NCBI GenBank assembly: GCA_010405405.1
Contig: MU004233.1
Coordinates: 2,699,882-2,763,881, forward strand
Reading direction: 5' to 3'
From: Microthyrium microscopicum
Taxonomy: Eukaryota > Ascomycota > Dothideomycetes > Microthyriales > Microthyriaceae
DNA: 64,000 nt
The notes beneath the pieces were generated by a model. It was given only the letters and a program-made list of their open reading frames with translations. It had not been told where the DNA came from and searched no databases. Position numbers and translations under genes: made by a program. Below are positions 1 through 64,000 of this stretch, in pieces (positions within the stretch are counted from its first letter, which is position 1; each line of letters begins with the position of its first letter).

Positions 1-1744
1 GTGGCGAACATACACCTGACGAAACAGTTCTCGTTACTGTAAACATTGAAGACAGACCAACTTGGATATCAAGGCTCGATAGTGGATCCTGGAAGAGAGT
101 TGTGATGAACATTTTTGGCAATGCGCTCAAATACACGCGGTCAGGCCACATCGAAGTTGGGCTAAAACTCGTTGAGCTGCCAAATATGGCAGGGCAACTA
201 AAGCATCAAATTCGCTTTTCTGTTAAAGACACTGGCATTGGCATGGGCTCGGAATATATGAAATATTCTCTCTATCAGCCGTTCTGTCAAGAGAATCCTT
301 TGTCTGTAGGAAGTGGACTAGGCCTCTCCATAGTCCAACAACTTGTTAAAAAGCTCGGCGGGACTCTACAGATCAAAAGCCAAATAGGAGTTGGCACTGC
401 GGTCCAAGTCACAGTTCCGCTCGACAATGATATGGTCGATAGCCTCATCACCAACCCACGAGCCGCCCCAGTTGGCTCTTTATCTGACTCCAAGAAGTTT
501 TTGAGCGGCAAGTCGATTTGCTATATATCTCCAGAGGCCTATAAGGATTTGATCAATCGCGATTTTGTAATGACAATTGATGTGAAAGACAGAGCAAAGG
601 CAGTGTACAAAGCTCTCGCAAAGCTCGCATCCACGGGAAATGAAATGAACATTCTTCTTGTCAACGATCACATCATCCCCGATGCCGATCTCTACTTTAT
701 CGATGGCCATATTCTCGGCAAGTCGACGAAAGGCAAACGTTATGTCTCCATACATGAGCACCTTCCACGACCAACTGCTCCACTACTCGTGCTATGCGGT
801 GCGAGGGCTGGCTCGCCTCGATTGCAAAAGTCGGAACTGTTACATGGCACTACTTATTTCATACACCATCCTCTGCTTCCCAAGCGCTTCACATCTGTTC
901 TCTTGGAGGCAACCTCGTCTGGAAAGTCCAAAGTCTTTAGTCACAGCCAAACCTCATCTCCATCTACACAGGCACCGGAAACACCGAATTCATCTCCAGA
1001 GTCCGAAACACTACCAAATATCGCCAAAGAGCCTCTCCCTGTCAGCTCCATCCGCCCATCCATTTCCGCAATTGAAAGCATCTCTCCTACCACTCGCCCA
1101 ATACCAGGTAAGACATGAACATGTCGAATACAGTTCTTGACGATCACTTCATGGATTCGTAACGCGAAAATACGAAGCGTTCCATTTAGTGATTGTTGGC
1201 TTTGATCGCGGTGAATCTATACTAACAAACTCCAGATACCTTAATTCCATCTCCTGACTGTCAACCTCTATCCGCACCCGCGCCTACCCCCAAACACCTT
1301 TTACTTGTTGACGACAACGCCATCAACCTCAAAATCCTAATGACCGTCTCCCAAAAGACGGGCAGCACATATAGCACCGCCATCAATGGCCTCGAGGCTG
1401 TGCAAGTCTACAAGGCGTCCTCGAAACGTTTTGATCTTATCTTTATGGATATCAGTATGCCTGTCATGTCCGGACTGGAAGCGACACGCGAGATACGCGC
1501 ATTCGAGCGTGATATGAAAATGCAGCCAAGCAAGATTGTAGCGCTGACGGGGCTTGGGAGTGCGAGCTCGAAGAAAGAGGCGTTTGCGAGTGGGACGAAT
1601 ATGTTCTTGACGAAGCCGATACGGTTGCAAGCGGTTAGGGATCTATTGAACGAGGGCAGTGACATTGAGACGGCTGCATCGCAAGCGTCTGGCCAAAGTT
1701 TGACGAGCACTGTGGAGGTTCGTAGTAAAAGTTACAGTGGATGA
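1..1744 (+). CDS. Hybrid histidine kinase, C-terminal part (cut by window edge)
   Basis: This is the 3' end of a two-component hybrid sensor kinase. The frame is open from the window edge, so the start, sensor region and phospho-accepting His box lie outside. Exon 1 (to 1107) encodes the HATPase_c fold: N box with NIFGNALKYT, G1 box DTGIGMG, and G2 box GSGLGLSIVQQL. The intron is 1108-1235 (GTAAGA donor, CTAAC branch, CCAG acceptor). Exon 2 (1236-1744) encodes a receiver domain: acidic pocket in LLLVDDNAIN, phospho-acceptor Asp in LIFMDISMP, and the conserved Lys in FLTKPI. By family knowledge, phosphate passes from His to this Asp and then to an HPt protein feeding SSK1/SKN7-type regulators. 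About 100 low-complexity Ser/Pro-rich residues link the two domains. The fungal HK group cannot be assigned without the N-terminus. Confidence 0.9.
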
Positions 1745-2151
1745 TCATTGGCGAGCGAAGTGTTTGATGCGTGTTATTTTGAGCATTTCAGCGTTTTACC
1801 CAAGGGCGGTTTGGTGATTTGATTGATGTATATATGAGATTTACGAGACAGTTTTCATTGGCCAAGCAACATCGCTGAAACTGACGAATGTATCAATAGT
1901 AATATTTGATCTATCACCCTTTTACCTGACTTCTTACATAATGCAGCTGCATTGGATCCGACCATTTGGTACCTTAGGGAGGAATGTATATGAACTTGGC
2001 GATCGTCAATATTGATCAACCAAGCAGCACTTCTTGGAGTTCCTTTGATCGTAACCTTTAGCTACCTGGTATCACTGGCTTTCTCAGCCGCTAATAGATT
2101 ATCTCTTGGAAGCTTGTCCAGTCTCGCACCCAGCCCAGCCCAGTCAACAAT
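1745..2151. other. Intergenic, convergent 3' ends
   Basis: This is about 400 bp between the stop codons of the histidine kinase and the CBM14 gene. It should hold both 3' UTRs and polyadenylation sites. I see no ORF, repeat or RNA gene in it. Confidence 0.5.
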
Positions 2152-2953
2152 CTATCGCCCAGGACAGCTTGCATCGCACGCTGCATTCTGTGGCCAGACA
2201 CAAGAGGACGTCTCGCTGTCAAACCAAAAGCGCACTCCTCCCGGGCCAAGAGGGCAATACATGGTCAATCCTCCATCGTCTTCATCCTTCTGGCACACAA
2301 CATATTTGGTGCAGTCGTTCGGATCTGGATACTCTCCACGTTTCTTGCCATTGCAAAAATCGCCGACATCCACATCCGTACACTTCTCAGCTCCAGCCAG
2401 CACAACCTGGCCTCCTTTGAATGCTTGGCCGATCGATTTGCAATTGTGGCTCTCTGCATTTTCAAGTGACTCGTCAGGAGCGCCGGCGCAGCCCGCAACT
2501 TCAGGATAGTCACATCGGGCTGATGCAGGGCTAGGCCCAGACTCTGCGACAAAATGGAGCGGGTTCCCGTCGTTGCTTAATGCGCATATCATCTCGTATG
2601 CGTGGGTCTGCGCTACGCAGGCGACGTAGTGTGTGCATTTTGTTGGATGTGGGTAGTCTCCGTCAAGTAGGCCGGAGCAGTCGAACTCGAAATCTGGTTC
2701 GCCGTGATAGAGCCATTGAGCGCATTCTTGGAAGTGGAAATCACTAGGTAGATGACATGTTAGCTTTTGCTTCAAGTTTTTTTTTGATGCAAGGTTGGCA
2801 CAAAGATCTTGTTACTTACCAAGTCTGGATATTGTCGGTAGCCAATCTCTGGCACAAACGGTATTGTATAAGACAATTGTCTAATAAGGGACTCGCTATG
2901 ACCGTTGTCATCGAGGATAAGACGGCTCCAGTGAGGAATCCGGAGAAATGCAT
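2152..2953 (-). CDS. Secreted protein with two peritrophin-A type chitin-binding (CBM14) domains
   Basis: The gene has two exons, 2953-2820 and 2743-2152. The intron 2744-2819 has a GTAAGT donor, CTAAC branch and CTAG acceptor, and phase is kept. The product is 241 aa. The start at 2953 gives a signal peptide (MHFSGFLTGAVLSS, cleavage likely near VIAS). Two Cys-rich modules follow. One (about residues 60-130) contains YPHPTKCTHYVACV; the other (about 170-235) contains YPDPNDCTKYVVC and a late CVWPQNAAC. Both match the CBM14 spacing, in which an aromatic-Pro stretch precedes the third and fourth Cys. The protein is extracellular and probably binds chitin. The best-known fungal CBM14 protein is Avr4, which shields hyphal chitin from plant chitinases, but that has one module. 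No catalytic domain is present. Family is confident; a virulence role is inference. Confidence 0.85.
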
Positions 2954-4125
2954 GCTGGATTATGCTTTTACGACTGCAGACTTTGAAAGATAGGCTACGT
3001 ATTTTCTCAGTTTATGGTTTCGACTACTGTAAACTAGCTCTTGAAAGGATATCATTCGAAAGAAAGAAGCAGATAGCTGACGATACTTTAATACTCTCCC
3101 CATACAAAACTAATCTCTAGCAAATGCATATGTCCGTAGACCGGAGCATCAGTGGACGATCTAGCAACCAGGTCAGCCAGCCAGACAGCGATCAACCAAA
3201 TTTCATGCAGCTTTACAGTCTCCTTATTCGCTACGATTCTGCCAGGACTTGGAAGACTAGAGTTGAGATTCTGCGCCATTGTGCCCGGTGTGCTACTACG
3301 AATACATGACTACCTACCTGCAGCCATGCCTAGATCAATTGGTCAATCTCACACGCTAAATATGATATAGTCCACCAAAAGACGAGGAATCATCACACAA
3401 GTTGTATACGAGCGGGGTGTACAAAGATCTTAGGCACATCAGCCGGACGGGAGGTTTTTCATACGGTCGTGATTCCTTAGCTTTCTTAGCATACAGTAGC
3501 TTAATGTGGATCTGGTTAGTTTGCTTTGTTGAGGCTATGCGCGATTGAGCTGTCCTCTTTACAGATCCGATACATATTACTGTCTGCCTGCTTGTGGTCT
3601 AGAAATGAGGTGCAGAAAAAGTTCTGTTTTTACCCAGGAGAGACAGAATCTTTCATATTTGGTAGCTACTAGTACCTACGTAACAAGTCACTGCAAGTTT
3701 AAACAGGCATAGGAATATAATTAGAACTCGACAGAAGTCGACGTTGATTTGAAGGTGAACTTGCCTCCTATGCATAAGATGTGAAGTACTAGGTGCATTG
3801 TGATCAGTCCTATATCCTACCTTGACATATGCTTGGAGGAAAGTGTCGTGCGAAAACGAGAAGATTAGAGTACAGCACTAACACACCGAAATGTGGAATA
3901 TAAGGATATTTGATCTGTTCATCATCTATATCTTGAATTCTGCTTCGCAACTATCGCCATGGATAGATGATCCCGATATTGTGCGCGGCCAGAATCATTT
4001 CCACTCTTGATGTAATCTTACACAGCTAGATGATTGAACCAATGCCAGTTTTTTCCCGTAACCATAATACAACACAGCCTATGTAACAATCTGCTTTTGC
4101 TTTTCCCAACGCCAGTGCGCATCAC
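2954..4125. other. Intergenic region, 1.2 kb
   Basis: This holds the promoter of the CBM14 gene (right of 2953, reading left) and the 3' flank of the ERJ5-like gene. Only short overlapping ORFs under 105 codons occur, without domains, splice support or coding-like composition. No repeat was recognised. Confidence 0.45.
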
Positions 4126-5383
4126 CTATGGTCGCCGCCTAACCTTGGCATTGTTACGTCTTCGTGCTTCGCCATTTGCAGATGAAGCAGTAGCGTTTTT
4201 GATCGCTGGGTTGATATCATGCTCAATCTTTTCGTCGTCGTTCAGATATGGTACATCAACAGACCCGCCAATGAATCGTCCGCCAGTCTTGTTCCAGAGG
4301 AAAACAGGGAAGCGGAACAGCACTGTGTCCTTGATGGTTGGTGGATGAATTTCGTTGATCTGTGTCCGTTAGTAAGGTAATGACAGTAATGGTCTTTGAG
4401 AAACTTACATCAATGAGAAATTCGTTAGTCTCGCCTTCCTCAGAGGTCTCTTCTAAGAACACATTTCCGACTGAATCAACAATCAAAACCTTTCCATTCT
4501 CTGCCACAACTCTACGCTTGTTGCCTTGTGGACCAGACACTAGTGTTGCCTCGATAGGCTCGCTGATGTCTTCTGCAACAATACCCTTCTTTGCATTCTT
4601 CTTGAGCTCCTTGTCCTGCATGCGTTTTTGGCGACGATTCATTGCACTTTCAGCTCCGTTGGACTGTGCTGCCGAAGGTACAACTTCTGCAGTATCAAGG
4701 CCAGGCACAACCATTCCGTTTCCCCAGGCCATCTTGCGCGCATTCAAAATGTACTTCTGCGCAAACTGACGCTGTTGTTTCCAACCCATGTACAACGCAA
4801 GATAATGCGCACCTCCACCAACCACAATGAACAGGCCAATAAGCACGGTGCCAGCACCCGGTCGATACCGCGCATAATAGTAACCAGTTCCACGCCAAGC
4901 AGGAAAACCATGGTCCAAGAAGAAGTCATAGCGATCACGATTTTCTCCACGCAGGATTGTAGCGATGATGGACAGGCGCTTGAAGCGCGCATCCGCCTCC
5001 TTATGGAACGCATCAATTTCGCGTTGGCTTGGGCGCTTCTTCTTGTCAACGGTTGTCTTGCCAGTGGCAGGGTCGGTGACTTTGCCGTAGTTGGCGATGA
5101 AGGACTGGCGGGCTTTGTCAGGATGGGCGCGTGCGGCGACTTTGCGGTAGGCGCGATTGATTTCGTCCATGGTGGACTTGCGTGTTACGCCGATGAGGGA
5201 GTAGAAGGTAGTGTCGGGGCCTTCGTGGGCGATCACATCGTCGCGAATGCGAAAGATTTCGTGGTCTGGGCTTTGGTTAGCGATTTTTGTTAAGGAGGTT
5301 GAATTAGAGCGCATACCTTCTGGTTGCCATGCCGTTGCTGCGCCGGCCAGCAGACAAGCTGCTATTACATTGAGAAACCGCAT
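4126..5383 (-). CDS. ERJ5: ER membrane J-domain protein, ERJ5-like
   Basis: Exon 1 is 5383-4409 and exon 2 is 4359-4126; the intron 4360-4408 (49 nt) has a GTAAGT donor and CTAAC branch and is phase 0. The product is 402 aa. Residues 1-19 are a signal peptide ending TAW. A J domain lies at about 55-155: FYSLIGVTRKSTMDEINRAY, the HPD tripeptide in ARAHPDKAR, and a closing RYDFFLDHGFP. A membrane segment at about 180-205 is TVLIGLFIVVGGGAHYLAL. A basic cytosolic part follows, with a conserved C-terminal block LFRFPVFLWNKTGG. This architecture is that of fungal Erj5/DnaJC-type co-chaperones, which stimulate the Hsp70 BiP in the ER lumen. A GACGTGGCAG sequence 62-71 bp upstream of the ATG resembles an unfolded-protein-response element (weak). 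Confidence 0.9.
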
Positions 5384-5805
5384 TTTGGGCGGTTAGTAGA
5401 TGGGGATGAGGGATGGGAGATGTGTATAAATTTTGGGCAATGGACGACGTGGCAGCCCTGAGCGTAAGAGCGTCGGCTGCTGAAACGTCTCGAGGTGCGC
5501 GAATTAAGACCAACAGTACCGACTTGAAATCTGAAATAGAGCCGGATGGTTTATGTCGGAGAAATGGCTGTCGTGGCCTCAGCAAGTAGAAAATGCGGTA
5601 AAAGCCAGTGGGTTGGTAGGAAATTTAATTGTTTCGAGGTCCAACCAGCAGGCATCGCAAGTTGTGGCGCGCTGAAATGATATCAATGTGGCGCAGCGAA
5701 TTCACCAGCCACAATGATCAGAAAATCTTTTGTGCTGTCAAGACTGACTCAAGAGGCTGAAAATTTTCAGCATCGCTTAGATTGGAACACAAGTAATCTC
5801 GGACC
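5384..5805. promoter_or_regulatory. Divergent promoter region, ERJ5-like / SET gene
   Basis: This is 422 bp between two divergently transcribed start codons. It holds GACGTGGCAG at 5446-5455, which contains the GACGTG core of UPR elements. The short ORF at 5714-5914 overlaps the SET start in another frame and has no features, so I do not treat it as a gene. Confidence 0.4.
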
Positions 5806-7439
5806 ATGGACGCTCATCGAGGTCTTCTATCACAAGTTCACTTTGCACCATATGTACCCATCTGGCGACTCGAGCTCGCCAAAAGCTATGCATCTCTTGG
5901 GTATCCTGATCTAGCCGCAGGTGAGGCGTACATGGCCTTGTTGTTATCCGATGAAATTCAGGATGAAAGTGGTGAATATCACGACGAGGTTATTGAGGCT
6001 GTAACGCTGCTTCATCTTCTCCCCACAATCAATGGTGGTCAGAAAGGTTTTGGTCCTGATTCGTTGAGCGAAGATGACATACTCTCTTGGACATTAAACT
6101 CCGTGGAAAAAGTTTCGTAGGTGCCTAGCGTATTTTCTTCTGGGTGTTCTTTTCACACAAGTATAACAGATATGAGCTTCTTTCAAGGTACTTGATAGAT
6201 TGTGGTTGTCTTCGCAGCGCAGCAGAGTTCACCAGCAGAGGATTGCGGAAGTTCTCGACCAATGCGGTTCTTACGCAGAATTTAGCATCCATCCATAAAC
6301 GTGCTGGGAAAGGTTGTGATTTTGATCCAACATTTGAATCATATCCAGAACGCACGTTTGTCCGGAGAGAGCTGTATCCTTGGCATAGCTTTGAGCCTGA
6401 TCGATTCACTACAGAGTCTTTGCAAGCTCTAAACGACCAGCTGGGCAAGGTAGCACCAAAGCTCGAAGTCAAAAGTGTAGAGTTGCCAGAGCTGAGATCT
6501 GAAAGACCGGACGCGACATCCAGACAATTAGGCGTATTTGCGAAAGAAGACCTATCTCCGGGCGACATTATCTTGGTTGAAAAGTCTCTCCTGACTGGTA
6601 CGACACGACTTCATGATTCGTACTGCGATGCATGTAGCTTAAGTCTTACGGGTCTGGGGAGCGCAGTCTCATGTCCAGAGTGTATGGTAGCTGTATTCTG
6701 CGGCCAAGACTGTCTAGATCTTGCTACAGAGTCATACCATACAGCGCTATGTGGCACAGATGTCTCTTCTCTTCAGAGAAATATCCCCGCGACTGAAGCA
6801 GCAGATGCTTTATATTCTCAGCTACTACTTCGAGCTTTTGCCATGTCAGTGGCTCAAGACTGTCATCCTCTTGAGCTACCTGAAGTAAAATATATTTGGG
6901 GAGATCATAAATTAGCTCAACATGATCCTACAACACATTCGGATGATCCTTTCCACCATCAGCCACGCACATTGCCATTTAGCTTTCAAAACAATGTGTT
7001 GTTACCAATTCACATTCTTGAAAAGATGGATGTCAACATATTCTCCACTCAAGCTCGCTTCGATCCATGGGTAACGAATACCCTATATGCCAAATTCCGT
7101 GGCACTGCATCTGCAAAACTTGGTCCTACAGCCCTGCCAGAGATTGGTGCTGTTCATCCACTTTGGTGTCTTACAAATCATAGCTGCGATCCAAATGTTG
7201 CCTGGGAGTGGGAGGGAACAATGCGATTCTGGGTCCGTGAGAATAGAGCATTGTGGGATGGGAAGAAATCCGCCAAACCTCCAGGCATCAGAGCTGGCGA
7301 CGAGATCCTTAGTCATTATTGTGATATTAGACTTCCAGTCAAAGAGCGCAGAGAGTGGGCTTCTGGTGCATTAGGTGGAGACTGCGCATGCGAGCGCTGC
7401 CTATGGGAAGACAAACAAAGCGACAAGAGCGACGGATGA
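5806..7439 (+). CDS. SET-domain lysine methyltransferase-like protein with MYND-type zinc finger
   Basis: Exons are 5806-6116 and 6170-7439; the intron has a GTAGGT donor and ACAG acceptor and is in phase. The product is 526 aa. The start was chosen because the frame upstream is closed and the N-terminus fits a helical TPR-like leader (RLELAKSYASLGYPDLAAGE). The SET domain begins at about 240 with GVFAKEDLSPGD. It is interrupted by a MYND-like Cys/His cluster (CDACSL, CPECMVAVFCGQDC, HTALC) and resumes at about 440 with NHSCDPN and GDEILSHYCD. A post-SET CACERC closes it. This split-SET layout is that of SMYD/SET5-like enzymes, which methylate lysines on histones or other proteins with S-adenosylmethionine. 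The substrate cannot be told from sequence. Confidence 0.88.
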
Positions 7440-7602
7440 AAGAACATCTTGTATACTTTTACATATTCACGCGACAGATGTATGCATAATACCGCAAACA
7501 ATGCAATTACTCGCTCAACCTTACCGACCCAGCCCACGACAAGACCATTTCAGTGGAGTCCTTGCAAACCGTGGTAATGATTCATACGCAATATCATGAA
7601 TT

Positions 7603-10107
7603 TCATAGTAAATCATCATCCGGTTGCGGAACAGGTGCCGTAGAATCCCAATTCCAATCCTGATCAATATCGAATGTACCAACATTTTGCCACCCATAAC
7701 TTGGCGGTAAATGCGCCGAAGGGATATGTTGTGATAAACCAGCCTCTCCATTTTTGACGTATGCTTCTGTATTATATGGTGATGGTTGCATATAGACACC
7801 ATCATAAGCTATAGACGGTTCGAATGTTGCCGAAACACTTGCAGGGTGCATACTTGACGGAACAGAACTTCTTGGTGGTGTCGACATGTCGTGCGAACCA
7901 CTTGAGGTACCATATATAGCACGAGAGTTGTTGGAAGGATATGGAGAGCTTGGCGAGACTGAAAGCATTCCTGGCATACTGGAGATCATAGGTTGACGAA
8001 GCGTTGAAGCAGAGCCCGCTGGACTTAGAGGAGAAGATAGTCCCATGTCTCCAGTTGCGCTATTGTTGGCCATGCTTACAGGTGTCTTGCCTGGGAAATT
8101 TGAGTCTTCCTGCTGGTCCTGAGACTTGAACTTCAGCGTGATTGTTCCGAAGAATGGGACGACGACTTTTACGCCAGACTCTTCACCTTCGACTGGTCCG
8201 TTTCGAAACTTGGTGAGTTGCTGAAGCGCCCGATAGCTCTGGCGGGCGACCTTTCCAAATGGTTGGTCCGAGATACGTTGATACACTTCAATACAAGTAT
8301 CCACAGTGTCCCAATCTTCGGCTTGTCGTTTCTTGTCGGCCAGAGGGTTGTTAGCTGAAGTGGGAGAATTGGGAGTTTGGTTGGCGCTGACGAGGCCAAT
8401 AATCAGTGTGACCAATGCCATGAAGTTTACAAAGTCGAGAAATTTTGCTTTGTAAACATGACGATTGCAAGGGTCTCGCATGACGAGATATACAGCTATC
8501 ATGGACCTGGCAGATTCGAAACATGTGTCTCGACTGTACTCGAAGCCATTATTCGTCACACTTTTGAGCATATAAGGGATGTGGAGAATCAGCCGAGTCT
8601 GGTGATAGAGGATTTGCCCAAGAATCTTTTGCAGCCAGGCCATATAATCTTCCGGCGCTTCTCTCTCCACGGTCCAGAATTCAGGGGGCATCTGATTTCC
8701 AAAACGGGTCAAGTCGTTGTCAATGGCGATGAGAGCTGAAAATGAAGATTCATGAAGTCCATGAGTTAAATCGATAACACGGCCGGCAAACATGGCAAGT
8801 CGAGTAAGGAATCCTTGATGCGACATGAGCAGTGGAATATCCTTTCCTTTGAAAGTAAGGTTGCAATGAATATCTGGTACTCCATAAGGAGTTCCTAACA
8901 GGAGAGAGCTGAATCTATCGTGTTGAAATAGGCCCCAGAAGACAAGATCCTGTCTGAGATTGACGCGAGTTCGATGAAGCCCCATAAGCTGGGCAAAGTT
9001 GAGAGCACGACGAGCTGTTAGCCAGGCTCTTCTAGCTTGTCCAATATCTGAATACATTCGGCATTGGGACAATGCTGACTCAACTCCGGAAAGAGTTCCC
9101 ATGTACTCATCGTCGTGCAAGACTACTCGATCAATCAGATGGAGGATCTTTTGAATCTCCCCATCATCTGATGATTCGCCTGCGACCATTTGAAGTATCT
9201 TGGCCATTTCCATTGGTGTGCCCAAAGGTCCCATGGCTTTGGCTGCAAATGAATGAATCGAAGTCAATTCTTCTGGATTTCCAGTTCCCACCATCAGACT
9301 TGTCAGCCGCTTCCATCCTTTACTTCGATGATTTAGCACTTCCAGAACCTTTTCCTGAGGTGGTAGAGCGTTCTTCAGAATTTGACACACCCTCTCATTT
9401 TTCCTCCTCGCAGCTTCCGGTAGTCCCCCAGCTATAGTGCTATTTTCATAAGGATCTAGACTGGCGGCATTGTCTAGTTTTTTCAAATCTTCATCAATGG
9501 GCATGTCATCTGTAGATGACCAAAGTCCATTGTCAAGGAGCGATAGCAACGGTGCTCCTGGGTGATGACGTGGTAACTGAGATTTGTCGTCATTTTGCTC
9601 CACAACTGGGATTTGTGTATCATGTCCTAGGTCCCCAATGGAGTGAGAAGACTTTCTGTCGTTCAATTCATCCAGTAGAGTTTCAACCAATCCTTCTAAT
9701 CGCGCGACACGTTCTCGAAGATTCTTTCTTTGATCAACAATGATGTTAGGATCCGCATGTTCTTGATCGATACATCTGGATCCTCGTGAGAAGCATTCTG
9801 AGCATACTGAAGGATTGTTGGGCGAAAATATGCATCTTATCTTTCTTCGTCGACCTTGGAAAGTTAGCAAACACCAGCAAGGGATAGCAAAAGCTGGTTA
9901 TCAAGTAGATCATTGATTATGACTCGAACTCATGTCAAGTCCATAGTAGGTACTTGGACAGCGCAAATAGAATAAAATCAATGGAAAGAGTCAAGAGTAA
10001 GCTGGGAATACCTTACACTCGAAGCAACTATGAGTTCCCTTCCGCATCTTCTTCCGAATTCCGCCGCTTCGGTTTGGGGACAGAGCATCCGAAAGTGGAG
10101 AATCCAT
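7603..10107 (-). CDS. Zn2Cys6 transcription factor with fungal-specific regulatory domain
   Basis: Exon 1 is 10107-10017 and exon 2 is 9854-7603. The 162-nt intron (GTAAGG donor, GCTAAC branch, CAAG acceptor) splits the zinc cluster. The product is 780 aa. Splicing restores CFECRRRKIRC, then CX9C, CSEC and CFSRGSRC, i.e. the canonical CX2CX6CX9CX2CX6C binuclear cluster at about residues 26-58. A Leu-rich dimerisation coil follows (RVARLEGLVETLLDEL). The central part (about 200-500) resembles the fungal_trans domain, including QARRAWLTARRALNFAQLMG and LVFWGLFQHDRFSSLLLGTP. The C-terminal 200 residues are Ser/Pro/Asn-rich, a likely activation region. It is a nuclear DNA-binding regulator with unknown targets. 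Nothing in the neighbourhood looks like a metabolic cluster. Confidence 0.92.
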
Positions 10108-11519
10108 GATTGGGTAATGAGTTCGACCGAGTGGAAGAGTCCGTTTTCGTGGAGATCGCACAAGTTTTATGTTCGTCCGTCCAGTATCAGTAAGCCTTCT
10201 TATCCCTTTTGACTTCTCAAATAGTACTCAGAGATTTCCTTTTAAGTCAAAGCAACCTTTACAGAATTCGATTTGACAATTTAGAAGAGAGTCAATGTTC
10301 TCGATGTTAGTGAGGAATCGGAGTCCAGTCTTCAGGGCTTCATTTCCCGAAAAGCCACAGATTCTTTTTCTTCCTGATCTATTTTGTGGCCAATTTCTCG
10401 CCAGCCCAATTTGTGCTCTTCCCAAGAAAAATAGAAGTAAGTATCCTCGGACCTGATTTCACCTTTCTGGGTAGATATTGTGAAGCTTCGGAAGGTGACG
10501 AGAAGCCAAATGGGAATAGAAGCAGGACGAACAGGTACGGATGATTCGAAATAATTTCGTCCGCTCAGAGGCTAGGGACACGCTGTGTATTTTGTATGCC
10601 TTCCAGGCACATGGAAATCACTATCTAGTATCAGGGTATAATAGTTTAGTCATTGAAGTTTATGAATTTATATTATAACCTTTCCAAGAGTCAATTTCTG
10701 GGTTATATAAATGGTTCGAGCAAAGGGTATTTGGCTCAAAATAGACCACATTTCACCAGCTACAACCAACAGGAAGGGCCACTGGAAGTCTTGCCTACAA
10801 AGTTACAATATGGTTCGATCCAAGTGAATGGAATATAGCTGGGGAAGACCAATGAATGGCGAGGAAAAATGTCTATGGGAGGGCTTGGTAATGGCTTCCC
10901 AGGTGAGTAGAAATAATCTTACTTTATATCCTTTATTCGAAACAGCCCCAGACTGTGTTGAAGTTCGGTGGGCTTTCAGGGTCGTTCAACCCTTCAGGCT
11001 TTTGAGATCATGGAAAGAAATCTCCCGTAGAGTACCATAAAGCACTGGACAACGATAGTGAGATATGTCTGTTTTAAGTATGTTGTAACTAAGTCGAAAA
11101 TATTCGATTCTTCTGGAAGTAGTCATGTTATAAACCACAACTTCCAGAATACCGTTCTTATGCTATCCAAACCCTTTCATTTCAAAAGAATCAATCACAA
11201 ATACCTCCTATCCGGGGTTTCGGGACTAACAAGTGAGTCACGGCTTGATTTACTCTGGAATCTTCAATATCTCTTTTGGAGGTATTCGCGATTATCAATT
11301 ATTTTAACTTGGGCGGAAAAGGTGAATTTATCATACAGGCGAAGAGAAGATTTGAGAACAAAATGAAATGATATTCGAAATGACTACAAAAACATTAGAA
11401 AAATTATGATCCTTTCATACACCACATACCGGGTATCTTCTTGCCCCTTGCCTTTTCCAACAAATACCCCCCCCATTTTCTTTTATTATCTAGACATATT
11501 CACATCTATACAACTTTAT
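10108..11519. other. Intergenic region, 1.4 kb
   Basis: This lies between the Zn2Cys6 gene start and the 3' end of the CBM18 gene. It probably holds the long promoter of the regulator. The short plus-strand ORFs (60-100 codons) have no domain or splice support. Composition from about 10.6 to 11.4 kb is somewhat AT-rich, but I see no inverted ends or internal repeat. Confidence 0.4.
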
Positions 11520-14127
11520 CTACACCGGAACACAAACAACATCATCAAATGCCACTGACGCTGTTCCGCCCGAGATATCTGTATATGTTGCTGACAACAC
11601 TAGGTTGGTGTTTGGACTTCCTGTCGTCAAAGTGCCATTGTAGAACGACCATCCGTTCGCATCCGTGCTCACGAGACTTGGACTATAGCCACTGACCATT
11701 AGGCTCGTGGTGATGGAACCAGTGGCCAATCCCATGGTGACTTTGGAGTAGTAGCTGCAGGCGAGCACGGTTCCCATTGGCACGTTGGCCAACAGTTGCT
11801 GAGATTGGGAGGATGCTTGGCCGCTGATGGTGGTCACGTTCCATGTCAGGCATGCAGATCCACAGTGGCAGCTGGAGGCGGAGCCAAGTCCTTCGCAGCG
11901 AGGGGCGGATCCATCGTTGGTCCAGGGGAGTTGGCCGAGTTCGAAGCCGGGATTAGTGATTATGTTGCCGGAAGTCGAGTTACCGGCAAGGCAGGTTGGT
12001 GTAGCGGAGGCGGAGGATGATGAGGCTGATGAGCTGGACGAGATGGTAGAGGTGGCGTTGAGGGATGCGCTTGAGGAGATGGTGCTGGAGAAGCTAGAGA
12101 TGGTGGAGTTGGCGATGACAGTGCTAGAGGAGAGGGATGAGGAGCTGGTGATGGTGGCATTCGCGGAGAAAGAGGACGATGGGAAGCTCGAAGTTGCTGT
12201 GCTTGAGACGGAAGAGCTCTCGGACGAGGAAACAGTGCTGGCGACGGTAGAGCTATCAGATGAGGAAGAGCTAGCGGTTGAGGAAACAGTGCTTGATACT
12301 GAAGAGCTCTCGGAAGATGAGGCAGTGCTTGATGCTGAAGAACTCTCGGAGGATGATGCCGAAGAGGAGGCTGTAGACGACGATGCTGAGGATGAGATGT
12401 CTGAAGACGAGAGGGAGGAGGAGCTGGAAGCAACACTGGAAGAGTCCGATGAAGAGACTGTGCTGGATACTGAGCTAGACGAATCCGTTGAACTACTCAA
12501 AGAAGCCGAGCTAGTGACTGAACTAGAAACATCGGAGCTGCTGCTAGAGGACGCTGTGCTGGTCACTGAGCTAGAGCTGTCGGTGGACGATGCAGTGGAA
12601 GAAACCTCAGATGATGAAGCGGTGCTTGTGGCCGAAGACGTCTCAGAGGATGACACTGTGGATGATACATCGGAGGAGCTCGAGGTCACAGTGCTGCTGA
12701 CTGAGCTGGAAACATCAGAGCTGCTAGAAGTCGCGGTGCTGCTGGCTGAGCTGGATACGTCGGAGGAAGATGCTGAGCTGGAAACCGTTGACGAAACCTC
12801 GGATGACGAAGCTGAGCTGGAAGCAGTGGACGACACTTCTGAGGACGAAGAAACAGTGGATGAGACCTCTGAGGACGAAGAAACAGTGGATGAGACGACT
12901 GAAGAAGAAGCAGTGGAAGAGACCTCCGAGGATGAAGCAGTGGATGAAGCAGTGGAAGAGACCTCCGATGATGAGACCTCGCTGGATGAAACACTTGACG
13001 ACAAAGCGCTAGAAGATACCGCGCTGGAAGAGACTGCACTTGAAGACACAGCAGATGAAGTCGCACTTGAGGAGACCACTGCGCTTGAGCTAGCACTAGA
13101 AGATGCCGTAGATGTAGCCGAAGAGCTCGCTACCGAGCTTGTAGCCGGGAAACATGCGATATCGTAGAAAGCATATGGGCTCGCGGTGTTGGAATTGAAG
13201 TTTCCAGCAACAGCGCTCGTGTAGAGAAGACAATCAGTGGAACCAAAAGCGAAAGAGACACAGCTGGATTGTCCGTGGCAAAGAACAGCACAGGCAGCAG
13301 CATCAGCGATACCTCCGAGAAAGTCAAAGGCAGCTGGGTTTTGCATGTCATAACCGGCAGAGCCGCACTGTGCCGTTACGGATGGCACCGCGCTGGATGA
13401 AGCGATAACACTGGAGGACTTTGCGACGCTGGAGATTATGCTGGAAGTTGGCTTAACAGAGCTTGACTTCGCAGAGCTTGAAGCCGGGACGGAACTGGTC
13501 TTGACGGAGCTGGAAGCCTTGACGGAGCTGGAAGTGTTGACGGAGCTGGAAGCCTTGATAGAGCTGGAAGTCTTCACCGAGCTTGAAGCCTTGATAGAGC
13601 TGGAAGTCTTCACCGAGCTTGAAGCCTTTACTGAAGAAGAAGCCTTGGCCGATGACGAGGGTTTGATGGAACTGGATGCGGAGCCTTTGCATGTATCTCC
13701 AGTGCCTCCGAAGCCGACTTGACAACCAGTACCGCAATATGAGGACGAAGTGCCACAGAATCCGAAGGAACTACAGCATCCAGTCATACATCTTTTTGTT
13801 CCACCGCATGTTCCATCAGTCGAAACCTTGAGGGTACTGCTAGATCCGGCAGCTGTTGTTGTTCCAGTGCTTGAACATGTGCCGAATGTTGAATCGCAAC
13901 CGGAGCCACAGTAATCTGAAGATGTACCACTATGAAAAAGGTCAGTCATTTATCAGTCGCATACCATACCATGATACGCACCAATATCCGTAAGCCGAAC
14001 AGCACTGTCCAGTTGGACATGTAAGTTTTTTACTTCCACCACATTGACCATTAGTAGAGACAGCACCAAAAACCGAATTAAAGCAAAGAGCAAGCGCCAA
14101 AAGCGAAACCGAACTAAAAGACTTCAT
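11520..14127 (-). CDS. Secreted Ser-rich cell-wall protein with two CBM18 (hevein-like) domains
   Basis: Exon 1 is 14127-13982 and exon 2 is 13929-11520; the 52-nt intron splits the first hevein motif. The product is 851 aa. A signal peptide (MKSFSSVSLLALALCFNSVFG) leads to two chitin-recognition modules: CCSAYGYCGTSSDYCGSGC (about 43-61) and CCSSFGFCGTSSSYCGTGC (about 100-118). A Lys-dotted SSSVK/SSSIK linker follows. Next is a PAN/apple-like Cys region (about 238-310, with CAVLCHGQSSCVSFAFG). Then about 370 residues are almost only Ser with Ala/Val/Thr. The protein ends in a globular domain beginning NPGFELGQLPW, resembling CBM4/9-type folds. It is likely a heavily O-glycosylated, chitin-attached wall or matrix protein. 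No GPI signal is visible. The low-complexity tract makes length polymorphism likely. Confidence 0.85.
13555..13626 (-). repeat. Two exact tandem copies of a 36-bp unit in the CBM18 gene
   Basis: Positions 13555-13590 and 13591-13626 are identical 36-mers encoding the Lys-dotted Ser linker between the chitin-binding modules and the PAN-like region. Related but diverged units flank them. This shows recent slippage or unequal exchange within the coding sequence, in frame. Confidence 0.85.
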
Positions 14128-16110
14128 GATAGCGAGTGTGAGTTGTAAAAGGGCCCCAAAGTTGGGGAAAAAAAGAATTAATTTAACGACTGTGGTGAGT
14201 GAACGAGTGACTGAAAGGAAGAGCCACCGTCCATGATGAGAGATTACTGGTGTTTATGACATCCACGCAAAATCCCCTTTTGAGGCGCTGTTCTTCGAAC
14301 GCGCTAGACATAAAAGTTCAAATACGGGATCAACAAGGATGAACGAGCACTTGTCGTCCACTTAGCGTGATGTGGCGTCTTTTTAAAGCCATGGCGTAAG
14401 GCTCTGCGAGAATCATCGTTGCCAAGTGGTTGGTTTGCCCACTGATGCAGGTACGCGAGGTCCTGATTTAGGAAATGTACTGTGGAGAATTGGGGTAGGA
14501 AATTCAGGTGGCTCATGGTAAAACGTAATCCAATGTCCCCAATTCTCGATCATCGTTCAAGATTTTGAAGTATTAAAGCAGAGTTGGATATGAAACCTTA
14601 ATTCAAGGTAAATTACTTCAAAATTATGGTTTACCAGAATGTCAACCATTATTCGAAAGTATTATCGATGTTCTTTTCGCTCCGTGTTGTGTTTCTCGCT
14701 TGGCGGTGGTTATGCATGTAAGGAGTCCCTTCTGATACTATTTCAATGGTGCTGCATCTCCATCATGTCGGGTCCACTGAACTTCGTATCTAATTCCAAT
14801 AAAAGATGTGCGCATGTGTTGGAAGAAGAAAATCCACACGTGGATTTGCAGTGACCTTTACCGTCGCCGTGTCGCCGCTGGAGATAATTCCGAGTAGACA
14901 GACAAGCAGATCAGTGGTACAGTACATACAGCGGTAAACTAAGTTCGTCATCTTGAAGTCGAAGGGTTGAACAAAAACGTGCCGTCCCGAGTACCAGGTA
15001 AACATACTTCCTTCCTAACCTCGAAATGTTTAGAACTCGCCGACTCGGTCACATCTCTGGTTGGACTCGGGGAGACGAGCCTCAGCAAGAGTCTACAGGT
15101 TTCAATCTTCTTCTCACCAGCAATGAGCATTTTGTCTCAACCACAAAGCCAGCTGAAGCGTGTGTCGCGTGTCTCGCTGAGTGAAGTTGGAGTGAACCAT
15201 ACATGATTCGATATTGAGAGTTGTAAAAATGTCAAGTTGTCAACAGGATTCACAACCAAGAAAAAAAAGGAGGCGTGCAGTAGCAGCCCAACAGAGTAAG
15301 GATGCCCCTGAGTTTATTCACTAGCGTTCTTTTTCCAGCAGCACCTTAATTTCTTAAAACCATAGCTATCACTTTCATTGGCTATTATCTAGACCTTATG
15401 CATTTACCCCTGTCTAGCCCCGAGTTTGTTTTCCCAGTGGCTTTGAGATGGGCAGGCACAGCTCGTGTTGTGGCATCCGTCAGAGCCGTTCAACTCCACA
15501 CCTTTAAATATTGCTATTTCTGTCTTGACTCTTCGCTAACAAACGTTCCACATGGATACATCTTGGCTTGTCGTCCAGGAACGCGCCGCGCTTGCGGTTT
15601 TTCAATGCCGACTGCCGGGCAAGCCGATTTTGAGCTACCGTTCGTACCAGTTGGCAGTACGTCACCTTCAATTCAAGGCTTAAAACCGTACTTGGAACAA
15701 AAGGAGTACCTCGCGCGTCTATGGAAACCTCATGATAACTAGGTAAGGTGTTGTATGTAACCGCAACATGTAACTTTACTACCATCCTCCATATTTCCAG
15801 ACCTTTAAAACTTTCAGAGATCAAGACTTGCAATTCACGGACTTCACAAACTAGAACTTTACAATCAAGCCAACAAATATTCTGGAGGTACCTTCTGTCA
15901 AAACGAAGCAGACATGCTACGCGATACCAAGAGACAAAGCAATCTCAAAATCCTTTGTTCATCAGGAATGCGCATACAAGCGCTTTCATCAACGGCATCT
16001 TTGTTATGTTTGCAGTGACCCCCATGAGGTAGACTAAGTGCAACATATTAGAATCATTTGTAAAAGTAATCTTGCCATTCAGTTGTATATTGAAAATTAA
16101 GTCATCAAAA
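14128..16110. other. Intergenic region, 2.0 kb (divergent promoters)
   Basis: This lies between the divergent CBM18 gene and the small gene at 16111. Scattered ORFs (for example 15398-15742, 114 codons) show no domain, intron or compositional support. No repeat or RNA gene was recognised. The length suggests a complex promoter for the wall-protein gene. Confidence 0.4.
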
Positions 16111-16803
16111 ATGACTGCCATTGACTTATCAAACTCTGATCCCATTCAATTCCGAAGACCCTCTCAAGTCCCAGATTCTCCCTCTCCAGATCTAGAAGTC
16201 CACATCCCCACCAAAGAATTCCAATGTCTAGCCTGTCAAGAATATGGCCACATTGACGACTGGGAAGAACATACCTGGACATACCACGGTAATTCATACA
16301 CGCATTAAAACATCTTTCGCCCTACTAACTCAGTTCCAGAAAAGGCCAAGCCAACACGCTATACACCAGCCCGCTCTCTCAGAGAACTCACCAATGACCA
16401 TAAACCTGGTCTACCAGCTATAGACTACTACACCCCCTGGTCCTTCACCACAGCCAAAGAATTCCTAGTATCTAATCCACACATGAAGCCAAACCAGACC
16501 CTCTTCCTTATCTACGAAAGTTGGAGTTCGCGGCCCGTCGTTGGATTATATTGGAATCGACTACGGGATAACTTTGTGCATACTCTCAGTCCACAGTACC
16601 ATGGGGAAGCAAAAAAGCATGCGGAAGATACGAAGTATGTGGCTTGTATGCTGAGGAAGGGGAATTATAGTCGTCCGCCTAGGGATACTGAAGAAGACTG
16701 CAATGAGGTGCTTAGGGATTTGCTGCTGGAATGCGATCGGATGGAGTATGGTGGGATAGGGCGCGGCCGTCAGGGGTCGATACCTCCGTTGGATAGTCTT
16801 TGA
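16111..16803 (+). CDS. Hypothetical protein with a C2H2-like N-terminal motif
   Basis: Exons are 16111-16288 and 16340-16803. The intron has a GTAATT donor, CTAAC branch and CCAG acceptor and keeps phase; the product is 213 aa. The start has a good AAAAATGAC context. Residues about 38-60 (FQCLACQEYGHIDDWEEHTW) carry two Cys and spaced His residues as in a degenerate C2H2 finger. The rest is a soluble alpha/beta-looking domain with FLIYESWSSRPVVGLYWNRL. I do not recognise the family. It could be a lineage-specific nucleic-acid-binding protein, but only the gene structure is well supported. Confidence 0.6.
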
Positions 16804-17379
16804 GGGAGTGAGAAGCATAGTTGGGAATTGTTGAGGTCTGTCGACTGGTCTACGAAAAGATTTTCAACGTACTCAGGCTAGCTTTCGCTGGTACGATGAC
16901 TTCAAGTCCCGTTGGGCGTACAATGTAGTGCTGGAGGAGGTAGGCTTCATGAGAATATAGTTTTTCACCACTATCGTAGTGCGATGATTGCCCATACAGG
17001 CACCAATATAAAGGACAGTACGAACTAGAAGTAAGCTCAAATCAAACTCGGTCCAGCAGCCTGGGTTAATTCTCAATCTTAAGCAAGCAAGGAACATGGG
17101 TCCCAGCCAGGCAAGCCAGCGCGACGATTGAAACGAAACAAAGCGTAGATCAAGTTCTGCAAGTTCATTCAAACATATCCAATTCATTTTACATATCCTA
17201 CAAAGCGCCTGCCTCTCATGCACCCACTGAACACCACCCAAGCAAGCGCCTAAAAGAACTACTATGTAAACGTTCTGAAAATCTAGTTCTACAAGTATGC
17301 ATCTAAAGGTGTATTGTGTATTCCCATAAAAGTCTTTTTTTGATGCCGCCCATAGATACTCGGAACAGGTAAAATCAAT
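16804..17379. other. Intergenic, convergent 3' flanks
   Basis: This is 576 bp between the stop codons of the small gene and the Ca2+-ATPase. It is expected to hold both 3' UTRs. A 122-codon minus-strand ORF here (16873-17241) is Cys-scattered, has no homology I recognise, and lies directly in the likely 3' UTR. Confidence 0.45.
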
Positions 17380-20300
17380 CTATTCGCCTTTGATAGACTT
17401 TGCCTTGACATAGTCCGCCTTGGTTGCAGGCATAACGATATTACGCTCAGCCCACTTTAGGACCTCATCGATCGCACTGTGAAATTGTTAGCCTGTGATA
17501 AGTGGAGAATTGTGGTGGGAAGGAGAGGGGAGTACGTACATAATTGGTGCGCTGATGTACAGGACTGCCTGCCATTCATTCCAGTCGAGCGGGATGATGG
17601 AGAACAGACCCTGAAGGAACGGCACGTAGAGAATGGCAAAGTGAAGCGCCATCGACAAGGTAATGGCATAGACGAGCATCATATTCGACCATAGAGGTAG
17701 CGTGAGCAGTGACTCGCTAGAGGATAACGCGTTCATGGCGTTGAGCATCTCAATGACGACGAGGATGGAGAGGGAGACGGTAGACGCTGATTTAGACATG
17801 TCGTTGCTGAACATTTGACAGCCAATCTCAGGGAAGTCTGTTGAGCAGCGGTGGAATTTGGCGAGCTGGGAGAAGCTGATTTGTGGACCGGCCTCATTGT
17901 ACATGAACCACCAAGCGTAGCCACCAACGGTTGCAATACCAACGTAGATGCCAATGACCATGTAGCGGAAGAAAAGCCAGCCGCCGACGAGTGGTTCGTC
18001 ACGTTTACGAGGTTGGCGTTTCATGATGTCGTGGTCCGGTGGGTTGAAGCTTAGAGCTGTGGCTGGGAGACCATCAGTGACCAAGTTGACCCAGAGAAGT
18101 TGGACGGGGATGAGAGCTTCTGGCATGCCAAGAGCGGCAGTGAGGAAGATGGAGACGACTTCACCGATATTTGACGAGATGAGATAACGGATAAACTGCT
18201 GGGTGTTGTTGTAGATTGATCGACCTTCTTCGATAGCGCTTTCGATTGTGGCGAAGTTGTCATCTACAAGAACCATATCTGCTGCTAGACGGGCAACATC
18301 GGTACCTGAGCCCATGGCAACACCAATATCGGCCTTCTTGAGAGCTGGAGCATCGTTGACACCGTCACCAGTCATGGCAACGACTTCCCCAGCCTTTTGA
18401 AGAAGATCCACAAGCTTTGACTTGTGCGATGGCTCGGTTCGCGAAAAGAGTGATGCACGTTGGGCAGCCTTGAATTGTTCTTCTTCTGAAAGAGCATCAA
18501 ACTCACGTCCAGTATAACTCTTTCCAGTAAGATCTTCATGCTCTCCGAAAACACCAATTTGTCTGGAAATAGACTCGGCGGTGTTCTTGTTGTCTCCAGT
18601 GATGACAATGACTCGAATGCCAGCGTCGCGACATTGTTGAATGGCTTGGGCAACTTCTGGCCGTGGAGGATCCAACATGCCAACAAGACCTATGAGAGTC
18701 ATGTTTTGTTCCAGACTGGCATATTCTGCAGTGGTCTTGGCGTTCTTGTGGAGAGGATTGTGGGAAACGTCGTCAATGGAAGCCAGAGCAATTACACGAA
18801 GACCGCGATTGCCGTATTCGGTAACCTCTTTGGCGATAAGTTGAGACAGTTTGCTGCTAAGTGGTTGGGCTTTGCCACCAGCTCCAACAACAACCTTGGT
18901 GCATCGTTCCAGAATAGACTCGGGTGCGCCCTTGACAAGCAGACGAGCGTTTTTTCCAGATCCACTAACAAGTACTGACATGCTCTTTCGGTCTCTAGAG
19001 AACTCGAAGGTGGAAATCTTCTTCACACGGCTCTCGTAATAACTGCTTTGGTGATGGAGTTGTTCATCAGCCGATGCGGCTGAGCGCTTTTCGTTGTGAG
19101 CAGTGTCTGGTGAGCCAATCTTTTCAACCAAAACACGCAATGCGCCTTCGGTTGGTTCTCCAACAATGCTATGGGCTCCAGTGGTTTGGTCGAAAGAAAG
19201 GACGGCTTCGTTACAGATAGCGGCAACTTCGGCGATTTGAGCAATGGTTGGAATGTCAACAGTTGGTTGTTGGATAACTTTGCCGTTGTATGTAACTTTT
19301 CCTTCTGGCGCAAAGCTTGTACCTTGTACATCAAGCTCAACCAAGTTGGAGCCAGTCTCGCCAATGTATACAATCTTTGCGACACTCATTTGGTTAGTCG
19401 TCAATGTTCCGGTTTTGTCTGAGCAGATGACACTGCAGCTTCCGAGGGTTTCAACGGATGGCAAGCTACGAACAACAGCGTTCTTTGCCGCCATCTTTCG
19501 AGTACCGAGAGCCAGACAAGTGGTGATAACAACTGCCAACCCTTCTGGAATAGCGGCTACACCAAGGGAGACAGCGATTTTCAGATAGTAGATTGCGCCC
19601 TTGGCCCAGCTTCCGTGAGATGGATCGCTGAAATGCTGGTAGTTGATGACCCAAACGAGTACGCAAATGACAGTGATAACCTTGGCCAATGTGTCTCCGA
19701 ATTCGTTCAACTTTTCCTTGAGAGGAGTTGGGGCCGAGATTTGAGCCGCAATGTCTTCATGAATGTCGCCAATAGCAGTTTTTGTGCCAGTAAGAACAAC
19801 AATCGCGTCAGCATTTCCGGTAGTAACGGTAGTTCCAGAGAATAACATGTTGATCTGATCTTGCTTAACAGCATCATCATCGGAGATGGCATCGATTGTC
19901 TTTCCAACACTCTCGCTCTCTCCGGTCAAAATTGACTGATCGACACTGAAAGAGTTGCTGTGAATATCGAGTACGCGGCAATCGGCGGGAATACGGTCTC
20001 CGACGGCGACAGTGACAATGTCACCAGGTACGAGTTCATCGGCCTTGACTTTGCGGGTGACTCCACTGCGAATAACCTTGGCTTCGTTGGCGGAATATTC
20101 TTGTAGAGCAGCAATAGCCTTTTCAGCACTGCTTTCCTGTGAAACACCAACGACGGCATTGAGAATTAAAATGGTGAGAATGACAGCAGGGTCGACGAAA
20201 GCAGTCCAGCCATCACCACCCTCAAAGAGTGCCAATACGAAGGAGAGAGCGGCTGAACCGAGTAGTATTATAACGAGTTGATCCTTGAATTGTTCGAGTA

Positions 20301-20457
20301 TAAGCTCCCAGAGGGGAGTAGGAGGGTCTTCGGGAATCGCATTGAGGCCGTGCTTGGAACGTTGAGCGAGGTATTGCTGCTCGCTCAAACCTTGGGAGAT
20401 CGAAACGTTGAAGCTCTTGAGGACAGCATCTTTTGACTTGACGTAGGCGTCTTCCAT
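17380..20457 (-). CDS. P-type Ca2+-transporting ATPase, ER type (SERCA, type IIA)
   Basis: Exon 1 is 20457-17540 and exon 2 is 17476-17380; the intron 17477-17539 has a GTACGT donor and CACAG acceptor and is in phase. The product is 1004 aa, the usual SERCA length. It pumps cytosolic Ca2+ into the ER using ATP. Visible hallmarks are: N-terminal cation-ATPase segment ([20 protein letters not shown]), actuator loop TGES, phosphorylation site DKTGTLT near residue 350, KGAPE nucleotide-binding motif, and hinge [16 protein letters not shown]. The membrane Ca2+ ligand segments are [12 protein letters not shown] and [16 protein letters not shown]. Lack of a long autoinhibitory tail separates it from PMCA/PMC1-type pumps. 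The Neurospora NCA-1 protein is of this class. After the last membrane helix, exon 2 supplies the short C-terminal tail ([11 protein letters not shown]). Confidence 0.95.
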
Positions 20458-21436
20458 TGCGAATGCGATAAGTTGACAAGGCTGGAGTTTGGCGGGACAC
20501 AGCTGGATAGCTGACAGAACAAGGAGGAGAGGTCAGTCGAACAAGCCGAGTGGAAGGGACAGTCTGAAAGAAAGATTGAAAGAGTAGAAGGCTGAAAGTC
20601 AGGAAAAGACTGATCGAATGACAGGTAGATAAATGATACAAGTGTCAGATTGTGATGGTGAAGCGTGTCCTTTCACAGTCGGTGACTTTTCTGCGACGTT
20701 ACTGGCATTAAGCATGGGGAGCTAGCTTCATAGGACAAGGCATGGGTTTGAAGCTAGCTGTGATAGGCCAAGGCCGATAGAAGCCCTTGCCCTGATCGGA
20801 TCGGATCCAGATCCATACCAGTAGATTAGATGGATAAGATCTACCCGTTATCCAACCACATGTCGTGCCTTTACTTTTCCTTCAACCTCCAATCCACTCT
20901 CATACAGGTGCAGACTGAGCTCAGCCCCTCTAAACACTCTTGGTCAGGCTGAGAATCATGTCAGGCTTGCCCCGGGCGGTCTGTCTGGCTACTCGTAGCC
21001 ACAGAACAATGGCATGGCCATTGCGGGGAGGCTCACTCCGCAGACCTGTCAAACTTGAGAAGCGCTTGTATGCCTTACACAACTCCAAATGAGCCGGCAT
21101 TCGCGTTGAGAGCTGTTATATGATTCCTTTTTTCCTTTGAAGTATCCTCAAGGATCGAACTCGCTTCTTCCTGCGAGGCTGCAAACTCAACTGATCGATT
21201 ACAGGCTATCAGTCTCCTAAACACTATCAGGTTGCGTACGAGATATCTCCTTACTAGTACTTAATAACAGCGTCATCAGTCGTATTACCCTGGAGGACAA
21301 CTTTGTCCTCATTCCTGTCAAGCAAGGACAATTGTCTCAATAGCCACTGTCAGGGCGCTATAATTTCTCTGCTTACTATATGCAGTCCCTTTTCTAGACC
21401 CTTTGCATTGCTTCACTAGTTTTTAGCAACGCCAAA
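20458..21436. promoter_or_regulatory. Divergent promoter region, SERCA / NACHT gene
   Basis: This is about 980 bp between two divergent start codons. Pyrimidine-rich (plus strand 20.86-20.95 kb) and purine-rich (20.52-20.60 kb) stretches suggest core promoter and leader sequence of the ATPase gene. An ORF overlapping the ATPase start (20222-20641) is a shadow. Confidence 0.4.
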
Positions 21437-24400
21437 ATGGTTCTTGACCCATTTTCTGCCCTTAGTTTAGCCGGCAACATTGTCCAGTTTATTGATTTCG
21501 GAATCGGACTTCTGTCTGAGACGCATGAGATATACAACTCTGCCGACGGAAGTTTGGGAAGACATGCGCATATCGAGGGTATCGCAAACAGGCTACTGGA
21601 ACTCAACAAGGCCATCGCAGCGATCCCTGAAACCGGCACAACCAACTACGAGAATGCGCTGGAGGTGCTTGGACAAGAATGCAAGCGAGATGGTGATCAG
21701 CTCATCAAAATCTTGAAGAAGCTTCGAGACGACAAAAAACAGGGAAAATGGGGTAGTTTCCGTCAAGCCATGAGAGCTATATGTAAAGAAGAGAAGATCG
21801 AAGAGCTGGAAAAACGACTGGAAACCTACCGCAATGAGGTGATCGCTCAAATAATGGTAATGCTTAGGTTTGCCTCCCCAACTATAGCTTGTTTAGCTTT
21901 GGTCTTGAGCACTAACATGCCACAGCGATCGCCAGTCATCGGTACTGAGTATTTTGAAGTCACTGGTCGAAGAGAGTCGCGGTATGAACCAACAAAGGAC
22001 AGAGCAATTGCAGTACATGCAACGCAAGATTGATGAAATCAACAGATCGACTTCATCTAGAGTTGACATACCGAAATTGCCTATCTTACACACTAACTTG
22101 TCTGGCATGGCCTCGACTGGCTCAGATATCTGGATTGAGCAGGCAATTCTTCAAAGTTTGAGATTCAGAGAGATTCAAGTGCGATTCCACAAAATACCTG
22201 AAGCTCATGCAAGAACATTCGGTTGGATATTTGGGCGTCCAGCTCCAAGTCAGAATCCGGAGCTATGTCGAAACTCTTGTGTAGGAACACTGCCGAATGT
22301 CAAGTTTATTGATTGGCTTGAAGACTCCACCCCACAAACTTCTCTTTACTGGATAGCTGGAAAGGCCGGTGCTGGCAAATCAACACTGATGAAATTTCTT
22401 AGTGATCACGAAGAGACAAAACGTGCACTTGCATCTTGGGCCGGCTCCAATCCATTGGTAATAGCTAGCTATTTCTTTTGGTGTTTTGGTACACAGTTGC
22501 AAAAGTCCCAGGAAGGTCTTCTCCAGACTCTATTGTACGAAATATGTCGACAATGCCCGCATCTGATCAGAAGTTGCTGTCCATGGCGGATGGGACCGCT
22601 CGCACGTGACGCATGGTCTCTCTCAGAGCTAAGAAAGGCTCTCCATAACCTGAAGACCGGATTAGTTGAGTCGACAAAATTTTTCGTCTTCGTAGACGGC
22701 TTGGACGAATATGACGGTGACACGAGAGAAATCGTGGAGGCCATCGAGGATTTGTCCAGTCTGCCCAACATCAAGCTCTGTGTCTCAAGTCGGCCATGGA
22801 CAATATTCAGAGAAAAGTTTGGACAAGACCAAGACAGGCATTTGTTTGTACAAGATCTTACCAAAGGGGACATCAATCTATACGTCCGGAATACCTTTGA
22901 AGCCGACAGCAATTTCCTGCAAGCGAAAGTAGAGGATGAAAAATATGAAGACTTGGTCACTGATATTGTTATCAAGGCAGAAGGAGTCTTTTTATGGGTC
23001 ATCTTGGTTGTCAAGTCTCTTCTCAACGGACTGACAAATGAGGATAGCTTACGAGCTATGCATGATCGGCTCAACAGGCTGCCTGCTGATCTAGAGGATT
23101 TTTTCCACCATATGCTTAAATCTGTCGAACCTGTCTATCAAGAGAAAATGGCCCGAACCTTCCAAGTCGCCATTGCAGGTGATGGGCCTTTACCGGTCCT
23201 GGTTTACTCGCATCTGGATGACATAGAAGAATGTCCCGATTACGCGTTGCGCTTGGCTTTATATCCCATTGTCCGCACCACAGGTGTGTGTTCGCCGGAA
23301 ACCGAAGCAATGTTCATGACAGATTTCAAGAAAGGAGAGCGTCAAATGCAAAAGCGGTTGGACGCAAGGACCAAAGGACTTCTTGAGGTTGTGAGAGAAA
23401 CCACCAATCGCAACGAGTTGGTCAATAAGGTCAGCTTTCTGCACAGGACCGTGGGAGATTTTGTCAAACGAGAAGAAATCATGTCCGAATTTACGAAGAT
23501 AACTGGCAGCACTTTCAACGTCAACGTTATGCTCTGCCACGCCTTGTTGGCGACTATCAAGGCGCTACCGGGCATATCAGACGGTCGGTTCATTCTTACA
23601 ATACTAAATGATCTTGTACATCCCCTGCTGGACCACGCCTATAGTGAGGAGATCGGGCAGAGGGCTGCGCAGATCGAAGTCATTGACGAGCTCGAAAGAT
23701 CGTTGACATATTATCATCCGATCCATTTTCCAGTGAGTCTAGTGCTCGGTGTGCCAATAAGTTTAGGAGAAGTGTTGAATTCGGAAGGGTCAAAATCACT
23801 GATCGACTGAGAAGTTAGGCCACGCACAGTTTTCGAACTCTGCGTACTGCATGGATTATCTTTATACGTGGAAACAAAACTGGATCCTTCACTTCCACTC
23901 GAAACAAACAAGAAGGACCCCGCCCGGGCATCATTGTTACAGGCACGTCCCTTTTCTGACAGGAAGCTTGATCTCGCAGACATTGTTCAATTTCTGGTAA
24001 AGAAAGGCGCCGACTTAAATGCTCTCCAGGGCAAGTCAACCATATGGGGAGTTTTCATGAAATGCGTGATCAAAAATCACTGGCTCGCTTCCATGCGTCC
24101 CTGTTCCCGGCGAGTACTCGATTTGATGGAAGCAATGCTATGCGGCGGTGCTGATCCTAATGTAGAGGATGTATTTCATGAACTGGTTTGTCCAAAAGCG
24201 GTGCAAAGTAGTAGTCAACAAGCGATCATGCTCTTTCTCAAATATGGGGCAAACCCCAATAAACCACACGGAACAACAACAGTCTGGCAATCCCACGTAG
24301 ATGCATTGTATGCAGAAAGTCGAATAGCAAGGGAGCGCACTGCCGAATTTGAATTAACGATAATGCTACTAGAATTTGGTGCCAATGCAGATGCCTCAAT

Positions 24401-24629
24401 ATGGAAGGAAAGCGGAAAGTTTCAACGCTCCAAATCTGGAGAGCCAAGCCGTCAAGGTCGTCCTATATATCAGGCTCCCGCAGAGGTTTTCCGAAAGGTA
24501 TTCACCAAGGAACAAGCAGACAGACTAATAGGGATGTCGCAGCCAAATTGGACGGAACAGAAACGGCTGCATCATGGACTGTTTAGGAAGATGCGGAGTT
24601 TGCTGAAGTCTTCAGGACTAGGTACCTAA
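21437..24629 (+). CDS. NACHT/STAND (NLR-like) protein with fungal N-terminal domain and ankyrin-like C-terminus; in-frame TGA at 23808
   Basis: Exon 1 is 21437-21867. The intron 21868-21925 has a GTTTGC donor, CTAAC branch and CACAG acceptor. Exon 2 starts at 21926. The N-terminus (MVLDPFSALSLAGNIVQFID) is the helical fungal STAND leader domain. The NACHT domain has Walker A GKAGAGKST at about 288 and Walker B FFVFVDGLDEYDG at about 395. The same frame is broken by one TGA (23808-23810) but stays open to 24629, giving ankyrin-like segments (IVQFLVKKGADLNAL, IMLFLKYGANPN, IMLLEFGANADA). A 69-nt intron 23761-23829 (GTTTAG...CACAG, in phase) would remove the stop and give an 886-aa protein. Otherwise it is a truncated 667-aa protein or a pseudogene. 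Such proteins act in non-self recognition and heterokaryon incompatibility. Confidence 0.8.
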
Positions 24630-25461
24630 GAGTACTCTACTCTAGGCAGTAGGGTAGGTAGGCTGATGGAGTAGCACGTTTTGACAGCCCACAATACATA
24701 GTTCTCCTCCATGCAATGTAGCGCATAGTTGTACATAACAGTAGTAGAGGACTCTACTCTGCACAAGCTTAAAATGTACTGCCACTCGAGGACGTGGCGT
24801 ACTGTGACTGAGATTGAGATTGAGACCCTTCAGGCTTCAGTTGTCATCCATGCGATCTAAAGCTTTTCATACCTGAGAATCAGTGACCAGGTACGTCTTT
24901 ATTATGTACCTTCCTATCAGAAATCGGTACAAGATACAAGCTGACAACGTACCTCAAAATGCGGTGGGCTAAAGCAACGGTCGGGCATAGTGACCAGCCC
25001 AATGGAAGACCATTCGACGAATAGCAAACGACTTTGGATTTAACGGGTAGATTCGAGATTGAGTATCAAACATCAAAAAATAGGAGGACAGAAAATTTGA
25101 CGGGCACTGCTTCAGATGTTGAACGCCACTGTCGCCTTCAGCGAGTAAAGGAGGATGTAGAGACTGTGATTGGACGAAATGGAGGACCAACCCCATGTTC
25201 AGTTAGCGCTTCCAAGCATCACCATCTCTTGCCTCTGATATTCACGGCGCTTACAGCCACGGCCTATACCCATTCTCTCGTGCTTCAGGAGTACCTTCAG
25301 GGAGAGCTTCAAGCTTATTTTGTCACCTTGTACCATCTCCTAACTCTATACTATCTTCACCTCCTAATATATCGTTTGCGCGACACCTTCCTCCTCACCG
25401 AACCTCTTGATATCATCTTCTAAACCCCTCTCCAAGCTTACGCCCTCCCCGCGCGCCCAAC
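24630..25461. other. Intergenic region, 0.8 kb, promoter of the PhoD-like gene
   Basis: The 200 bp before the ATG at 25462 are pyrimidine-rich on the plus strand, as is common for fungal promoters and leaders. A 129-codon ORF (25034-25423) overlaps this stretch and is Leu/Tyr/His-rich by composition. I take it as leader sequence, not a gene. Confidence 0.45.
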
Positions 25462-28400
25462 ATGGCACATCACGGCCGCCCAGACGAAGAAATGTTTCTT
25501 AGACAGAACTCGGACCAACCAGTACCCGCCGTTGGTCCTCTGCGCATTAATAAAGCTGGCGCCGCTTCTGGTACTCCTCCTCCACGAACCTCTGCTTCTC
25601 CCGCCGCAGTCATGCATCCGGCCTCAAGACCCCCTACTGGCCCTCTGCCATATCCCGATGATAGACCTCGTCCAACTGGAACTCCTGAAGGACGGTTACG
25701 AGGAGATAGTGTTACAGATCCTTTCAACTCGTCGCCTAGAGCAAAATTCACCGCCAACGATCCGAATCGCCCAACCGTTGCTGGTTATGCCCATCCTCCC
25801 CTATCCGCAGGCAGAAATGCTTCGCCTGCCAACTCTCATAACAGTAGCGAGCGAGACTCGGCAGATGGTCTTTTCCAAAGGCCTTTAAACCGAGTGCCTA
25901 CTGAACCACCAACTGCTGAAGCTGGCTCAAACCCATATCCAGAATACCACCAGCAATACTGGCCACCTCCGGCCAATGGGGCGGGATCCGATGAACATCA
26001 AGATAATCTCAACGTTCCAGGAAACGCAAATTCGGGACTAAGTCGATTTGACTCTGTCGCGTCAGTCATGACAACCCGTGCCACTCGAGGCTCTCCTCCA
26101 CCTCCGGAGACTCCAATTGCCCAACCGAGCAATGATATCGAATCGCGCTTTGCGGCTGCTGGATTCGCAAAGCCTGGAGGAGCAGTTGCACCCTCAAATG
26201 CTGCTGGAAGTGCTGGTCCAGGCAACACTGCCGCGGTCATGGGTCCTGCAGCGCTGAGTGCTGCAGCAAATCAGAGAGCCGCCCAATATTCTGGAGTGCA
26301 ACAGCGACGTCAGGAAACACCGCCAGTCGCTCAGCCGGTTGCCCAACCTGTGCAAGAGAGCACTCGGCCATGGACACCTCCACGCACCGGATCTGGTGCA
26401 GGTAGACCAGGCAATGCGCCAGTATATTCTCCACCACCAGGAACCTCTATCACAGATGTGCCCCCTGTCCAACATGCAGAGCACGCGCTCGAGCACGATT
26501 TCAGAGGGATGAATGTGAATGATGAGCCGCCACCAGCTTATGACAGCGTTGCTTCTCCTGCTCCTGGCAATCGTTATCCAAATGAAAAGGGTAGACCAGC
26601 TAATGTTGTGGTTGCTCAACCTACACCTACTGCTGCGCAACAACCACATAACCAAGGACATCCAGCTTTTGATCCAAGAACACAAACAGGACAAACACCC
26701 TCCCCAGCTCCTTATGCAGGCTCAGTAGCAGGATCTGCTTCCGGTCATTATGCTGGATCAAGTAAAGGTACACCACAGCCGATAAATGCTTCTCCCGCTC
26801 CATCCGCTCTTCCAGTCTCACCACCACCTCTACCAGAAGGCTGGATTGCACATTTAGATCCAGGTTCAGGTCAGTACTACTATATCCATCTGGCAAGCCA
26901 AGCGACGCAATGGGAATTCCCCAAAGGTCCAAATCCACTAGATCCACCCCTCTCTCCCACGGGTACTTTCGTTGGTAGCATGGCATCTCCAATTACTGGC
27001 AGTTTCAATATGGGTAGCTCAAAACTACCGTTGGCTTCACCTGGTTTCCCTGTTCCACAAACTGCTACATTCAGACCAGACGGCTATCTCAGCATGGCTA
27101 GTATTGCCAGTCCAACTGCTGTAGGCTTTACAGGACCACCACCAACCGCCGGTGTAGAGATCTTCAAAGTCGCACCATCAAATGGAGTCTACTTTGGTCC
27201 ATATTTAAGATATACCAATATGGATATCGAACGTGGATACTGGCTTGGTTCTATTATGCTAATAACCGACATTGCCTCCCCTCCAACAATTCATCTTCAT
27301 CAAAGTGTAGATCTCTCTCCCAACCCTCGGCAACTCAAAGCAAATCCAATTCACAGTCATCAAAGATGGATGTTCTATCGCTATGACATTGAAATTAAGA
27401 TGGAAGATCAAGGCGCCAAATGGACATATGCTATTACCTCCCATCTTGGTTGCACACGATATGAATTCCTTGTTGCTGGCCAGCACGAAACAAGTTGGCG
27501 ATTTATTGCTCATTCTGGCAATGACTTCGCTGTAAACGTCAATGCCAACGAACGGTCGAAGCTTGGTGGTGTTGGTTTCATGTGGAAAGACATCCTGCAA
27601 AAGCACATTGAATGTAATGGATTTCATTGTCAAATTGGTTTGGGTGATCAGATCTTTGGGGACAGAATGTGGAGAGAGATACCTACTCTCCGCGAATGGA
27701 CCGGCATGAGTGGTAAAGAAAACCGAAAGAACGCTCCTTGGACGCCGAAACATGAAGAAGATGTCACACATGCTTATTTCCATTACTATACAAGTCACTT
27801 TGATCAACCACATCTTCGAGAAGCATGGGCGCAAATTCCTCACATCTTGACCCTGGATCATCATGACATGTAAGTCGCTTTCATGCTTTCGATGTGCTCA
27901 TTCTAATCAATGCTTTAGCTTCGATGGTTTCGGCTCATATCCCGACTTTATGCAACAGTCCAATATCTTCAAGAATATTGGTCGCATTGGTGTTGACATG
28001 TACCTCCTCTTCCAGCATCACACCACCGTTGATCTACTACGAAACGTTCATGACGACACTGACCTCTTTACCATAACTGGCGCCGGCTGGCATTTTATCA
28101 AATACCTCGGCCCAGCTGTTACAGTCGTTGGCCCCGATACTCGATCAGAACGCACTCTCCACCAAGTTATGGCCGGTCCCACATATCAGGGCCTATTTCC
28201 CAAGATCGCTCTACTACCACCCAGTGTACAACATTGTGTATGGCTACTTCCAGTGCCGGTTATCTACCCACGCCTGGAAAGCATGGAACATATCACCAAC
28301 ACCGTCGCATCTGGCAAGAAAATGGCAACAGGAACTTTCAACATGGTCGGCAAAGTTACTAGCTCGCTGGCCGGTGTAGTTGGAGCCAAAGGTGCAGTAG

Positions 28401-29127
28401 GTGACGGTTTCAATGCCGTCAAGAAAGCAGTCGGCAAATCCGGTCTAATGTCTGGCATCCTAAGTCCATTTGGCGGCATCGACATGCTCGATGAACTCCG
28501 CGACCAATGGACTCATGAATCAAAGGTACACTTTACCTCATCCCAATACCCTTTTAACCTTCAAAAACTAACCTAATCCAGGATCTCGAACGAACTTATC
28601 TAATCCGCACCCTCCAAGGAATAGCCCACAACAAATCCCTCCGCATGACATTCCTGTCCGGTAATGTAAACTCCTGCGGCGCCGGTCTCCTTCACGACCC
28701 CTCGCACCCCCAAGACCACAAAACAATGTATCAAATCATCACCGCGCCCGTCGTCAACGCCCCTCCCTCCGGCTACGTCCTCCGGCTCCTCCACAACAAC
28801 AAGCCCCTATATGTGCCCGCCAATGGCCACCGCTCAACCAACCAACCTTCAGATACCAAAGAGGACATGATGGAGATCTTTAGCCAGGATGTCACAGGCA
28901 ATCCACGTGAATTGAAGAGATTGATGGCCAGGAGGAATTATGTTGCGTGCGTGGCGTTTGATCCAGAGTTGGTGCAGGGTGCTTTTGGCGCGCCGCCGAC
29001 GCCAGGGGGTGGACAGCAGGGACGACTGAGTTTGGCAGTGGATTTTATGGTGCAGGGAGATGGGGTTTATGCGGGAGCGGTTAAGTATGGGCCGGTTATC
29101 GTGCCTAGTGTTGAGTATGGACGATGA
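25462..29127 (+). CDS. WW-domain PhoD-like phosphatase (fungal metallophosphatase-like)
   Basis: Exons are 25462-27869, 27919-28525 and 28582-29127. Both introns have GTAAGT or GTACAC donors and TTAG/CCAG acceptors, and phase is kept. The product is 1186 aa. The first 450 residues are a disordered Pro/Ala/Gln-rich tail. A WW domain follows at about 453-487, with LPEGWIAHLDPGSGQYYYI and a second Trp in TQWEFP. From about 565 to the end is the large fungal PhoD-like domain. It contains GPYLRYTNMDIERGYWLGSI, metal-site-like stretches HDIFDGFGSYPDF and DMYLLFQHH, and FLSGNVNSCGAG near the end. Metal-dependent phosphoesterase activity is expected from the family but not proven; several classical PhoD ligands look altered. 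The WW domain suggests binding of Pro-rich partners. The location is probably cytoplasmic; no signal or TM segment is seen. Confidence 0.85.
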
Positions 29128-29541
29128 GCTGGCCATGGACTGAGATGTGTGCACAGAGAATGGGCGTGTAGAGAGAAGTCTGTAGAGAGGGTGTGTGTAT
29201 TGATTTGCGATTGCATGGACGGTGTAGGTTCATTGGGTGGTTTTGGTGGGGTTTTCATAGCGTAGATATTCTTCTTTTTCTGAATGATGGCTTCATGGCA
29301 TTTCTATTCATTCTTCATACTTCTTATATCCTTATCACGATATCCAGTTCTTTAAGAAAGATTCATGTTCACTAAAGCACCGAATAGGTTGTTTCCAACC
29401 ATTGATGGGTGTCCGCAAACATGGTAGATTCTATCAGCTACGCAAGACCGTCCTTGCTCAGATTAGCAAAGTGACGATTCTTCTGGGTGAGATAGTCTCC
29501 AGATGCTAGAGTAACGTCATTGTTCTGTAGAACCGACGACC
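29128..29541. other. Intergenic, convergent 3' flanks
   Basis: This is about 410 bp between the PhoD-like stop and the last proposed exon of the small minus-strand gene. It holds probable 3' UTRs. I see no ORF or repeat worth calling. Confidence 0.45.
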
Positions 29542-30233
29542 TTAACATGTGTTAGCGATTGACAATCGTCCTTGTAGAAACACGTACTGAAAAGACTGTT
29601 AGCAACCTGCATAGAACGACACCCGTAACATCAGAAAACACTCACCTCATATTGGGGAAACGCTTCTATCTCGCAGTTGAGAATTAGTCGACACAAGACT
29701 ATGGCTTCCCTTTTACCTTGCTCCTCCGAGACGAAGATGACATTCCCTTTGCATTGCTCCCAAGTCATGCTTTCGATCATCCAGCCACTGTCGTCAATTC
29801 TACGAGTTACATGTAGCAGGTAATGTCTATACCACCTCCAGCCTCGGCCGATGGTAATTTTGGTAGTTCGTCCATCGTCGAGATCCACTACGTAGATGCT
29901 CCATTTATCATCCAGACTTTGAGGTGAAAATCCTTTCATGAGCTTTTCATAATCTGCGTCACTAATCGGCAGTTCCCAAAGTGTTGTTGCTGGGTCGATC
30001 ATGGGCTTTTCTGGTGGGTCAGGGCAATCGTCGCCACCTTCAACTTCGGCGTCGTTCTCGGTAGCCATTGTGACGCCTGGGTATCTTTGAGCATGACCCA
30101 TCGGTTGGTCTGGAGTGAGGACTGACTACGTACCGTGTTGCGAAATATCTTGGATGCTTTGGGCTGAATTGGCTATCCCAGCGTTGCGACTGGCCGCAAT
30201 CTGGCTGAGGGCACTGCGGATTGCTGGATCCAT
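29542..30233 (-). CDS. Hypothetical conserved-looking protein, three exons
   Basis: Exon 1 (30233-30134) encodes MDPAIRSALSQIAASRNAG. Intron 30077-30133 (GTACGT...CCCAG) is in phase. Exon 2 (30076-29646) holds the main domain, rich in Trp and acidic residues (TTLWELPISDADYEKLMKGF, GRGWRWYRHYLLHV). It ends at a strong GTGAGT donor. Intron 29587-29645 has a GCTAAC branch and TTTTCAG acceptor; exon 3 (29586-29542) adds 14 residues. The total is 191 aa. If the second intron is not removed the protein ends at 29631. No family is recognised. It is probably intracellular, with no signal peptide or TM segment. A MITE sits about 115 bp upstream of its ATG. Confidence 0.55.
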
Positions 30234-30347
30234 TTTAATCCTGAATTTGTGTCATAATCTGGAAGTACGTGCTTCGAAAGGTTACTGATTCTGTGTCAAG
30301 TGAGATCGTGGGCTTGTTCATGTAAGTTGCTGATGCCTCCCGTAGTA

Positions 30348-30500
30348 CTACCGTTTTTACCCTTTCAGTTGGGATAGGTTAGCGCGGTTTTTTAGGCGAG
30401 GTTTGTCCGTGAGCGATAGCGAGTCCCTGGCTAAATTCACAGCGCCACCAGCAAGAAAAAGCGCGCTAACCTATCCCAACTGAAAGGGTAAAAACGGTAG
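30348..30500. mobile_element. MITE, 153 bp, perfect 39-bp terminal inverted repeats
   Basis: The left end 30348-30386 and right end 30462-30500 are exact reverse complements over 39 bp, starting CTACCGTTTTTACCC. The inner 75 bp are unique and non-coding, with weak continuation of the inverted repeat (poly-T/poly-A runs). A GTA trinucleotide sits directly outside each end, as a possible 3-bp target duplication; a TA-type duplication shifted by one base is also possible. Size, perfect ends and lack of coding capacity define a miniature inverted-repeat transposable element. The perfect ends imply recent insertion. It lies in the promoter of the small gene ending at 29542. Confidence 0.9.
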
Positions 30501-30629
30501 GTACCTAATTGAAGCTTTAGATCCATGTCGAGGACCCTGCAGATCTTGCGGAGGGATTCTAGTGCTTGGGAATATTTAGAACCGAAAGCCATTCCGGAGG
30601 GTCGGCAAACTGGATCCGTAATAATAGGC

Positions 30630-33600
30630 CCCTAATCCGTCGCTTAATTAGGAAAGGTTCTATTTAAGAATTAGTAGTAGTTATATAGCGCTAATAGAAT
30701 CTATTAGCGCTATATAATAGAATTTAGCTCTAATTCTTAATAACGCTTTATTAGAATAGTATTTATATAGAGTTTATATAGATATTAGATCTTAGCCTTA
30801 AGGTTAATAAAATATATAAAAAACTAATTAATTTTAAGTAGAAAACTAATTAATTTTAAGTATATTCTTAAAGCTATAAGTAAACTTAAGAATAGCTAAG
30901 ACTCTTAAGAAAGCTATAGATTATAAAATACGCGCTAATAAAAAGATATAATCTTATAGTAGTAATTTAGTAGTAGAAATTATTAGATTTAATATCTTTA
31001 TATTCTATAACTTATATCTTTATATTCTAAAGCTTAATATCTTCTTTAAAGTTAAAATATTTTAATAATCTACTTTAATACCTAGAATCTTAATTAAGAG
31101 TATACTTAGCTTATTTAAAGTAAACCTAATTTCCTCTCTTTTCTTTTATATCCTCTAGGGCCTTACTATATAAAATATACTTATATTAGTCTCTAGTTAC
31201 TAATAAGCTATAGTGCTTATAAAGACCTTTTCTAGTTACTAGTTTCTTAGCTAGGGCTAAGATAATCTAACTAAATTAGTTAGAATCTATATTTATAATA
31301 AAGAATTATATAGTAGTAGTACTAGTAATACTCTAAGTAGTTAAAAAGGTATATTTTAGAAAAGCGTTATTTAAGATTTTAAGAGTATATCTAGTAGTAA
31401 AGTACTTATTAATTAAATAATAAAGAGTATTTTAAAAGATATAGTAATATAGTAGCGTAAAGAGAAGAATAAATACTATTTAGGAATAATTCTTAGTTCT
31501 AATTTATATTAAGAAGCTCTAGATATATAGATTATTATTAAAGACTAGTATAATTTAAGGGTATTAAGTAGAACTAACGCTTAGAAACTAGTTAATACGT
31601 ATAGGTAAGAATAAGTTTAATAGCGTAATATTATTATAATAATATTTAGTAAGCGTTAGAAGCTAATTATTAAAGAAGATAAGACTTTACTATTATCTAT
31701 AAATAATATATCTACTCTATCTATTTCTAGATTATTATTAATACTACTAGTTTAATCTTTATTAAAAGAATTCTTTAACTTTAATACTACTAGTTTAGGT
31801 CCTCTATTACTATAGTATATATATGCTTAAATATTAATACTTAAGCTTTTAATAAGTCTTAGCTTAAGAAGAAATAGAAGGGCTTAAAATCCTATAGTAA
31901 GATAAGTAAAGTATTAAAAAACGCTATCTTATATTAATAAGGTAGCCTTTATAATAAAAAAGTATTTTAAAAATACTAATAAGAAAGATAAAGAAGCTTA
32001 TTATCTTATATAAGTATAGAATCTTATAGATATAGTTATTAATAATAGTAAAGGTACGTTAAAATTATAATAAAATAAAGAGATATTATAAAATTTAAGA
32101 AGTATTAAAGCGTAGGTTTTTAGATTAAAAGAATAGGCTACTTAGCTTTTAGAGTAATATTTAGAAATAGTAAAGAAACTTAGTTATAATTCTATAAATA
32201 AGCTTAGATAAATATAATTTTAATATTCTTTATAAATTTTAGTAGTTAGTATAGATATATTCTATTTATAGCTCTTTATAATATCTTCTAAAAGCTTTAA
32301 GAGTTAAATAAAATACTAACCCTAAATCTTTAATATCTTTATTCTTTAATATTTTATAGGTACTTAACTATATCTCTTCTTTATTACTTCTTTAATATAT
32401 AATATTCCTTCTAATCTTTAATAACTTTATAAATAAAACTATTAAATAAACTATTAGGATTTAGATAATCCTTAATTAATATTAGTAATATTCTAAAATA
32501 TAAATTTACTAAATTCGTATAGTAATAGGTAAAATAGTTAGTTAATAAGAATGATATACCTAAATAATAGGTAATAGGTATTAAACTAACGTATAGGTTT
32601 AGCTTAAAATTAGATATTTCTTTACGTTATAATTCTTTTACCTATATAAAAAATTACTTAATAAATATATACTTCTTTACTATAATTTAATTAAATTGCT
32701 ACTTAGTAATATTTAGTAGGCTATTAAATAAGACTATTATAATATTACTACCTTAGTATATAGTATCCTTATATAATTATTATTTTTAGTAGTAAAGAAA
32801 TAGTTAATAAAGTTTATCTTTAAGATTTAATTCTAAAAGTATTATTTTATTATTAATTGTCCTAAGATAACTAACGTTAATAGAGAGAATTATACTATTA
32901 GAATAGTATATAGCCTAGCTCTTTATATAGTATCTTTAAGTATAACTATTATAAAATGCTTACTATTAATTCTCTTTACCTTCTAGTTAATAGATATTTA
33001 TTATAGTAGCGTTAATAAAGCCTTAAAAGTAATCTCTACTACTAGTATTCTTTATAATATCTATATATTCTTATATTTAATCTAGTATTAAAAGAGAGTA
33101 GAATTTTAAAAGCTTATAGTAGTAATGATAAAGATATATTAATATTTAATTAAAGTAATCTTTTAATAGTATAGAACTCTTATAAAACTAATAAGAGAGG
33201 TTAAAATAAATATATAATTAAGATAGCCTTATTAGTACTAACGCTATTAGGAATTTAGCTTTATATAGTAGATTATAACGTTTCTTTAAGGAAAGGCTTT
33301 AGAAATCTATTAGATAAGCTAATTATTTAATTTCCTTTTTTAAAAACTTATTATATACTAATTAGTACTATAGATATTCTTCTTTATAGCTTTAAATAAC
33401 TATACTAATATTATAATACTATATTACTATTAAAGAAAAGATTAAGATTTTATTCTTAGTATTTATAGCTAATAGGTAGTTAATATTCTTAATTAATATA
33501 ATCCTAATTAATATTATTAAGAAATTAGAAGAATTATAACGCTACTATAGCTACTTTAGTAGTAATTTATTATTTAGTATCTATTATGAGTATTTTAGCT

Positions 33601-33737
33601 ATCTTAGGGCTTAAATTTAATAATTTTTAGATAATTTTTAGATAGTTAATAGCTAAGATATTATTAAATTAGGGTTTAAAAAGCTATAGAGGTAAAATTT
33701 ATATGTAATCCTTTATCTCTATTTGATACCCCCTAAT
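30630..33737. mobile_element. 3.1-kb AT-rich block, RIP-degraded repeat relic
   Basis: Composition changes abruptly at about 30.64 kb and returns to normal at about 33.73 kb. Inside, the sequence is dominated by TA steps with few CA/TG or CG, and no ORF above 60 codons survives. This is the footprint of repeat-induced point mutation (C to T in CpA) acting on a duplicated element. The direct 8-mer CCCCTAAT occurs at both borders (30629-30636 and 33730-33737), possibly an old target-site duplication. No coding domain of the original element can be read, so its class is unknown. Confidence 0.8.
30664..30740. repeat. Hairpin at left end of the AT-rich block
   Basis: A perfect 17-bp inverted repeat (30681-30697 and 30701-30717) with a 3-nt loop sits inside a longer imperfect one, TTAAGAATTAG (30664-30674) pairing with 30730-30740. 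The arm contains TATATAGCGCTAATAG, one of few GC-containing words in the block. Either a remnant of the original element's terminal structure or a foldback that escaped mutation. Confidence 0.7.
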
Positions 33738-33740
33738 AGG

Positions 33741-34301
33741 ACCAATTAATCTACTCCTTACCTCTTTTGGCTGTTGGATAGCGTTTATTAATTATCAAGT
33801 TTTCAGCTGCTAACCCTCCAGATTGTATACCGTACCACTTGATGCCCAATTTATAGCCCCTGATACCGTTTTCTCACTTGTGGCGCTTGGACTTATCTGG
33901 ATTAGCGTCCCTGACAAGGTTGCTGCCCATGCAGTGCAAGGATCTGGGCCTGGGGCTCCCCTGAGCATCCAATAATTCGGGAGTCTTGGGGGCTAAGCCT
34001 CAAGTATTCAACTCCTCCTTCATTATCGCGATCTGCTTGAACAACTTCAGTTTGTTGTCGATTCTTTTCCTTCTGATTTTGCGCTGAATTCTTATCCTTA
34101 TGCTTTCTAGTAAATATCGCTGATACCTTCCATTCGCGCCCAAGACTCACTCATTCACGACGCCCCTGAAGCCTGAATTTGGGGCATGCATACATCCAGA
34201 CCCTGACTGCGATCACCGGCCTCTAACCGCGAACCTTCTATCGAGTCCCCGTTTAGGCCTATCCACTCGTTATACCATAAATCCAACTGAAATCGCGAGG
34301 G
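33741..34301. promoter_or_regulatory. Promoter region of the 1526-aa protein gene
   Basis: This is 560 bp of normal composition between the AT-rich block and the ATG at 34302. It has only short ORFs on the minus strand. No specific element was recognised. Confidence 0.4.
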
Positions 34302-37300
34302 ATGAGCGTAAATCGTACTCAGCTCCCCCAGGATCCATTTCAGCGACCGGCGACTGTTGGATATACTGGTCAAGCCGCTGGGGCAACCTTCCCGCAGCAG
34401 CAACCGCAGCAATGGGCGCCACAGCAGCCTACAACAGGTTATAACCCTGCGCAGTATCCTGTGATGCCGAGCGTAGCAGGGCAATATCAAGGACATGTAC
34501 AACCGCAGCAACAACAGCAATCGCAGTATAATCAGCAGCAGCCAGTCTATCAAACCCCAGGATCCCAAGCGCCGCCAGCTCCTGGAGCATATCAGGCCGA
34601 GAATCAAAACCAGGGCTACAATAACAGATGGTCGGTTTCTGGCCAAGTCCCAAATCAAACCCAACAGTATGATCAAAATGCTCCACAACGGCAGTCGATA
34701 TACGTTGGAGGTTCTGGCGCAACTCAAAATCCAATAGAGGGACAGAGTCAATATGCGCAGCAAGTGCCTCCTCCTCTACCACCGAAGGATGGCTATGCCC
34801 AGCATGCTATGCAGACACAACAGTACGGTGCCCAGCAGCCTCAGACTGCTGCAGGCTACCAACAGCCAAATCAACAATTTGCACCCCCTCAAGGACAATA
34901 TCAATATGCAGGGCAGCAACCACAGCAATATGGGCAACCGCAGCAAGTACCACCGCCAACTCAATCTCCTTTACAGAACTTTCATAATACTCCTCCGCCA
35001 CAAGCTCAATATGGTCATCAACCGCAACCCTCCCAACCTGCAAACCAATATCAATCACATGGGCAACAAATAGGACAGGCAGCAGTACCTAACCAGCAGT
35101 ATCAACAACCAGGTCAACATCCACAGCCAGGATATCAAGGTTATCAACAGCAACAGTACCACCAAACCTATCCACCTCAACAACAACCAGGTCAAATATC
35201 GAACATACCCTTGCAAAGTTCTCAAAACCCTCAAGTTGAACCAGTATCTCCTATTCTTGCTGGTCGACAGAATGATCTCCAAAATTCAAGACCGAGCTCA
35301 CATCATTTACCTTCGCGAACCAATAGCAACATCAGCAAGCCTATTCTAACACCAAATTCCAATTCTTCTCCTCCTAGACCTGCCAGGACAACTGATTCTC
35401 CAATTTCAGCATTGAAGCCCGTACATGGTCAGGGGTTTGAAACTAAGAAAAAGGTGGCAGATCCGAATGGCGTCGGCAGCACTGGTGCATCCGCTCTAGG
35501 CTATGGAGGACCATCTGATTGGGAGAGCTTCGGACCAGCAGAATACGAGGTTGATGATCTAGATTTCTACTCACAACGACAGGAGAAAGCCGAAGAGCAA
35601 AAGGACGCTCCAATTGAGTTACCAACCGGGTCACCCGTTACTACTGGGCCGCCCCCTCCCACATCTGTGATCCATGGAGTTATGGAGGTTGAAGGTAGTA
35701 CAGTTCCTGTTCAGCAGCATCCAATACATGCGCCTCAGCAATCAGCTTCAGTAGTAGGAGCTGCCATTGATTCTGGAGTGATCATGTCAGCAGAGCCTAG
35801 ACAAGCCCATTCCAATCACCCTCCTGGCCCTCCACCTAATCATCCTCAAGTTGCATCTCCTCCTCCTGCAGAGAACGGCTTGATCATTAGTAATGCTAGT
35901 GGATGGGTACCACCTCCAAGCACTGGAGCTCAGTATCAACAACCTCCGTCCCAACCACACACCGGGATCATCGTAGGAGCTGCTGGATCCCAAGCAGGAT
36001 GGCAAGGCGCTCCTATTCAAGGTATGCAGATGTCTAATGTACCTCCTCAGCAGCCTGCATCAGCACCACCAGGTCAGATGCATGTTGCTCCACCTCACAC
36101 TGGACTTCTAGCTCAGACCTCTCTAGCCCATTCGATTCCAAATACAGATGAGCACAAGGCACTTTTAGCAAAACTGGCAGAAACCGAAAGTGAATTGGCT
36201 CATTTCAAAGATCGCGAAATGGAGACTCGTCTACTAGGAGAACAAAGTACTGAAGAGGTACAAAAGCTCAACGGTCGAATTGCAAAGCTGCAAGACGAAT
36301 GTAATGGTGCACAAAGTGAATATGCCAAGCTTGAGCGCTCAATGGAAGCAATGGAAAATGCATCAGTCACCGCTTCAAATGAAAAGGCAGCAATGGAAAA
36401 GGAAAGGGGCAATCTGATTGCTAGAATTCAACAACTGGAAAGCGCTTTAGCTACCATGAATGCCGAAAAGGAAGGTACTAGAGGAGATCTTACGACCAAA
36501 CTACAAGCCGCTGAGACTGCACACGCAACGACGAGAACCGATGCTGAAGCAGCGAGTACCGGATATCAAGCCAAAATCAAAGAACACGAAACTTCTCTCG
36601 CTGAAGCCAAATCCGAGATCGAAGTACTGAAGAAGCAATTGGAAGATGCTAAATCCAAACCTGCGGACATCGCTCCAGGGCTTGGAGACTGGTATAAAGG
36701 ATCGCTATCTCGTTTCTCCGAGGTACTGTTTGCTGAAGAAGCAGCTGATAGTGTTCCGATTAAGATGAAGAAATTCCAAGATTGGGTTAATGCTGAGGCC
36801 CAGATGAGAGGTATACAAATGGAGTTTCGGCCCAAATCAGGTTTCAGTTCGGCTCAAGAACCTCTGGTCTCTCCGGCTTTCACACCTGCGGACACTCCAA
36901 CTCACAAGCCAAGCCTTGATATGCAAGCTGTTCAGAGAGCTGTATCGAATGCTGATTCCGATGGCGAACAATATTCACCTGGAGGCAGACCGATAATAGG
37001 ACGTCCAGTTGCCGGAAGTAGAACAGAGAGTGAGCCTGCATTTCCAGTCCAGCAACCAATCATTGCACAAATGGCTCCAGCAATTCCAGCGGAAACGAAT
37101 TCCCCTACCACCGAAAAGCAGCCATTCCGTGCTTACAGAGATCGATCATCGTCAAATGCTGTTGTTCATCCGCCACGAAACGATTCTAGATCCAGCTCAA
37201 TTCCAAACAATGCTGGACAATCGGTGCAAGTTCCTGTTCAACCTCCAGTAGTCCAAGCAGCAGTTCCGCCGCCAGTAGCCAAGCCAGCATACCAAAAATT

Positions 37301-38882
37301 TCAGTATGTTCCGCCAACATCTCCTAACGCGGGAGTTCCTATCGTGGAATCTATCACATCTCCTGTTACTCTTACACGCAATTCGGCTTCCCTGCCATTG
37401 CTTCCCACATCCGCAAGATCAGCATCAGTGAGACCGCAGGAAGAGACTTTCTTACCCAGTGTAGCCGAGGGGAGCAAGGTTCCAGAGACACCCATCGATG
37501 AGTCTGCACTACCTGCTCCATTGAAGCCTAAAACGCCCGCTCCATTCACCAAATCACCAGCTCAAGAAAAATCTCCAGCGCCCAAAATACTGACTCCTAT
37601 CCAGGACAAGAAGAAGAAATCAAGCACCTCACCAATAGAAGAACTTCTGGACATTCTTCCACCGTTTAGAATGCCCACGCCATTACTCCACCATCCACTG
37701 ATCATTCCAATCCATAAAGCAACATCCCGCTTCTCCCCCTCTGACTTTTCATTTATCCGCGCCGTGTCCTCCGAATGGGAAGCCCGCGCCGCCTCCAACC
37801 GCAAAAGACTGGATTCCGAACGAGCCAAACGCCAAGCGGCTTTTGAAAAAGACCCGGACCAACTGTTCCAAGACGGCGAAATCGGCTACGGCGACATCAG
37901 CGCTATCGAAGAAGAGCACAAAAACCAAGAACTCAAACATCGCGATCAGGAAGATACGGAGGAGTGGGAGAGCTATAATAAAGAAGTCTTTAGCATCGTC
38001 TTTGGACGTCTACAAGCGGAAATTGAAGAGCTCCTGCGTATCCGTGCCGACGTCGATGCACTAGTTAGTGCTGCTGTTGCTGGTGCGGAGGCGTTGGGCC
38101 CGGTGGAGAGTGCGAAGACGGTGCCGTTAGTTGATGCGCTTGACTTGCTGATTCGCGTCCATGGGTTGCTAGAGGAGCGTGAAAGTGAAGCGAATGCAGC
38201 TGTCATTGAGCGCGATCGACGATTCAAGAAGGGCACAACGCGTGGTCTATATCGACGTGGACAGATCAAGGCGTTGAAGGAACGGGAGGCGCATTTCGAA
38301 AAGTTGGAGAGGAGAAATTTGGTGGATCAGCGGGTTAAGAGGACGAAGAACTGTGCTGAGCTGATGAAGAATGTGGAGACTACTTCGACACGTGGATGCG
38401 ATAAGAATGAGGCGTGCGCTAGGCAGATACTCGCTCTGCTCAAGCGTATTGCTGAGGATTCCTCATCGCCTGATGTGGGTGATGCGCTTGGGAGGTCGGC
38501 GGATGTGTTGGTTCAGTTGGCGGATAGTTCGACAAGGCTGATGAGGCTGTTTGGGAAGGTGGATAGTTTGTTGAATGATGCGGAGTATGGTCAGCAGGTG
38601 GCGATTGATAAGTTGAACGATATGGGACCAGAGGTCTTTAAGGATCTGGAAGGGGATAAGAAGGAGCACGATGTGCTTCTGAAGCAGGATGCGAACAAGC
38701 GGGAGGCGGGTGTACAGACTGCGTTGAAGGAATGGCAGGCAGAGTTGGACAAGACAAAGAAGAGCTTAGGAAGTGGTGGTGATGCTGGTGCTTCTGCTGA
38801 CGGGGACGATGAAGAGAGGGAGAAGAAGAAACGTCTTCAGGCGGCATTGGAGAACGCAAAGAGGAGAAATAGGGATTTGTAG
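34302..38882 (+). CDS. Large Gln/Pro-rich protein with coiled coils, unknown function
   Basis: A single uninterrupted frame encodes 1526 aa. The order is: residues 1-340 Gln/Pro/Tyr-rich, prion-like (repeated QQ, PQQ, YQQ); 340-600 Pro-rich disorder; 610-790 a heptad-rich coiled coil (LAKLAETESELAHF through LKKQLEDAKSK); a short conserved-looking block LGDWYKGSLSRFSEVLFAEE. After more Ser/Pro disorder comes a folded helical C-terminus from about 1110 to 1526, with FSFIRAVSSEWEARAASNRK, EEWESYNKEVFSIVFGRLQ and further coils. No catalytic motif, signal peptide or TM segment is seen. The layout suits a scaffold or cytoskeletal/endocytic/septation factor, but I cannot name the family. Lack of introns over 4.6 kb is unusual for this window. 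Confidence 0.85.
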   Translation: MSVNRTQLPQDPFQRPATVGYTGQAAGATFPQQQPQQWAPQQPTTGYNPAQYPVMPSVAGQYQGHVQPQQQQQSQYNQQQPVYQTPGSQAPPAPGAYQAENQNQGYNNRWSVSGQVPNQTQQYDQNAPQRQSIYVGGSGATQNPIEGQSQYAQQVPPPLPPKDGYAQHAMQTQQYGAQQPQTAAGYQQPNQQFAPPQGQYQYAGQQPQQYGQPQQVPPPTQSPLQNFHNTPPPQAQYGHQPQPSQPANQYQSHGQQIGQAAVPNQQYQQPGQHPQPGYQGYQQQQYHQTYPPQQQPGQISNIPLQSSQNPQVEPVSPILAGRQNDLQNSRPSSHHLPSRTNSNISKPILTPNSNSSPPRPARTTDSPISALKPVHGQGFETKKKVADPNGVGSTGASALGYGGPSDWESFGPAEYEVDDLDFYSQRQEKAEEQKDAPIELPTGSPVTTGPPPPTSVIHGVMEVEGSTVPVQQHPIHAPQQSASVVGAAIDSGVIMSAEPRQAHSNHPPGPPPNHPQVASPPPAENGLIISNASGWVPPPSTGAQYQQPPSQPHTGIIVGAAGSQAGWQGAPIQGMQMSNVPPQQPASAPPGQMHVAPPHTGLLAQTSLAHSIPNTDEHKALLAKLAETESELAHFKDREMETRLLGEQSTEEVQKLNGRIAKLQDECNGAQSEYAKLERSMEAMENASVTASNEKAAMEKERGNLIARIQQLESALATMNAEKEGTRGDLTTKLQAAETAHATTRTDAEAASTGYQAKIKEHETSLAEAKSEIEVLKKQLEDAKSKPADIAPGLGDWYKGSLSRFSEVLFAEEAADSVPIKMKKFQDWVNAEAQMRGIQMEFRPKSGFSSAQEPLVSPAFTPADTPTHKPSLDMQAVQRAVSNADSDGEQYSPGGRPIIGRPVAGSRTESEPAFPVQQPIIAQMAPAIPAETNSPTTEKQPFRAYRDRSSSNAVVHPPRNDSRSSSIPNNAGQSVQVPVQPPVVQAAVPPPVAKPAYQKFQYVPPTSPNAGVPIVESITSPVTLTRNSASLPLLPTSARSASVRPQEETFLPSVAEGSKVPETPIDESALPAPLKPKTPAPFTKSPAQEKSPAPKILTPIQDKKKKSSTSPIEELLDILPPFRMPTPLLHHPLIIPIHKATSRFSPSDFSFIRAVSSEWEARAASNRKRLDSERAKRQAAFEKDPDQLFQDGEIGYGDISAIEEEHKNQELKHRDQEDTEEWESYNKEVFSIVFGRLQAEIEELLRIRADVDALVSAAVAGAEALGPVESAKTVPLVDALDLLIRVHGLLEERESEANAAVIERDRRFKKGTTRGLYRRGQIKALKEREAHFEKLERRNLVDQRVKRTKNCAELMKNVETTSTRGCDKNEACARQILALLKRIAEDSSSPDVGDALGRSADVLVQLADSSTRLMRLFGKVDSLLNDAEYGQQVAIDKLNDMGPEVFKDLEGDKKEHDVLLKQDANKREAGVQTALKEWQAELDKTKKSLGSGGDAGASADGDDEEREKKKRLQAALENAKRRNRDL

Positions 38883-39300
38883 AGCGCTTTGGTTTCGGAA
38901 ATTTTGAATTGTTGCTAATAGGGATGGGATTGTTTGGTGTTTCTGGAGCGAATTTGTAGCGTTGCATTTGCACTTTAGTTTGATATAAATTGTAATTCAG
39001 TCATACATACTACTCTCATTTGTCTATCTTAATCACTATCATGATTATCATGCTACGATATATCAATATCATCACAGTTGAATTAAGAGCTTTGAGTTCC
39101 AGGAATTAGACACACATATAAACACACTTGCTCTCATCCAATACTCCACTTCTGAGCAAGAGATAACGAGTTGTCATTAGGACCTGAGGTTTGAAATGTT
39201 CTCTGAATCTACTGACAGCAAAAACAGTCCCCAAAATTCCTTCTCGTACATATTGTGCAGTGAACTCAGCAGGCCCGGAATCATGTTTTTGCAATGATAA
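38883..39300. other. Intergenic, 3' flank
   Basis: This is the 3' flank of the large Gln-rich gene. It is AT-leaning with no supported ORF. It ends where the foldback element begins. Confidence 0.4.
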
Positions 39301-39522
39301 GCACCCAACGGCATTGCAAAATCAATGGCGTACTCCCATCAACTCTGATGGCTACCACCAGCGCTGCTAACCAAAAAGTGCTTGATTTCCGCGTAGCTGA
39401 TACCCATTCCCAATCCGAACCCCCTTTATGGCAGATAAAGCACTCGACAACAGTTCGTAGCATCTGGGCGCCATCAGAGTTGATGGGAGTATGCCATTTA
39501 TTCTACCATGCCGTTGAAGCAC
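39301..39522. mobile_element. Foldback/MITE-like element, about 220 bp
   Basis: The arms 39301-39351 and about 39470-39522 are imperfect reverse complements. The inner 25 bases are nearly exact (ACTCCCATCAACTCTGATGG) and the outer part diverged (around CAACGGCAT). Weaker similarity continues inward around AGTGCTT. The small ORFs on both strands here arise from the inverted repeat. Each arm carries the palindrome CCATC-N6-GATGG (39336-39351 and 39471-39486) that also marks the velvet-gene introns. Target duplications are not evident. Confidence 0.7.
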
Positions 39523-39645
39523 CAAGAGTGAAGGACGGCGATCCGAAATTGTAGATGGAGTTCGTGAGACAGGCAACAGGGTTGTAATTCTTGTCTCACC
39601 AACACGACTCCAAACTGGGGTTCGCTAAGCATTAGCGCTGAAATC

Positions 39646-40776
39646 TTAACACAACTCCCCATGAACATTCTTCTTGTGTTTGATCAAGTCACTCAACCGA
39701 GCGAACCCTCTATTTCCAACGCGGTCGCAGTCCTCAACACTACAATCGTGCCTCTCCTTGCCATGCACCGTCCGCATGTGCTTCGAATAGTCCCTGCGTA
39801 AAGCGAACCCTTCCTGCCAATGACGCTTAGAGAACGTACAGCATTCATACGAGCAATAGCGAGGAAACTCTGTACTAGGGTGTACACGATGCTTCTTTCT
39901 CAAATGTTGTCGTAGATGATCCCGGCGACGAAAGGATGCATCCCCACGATACTTTTCACATTCTGGACATGGATAGAGTTTTGGAGAGCCATGGACTTCC
40001 CGATGTCTCGTCAAAGCGTCTTGTCGAGAAAAGCATGTGTTACAATTGGAACATGCAAATGGCTTGTGTTTGGTCGTCTTTGCATGTTCTTCCAGATCCA
40101 GGGCTCGTGCAAATGCTTCTTTGCATTTTGCACACGAGTGTTTTGCTGCCAGTGGCCCAGCATGATTGAAAGTAGAAGTCAGTAGATCAGAGGATCCTGG
40201 TCCTTCTGAACCTGTGGACGTAGCTTCAGATGGAGCTACTGACACTGCTCTGGTCTCCATCACAAGGCTGTCCTCGACGGGTGATGCATCAAGTGGCAGG
40301 ACCTAAATGCATATATTAGCAAAGTTCACAAGTACAAGGATCTTGAGAATGTGCTAAATCCACAGCTTGAAGGTTCTACTACGAAATACCGAAGCAGTCT
40401 TCGATATACCCATGAAGATATACTACAGTAGCACATTGCTTCCCTTGGAAAATCTTACCCATTGAAGTAGCTCGCCATCCCAAGGAGCGTCCAAGGCTGC
40501 ATCCAGGAAGCTCAGTCCGCGAAGTTCCACATCATCATGCTGATTGGGAAGTGGCTCCAAAAGATCTAGCGAAGTTGTCTCTACATTCGCTGCCAGCTCT
40601 GTCGACAGGACATTGAAGTTATAGTGGCATGTAGACGGTTTTTCAAGCTGCTTTCCTCCGTGGCTTCTCCAGTTCCAGTCTGCACGACTATTAAAGATCG
40701 TTATTGGCCATAGATCCTCGCTGTCCGAGAAGTAGATAGACGAGTATTCTTCGACTCTCAATTGTTGTGGACTCAT
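39646..40776 (-). CDS. C2H2 zinc-finger protein (about five fingers)
   Basis: Exon 1 is 40776-40459 and exon 2 is 40302-39646; the 156-nt intron has a GTAAGA donor, GCTAAT branch and TTAG acceptor and is phase 0. The product is 324 aa. The N-terminal half is acidic and disordered. Exon 2 encodes consecutive fingers: HSCAKCKEAF, FACSNCNTCFSRQDALTRH, YPCPECEKYRGDASF...H, CSYECCTF...FALRRDYSKH and CSVEDCDRVGNRGFARLSD...H. The first two are classical; the last three have the longer Cys-Cys or Cys-His spacing seen in fungal C2H2 regulators. It is probably a nuclear DNA-binding factor, targets unknown. The start was placed at the Met before SPQQLRVEEY; an in-frame Met at 40851 would add a hydrophobic stretch that does not fit a regulator. 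Confidence 0.8.
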
Positions 40777-42671
40777 TCCGGTGACGGTAGGAATATCGTA
40801 ACTAGAGCAATAGCTGATTATGGATACCAGTAGCAGTATATACGATAGCATCTCAGACTCTAGACATAAATCTCGATTGATACTCCTGGAAACAAGTAAC
40901 AAAGGTCTGACGATTCGACTTTCATCTTGTGTTAGGCTCCTCTAATGATAGCAACAGGGGAAGAACGTTATTCCAGCCACTGCCAGTAATCGAACCCCCC
41001 AATGACAAGGTCTTGATTTTCCAGAGGATATGATGCAATCCAATCAGTGCAGCTTTCGATGCAGGATGGGAAGACCACGGTCCCAATTTGTTCTAGCCTG
41101 TTCAGGCGCAGTGGAGAGGGTGGGCGATGCATCGCGCCCTCTTCCCCTCCCAACTTCAAGCAACCACCCTCCGCCATACAGTTAAGCTATAATACTCCAG
41201 TATAAGTGCGAGAGGTCCAGAGCATGCAATCATAGCTCTTCCATCTCTTCGCGGTTCGATCTTTTTCAGCCTTGTTACTTTTGAGTAGCGAAGAGCTCAA
41301 CGATATGGACCTCCGGAGCTTCGCCTAAGTCCTCATAGGCGCAGCTGTTGACCGGCCTCTGTCCTCGTCAACCTTGGATTAGCCCAAACATTATGTGGGA
41401 TCTCTCAGTTCCGAAATAGGTCGATTGCATCTTACCGCCAGTGTCAGTCGCTCATATCACGTCATGCTGCGCTGAAGAGGTGTGCTGGCTCGCCAGCCCA
41501 GTGTTTGGCCATCCAGTGAGGCTGCTAGGCACAAGAATGCCCAGGATACGATACGAACCAGTATCGCACTTCACTGACTATGTAGACTAGCTAGGTCTCT
41601 TGCATATTCCCCTACTCCCAGTGGCCGACGGGGACCACCCGCGAGCCGTGGTTGGGACAGTCTCTCTGCACATGAGACATGCCGCCGATGTAGGCAAGCG
41701 AGGAGCCTGGTTCGTTGAGTAGTTTTCTGGGATGATGGCACAAGCTTTGAAGAGGTATTCGCTTGTGTTGCTATCTCTCGAGCCCCGCTTCTATTCGGAT
41801 TTCTCGATCGATTGCTAACGATGGTTTCAGGCTATATGGTGCGAACCTCCGACGGGCAATCCTCGAATCAGTCCGCAAGCTCACAAGGCTCATTCGAGGT
41901 TTTCTATCCTTCGCTTCCCCTACCTCTCTACTACTTGGCCACTTGCTTTACATTCGTCATAAGAGCCAGCTGAACATTTGTTTAGAGGGGAACAGTGAGT
42001 CAGCCTGGAGCTCGCATCTCGATGGATTGAGCCCGGAAGCTTGTGGTCTATTCTAACGACATAACCGCTTGTTTTATTCTCTTTGACTCGGCCCAATCGT
42101 AGAGACTGCAACATCTTGGTCCAAACGGTTGCTATCCCTTCAATGGCTTTGCAGTTTTTGCTTAGTAGACCGGCTTCCTCAATGAACCGTACAGAGTTCA
42201 TGCTGCCATTCTATCCTGTTCCCAGATAAGGTTGGTGCTCGCCGATGATAGCCTGCCACACTTCATCCCGGCCATTGGCCCAATTGCATTAGGAACGCAA
42301 GCTTTCTCCAAGTGGACGCTTGTCTTTGACTTGATAGGCGACCCCGCAACACAGCGTCGAGCAGCAACCCATCAGGGTGGATGCTTGTTCTGTAGTGCGT
42401 CGAGAGGACTGTAGACTTTCCTATTACCTTCGAATGCCCCACAATATATCTGTTTGCTTACTCTATCTTCAATTTCCCAGCTGTTTGCTGCGCTTCTTTC
42501 GTGCTGAATTTGAGATACGCAATTTCAGATAATCTATTCTTATCCCGATATCAATATCACAAGATTATTGCGACTGAGCTACCATCACTTGAGCCTGCGC
42601 AACTCTTTCCAACAAGACCGCTTGCTTTTCATATTGTAAAACTCCAAGTCGCGTCCCTTTTGGAGGCCATC
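40777..42671. other. Intergenic region, 1.9 kb
   Basis: This lies between two divergent genes. Short ORFs (41763-42056 plus; 40968-41177 minus, 69 codons) lack domains and splice context. No repeat, tRNA or AT-rich segment was seen. It probably holds both promoters. Confidence 0.4.
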
Positions 42672-44050
42672 ATGACATCGCAGGTAAATGATTCCCTTAG
42701 CCGAGTTCATGTTGCGCTTTATACAGTGCAAATACCTGATACTCTCATCGATGACAGTGCCATTCCGCTTTCCCAGTGCAGAGTAAAGATCAGTTCGACT
42801 GCACTGCATGCACTCGCGCCTTGCAATGGAATGGGAGCACTTTTGAGCATCTTTGTGACTTCATGCATTATTTGACTGCTACAAATTGTCCCTTCTATTC
42901 ACCAACAAGATCTAAGTACTAACTCTAGACAGAATGCTGCCCATGGTGGTGCCATCAGCTCACATCATGATCTTGCTCAGCTTCAAGCAATTTATGAGCA
43001 AGCAGAGGAGTACAGGCGCCTGCATCCTATCGATGACCCCATTTCAGAGGCATTTGAGGGTCTAGCTATGGCGATTCAAGGTCATATTAGATTCGACAAC
43101 CGGCGTGCATTTCTGGCGCAGCCAGCTCGACAGTCTATATCGTTCACCCAGTCTTACTATCATCAACCTCGATTGCCAATTGCCTACTTTAGCCAAACAT
43201 GGGCCGATGAAGTAGCCACCACTGGACCTTCAGAGCTACCCGACGACTACGACGCTGCAGCTGACGACACATATATGAATGAAACCTATGTCAACACTGG
43301 TACCGCGGACGAGACTCTACTCCAAGGCTCACCGCCTGGACACATCATCAATCTTCTCGGTCTTCCTCTCTCTGAGAACGGTATGTCTGACTAAAATTTT
43401 GTCCCACTCCATCGCTAACAGTTTTAGTTCCACTTACAATGCCCATACCTGAACAGACGCCTGCTCCACTTGATATTATCAATAGAGTTGGGCTCAAAGT
43501 CAATCTAGACTTGCAGCAGACGCCGGATCTTGAGCGCAACGAGCTGCAACTCTCTGTTGACCACACTCAATCCGACAACTCAATCGAAGCCACAACCCGC
43601 TCACGCCAAACCCATCACCTCAAGAGTTTCGCATTTTGTTTCTTCATCTCCATCATCCTTGTTATCGCGCAAAGCTACACCGTTGCTCATTCCGCCTATA
43701 TCAGAATCTCCCATCCCACCACTGTCTGCAACCAGTCCCTCGCTACCACCCTCGACTTCATCCAGGATTTATTGCACATTGTTGCGCCAGTAGCTTTGCT
43801 TATCACTGTGGTCGGGCAAGGACGGAACGGCGCAATGTATCACAGCTTTGGTAAGCACTGGTGCTCGCTTGCCGTCATGCTAGTTTCGTTGAGTTTGTCC
43901 ATGTTGGTGGCAATAGTACTACAAGCCAAGAGAATCAAGGAGATTGCCATGTTTTTCGTAGGTGTGTCAAACATTATCATTACTCTGGCGACTTGTTCTT
44001 ATATCTTGTTTGTGCTGCGGCATTGGACTAGCATAGAAGAACCGAGTTGA
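42672..44050 (+). CDS. Four-TM membrane protein, unknown function
   Basis: Exons are 42672-42683 (only MTSQ), 42933-43380 and 43428-44050. Intron 1 is 249 nt (GTAAAT donor, TACTAAC branch, TAGACAG acceptor); intron 2 is 47 nt (GTATGT, GCTAAC, TTTTAG). The product is 360 aa. The N-terminal 200 residues are soluble and acidic (AQLQAIYEQAEEYRRLHPID). Four hydrophobic helices follow, at about 216-240, 256-278, 294-314 and 322-345, including FCFFISIILVIAQSYTVAH and MFFVGVSNIIITLATCSYIL. This resembles small fungal membrane proteins of unknown role next to regulatory genes. The first exon is inferred from splice signals and phase only, so the start is the weakest part. Confidence 0.6.
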
Positions 44051-44256
44051 CTCTCGGCTTTGTTGACGATGTCCACAGGTATGATTCTGTATGTAGAAAA
44101 ATTGAAAATGGCAGCCCACTCACTGTTCTTTTGCCTCTCTAGTGATTGTATGACAACTTGAGCAGTCAGAAAGCACATGGCAGCCTCGACTTGCTCATCT
44201 GAAGTCCTTTTGTTTCAACTGCGATCTGGCAATGATCGAGTACCATGAAAGAGTCA

Positions 44257-45468
44257 TCATGAGATCCTTCTCTGTGACTCAAGCTTATTGTTATATTGTT
44301 TACGTGCCCTCTTGACTTGCTCGCCGCCAAAAAGCTGCAGTTCTCTCTGCCTCTCACATTCACAAATCGTCTTGGCCCCTTTTCTTGCTTCGACCACGGG
44401 GCTCATGTCGAGTTCCTTACAACTCGAGCAGCATCTTATATCCTTGTCAGAACAATCCAGGCAAACAACCAGGACAAGATGACAGCCTTTCGATTGACAT
44501 TTGTTCAGCTGACTCGATGACTGGCCACATATATGACATGTTGAGACAGGTTCTGGGCCATGTGAGAGACTTGTAGATCCTCTGGCATCAAAAACATAAT
44601 TTCGGCCTTTGAAAAGTGATTCTGATGGCTGCTTTCTGCCACTCGATATCTCGTCGTCCATCCAAGCTAAATATGCCGCAACTCCACCCTTGAGGGTGCT
44701 CACTGGAGCACTCTGGGTTGTATTTTCTTTCATCCACCTCACAGCCTTTTCACATCGAATACCACCAGTACAGTATGTTAATATTTGCTTTCCATTTGGA
44801 TCAAACACACCCGCGTTTTTCAAATATTGCGGCCATTGAGAGAATCTCCTGATTTGCGGTCGTATTGCGGCTTCTCCGTTGTGGGGATCAACAAAATATC
44901 CGATCCTTGATTCGTAGTGATTTCGAACATCTAGAAGCAGGGCATTTTCTTCATGACATCTCTGGTGGAACTCTTCGGGTGATAATGACTCGATTATATT
45001 CCAATCTTGTGGGAGATAGTCTTGGATACCCATGGGCGTGATTTCTGCTGCGACTCGCACATTTGCTACTCGGTTGAACACACAGGCGCATCCTTCAGAC
45101 GGCTTAAAGAACCGGTCTCTAGCTTCTTTCGTACCGAGTGATAGGCCGGTGAAACTCCAGTGTGAGCAGCATTCTTCGATGAAGGATTCAATCTCATCTT
45201 TCGTTCCGGCGACAGTGACATTGTAGCCTTCGGAGGCGACTCTGATTTTGCCTCCCAGACTATATCTACTCGTGAGTTCGCGGTACCATTGCGCAAGATC
45301 TTCAACATTAGACGCCAAATCTCTCAACTCGAGCGGCAATTGAGGGTCATTGGTCCAATATCTGTAAAATAGCAGAACTTCCCCGCCCCTCTCAGCGGCT
45401 TTACACGAACATGAGTATGTTATCGGATCTGACTGGCCTTGAACCAGACCGAAAGCTCGTGCCGCCAT
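44257..45468 (-). CDS. Rhodanese-domain protein, TrhO/UPF0176 family (tRNA uridine hydroxylase-like)
   Basis: A single exon encodes 403 aa. Order: N-terminal acylphosphatase-like domain (about 30-140, VLLFYRYWTND through GYNVTVAGTKDEIESFIEE); rhodanese domain (about 165-300, ALLLDVRNHYESRIG); and the catalytic Cys in LTYCTGGIRCEKA. The C-terminal 100 residues carry paired Cys typical of the family's zinc-binding tail (CHICGQ, CLDCSD, CCSSCKE). Bacterial TrhO (YceA) makes 5-hydroxyuridine at the tRNA wobble position using O2. The eukaryotic members (TSTD2-like) are presumed related in role. No organelle signal is obvious. All key family features look intact. Confidence 0.88.
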   Translation of the reverse strand: MAARAFGLVQGQSDPITYSCSCKAAERGGEVLLFYRYWTNDPQLPLELRDLASNVEDLAQWYRELTSRYSLGGKIRVASEGYNVTVAGTKDEIESFIEECCSHWSFTGLSLGTKEARDRFFKPSEGCACVFNRVANVRVAAEITPMGIQDYLPQDWNIIESLSPEEFHQRCHEENALLLDVRNHYESRIGYFVDPHNGEAAIRPQIRRFSQWPQYLKNAGVFDPNGKQILTYCTGGIRCEKAVRWMKENTTQSAPVSTLKGGVAAYLAWMDDEISSGRKQPSESLFKGRNYVFDARGSTSLSHGPEPVSTCHICGQSSSQLNKCQSKGCHLVLVVCLDCSDKDIRCCSSCKELDMSPVVEARKGAKTICECERQRELQLFGGEQVKRARKQYNNKLESQRRIS

Positions 45469-46246
45469 CGCTGAGCTGGTGATTTGATGATTTGGGTGAG
45501 CAAGGGATAAAAAGGAGATTTAGTTGTGGACAACACATGGAAGGTGTTAGAACATTCAACACCATCGGACTTAAAAGGCGTGATAGACTTAAATCCGAGT
45601 TTACCCCTTTTCTGTGCTGCATTTCATCAACAAAGACCGTGTTCCCGGCTGTCATCTGGCTTTGACTTTTTCAGGTGAGAGCTTAAATAGCATTTAAGAT
45701 TTGTGCATCCCAATAGCTGGCCTTTGGGTTCTTACCACACTATCCCATTCTCCAACGCAGCCTTGTAGTGGCATTTTCGAGTTTTTTATCGACATCCCGT
45801 GGCAGTCGAGACTCGGAGTACTCTAAGAAATTACTAGAGCAGGAGAACTCGGATGTATACCAACTGACTGTCAGTCTTCCGGAACGCTGATGCTTGGATG
45901 TTGTCTGTTCACAATGCTCATGCTCGTGAGCGGAGCTATCTGCGTTATTCCTTCAAGCTAGATCTGTTCTCCTTAGCTTCAAAGAGGGCTTGAACAAAAT
46001 CGAATCGCACGCTAAATCGTTTAAAGTTATATTGCTGTACATAATATATAAAATACAAATGACTGTCCCTGGTCACTGGATTATATGCTCCCAGCGATAA
46101 CACAGTGACCTCCTGCAAGCAAGTAGCCAACACAATTACACCGGGCTCCAGACTTTCCGGTGAACCCAATCCGCTGTCCTTTCAATACCTTGTCCATAAC
46201 GCTCAATGTACGCCGTCTTAACTCCTATCAAACCGCAAGTAATAAC
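45469..46246. other. Intergenic; includes a 36-codon frame next to the 3' intron-like element
   Basis: This holds the promoter of the TrhO-like gene and the 3' flank of the velvet gene. Directly after the acceptor at 46247 the minus strand is open for 36 codons (46246-46136, beginning VITCGLIGVKTAYIERYGQ). It is in phase with the velvet frame but separated from it by two stops. It may be 3' UTR. Confidence 0.4.
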
Positions 46247-46436
46247 CTGAAATCTGTCAGTATAAGATCATCCTTGGAGCACTTGAAACCGTAAAAACAC
46301 CATCGCATTCGATGGCGGCCACAGCACTTGATCAGATACGGCTTTCATGGGAGCCATCGAATGCGATGGGAGATAAGGTGTTTTTGATTTCGTTGCATGT
46401 TGTCAAAAAATGTGATTCAGCACGGCAGAATCTCAC
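46247..46436 (-). repeat. Introner-like element A (190 nt, 3' of velvet stop)
   Basis: Minus strand: begins GTGAGATTCTGCC and ends with branch TACTGACAG then ATTTCAG. It contains the palindrome CCATC-N6-GATGG twice (46300-46315 and 46354-46369). Its 5' part aligns with element B (both carry AATCACA, TTTGAC, ATCAAAAACAC or TCCAAAAACAC, then the palindrome). Splicing is inferred from signals only. Confidence 0.7.
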
Positions 46437-46680
46437 CTGGATTTGAACATTGTCAGTATAGGTTTACAGTCAAAGATGTCAAATAACCATGAAATACGCC
46501 TCAAAACACCAGTGAAGTTGCTGTGGTCATAATATGGTTTCGCCATCGTACTCGGTGGGAACCATAGCACTCGATGTGAAACGTATGCTATGGTCGCCAT
46601 CGAGTGTGATGGAGAAATCGTGTTTTTGGATCCATTGGATATCGTCAAAGAATGTGTGATTTCACACGGGGAATTCTTAC
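46437..46680 (-). repeat. Introner-like element B (244 nt, abuts element A)
   Basis: Minus strand: begins GTAAGAATTCCCCG and ends TATACTGACA...AAATCCAG, immediately followed by the GTGAG of element A. It contains palindrome copies at 46543-46558 (one mismatch) and 46597-46612. It is homologous to A in donor, centre and branch region. The pair forms an AG|GT junction with a zero-length exon. Confidence 0.7.
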
Positions 46681-46710
46681 CTCTTAACGCCAATATGTGG
46701 TAGGCGATAT

Positions 46711-48494
46711 CTACTGCCAATTCTCGGCTCCAGACAACTCCTCATTCTGATCATCATGTTCGCTGGCTGCGGGAGTTTCCTTATTTTTCCGCATAGGCAG
46801 TTTCACACCTTGCGCGTTCAAGGCTCGGGTGAGCTCGGTACTTTTCATCATTCCAGGAAACTTCTTAGCCGTGTAGACTTCGAAAACAGCACTAAAGCAG
46901 CTGACCGGGACGGGATTTTTGTCGCGCTGTTGGCCATCCCAAAATTTCTGTGGCCCTAGTCCAGCTATGTTTATCAAGGTGAATTTTAGACGAAATTTTC
47001 CGTCCTTGCGCACCGAAATATCTGCAAAGGGGAACAAGATAAGGCCGCCAAAAAGTTCGGCAGTCACATGCCGTTGTCCAATGATATTGTCAGTGTACTC
47101 CCCGACGTTTGGCTCTAGCATGTTGACAATTTGTGTCCTCGCATATCCGGATTGGCCGGGCATCGCATTCATGACCATTCGCTGCCCTGCGTCGCGGAAC
47201 GGCGCAGGGGGAAACGAGGCTGTGCTGCTCGCACCGATACTCCTGGTGGAAGTACTACCTGAAAATAAGTCAGTTTAAGATGGAGGAAGAGTGGAACTTA
47301 AGCCGCCACACGCTGAAGCCATGACATGATCTTCTCAGGATGAAATCCCATTGCAATTTATGGGACCCATCCAGTACGATGGGAGCCATCAAATACTATA
47401 GAAAATCAAGCGCTATGGAAGCCATATGCCGCGATGGGAACAACCAATGGCACTAGCTATTGAGGGAAAGTGGGTAAAAGTGATGTTACAAGAGGAAATC
47501 TCACAGGAAGTTCTGCCACAGCAGAGAAGACTGGCAGGCTGCATGCTAGATGCGTCGATTATATCGACCGCCACGATGAATTGCGAGATATCAATCTCGC
47601 TGACAGGTACTACCTCCCACGGTCCGAAAGCATTAGACCACACACAGAGTGCGACAATAGGAGCGTGGGAGATAGGCCTCCTGTCTTTGTCGCCGAAGCC
47701 GCACATGCGGGCCCGGACGGGTTCTTGCAAAACGCTCAAGGTATACGCATGATCTCCTAGAGTACTGGTGACACTGCTGGGGACACTGCTTGGCACAGTG
47801 GGCACTGGAAACTATTAGCCTTATCACCAGATCGCACTTTATGACTCCCATCAAGTGTGATGGGAACCATCAAATGTCTTGAAACAGCATTGCTCGATGT
47901 GATAAATGATAGAATTAGCACAAGATGAGTTTTTTTTTACATATGCGAGAGCATCATGTGGCAGCCATCGAATGCGATGGCAGCCATCAGATGTGCTCGC
48001 AATGTCTCATCAACTTCAGATAACAGAGAGAAACGGAGAGATCAGGGTACCGTGAAGCCCCGCCGAACGCGCCAAATGATATTTTTAGTGCAAAATAGCT
48101 CACAAAATGGGATGAGGGGAACTTGGGAGCGTTTGATATTTCTACCAAGGAAGCAGATGGTCACCATCGAATGCGATGGGAGCCAGGTAGTGTGTTGTGA
48201 TCATCGGGGTTTGCTGCGAAACATTTTCTTTAAGACGAGAGCGGACTTACTGCTACTGGGGTTGAAGCCATTAAGATGGCTCAAGTCGTCAGGAAAGTTG
48301 AAGTGGTTGACACCAGAGCCATCGTCAAACATGATATTGTTGTCATTGTTGTAATTTGGAAGTAGGTCTTGGGAATTCGGATCGAGCGTGACAGTCAGGT
48401 CTTGTGTAGTAATTGAAAGACTTGGATCTTCAGAGTAGGGATTGCTAGGCACATTGTTCACGTCGAGTTCGTTCCAGAGAGGTGCATAAGCCAT
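46711..48494 (-). CDS. Velvet-domain regulator, VelB-like
   Basis: Exons are 48494-48251, 47804-47505 and 47258-46711, all in phase; the product is 363 aa. The first 100 residues are an acidic, Asn/Ser-rich leader unlike typical VelB. The velvet domain then starts with LSVLQEPVRARMCGFGDKDRRPI, the signature of VelB-type proteins. It continues with VSEIDISQFIVAVDII. After a variable insert it resumes with FGGLILFPFADISVRKDGKFRLKFTLI and ends in FSAVFEVYTAKKFPGMMKST and GVKLPMRK. Velvet proteins form nuclear dimers (VelB with VeA or VosA) that control sporulation and secondary metabolism. The divergent leader and insert suggest a paralogue, not the canonical VelB. Both introns (446 and 246 nt) are several times the local norm and carry the introner palindrome. 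Confidence 0.85.
47259..47504 (-). repeat. Introner-like element in velvet intron 2 (246 nt)
   Basis: Minus strand: begins GTGAGATTTCCTCTTG and ends AAACTGACTTATTTTCAG, matching element A at both ends (GTGAGATT; TACTGAC...TTTCAG). The palindrome is at 47367-47382. A diverged half-copy (CCATAGCGCTTGATTT type) lies nearby. Confidence 0.75.
47805..48250 (-). repeat. Compound introner-like element in velvet intron 1 (446 nt)
   Basis: Minus strand: donor GTAAGTCC, branch GCTAATAG, acceptor TTTCCAG. It carries three palindrome copies (48164-48179, 47965-47980, 47848-47863), the first two identical (CCATCGAATGCGATGG on plus). The size and multiple copies suggest nested or tandem insertion. Confidence 0.7.
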
Positions 48495-50672
48495 GCTGGA
48501 GTGGTTGACAGTGCTCAAGGTAAAGAAATATGCACACTTTGCGCAAACTAGAGGATTAATGGTAATGCAGAAAATATGTTGGGAGAAAGTTACAGTTACT
48601 GGACATTGGCTACTTTTATACCAAATGCTCTGATAGCGGCACTTGAACTTCTCCGTAGCTGGAGAGAAGTATGGGACCGCTGATCTGTCATAACTATGGC
48701 GCGCTCTGAATGACTTGATGGCATCTACCGTTAAATCTTGACTTTTGTGGAGAAAATAGACGATAGTAGCGGTCGCAGGTATGCTGTAGATCAGGCAGAA
48801 GAACTAAATTGGTACAGTCTCCTTGAAGAGCCCTGTTTCATGACTATTTAGGATCATATTGGAGTTCAACCAGAAAATTTCTGTGAAGAAGGTAAGCAAC
48901 GGCATAGGCAAGCCTGTTGGTGAACCATGGTTGTAAACAACGCGGACGTTAGCATTGCGGTCTAGGACATAATTTGGTTCGAGCATTTGACATCTATGAA
49001 CTGCATTCAAACACAAGGAGCCAGTGTTGTGATACTGGGTAGAACATGTAGGATACCGCGATGAATGGCGGTGGATGAATGCTGTCGGAAGAGAATGGAG
49101 CACGGCAGCTGTATTTCCCTAGAGCTTACTGCCGCCATGACTTCCATGTAGATTGGCAGGAATCACCTATCTCGTTCGGAAATCGGTATGATAGAGAACC
49201 GCGGTACGGATCTTTAAACTAAGATTTAGCGTTGGTTGACCATCATTTAACACTGCCATTGTTTGACCCGACGAATCGCCACCCCCTGTCAGCCAAAAGT
49301 CTTTGAGCAGTTTTGATTATACATTAGCGATCCTGCATTTCTGTACTAGTAGTATAGGCAGAAGAAACCTCTGCGAAATAGAACAAAACCTTGTTGTTTT
49401 GTGGGCGCCAGTTCACAAAGTTTCTTAGTGCGCAGAGAGCGAGGGATAGTACCAAATTTTATTCGGATATACGAACTAATGCTACAGTGGTGGCCCATGA
49501 GCAACTTCTATCGAGCCCGAGGTATCGAGTAATGGTTAAGAACGCAAAGATCCTGGCAGCTGAATTGCTAGTGTCTGATATGGGAATTAGGTAGCAGGGT
49601 AAAAGAGCTTGCATGAGTCAATCTAGACTGGCCTGGGAACCGTGGGATGTGAAGTATTGTGTTCATTCTAGATGTGCTGAAAGCCGAAAATTGGCAGCGT
49701 TATCGACTGTTGATGTCGGAGAAAGTGATGTTAGATAAAATCGTGAGATTTGGGTACGTACCTGACTGTAAAGCTAACGTGAGTATGGGGTATCATGGAA
49801 TTTTCCATTGCTCCACAGGTACGGATTCTAGTCTACAGCTAGAGATTCAGCTCTAGAGAATGTGGTTGAATGTCATCACTTTTCGATATATGTCTCGGAC
49901 TTCGTTGAAAGCCTAGCGAATCAGCTTCCAAAGTCAATTCTATCGTGCTTGATCCAGCGTTATACTGGTAGAGGTAAAATCATAGCGCCTACTGGGTAAG
50001 GCTCCTTTGCGGCTAGCGATAACAGGTGCCGTACTGTAATCACACGTCGACCTTGAAGTCTCGCGCTCGCATCTTCGGTTACTAGTTGTAGAGTCATGAA
50101 TGATCAGGGCCCGTCATAGTATCAATATGGAGACCGACCATAGCCGCGCTACTACTGCCACGTCTTGATATACTGGGAGACATCCTGTTGCCTGCTAATC
50201 CAGTTCCAAGAAAGTAGAGGAGAGAGGGAGCACGTTCATCCGAGCAGAGCAACTCACGAAGTTTGGTTGTCGTTGCACGCGATGTGGGTTAAAGTGCCAC
50301 CACCTGCCTCGCCTTTCCTGATGGCTTGAATAGAGCACAAATACATGAATCAAAACATGCATTACAGACAAGACTAGCATTCCCAACGGTGCCTTGCTCT
50401 TTACAATACGCAAACGGCGCTTTCGATTATTGAAAAATAGTTTCTGGAATTGATCTGGGCGATTGGTGGTGGGCATTGAGAATCAGAGGAAAGGAAGGTC
50501 GAACTCGAGAATTTGCAACAACCCCACTAATAGAGAGACGGTGTGTTTGAGAGACATGAAGAACCATTGCATAACTTGTTATTATTTTATTTTGATGGAT
50601 GAAGAGAAGGGTTGGTGCGATCAGAAATTTGGACGTTGAGATCTGATGAGAGGTAGTTGGAGTGGCAGCCTT
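48495..50672. other. Intergenic region, 2.2 kb
   Basis: This lies between the divergent velvet gene and CYT1, the longest gene-free stretch of normal composition. Several ORFs of 60-100 codons occur. One at 50195-50476 (minus, ATG start, 93 codons) has one hydrophobic helix (LGMLVLSVMHVLIHVFVLY), but no other support. Long upstream regions are typical for velvet genes. Confidence 0.4.
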
Positions 50673-50674
50673 GA

Positions 50675-50737
50675 CCAATCAGTCGTTGCACTCCAGACCG
50701 AGGTTTCGCCATCCTAGAAATCCCGCCTAGCCAATCA
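50675..50737. promoter_or_regulatory. Two CCAATCA boxes upstream of CYT1
   Basis: CCAATCA occurs at 50675-50681 and 50731-50737, 198 and 142 bp before the CYT1 ATG and in the same orientation. CCAAT is bound by the HAP/CBC complex, which activates respiratory genes including CYT1 in yeast. The placement fits that role. Confidence 0.5.
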
Positions 50738-50872
50738 GCTTTAGCCTAAGCGTCAACGACGAACTTCATTCCAAAGTCGATTGATTTCTCCATCTCGAAC
50801 TCTTCAACCGCTCAATTACCCGCAATTCCGCCTTTGCTCCTCCCGCAAGCTTGTGAACAAGTCGGGCTCACA

Positions 50873-52107
50873 ATGCTTGTTCAATCCTGCGTGCGAGCCG
50901 CGCGTCCGACGGGGTCTGTCGCCCGTCAGGCTCTTCGATATGCCTCAAAGGTATGCTCACAATAAAACATCTTCAATGAGCTCTATTGGGCTCGATATCG
51001 GACTAGATTGCTGATCATCGGTTTTCTCATAGCGTAACGCCTCAACATCAAGTTCCTCTTCCGCAGAAAAGTCATCATGGACATCCTCGATTCTTACTGG
51101 AGCTGGTGCCGCGGCTGTAGCTGGAGGTTCAATGGCTTGGTATTCTCAGCTATACAACAACCCATTGCATGCTATGACGCCTGCTGAAGAAGGGTAAGTT
51201 TGAGAATGGGAATATTGAGCTAGGATAGCAGCTAATTTGGTTCCAGATTACATCCTCAAGCTTATCCTTGGGAGCACCAAAAGTTATCCAAGACTTACGA
51301 TCACGCAGCGTTCGTGTCCTAGCCACAATTCAATCTGGCTCAAACTGATAATCTTAGGCTACGACGAGGCTTTCAAGTCTACCGCGAAGTGTGCGCGTCT
51401 TGCCACTCCCTTTTCCGGATCCCATATCGCTCCCTCGTTGGTGTCCTAATGACCACCGACGAAGCCAAGGCCCTTGCCGAAGAGAACGAATACGAGGGTG
51501 AATTAGATAACGAAGGAGAACCAACAACACGACCAGGCAAACTTTCTGATTACCTCCCAAGTCCCTACAAGAACGACGAAGCTGCTCGTGCTGCCAACAA
51601 TGGTGCTTTGCCACCGGATCTAAGTTTGATGGTCAAGGCTCGACACGGTGGCTGCGATTACATCTTCAACCTTCTTACTGGTTATCCTGAAGATCCACCA
51701 GCTGGTGCTGTTGTTCAATCTGGTCTTAACTTCAACCCTTATTTCCCTGGTACCGGAATTGCCATGGCCCGTGTTCTGTATGACGGCCTCGTCGAATATG
51801 ACGACGAGACCCCTGCTACCACAGCACAAATGGCAAAGGATGTCACTGAATTCCTCAACTGGGCGGCAGAACCCGAGTTCGATCAACGGAAAAAGATGGG
51901 TTGGAAGATTCTTTCAGTAACAGCCATTCTATTCGGCATGAGTGTCTGGCTCAAGAGGTTCGTTGATTACTGCAATAATGATTCACATAGGACTAATAGA
52001 CTGGTAGATACAAGTGGGCACCAATTAAGACAAGAAAGATTGTATACAACCGACCAGTAACGAATCACACTCCAAGATTTACTGTTGACAAGACGAAGAA
52101 GGATTAA
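50873..52107 (+). CDS. CYT1: Cytochrome c1, haem protein of respiratory complex III
   Basis: Five exons (50873-50950, 51033-51193, 51247-51309, 51358-51957, 52008-52107) encode 333 aa. Cytochrome c1 passes electrons from the Rieske protein to cytochrome c at the inner mitochondrial membrane. Residues 1-60 form a bipartite presequence: basic, Ser/Arg-rich start, then hydrophobic TGAGAAAVAGGSMAWY. The haem site is CASCH in GFQVYREVCASCHS. PYRSLVG, YNPYFPGTGIAMA-type sequence with the axial Met, and the C-terminal anchor (ILSVTAILFGMSVWLKR) followed by KWAPIKTRKIVYN complete the family pattern. The last intron (51958-52007) splits the anchor from the matrix tail, which restores the expected ending. 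Two CCAATCA boxes lie upstream. Confidence 0.96.
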
Positions 52108-52461
52108 TCGCAACTCAAAAGGGATTGAAGTAGGTTTTGTAGAGCGGATCATGTACAGGTAGTTTGTGGCTGGGTAAACCACTTCCTGTTCTATATAGAC
52201 ATTGGACATGTTATTTTCCTTGTGTCTCGAGTCGTCACGCTATGACTTTAAAACGTTGTCCAGATCAGGAGTCATTGAAGATGTGTCTGTAGGTTCAGTT
52301 GTTGAAATTTCATGTTGGGCATTTCAAATGTCATTTTCATCCATACGCCTAGCCCATCGGCACGTAATTCCATGATCTACGGAATATTATGCCCTTGTAA
52401 TGCGACAAAGCCCGAATTGCCATATCTCCACCTTCCTCCCCAGCCAATTCCCAATCTCTCC
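52108..52461. other. Intergenic, convergent 3' flanks
   Basis: This is about 350 bp between the CYT1 and RPS28 stop codons. I see only probable 3' UTR sequence. Confidence 0.45.
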
Positions 52462-52782
52462 TTATCTCAGTCTTCGTGCTTCGCGCTCGGATTCGAGTAG
52501 GCAGAGAATGTCGTTCTCACGGACTGGGCCCTTGACGTTGCGGATAATTGACTATTTCTCCAATCAGTACATGTACAATATTGTTCCCCGAAAAGATGCT
52601 TACTCGGGTGGTGTCGTCCATGAACTCAACGCGCACTTGCGTAACACCTCCACGGGAGCCAGTTCGGCCTAGAACGCCTATATTCGACTGGTTAGAATGA
52701 TTTTATATTGGAGCGGTTGTATTTGCGGGCAATGCGTACGGGTCACTTTGACGAGCTTGATGGGTTGCTTGGCGGCATCCAT
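52462..52782 (-). CDS. RPS28: 40S ribosomal protein eS28
   Basis: Three small exons (52782-52740, 52677-52604, 52551-52462) encode 68 aa, the normal eS28 length. The gene is easily missed because no exon exceeds 30 codons. The spliced protein runs MDAAKQPIKLVKVTRVLGRT, then GSRGGVTQVRVEFMDDTTR, IIRNVKGPVRENDILCLLE and SEREARRLR, matching the highly conserved family almost residue for residue. It sits near the mRNA exit channel of the small subunit. Introns use GTACGC and GTAAGC donors and ATAG acceptors. The gene is divergent from the small basic protein at 53091. Confidence 0.96.
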
Positions 52783-53090
52783 TTTGGCGGTGTGATTTTG
52801 CTGTGAGCTGCTGAGTGGTAGTTAAAGCTGTAGAGCGTGGACTGTCTGGAGGCTTGTGGTGTGCTGTCTGGAGATTTTGGCGATAGATTTTGGTGGTGGT
52901 TCAAAATGCGACTGAATTGCAGCGTGCGGGAAAGTGTGTCACGTGTGCCAAGATTTAGTGACAGCCAGCCCCCGCTTTTGACGCAGCGTTGCCCCTTTGT
53001 GTGATGCATTTGACGACCTTAGTCTTCTGGGTAGATTGACTTTGCATCTATTCCGATCTATCCAAAGACTGAAACCCCCAAGTTGCCAAC
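52783..53090. promoter_or_regulatory. Divergent promoter, RPS28 / small basic protein
   Basis: This is 308 bp shared between two divergent start codons. It contains CACGTG (E-box type) within GTGTCACGTGTGCC near 52938. A minus-strand ORF (52743-53009) here is an artefact overlapping RPS28 exon 1. Confidence 0.45.
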
Positions 53091-53762
53091 ATGGCAGACT
53101 CGGACGACCCTTACGCTGACTTTACAAATATTGGAGTACCGCTCTACCCTGCCGACATCTTTCCGCAGCAAGACTTTCTTCACTTTGTCAACGAGCGCCT
53201 TCTTGATGCACCCAAGCCCAAGAGCCAGCTCGCCGCGTACTTTGCTGGCCATCGCGAATTCATGAGACCCTATGAAACACCATCACCTTCCACTTCTCCC
53301 GAGCCTGAACAGAAGTCAATAACTCGACGGAATTCACAAGGAAAGCGCAAGCGGCCTGCTCACGATGAGCCTGAATCTACTACATATGCTCAGAGTCTGC
53401 GGGCGAAGAAGGCTAGGACAACCAGAGGACCATTACGAAGACTTTCCAAGCCATCTACTTCTATGGCGCCTATAAGAAGCTCTGATGCTACAGAGCAAAA
53501 CGAAAACACACAAACACCTGACCAGCTCATCTCCCCAAAAAGCTCACCACTCTCTCGAACCCTGGAGTCATTCGAACATAATGCCCCACTTACTACACAA
53601 ACTCGCCCTGTAAGGACTAAGAGACATATCCGTACGAAGGAATTGCAGGATCTCGGTGTTATCAGACGGACGGCTAGCAGCTACATGGTAGGCGGATATT
53701 CTTTGCGGAGGCGACCGCGTTTGAATCGCATCAATACTGGAATAATGGCTCAACCTGGTTGA
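53091..53762 (+). CDS. Hypothetical basic, Ser/Arg-rich protein
   Basis: A single exon encodes 223 aa with a good start context (CAACATGG). The N-terminus is acidic, with a short folded-looking segment (FTNIGVPLYPADIFPQQDFL). The rest is disordered, with lysine/arginine clusters that resemble nuclear signals (GKRKRPAHDE, LRAKKARTT) and an Arg-rich end (YSLRRRPRLNR). No known domain is present. It is probably nuclear. It could be a chromatin, kinetochore or ribosome-biogenesis accessory factor; I cannot tell which. Confidence 0.7.
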   Translation: MADSDDPYADFTNIGVPLYPADIFPQQDFLHFVNERLLDAPKPKSQLAAYFAGHREFMRPYETPSPSTSPEPEQKSITRRNSQGKRKRPAHDEPESTTYAQSLRAKKARTTRGPLRRLSKPSTSMAPIRSSDATEQNENTQTPDQLISPKSSPLSRTLESFEHNAPLTTQTRPVRTKRHIRTKELQDLGVIRRTASSYMVGGYSLRRRPRLNRINTGIMAQPG

Positions 53763-54032
53763 AGTATTTCAAAATTCGATGAACTCAACACCTACACCGT
53801 CCTACATGAGCATTTGATATGATCATATGCTTCTTTGAGAAACATACATGTTGTCAACTTTGTTTCCCTGAGAAGTCAGGCAGCTCGGCACTCCCTCGGA
53901 GCTAAGCAAGCAAACAAATCCAGTTAGAGCCCCACCTTACCTGGATCCTTCAAGTTGAACTGATGATGCTTCCTTCCTTCTGGTGTTGGTGTTGAACATA
54001 CCAACCAGCTAGAGTAAAAGCTTTCAATCATC

Positions 54033-55707
54033 ATGACGAGCAGCCTTGATGACTCAACATCGCTGGATATATTTACGGAAGTTTTGGGAAACAGTGAGCC
54101 AACACAGCCTCAGTCAAACTCTCTGCATGACTCCAACTTTGACGGTCATTTTGCGAACTTGGTTCCACTCAATAAATTCGCAAAGAACGCTATTGCTTCC
54201 ACTCTTGCAAATGATCAACTTGAATTTCATCACAAATTTATCACCAAGTATGGACGATATGGGATCGACCACTGTTTTGCTCTATCTCTACTCCAGCTCC
54301 CGGAGTTCCCACATCTTGGCTGGCGCATCGGCCGTGGACGCAAAAGACTTCCAAACAATGGCGTTGATATACTTTTAACCACAAACGCTGACGAAAATGT
54401 CGCTGGCATTCATGCTCGCCTCGGTTGGCGCCAGTCATCCGGAGGCTTCTTCGTAATATCTACACATCGGCAGGGGAGAACCGTGCTATTGAATGGAGAG
54501 GCACTAAATGGCGAATACCGATTAGTACCTCGAAAGAACATGATCACGTTTGGCGAGTGTCTGTTTCGACTGGAATACATCGATATGAGTCCAAAGAACG
54601 AGATTCAGTTCCAAGTCGAATTACGAACATACATGCAAATGTACTGCGACGACGAAAACCCATTTGTCATACCAACTCCCAAGGAGCATGATGCAGCGTT
54701 TGGTAAATGGACTGTTCAGTGGGCCATATCAAGAGGTGCTTTCGGAACCGTATACATGGTCATCCATTCAGATTCTGGGGAACCAGCTGCCGCAAAGCAC
54801 CTTCTGAAGACGAACCGAAATCAGATAGCCGTAGATCGAGAAATTCAAATGGCGAGACTCATCTCTCGCTTTCCTCACGTATGACGCTCCCCATACCTCA
54901 TTTGATGTGCGCTAAGCGTTCCGAAGCCACGTATCGCATGTCCACTCGAGATCATCACACAAGGCAAACGCACCAAAGTTGAACTGGTATCTATAACTCA
55001 TCATTCTCCTAAACCATTTCATTAATAACTCCCAGGACCGTATAAGGGCTCTTCTATCCGACGAATGGGACCCCGTTGCCTCAGACGACATCATATCTGC
55101 CTTCATCATCATCTCGCCCCTTTCCTCCACAACCCTCGCATATATCTGCAACACCCTCCGGCCCGGTTCTCCAGGTCATCTCGGATACGCACCAACCACA
55201 ACTTTCTTCTTACAGCTCGTTGAAGCTCTCGCCTTCCTCCACGGCCATGGCATTGCGCATCGAGACGTCAAGCCTCAGAACGTGCTCGTCAATAGTCTTA
55301 GTCCGCCAAGATGTGTGCTGACGGATTTTGGTAGTGCGAGTGATCAAGCTGTCATGCCAAATGCTACGGTCGGGACGTTGGCATATCTTGCGCCGGAACA
55401 AGTGCCAGGACGGGAGCATAGCGCTGCAGTGGATCTGTGGGCTGCGGGACTACTTGGATGCCAATTGATGGGGTTGAGGTTGGGTGCGGGAAGAGTTGAT
55501 GTAGAGGGGCCGTTGTTTAAGAGAATTGTGGAGAGTCTGGGGGCAAAGGAGAGCGCGTTGGTTAGATGTTGTCGTGAGATGTTAGTTGTGGGACCTGAGA
55601 AACGGATGGCGGCCGAGGAGGCGTGTCGGGTGCTGAAGGAGGATTTGCAACGGTTTGATGAAGAACCTTTGGAAAGAGGGAAGAGAAGGAGATCAGGCAG
55701 TGCTTGA
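54033..55707 (+). CDS. FHA-domain serine/threonine protein kinase
   Basis: Exons are 54033-54878, 54927-54986 (20 codons) and 55036-55707, all phase 0, giving 525 aa. The FHA domain (about 95-175) has WRIGRG, the conserved HARLGW and LLNGEAL, and binds phosphothreonine. The kinase domain (about 228-500) has the Gly loop ISRGAFGTVY, the Lys in AAAKHLL, catalytic HRDVKPQN, metal-binding TDFGSAS and LAPEQ, so it should be active. The order FHA-kinase recalls Rad53/Chk2-type checkpoint kinases. The activation segment is short and the N-lobe is unusual, with the short middle exon supplying PRIACPLEIITQGKR. That exon is inferred from splice sites and phase. The 3' end lies 15 bp from the convergent 2EXR gene. 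Confidence 0.85.
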
Positions 55708-55721
55708 TACCGAATTGACCG

Positions 55722-56966
55722 CTACAAGTTTCGACCATCAGTCGCTATCGGTCCCCAGAATTGTGGCCAGCGTCGAGAGAGGTCCAAGGGCGAGCGATGT
55801 GTTCCATTATCGTGAGATTTATGGTGCAACCGACGAGCAGTCTCAAAAGGAAGGAAGCAAAAAATAGACGTGGGCTCGATAGTGCCTTTCCCATCGATTC
55901 TAGGGGATACCCTAGGACTTTCGGGCTCTGTCTGAACGGTTTCACCATCTGGCTTGGTTGCGTGAGCGGAATTTTCCTGGTCGGAAAGCCATGGCCGCTT
56001 CAGTTCAGGATTGGATATCAGAAGATGCTGATACTTGGCGTGTGGCACTGCTATGCCAGACTTCTTCAGCATCTGTTTCCAGATCTTAAACATGGACTTG
56101 GGAGAAAGTCCGGCAATCGCTATTTGACGTAACCCCTCAGTAACATCCTGCACTTGACTCTGAGATAACTGAATGGCGGGATTCATAGGTGCAGCAGGCC
56201 ATGTGGGATTCAATCTCACCCTATGCCCTGCAGAATGTGCCCAATTTTCGTCCGGCATTCCATCGAACATGTCGCGCCGACTATCCTCAATCTGTACAAC
56301 AAACATAATTTCTCGGAGCTGAGAGAATGTTTCTATGAAAATCTCCCTCTTCTGTCGATCCGTGATTATTGAGCTTTTGCTGAGTGTCTCAAGAACATCG
56401 TCTTTGTGAAGCCACGATAATCCTCCTCCATATTGTACGTCCAAGGTATGGGCAGAGCAAGTCCTACAGAAAATGCCGAGCAGACTGTGACATTCTACGG
56501 CAAGATTTACCAAACCAATATGGAGAGGATCGTGTTTGACTTTGAGCAGATATATGAAATCGACTAGAGCTTCGTTGGCATAGCGGCAGGACTCCCATGA
56601 AATGCTCAAGATATCGTACTCGGGATTCATATGAACAGTGATCGGTTTGGGGACGTCCTCAAGCCCGTCGTTCCTTCCTGCTTGTTTTAGATGACAGGCC
56701 AGGTGAACTCTATAGAAGCGCAGAGCCGCCCATCGGGCTTCGCGGTTCACTCGAAATAGTTTGCTGAGCACTTGGTGGCCATCAACAGTCCATCGTGTGG
56801 GAAAGCCTTCCAGATGTATTCTGATGACCCGTTGGCCTTGGAGTGAGTGCCGCCATATCATGAGACGGATCTCTGTTGGCAGTTTGGGAAACGAGTGAAA
56901 TTTCGCCTGTTGTTGGCTCCCAGTCGAGCCCGTAGAGTTTTGAACCTGGTCGCAGAAGTATTCCAT
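55722..56966 (-). CDS. 2EXR-domain protein
   Basis: The product is 414 aa from the Met at 56966 (MEYFCDQVQNST). An in-frame upstream Met at 57122 would add 52 residues with no domain character, so the later start is preferred. The N-terminal 2EXR motif is FHSFPKLPTEIRLMIWRHSL followed by a second arm RVIRIHLEG. 2EXR proteins are a large, fungus-specific, fast-evolving family of unknown biochemical role, often near HET genes as here. The rest is mixed alpha/beta with no recognisable domain. The C-terminus may be affected by an unseen intron. Confidence 0.78.
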   Translation of the reverse strand: MEYFCDQVQNSTGSTGSQQQAKFHSFPKLPTEIRLMIWRHSLQGQRVIRIHLEGFPTRWTVDGHQVLSKLFRVNREARWAALRFYRVHLACHLKQAGRNDGLEDVPKPITVHMNPEYDILSISWESCRYANEALVDFIYLLKVKHDPLHIGLVNLAVECHSLLGIFCRTCSAHTLDVQYGGGLSWLHKDDVLETLSKSSIITDRQKREIFIETFSQLREIMFVVQIEDSRRDMFDGMPDENWAHSAGHRVRLNPTWPAAPMNPAIQLSQSQVQDVTEGLRQIAIAGLSPKSMFKIWKQMLKKSGIAVPHAKYQHLLISNPELKRPWLSDQENSAHATKPDGETVQTEPESPRVSPRIDGKGTIEPTSIFCFLPFETARRLHHKSHDNGTHRSPLDLSRRWPQFWGPIATDGRNL

Positions 56967-57397
56967 ATTTATGGTGGTGGTGTTGATGGCTAATGATGAC
57001 TTTTTGGTATTTGTGCCAGAAAAGAACAATGAAGCAAGCAAAATCCCACAATACTCTGGGTTCCTGCATCGCTTTATACTTACTTGTTTTCTCCTTGAGT
57101 AGAACTCGATATCGGCCCCCATCTCTAATGCTGACCCGTGATGTAGGCGTCAGGCTGCATCAAGAGAATGAGATGGAGGGGCGCAGCAAACTACAACTTC
57201 AAGATTGACCCAACATGTATTCTTCCGTTTAGCACCACAATGATCTGGCTATTATCACTTCCAAATCCAGAGGACGATACAGTTATTGATCAGTCACTGT
57301 GTATGACTTCAGACTTTGAGAGCCCTTTAGCTTCACGAGCGGGTTCAAAAGCATCCCCGATCTCCTTACTCATACAAGCATAGAATACGTCAATGTT
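56967..57397. promoter_or_regulatory. Divergent promoter, 2EXR / HET genes
   Basis: This is 430 bp between two divergent start codons. It may include an extended 2EXR N-terminus up to 57122. No element was recognised. Confidence 0.4.
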
Positions 57398-59680
57398 ATG
57401 TCCAGCGAAGGTTTGTTGTTGCCTTATATACTGGACGCTTGAAAGCTAACTTCTGCCCACCTGGCAGATTGGCCATTGTGCATGACTTGCCAGTCGATCG
57501 TCCTTCCTGACTGGTATGACACTGGCTGGTCGTTTGAGTACAGTTCTGTCAGCGACATTTTTGTAGCTGCCAAAAATCGCTGTGCATTCTGCTACTATAT
57601 TAAGCTCTGGATTGAACGTCTTGATTACAGATTACCTTTGGTCGAGTCCGTGCGATTGAGGTTGATCAAATATGATGACGGACAGAATACCATAGGGATT
57701 GGATGTATGCCATCAAACTTCCCTCCCAAGGTCGACGTCATCTTTCAAGGACTCGACTTCTACGTTGAAAGATTAAAAGGTTCTATTGCATGCCCGAAGT
57801 GTGCAATATGTGTCGCTAATCACTCAGAACCAGACAGCAAACATACTACTGGCGTATTCGCTAGGCGAGACACTATCAAAGATATGCAATCAATGGAAAC
57901 ATTCAATTTAGCCCGAAAATGGTTGAATAAATGTCTAAACAATCATAGTTCGGATTGTAAGGTAGCAACCGTACCTGAATTGCCTCCCCGAGTACTTGAT
58001 GTATCTCTTGCGCAAAGAACTGGACAGGTCCAATTGTATATTACCTCTGAGGGTGCTGTCAAAGCTGCGAATTACTTAGCACTTTCCTACTGTTGGGGCC
58101 AGGTGCATTCCATAACTACTACAAAGTCGACCATAGAAGATCGTAGGAAAGGAATATCAATGTCTGAGTTGCCAAGGTATCATTTTGATGAGGTCCATGG
58201 AAAAGTCATATGCTGATTTGCACTGTGCAGAACCATACGAGACGCTGTCAAAGTTACGATTGAGCTTGGCTATCAATATCTATGGGTTGATCGACTTTGC
58301 ATTCTACAGGGAACAGACTCCGAGTCTCTCGACGATTGGAAGTACCAGTGCGGTTTGATGGAGCAGATCTATGGGCAAGCCACTGTTACTATTTCTGCTT
58401 CTGCAGTGGAGGACCCAGAAGGTGGACTATTTCTTCCCCGGCGATTTGCCCTGAAAGTGGTAAGTTAAATCTGCATATCGAGTCATTCACTGATCTCTCG
58501 ACTCACTTGGTGGTAGCAAAGTAGCTGCTGGCTCTCATTGCAGTCGATGGGCACCTGATACTTCACATGAGCGCTAGACTACTTTGTAATGTGAGATTGC
58601 ACCATCACTTCGGCGTCTCTAGACTTCCTGTTTATATAACATACTAACCAGTTTCAGGCAATACGAGAGACCGGCGGAGCCTGGAGAGAAGAACCGGTCT
58701 TGCTGAGCTGCGCTCGACCGTCCAAGAAGTCCTACGATGAAGAACCCATAAACACTCGAGCTTGGACGATGCAAGAGTATCTCTTATCACCTAGAGTACT
58801 AGTCTACTCTACCCGTACTGTAACGTGGGTTTGTAGTAGCGGGTTCTTCAAGGAGCCACTGGAAGGTAACGAAGGCGTTCATTGGAGCCGTGAGTACATC
58901 CAAAGACTTTCAGCTATCAACAATGGGTATGACTGGCACACGTTGGTCACGAACTATTGTACACGGAACTTGTCACGAAACAACGATAAGCTGACAGCCT
59001 TTGCTGGAATCGCACGTCGGTTCCATAAACAAAGAGCCAAAGCTTCTGATCGCTACCTTGCCGGTATATGGAAAGCGCAAATCGCTCGGGACTTGCTTTG
59101 GATCCGTGTCGCCCCTGCACATATCACCACAGGGGCCACATTTTACAATCCTTCCCAGCATAGCACTAGCATCTGCTCAACGGAGGAATACCGAGCTCCC
59201 AGTTGGTCATGGGCGTCCATAGACGGAGGTATCTCATATCCTCCATTTACACAGGCAGCATCAAGAAGGTCCGCCACGCGAATCCTAAGAGCAGAGACGC
59301 ATCTAGAAAACCTTGACGAATATGGAAGCGTTACTGGCGGCGAAATCGAAGCACGTGGGTCACTGCTACCTGGATGGTTGAACTTCGAAGATTCCCAAAC
59401 GGGACCTTGGGTCATGGTTGATGTCAAATCCGGCTCAGAAGCTGTGACACATAAGAAAAAGCTAGGATATGCTTTCCTGGATGACAAAGACGGCATTCAG
59501 CGAGCTAGTGGAAACATATTTTGCCTGAATCTGGTGATTTCTGGGAAATTTGTTTATGGTTTGATTTTGATCTCGGTCCCTGAGAAACCTGGGTATTTCA
59601 CCAGAGTTGGAGTTGTACGGATACAACGAGCAGAACTTGCATCGAAAGAGGCGCCAGACGAAACTATTGTCATATTATAA
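57398..59680 (+). CDS. HET-domain (heterokaryon incompatibility) protein
   Basis: Exons are 57398-57410 (13 nt, MSSE), 57468-58176, 58231-58459 and 58658-59680, total 657 aa, divisible by three. The tiny first exon is supported by a GTTTGT donor, GCTAAC branch, CAG acceptor and phase, giving MSSEDWPLCMTCQSIVLPDW. The HET domain (about 205-350) has the three classic blocks: YLALSYCWG, LGYQYLWVDRLCILQ and NTRAWTMQEYLLSPRVLVY. The N-terminal region has CX2C pairs (CMTC, CAFC, CPKC, CAIC) that may bind zinc. The 198-nt third intron has stops in all frames and is not coding. HET proteins trigger cell death on non-self fusion. The partner locus cannot be told. Confidence 0.88.
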
Positions 59681-60127
59681 GCTTATGTTATAATCTTGAG
59701 TAGTAACTTTGAGCTCAGTGGCTGGAATATGCCATATAATCGATGGGCAAAAAGCTTCCCGTGGCCCCATCAGTTTCAATGGCTCCCGCGACCACTACTA
59801 GACAACAAGTGCTATAATGTTCCATTGCACCCGACAAACTGTGCCGGCTGAAAGCTTTCTATGGTGCTAAGCGCACTCGATACTAGTGTGTATCGTGTAA
59901 GTGCCATCGAAGTCGACGGGTCACGCTAGTCATTTTGTCCATCGATTATTCTGGTACCATTTGAGATATGTACCATTTTTCAGATTTGAGGAGCCATATA
60001 AGCAAGCTATTGTTCGGAGGCATGGATTCAACCATTTTCTCTCTCTTGAAATATTGCGAACTCTGCGGCATGATTCAATATCTCGGTTTTCGCCTACGAA
60101 GTTCAACCCACCTCCGCTAACATCAAT
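59681..60127. other. Intergenic, with two possible relics of the introner palindrome
   Basis: This is 447 bp. CCATCAGTTTCAATGG (59767-59782) and CCATCGAAGTCGACGG (59903-59918) resemble the CCATC-N6-GATGG palindrome with one mismatch each in the right arm, as old copies would. No donor or acceptor pair was recognised. Confidence 0.35.
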
Positions 60128-61734
60128 ATGGCCTGCCCCGATCGCTCAACAAGAACATTCGATGAGGCGGTAGAGCTCTATCTTCAGGAGCGAAAACTTC
60201 TGTTTCCCGAAGCCCAAAACTGGAGTACAATTTCACCGATTTTATTGTCACCTTGGGGATATTCTTTTCGAACTGCAGCTCCACAGTTTAAAGCTAGGTT
60301 AGTACATTGTTATTAGAATGGTTATTGTCATCTCAGCTGCAACAGAATTAAAGGTCCCTGGAGATTAAAGTGCAATAATTAACAAATGACAGCTTTCGAA
60401 CGCAGATCGAAGAGCATGTGCGGGTTCCCGCCTATATCTATTCCCCTGAAACGTACGAATTTATGGGATTTGACCAAGACACAGCCTGGAGGCTGTGGGC
60501 GACCATTGGCCCAGGTTTCGAAGAGGAAGATCGATCATATCCTGATTTCATGATCGGATTCCTTCTTAGAGCATATATATTATGTGTCAAATTCAAATGG
60601 ACATGTCCAGAGCCTGATTCCGATGCCATCTGCATGAACGATGACTGGCTTGGCCATATGAAACAGATTGGCATACGTCAGGTAAGTTGAGCTCCGCTGA
60701 ATTTCCCAGAGTCTAATACAGTCGCTGCAGGAACTACAAGACGCGATCATGCTACCAGAGTACACTGATATACGCTTGACAGCATCTTGCAATTTCTGGC
60801 TAATCGACACCATGAGATTGAGATTTGATGCTCTCTATAAGTTGAACGATCGAGGACATGACCAACTAATTCATTCAAAGTATATCTTCACCAGTAAATG
60901 TCTACTGAACAGAAATCCCAGGCCTCAGCCACGTTCAGAATGCTACACCAGGTTATACCACGTCAATACCCATGACATCAATTCGACAGCTGACGCGGAC
61001 AATGACAATGAGCTGACTGGTGTGCCTACGCTTTGGCTACGATGTGGAGATTTCTCTAGTGGAGCAAATGTGGACTATTATACACCACAAGTTGAGACGG
61101 CGGATCGCTATGCTTGCTACGCCAAGGTTAGGTCAAAATATGCAGCCATAACGATTGCGGAGATATTCGTGCCGAACAAATGGCTCGCACAACTGACGAC
61201 AAAACAGTTCGAAACGCCAGATACGGAATGGAAGGAAAAAGTCTGGACTTGCCGTAGGCGAAACATTCTACCTCTATTGGATGGGGTTGTACCGCCAGAT
61301 GAAGAGGAAGCCTTGATTATTGGACCTATTTCTAAAATCTTCGATTGGCAACCAGATGCATTTGGGAGCACGGAAGACATCTTGGACATGCATGCACTCA
61401 AGGTTCGTATTAATGGACAAGAAAAGGCGGCTGTCCAATGGGCTTTCTGTGGCCAGAACTCTTTAACGAGTCTGAGAGTGTAAGTAGAGTTTATTTAACC
61501 TTGAGTTTGGCAGCTTCGCTCTTCTGAATTGCTGCTCTGTTGAGATCGATAGATACAGATAGGAGCATTTTGAAGATTATGGCTAGCACTTCAAGTGCTG
61601 TGATTATCCCGTGCTAACGGTTTTCTAGGAATTTGAAACGGGATGGGTGGACTACAACACATCAAATCGGTGCTTTTTTCAGGTCTCTTCCCTGGGGCCT
61701 TAATGTAAAGGTTTTGGTGAGAGAAATTGGCTAA
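60128..61734 (+). CDS. Hypothetical protein, four exons
   Basis: Exons are 60128-60297, 60393-60681, 60731-61479 and 61629-61734, all in phase; the product is 437 aa. The last intron (149 nt, GTAAGT donor, GCTAAC branch, TCTAG acceptor) is easily missed; skipping it would end the protein at a chance stop at 61483. The N-terminus (TRTFDEAVELYLQERKLLFP) is helical. The middle has WLIDTMRLRFDALYKLN; near the C-terminus is RRRNILPLLDGVVPPDEEEA. No signal peptide, TM segment or known domain is seen. It follows the HET and 2EXR genes and may be another lineage-specific gene. Confidence 0.65.
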
Positions 61735-62530
61735 CTAAAAGAGGGGCTTATACCTTAGTTATTTATACATTTTCGCTAGTCACTGATCATTTCCTGGATG
61801 TCAAGGCACTTGCATTATGTGCGTAATGTGTCTATGATAGACATTGTAGTCCATAGGTAGATGGGAGCGCCGCCGAAATCGGTCAGTTTGGAGAGTTGAT
61901 ACTCGAGAGTACACCAGTCTTACTATTCTATCCAATAGTGCATTATTCTCTTGAATATATACTTCGAAGTTCATTTTGTGTGTCTCTCGGTTGCTCGAAT
62001 TGCCGACACCAGTTGAGTAGACTATTCTTGCAACTTCCAAATCCGAAGTTCAGAACACTTCAAACAATATCTATAGTGGGATTCAGCTTAAACTATGTAA
62101 AAGGTAACGCATTCTACATACCGACAGGCATAATATAGCTATACTTAATCAAGTCCCTATACTAGGCTGATCAGCGTGGTTGATAGTCAGTTTAGCCACA
62201 GCCTTGCCGTCAGCCTCATAGAGGCCATTCTGGCCAATGACAGCCACTCTCCTGCAGGCCATTTTGACAACATTACCTCAACTTTAACAACGAACACTCA
62301 GGCATCCCATCCATACCTTCCACCATTACCCCATTATTCCACCATCGCTACATACCATAAAGAACAATATCAATCCATCCATTGTCATCGTGGCCCAGCA
62401 ACCGCCCGCATTCTCCTGATCCAACTACATCCTCTCCCACCATCGCCAAAACACCCCCAACCCCACTTCACCATCCACAATCGCACTACCACCGTCCATC
62501 GCAAAGGCATATACAATCGCTACAAGAACC
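61735..62530. other. Intergenic region, 0.8 kb, promoter of RAM2
   Basis: The first 400 bp are AT-rich with no ORF of interest. The last 300 bp before the ATG are C-rich and low in G on the plus strand, a typical pyrimidine-rich fungal promoter and leader. Long ORFs here reflect that bias. Confidence 0.45.
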
Positions 62531-63544
62531 ATGGGCAAATACGCCGACTCCCCCGAATGGGCCGACGTCGTCCCAATCTCCCAACAAGAACACATGCCCG
62601 CACCCCTAGCCCAAATCGCATACACAGACGAATACGCCGAAGCAATGTCCTACCTGCGCGCCACAATGGCCTCCAACGAACTCAGCGAGCGCGTCCTTGC
62701 GCTGACGGAAGATATCATACGCTTAAATCCATCACACTACACCGTCTGGTAAACCACCACCACCACCCACCCTTCCCCCTACACAATCCTCCCCATCCCC
62801 ATCATACACTAACAACTAATCCACCATAGGCTCTACCGATTCCGCACCCTCTCCGCCCTCCCCACCGCCTCCCTAACAACCGAACTAACCACCTTCCTCA
62901 ACCCACTCTCCCTGCGGCACCTGAAAAACTACCAAATCTGGCACCACCGGCAACTCCTCGTGTCCGCCATTGGATCCTACGAAGGCGAGGCGGAGTTTCT
63001 GGTAGATATGTTCGCCAAAGATGCGAAAAACTACCACGTCTGGAGCTACCGCCAATGGCTAGTCCGACATTTCAAGCTCTTCCACTCCGCCAGCGAACTC
63101 GCGTTCACAGAGCAATTAATCGGGGAAGATGTGAGGAATAATAGCGCGTGGAATCATCGATGGCACGTGAATTTCGCTGATGGCGATGGATTGAGCGATT
63201 CAGGGCTAGTAGCGAAGGAGCTGGAGTATGCGATGGGAAAGATTGAGTTGGCGGCGCAGAATGAGAGTGCTTGGAATTATTTACGTGGGTTACTGGCGAA
63301 GGGGGCGGGAGTGGAGGAGAGTAAGGTGGTGCAATTTGCGGTGAAATATGCTGGGTTGGATGGTGGAGAGGTTAAGAGTACACATGCGTTGGATCTGCTG
63401 GCGAGTATATATGGTAAAGATCCTGCGAAGAAGGAGAGTGCTGTGCAGGCGCTGGAGTTGTTGGCGGATAAATATGATCCAATTCGGGCGCCGTATTGGC
63501 GGTATCGATTGGCGATGGTAAATTCTGGAGTTGCGGCTAGTTAG
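62531..63544 (+). CDS. RAM2: Protein farnesyltransferase/geranylgeranyltransferase I alpha subunit
   Basis: Exons are 62531-62748 and 62830-63544; the intron (GTAAAC donor, CATAG acceptor) splits the first repeat in phase. The product is 310 aa, normal for the family. Five prenyltransferase alpha repeats are visible: NPSHYTVWLYR, NYQIWHHRQ, NYHVWSYRQWLV, NNSAWNHRWHV and NESAWNYLRGLL. This shared alpha subunit pairs with separate beta subunits to attach farnesyl or geranylgeranyl to CaaX proteins such as Ras and Rho. The N-terminal YADSPEWADVVPI also fits the family. No anomalies are seen. Confidence 0.95.
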
Positions 63545-63815
63545 ACGGGCAGGGATGTTGATATGAAGTGATGAAAATGAAATCATTCTTTGCATTTAAA
63601 TTCAGTTCATGGGTCAACAAAAGCTAGAAGCTCGTCGCGGCGGTATCACAGAGGACTATTGAAAGGAAAGGCCAATATCTAGATTTCATCATTGATCATT
63701 GCATATAGATACATTCTGATTCAACCTGGTAAAAACTCTAGCGAATCACAACATTTCATCCAAGACGATAAATATCGCAAAAAAAGATACAAAAAGTCCT
63801 CAGATACAGCAAATC

Positions 63816-64000
63816 TTACTTGACAATCTTGCAAATTAAATCTTGTGAATCGACTGAATCTCCAACCTTGACAGACAAGCTGCCAACTTTGCCAGAATGT
63901 GAAGCAGAAATATTCATTTCCTACCAACCAGATTAGTAAATATTTCTTGATTATGTGAGAGGAGAGATTTACCATCTTCATTGCGTTCAACACGGCAATT
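63816..64000 (-). CDS. PYC: Pyruvate carboxylase, C-terminal biotinyl domain (cut by window edge)
   Basis: The last exon is 63920-63816; the preceding exon runs from 63973 to beyond the window. The intron 63921-63972 (GTAAAT donor, TACTAAT branch, GGTAG acceptor) is phase 0 and lies right after the biotin site. The spliced end reads IAVLNAMKM then EMNISASHSGKVGSLSVKVG and ends in LICKIVK. The Lys in AMKM carries biotin. The sequence after it (ISASHSGKV, GDSVDSQDL) matches the end of fungal pyruvate carboxylase best. Another biotin enzyme cannot be excluded from 44 residues. Pyruvate carboxylase makes oxaloacetate in the cytosol of fungi. Confidence 0.8.

Follow-up and report, generated by a model that had tools for sequence, protein, structure and literature searches.

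Introns resembling old copies of an introner-like family with a MITE-like core in a velvet gene of Microthyrium microscopicum

The velvet gene and its palindrome-bearing introns

The leaf-litter fungus Microthyrium microscopicum belongs to the dothideomycete order Microthyriales. The stretch analyzed here, referred to as the window, covers 64 kb of its genome (C4:2699882-2763881; genome of 36.9 Mb in 20 contigs) and encodes a velvet-domain protein as well as a calcium ATPase. The velvet gene lies on the minus strand, with its ATG at 48494 and a 363-aa frame which stops at 46711 once two introns are removed (Table 1). The Pfam Velvet domain is recognized in residues 102-340 of the spliced model (E 5e-52) and crosses the junction of intron 2 but not that of intron 1. 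No database protein of comparable length matches the model closely: the best is an M. microscopicum protein that is encoded on a different contig and is 35% identical, and the gene is therefore probably unannotated in its 363-aa spliced form.

A sequence-only reading of the locus had reported seven exact copies of the palindrome CCATC-N6-GATGG, an excess over chance, in the two coding introns and in two intron-like segments behind the stop codon (segments A and B), and had proposed that these segments of 190-446 nt represent one introner-like element. All seven palindromes were found in those segments (three in intron 1, one in intron 2, one in A and two in B), the window holds nine where shuffles predict 0.07, and the measured lengths agree. 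A GTAAGA start had been listed among the intron ends; intron 1 instead begins GTAAGTCC. The proposal of a single element stood for intron 2, A and B, which are full-length copies of the family described below, and not for intron 1, where matches to the family are restricted to fragments.

The other two palindromes in the window, at 39336 and 39471, are the arms of one MITE of a family designated Mm1. Genome-wide there are 538 occurrences of CCATC-N6-GATGG compared with 13 of the reversed pattern. The notion that every palindrome marks an introner was rejected: the palindrome alone is no introner mark because many occurrences belong to MITEs, lying in the families Mm1 and Mm2 or in a tandem hairpin array.

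Global alignment of intron 2 with the family consensus scored 29.5 (shuffle mean -21.9, sd 5.8), and the family profile matches the inner part only of this intron (33 bits). Intron 1 may be degenerate or composite; a consensus identity of 77% obtained for it was discarded because it came from a global alignment forced upon the entire 446 nt. Used as a single genome query, introns 1 and 2 matched only themselves. Segment A is presumed to be a 3' UTR intron, and zero bases separate it from segment B, the border reading CCAG|GTGAG.

Table 1. Coordinates of the features discussed (window positions unless a contig or locus is given)
Feature	Position	Strand	Remarks
Velvet-domain gene, 363 aa	46711..48494	-	Spliced model, Pfam Velvet
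Velvet coding exons (3)	48494-48251, 47804-47505, 47258-46711	-	Spliced model
Velvet intron 1, 446 nt	47805..48250	-	Spliced model; three palindromes; family matches in fragments only
Velvet intron 2, 246 nt	47259..47504	-	Diverged full-length introner copy, 65% to consensus (global alignment)
Segment A, 244 nt	46437..46680	-	Full-length introner copy, 77% to consensus; behind velvet stop codon
Segment B, 190 nt	46247..46436	-	Full-length introner copy, 82% to consensus; abuts A
Hairpin core of segment B	46300..46369	-	Two complementary arms, each a CCATC-N6-GATGG palindrome
Velvet palindromes (7)	46300, 46354, 46597, 47367, 47848, 47965, 48164		CCATC-N6-GATGG
Mm1 MITE copy	39306..39516	+	Inverted repeats of 46-47 bp; flanked by AAGCACC at 39299-39305 and 39517-39523
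Diverged Mm1 relative	59747..59938	+	48 bits
L042 gene, second intron, 203 nt	L042:903-1105 = C2:1261407-1261609	-	Almost whole MITE
L043 MFS transporter gene, about 3 kb	C3:1078752-1081840		Seven introner-type introns of different ages
Fused two-module loci	L017, L029, L033, L045, L048, L063		

An introner-like family and its behavior as introns

The family consists of introner-like elements of about 221 nt (GTAAGATTTCCCCG...TACTGACAAATTCCAG) located in unrelated genes. In the proposed anatomy, consensus positions of about 1-21 form a 5' cap that contains the donor, about 22-182 an inverted-repeat module with the palindromic hairpin, and about 183-221 a 3' cap with the branch site and acceptor. 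A genome search with A and B together gave 48 matches including the query itself; among the 47 others, 12 begin within 3 nt of a donor and one spans donor to acceptor. In a 33-row alignment, which includes the window's own A and B twice over (two rows, L016), likeness extends from GTAAGATT to the acceptor and the exons outside are unrelated. A profile built from 51 copies made 129 matches in the 72 stretches searched and, at E up to 1, none in reversed sequence. At least 75 bits were scored by 67 of these matches, 41 with both ends in the model range and 26 without a model end; in 38 of the 41, a GT was present no more than 4 nt from one model end and an AG no more than 6 nt from the other, the remaining three being without GT or AG.

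These 38 copies are 171-244 nt long and end in CAG (27 copies), TAG (7), AAG (3) or GAG (1), and 34 of them have a CTRAY branch-like motif within the last 40 nt. The ends of two copies with AAG acceptors (L021 and L023) look decayed. Independently derived 5' and 3' patterns occur at 34 and 51 places in the genome, respectively, and at none in controls; in 12 pairs the two lie 184-434 nt apart on the same strand, compared with 0.01 expected by chance. By capture-recapture the copy number is put, as a rough lower bound, at 145, and family matches lie on 17 of the 20 contigs. Overlapping loci were dropped before the counts (L004, L005, L012-L014, L016, L030, L035, L036 and L046). Identity over the 703 pairs of the 38 copies has a median of 71% and a maximum of 82%; no near-identical, recently multiplied copies were found among them, and since even the best pair is only 82% identical the burst that produced the family would be an old one.

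Evidence that the copies behave as introns comes from the sequence around them. When the flanks of each copy were joined, the sense score exceeded the antisense score in 34 of the 38 (p 6e-7) and was at least 10 in 24, which fall into phases of 12, 8 and 4 copies. With matches of at least 35 bits gathered into 71 copy groups, 47 groups stand beside sense coding, 5 beside antisense coding and 19 beside none (p 1e-9 for 47:5); in two of the last, an open frame of coding-like character overlies the copies. Since the majority of copies were retrieved through likeness to A and B or through an inner hairpin pattern, the sense and antisense counts are no random sample of the genome. Of 19 introner introns examined with Pfam, 7 have a domain that reaches across the junction (an amino-acid permease, two MFS transporters, an acetyltransferase, an FHA domain, a kinase and an oxidoreductase); for the other 12, Pfam recognized either no domain at all or none that extended over the junction. 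The sequence-only reading had looked to a genome search for precise GT-AG ends and had regarded matches lying mostly outside introns as evidence against it; the ends of the 38 copies and the 47 sense groups both speak in its favor. The introner-like nature of the velvet introns, and with it their predicted splicing, is supported because matches start at donors and have GT/AG ends, a sense bias, open frames and intact Pfam domains. Membership in the introner family is well supported.

The MFS transporter gene at L043 has seven introner-type introns. Two of these are recognizable in part only and one runs off the end of the locus. The gene also contains three ordinary introns of 48-54 nt, and removal of nine of the ten introns yields an open frame of 526 aa, provided that one ordinary-intron acceptor is moved by 5 nt to keep the frame, a change with which the annotated protein concurs. 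That protein, P0241, also concurs with four of the introner splices, and the alignment with four related proteins is free of gaps at each of the four. Introner-like elements are longer than ordinary introns, and the 171-244 nt of the copies described here compare with the 48-54 nt of the three ordinary introns parsed at L043.

The insertion sites have a consistent character. A target-site duplication was found in none of the 38 copies, identity never exceeding expectation over the 25 offsets examined (-12 to +12), and such a duplication was rejected as positions on the donor side match those on the acceptor side no more than expected. G|G predominates at the exon borders: of the 24 copies with coding support, 20 have G as the final base of the upstream exon and 15 have G as the first base of the downstream exon. 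Four pairs of copies, namely A/B and those at L018, L060 and L025, abut with zero bases between them at an AG|GT border. Local duplication of copies within a gene was rejected, as none of 13 copies that share a locus has its nearest relative (among the 38) in that locus; A and B share 73% identity, and each ranks 15th of 37 for the other. In six loci two modules are fused near one junction that joins model positions 178-188 to 20-28 (Table 1), and L044 contains three units; fused modules inside single introns are likely the result of local duplication. Beside the fused introner dimer of L063 (C7:854300-855920) short units that correspond to the inner half of the hairpin are also repeated in tandem. 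Finally, the copy at L009 scores well (164 bits), is antisense, has decayed ends and, as read by eye, lies inside an apparent ordinary intron of a transporter-like gene.

MITE families and the hairpin core

Mm1 is a 213-bp element with 88-100% identity among the 40 of 212 candidates that were scored (108 matches counting both strands). A flanking direct repeat of 5-8 nt is present in 13 of 16 copies compared with 2% of permuted pairs, where repeats of at least 5 nt were accepted with a boundary wobble of 2 nt. Mm1 is a young MITE family; its element is short and has long TIRs, target-site duplications and many copies. A second MITE family, Mm2, is older (40 of 58 candidates scored). An introner copy at L070 (about C10:936155-936392) is apparently broken by an Mm2 MITE, and at L011 (C1:1362360-1365375) hairpin units that resemble MITEs form a tandem array, repeating about every 120 nt.

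The likeness between introners and these elements is confined to the hairpin and does not include the splice caps. With the palindromes masked, the introner consensus resembles the Mm1 consensus (p 0.0003), the MITE L098 and the L042 intron (p 0.0003 each), and the L087 copy of Mm1 (p 0.0005); the likeness was weak or absent for the unit of the tandem array (p 0.005), L001 (p 0.06), the window's Mm1 copy (p 0.10) and the Mm2 consensus (p 0.37). The introner profile matched 12 of 13 raw Mm1 rows, two of which represent one copy (E 4e-4 to 0.03), and none once palindromes were masked, while on the tandem array it gave E 3e-8 masked or unmasked. In the reverse direction, the Mm1 profile matches the introners L025, L063, L009 and L064 at E 3e-5 to 3e-4. 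For Mm2, the introner profile reached a best E of 5e-4 raw and 5e-3 masked on Mm2 copies, and the Mm2 profile a best E of 3e-5 on raw introners, with none at 0.01 when palindromes were masked. It is likely that the introner hairpin core shares ancestry with the palindromic MITEs of the same genome.

MITEs also occur within predicted introns. In the L042 gene a MITE makes up nearly all of the second intron, whose nucleotides 15-189 align with Mm1 18-197. As read from the sequence, its exon junctions form a near-repeat, CAGGTA/CAGGTT, with AGAC and GTCT just inside. These ends possibly reflect insertion of a MITE whose 6-bp duplication supplied both splice sites; alternatively, the near-repeat could be an ordinary proto-splice site. 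A search with this intron returned six partial relatives elsewhere, and so the intron is not itself a spread family. Across the MITE-intron junction the match to UNC-93 extends its reach from 349 to 363 of 379 while the score goes from 48.5 to 47.9 bits; reach is gained but not score, so the predicted L042 splice rests on the open frame. L037 differs in kind from L042: its MITE lies in a predicted 275-nt intron that would be roughly 60 nt without it, which fits insertion of a MITE into an existing intron. Judged by frame scores alone, 3 of 49 MITE matches make plausible introns.

The predicted RNA fold is unusually stable, the mean z being -2.73 for introners and -0.20 for their downstream flanks. 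The introner consensus is self-complementary over positions 25-171 of 221 and not at its ends, which carry splice signals in place of matching inverted repeats. In an alignment of 45 sense cores of exactly 73 nt, drawn from 106 rows extracted on both strands, arm pairing was hardly above that of shuffles (82.5% versus 81.8%, with 31 of 500 shuffles as high) and the covariation score was matched by 72 of 500 shuffles. The idea that selection holds the hairpin after insertion is unsupported by these pairing values. Pairing between the donor and branch regions does not exceed that expected from composition (6.37 versus 6.39 of 8).

Origin, mode of spread and relation to known introners

The origin of new spliceosomal introns is a long-standing question. 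The reading preferred here, given a probability of about 0.72, is that an introner-like family with a MITE-derived core multiplied through the genes of this fungus, probably by spreading as RNA, and that the introns of the velvet gene are old members of it. A MITE inserted in a gene would have become an intron, with L042 as a possible surviving example; a hairpin-bearing descendant would then have been copied as RNA and put back seamlessly in sense sites, for example by reverse splicing, with the hairpin perhaps protecting the excised RNA. A/B and the three other zero-gap pairs could have arisen when a copy inserted exactly at the border of an older one, which would leave the mRNA unchanged. 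The order of these steps, from MITE to MITE-born intron to introner, is inferred. Spread at the RNA level best fits the seamless ends, the sense bias and the G|G sites, and is judged slightly better than an even bet with DNA transposition as the main rival. The antisense copy at L009 is unexpected under reverse splicing into a sense transcript, and the preferred reading is also weakened by four further groups beside antisense coding and by the two groups with an open coding-like frame across them. A fuller history, in which a MITE became an intron through splice sites provided by its target-site duplication (as in L042) and a descendant gained strong caps and switched to seamless spread as RNA, is put forward tentatively, at somewhat below even odds.

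Alternatively, the family could have spread as DNA, a transposase inserting a spliceable non-autonomous transposon in both orientations and selection purging the bad or antisense insertions in exons. Such a history would account for the likeness of the hairpin to MITEs with flanking repeats, the self-complementary consensus, the antisense copy inside an intron and the intron that is nearly a whole MITE, yet it does not sit well with ends made of splice signals, the preference for G|G flanks and the missing duplication, where a single-G duplication would still be compatible; overall it is considered rather unlikely. Far less probable is that the palindromes are debris of MITEs that hit older, ordinary introns and that no mobile intron exists: L037 would be such an intron and the fragmentary velvet intron 1 may be another, but a MITE within an intron would not carry donor, branch site and acceptor, and the family is conserved from donor to acceptor between unrelated exons. 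That local duplication of introns within genes, and not genome-wide mobility, made the clusters and zero-gap pairs is scarcely credible, for while the L043 gene has up to seven introner-type introns and six loci have tandem modules with one recurrent junction, matches occur on most contigs and neither the locus-sharing copies nor A and B are each other's closest relatives.

The family preferred here, of old introners with a MITE-like core, can be compared with three known systems. The introner-like elements (ILEs) of Capnodiales (Fulvia, Dothistroma and Zymoseptoria), according to PMC4457414 and PMC8469720, are likewise spliceosomal introns of dothideomycetes present in many copies in unrelated genes, with seamless insertion and a symmetric or stably folding structure. 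The Microthyrium family differs in belonging to another order, in a hairpin core which resembles MITEs of its own genome, and in having more diverged copies, since active ILEs are described as 98-99% alike. PMC4457414 also describes Dothistroma ILEs that are much less alike, and the divergence in Microthyrium is therefore read as age and not as exclusion from the ILEs. Sister stwintrons and related canonical introns of Hypoxylaceae/Xylariaceae, as portrayed in PMC8469720 and PMC12403724, share with the present family the propagation of introns, long inverted repeats, seamless insertion and complex introns of two units. In the [D1,2] stwintrons an internal intron splits the donor of the external intron between G1 and U2, whereas the second Microthyrium copy abuts the donor from outside, leaving a zero-length exon; identity with [D1,2] stwintrons was rejected, as the four pairs abut AG|GT with zero bases between.

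The transposon-derived Introners of algae and other protists are also short non-autonomous elements that make introns, and the MITE-like L042 intron, where a junction repeat could supply both splice sites, resembles them. The main Microthyrium family differs in that it is without target-site duplication, and the 38 copies, none of which has one, do not show this mark of the DNA-transposon Introners which generate such duplications. A large survey (PMC9860276) ties most Introners to DNA transposons and sets ascomycete families apart as having no TIRs or TSDs. Literature titles and abstract openings contained no Microthyrium introners and no MITE-related ascomycete introners.

The likeness of the hairpin to MITEs offers a clue to the birth of new fungal introns. 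This genome combines repeat-flanked MITEs, an intron made up almost wholly of a MITE, and seamless introners with a similar hairpin, and with the three side by side the proposed transition from MITE to introner is directly testable. If true, an origin from MITEs would link the introners of ascomycetes with a DNA transposon and join, within one genome, the models of DNA-born and RNA-propagated introns. Introners also have an impact on annotation, as the velvet model is without a close match of similar length and the annotated transporter P0241 starts inside a degenerate introner. Among the other reading frames of the window, a long open frame at 11827-13167 lies antisense to a serine-rich repetitive frame (11520-13949) and is probably a by-product of codon bias.
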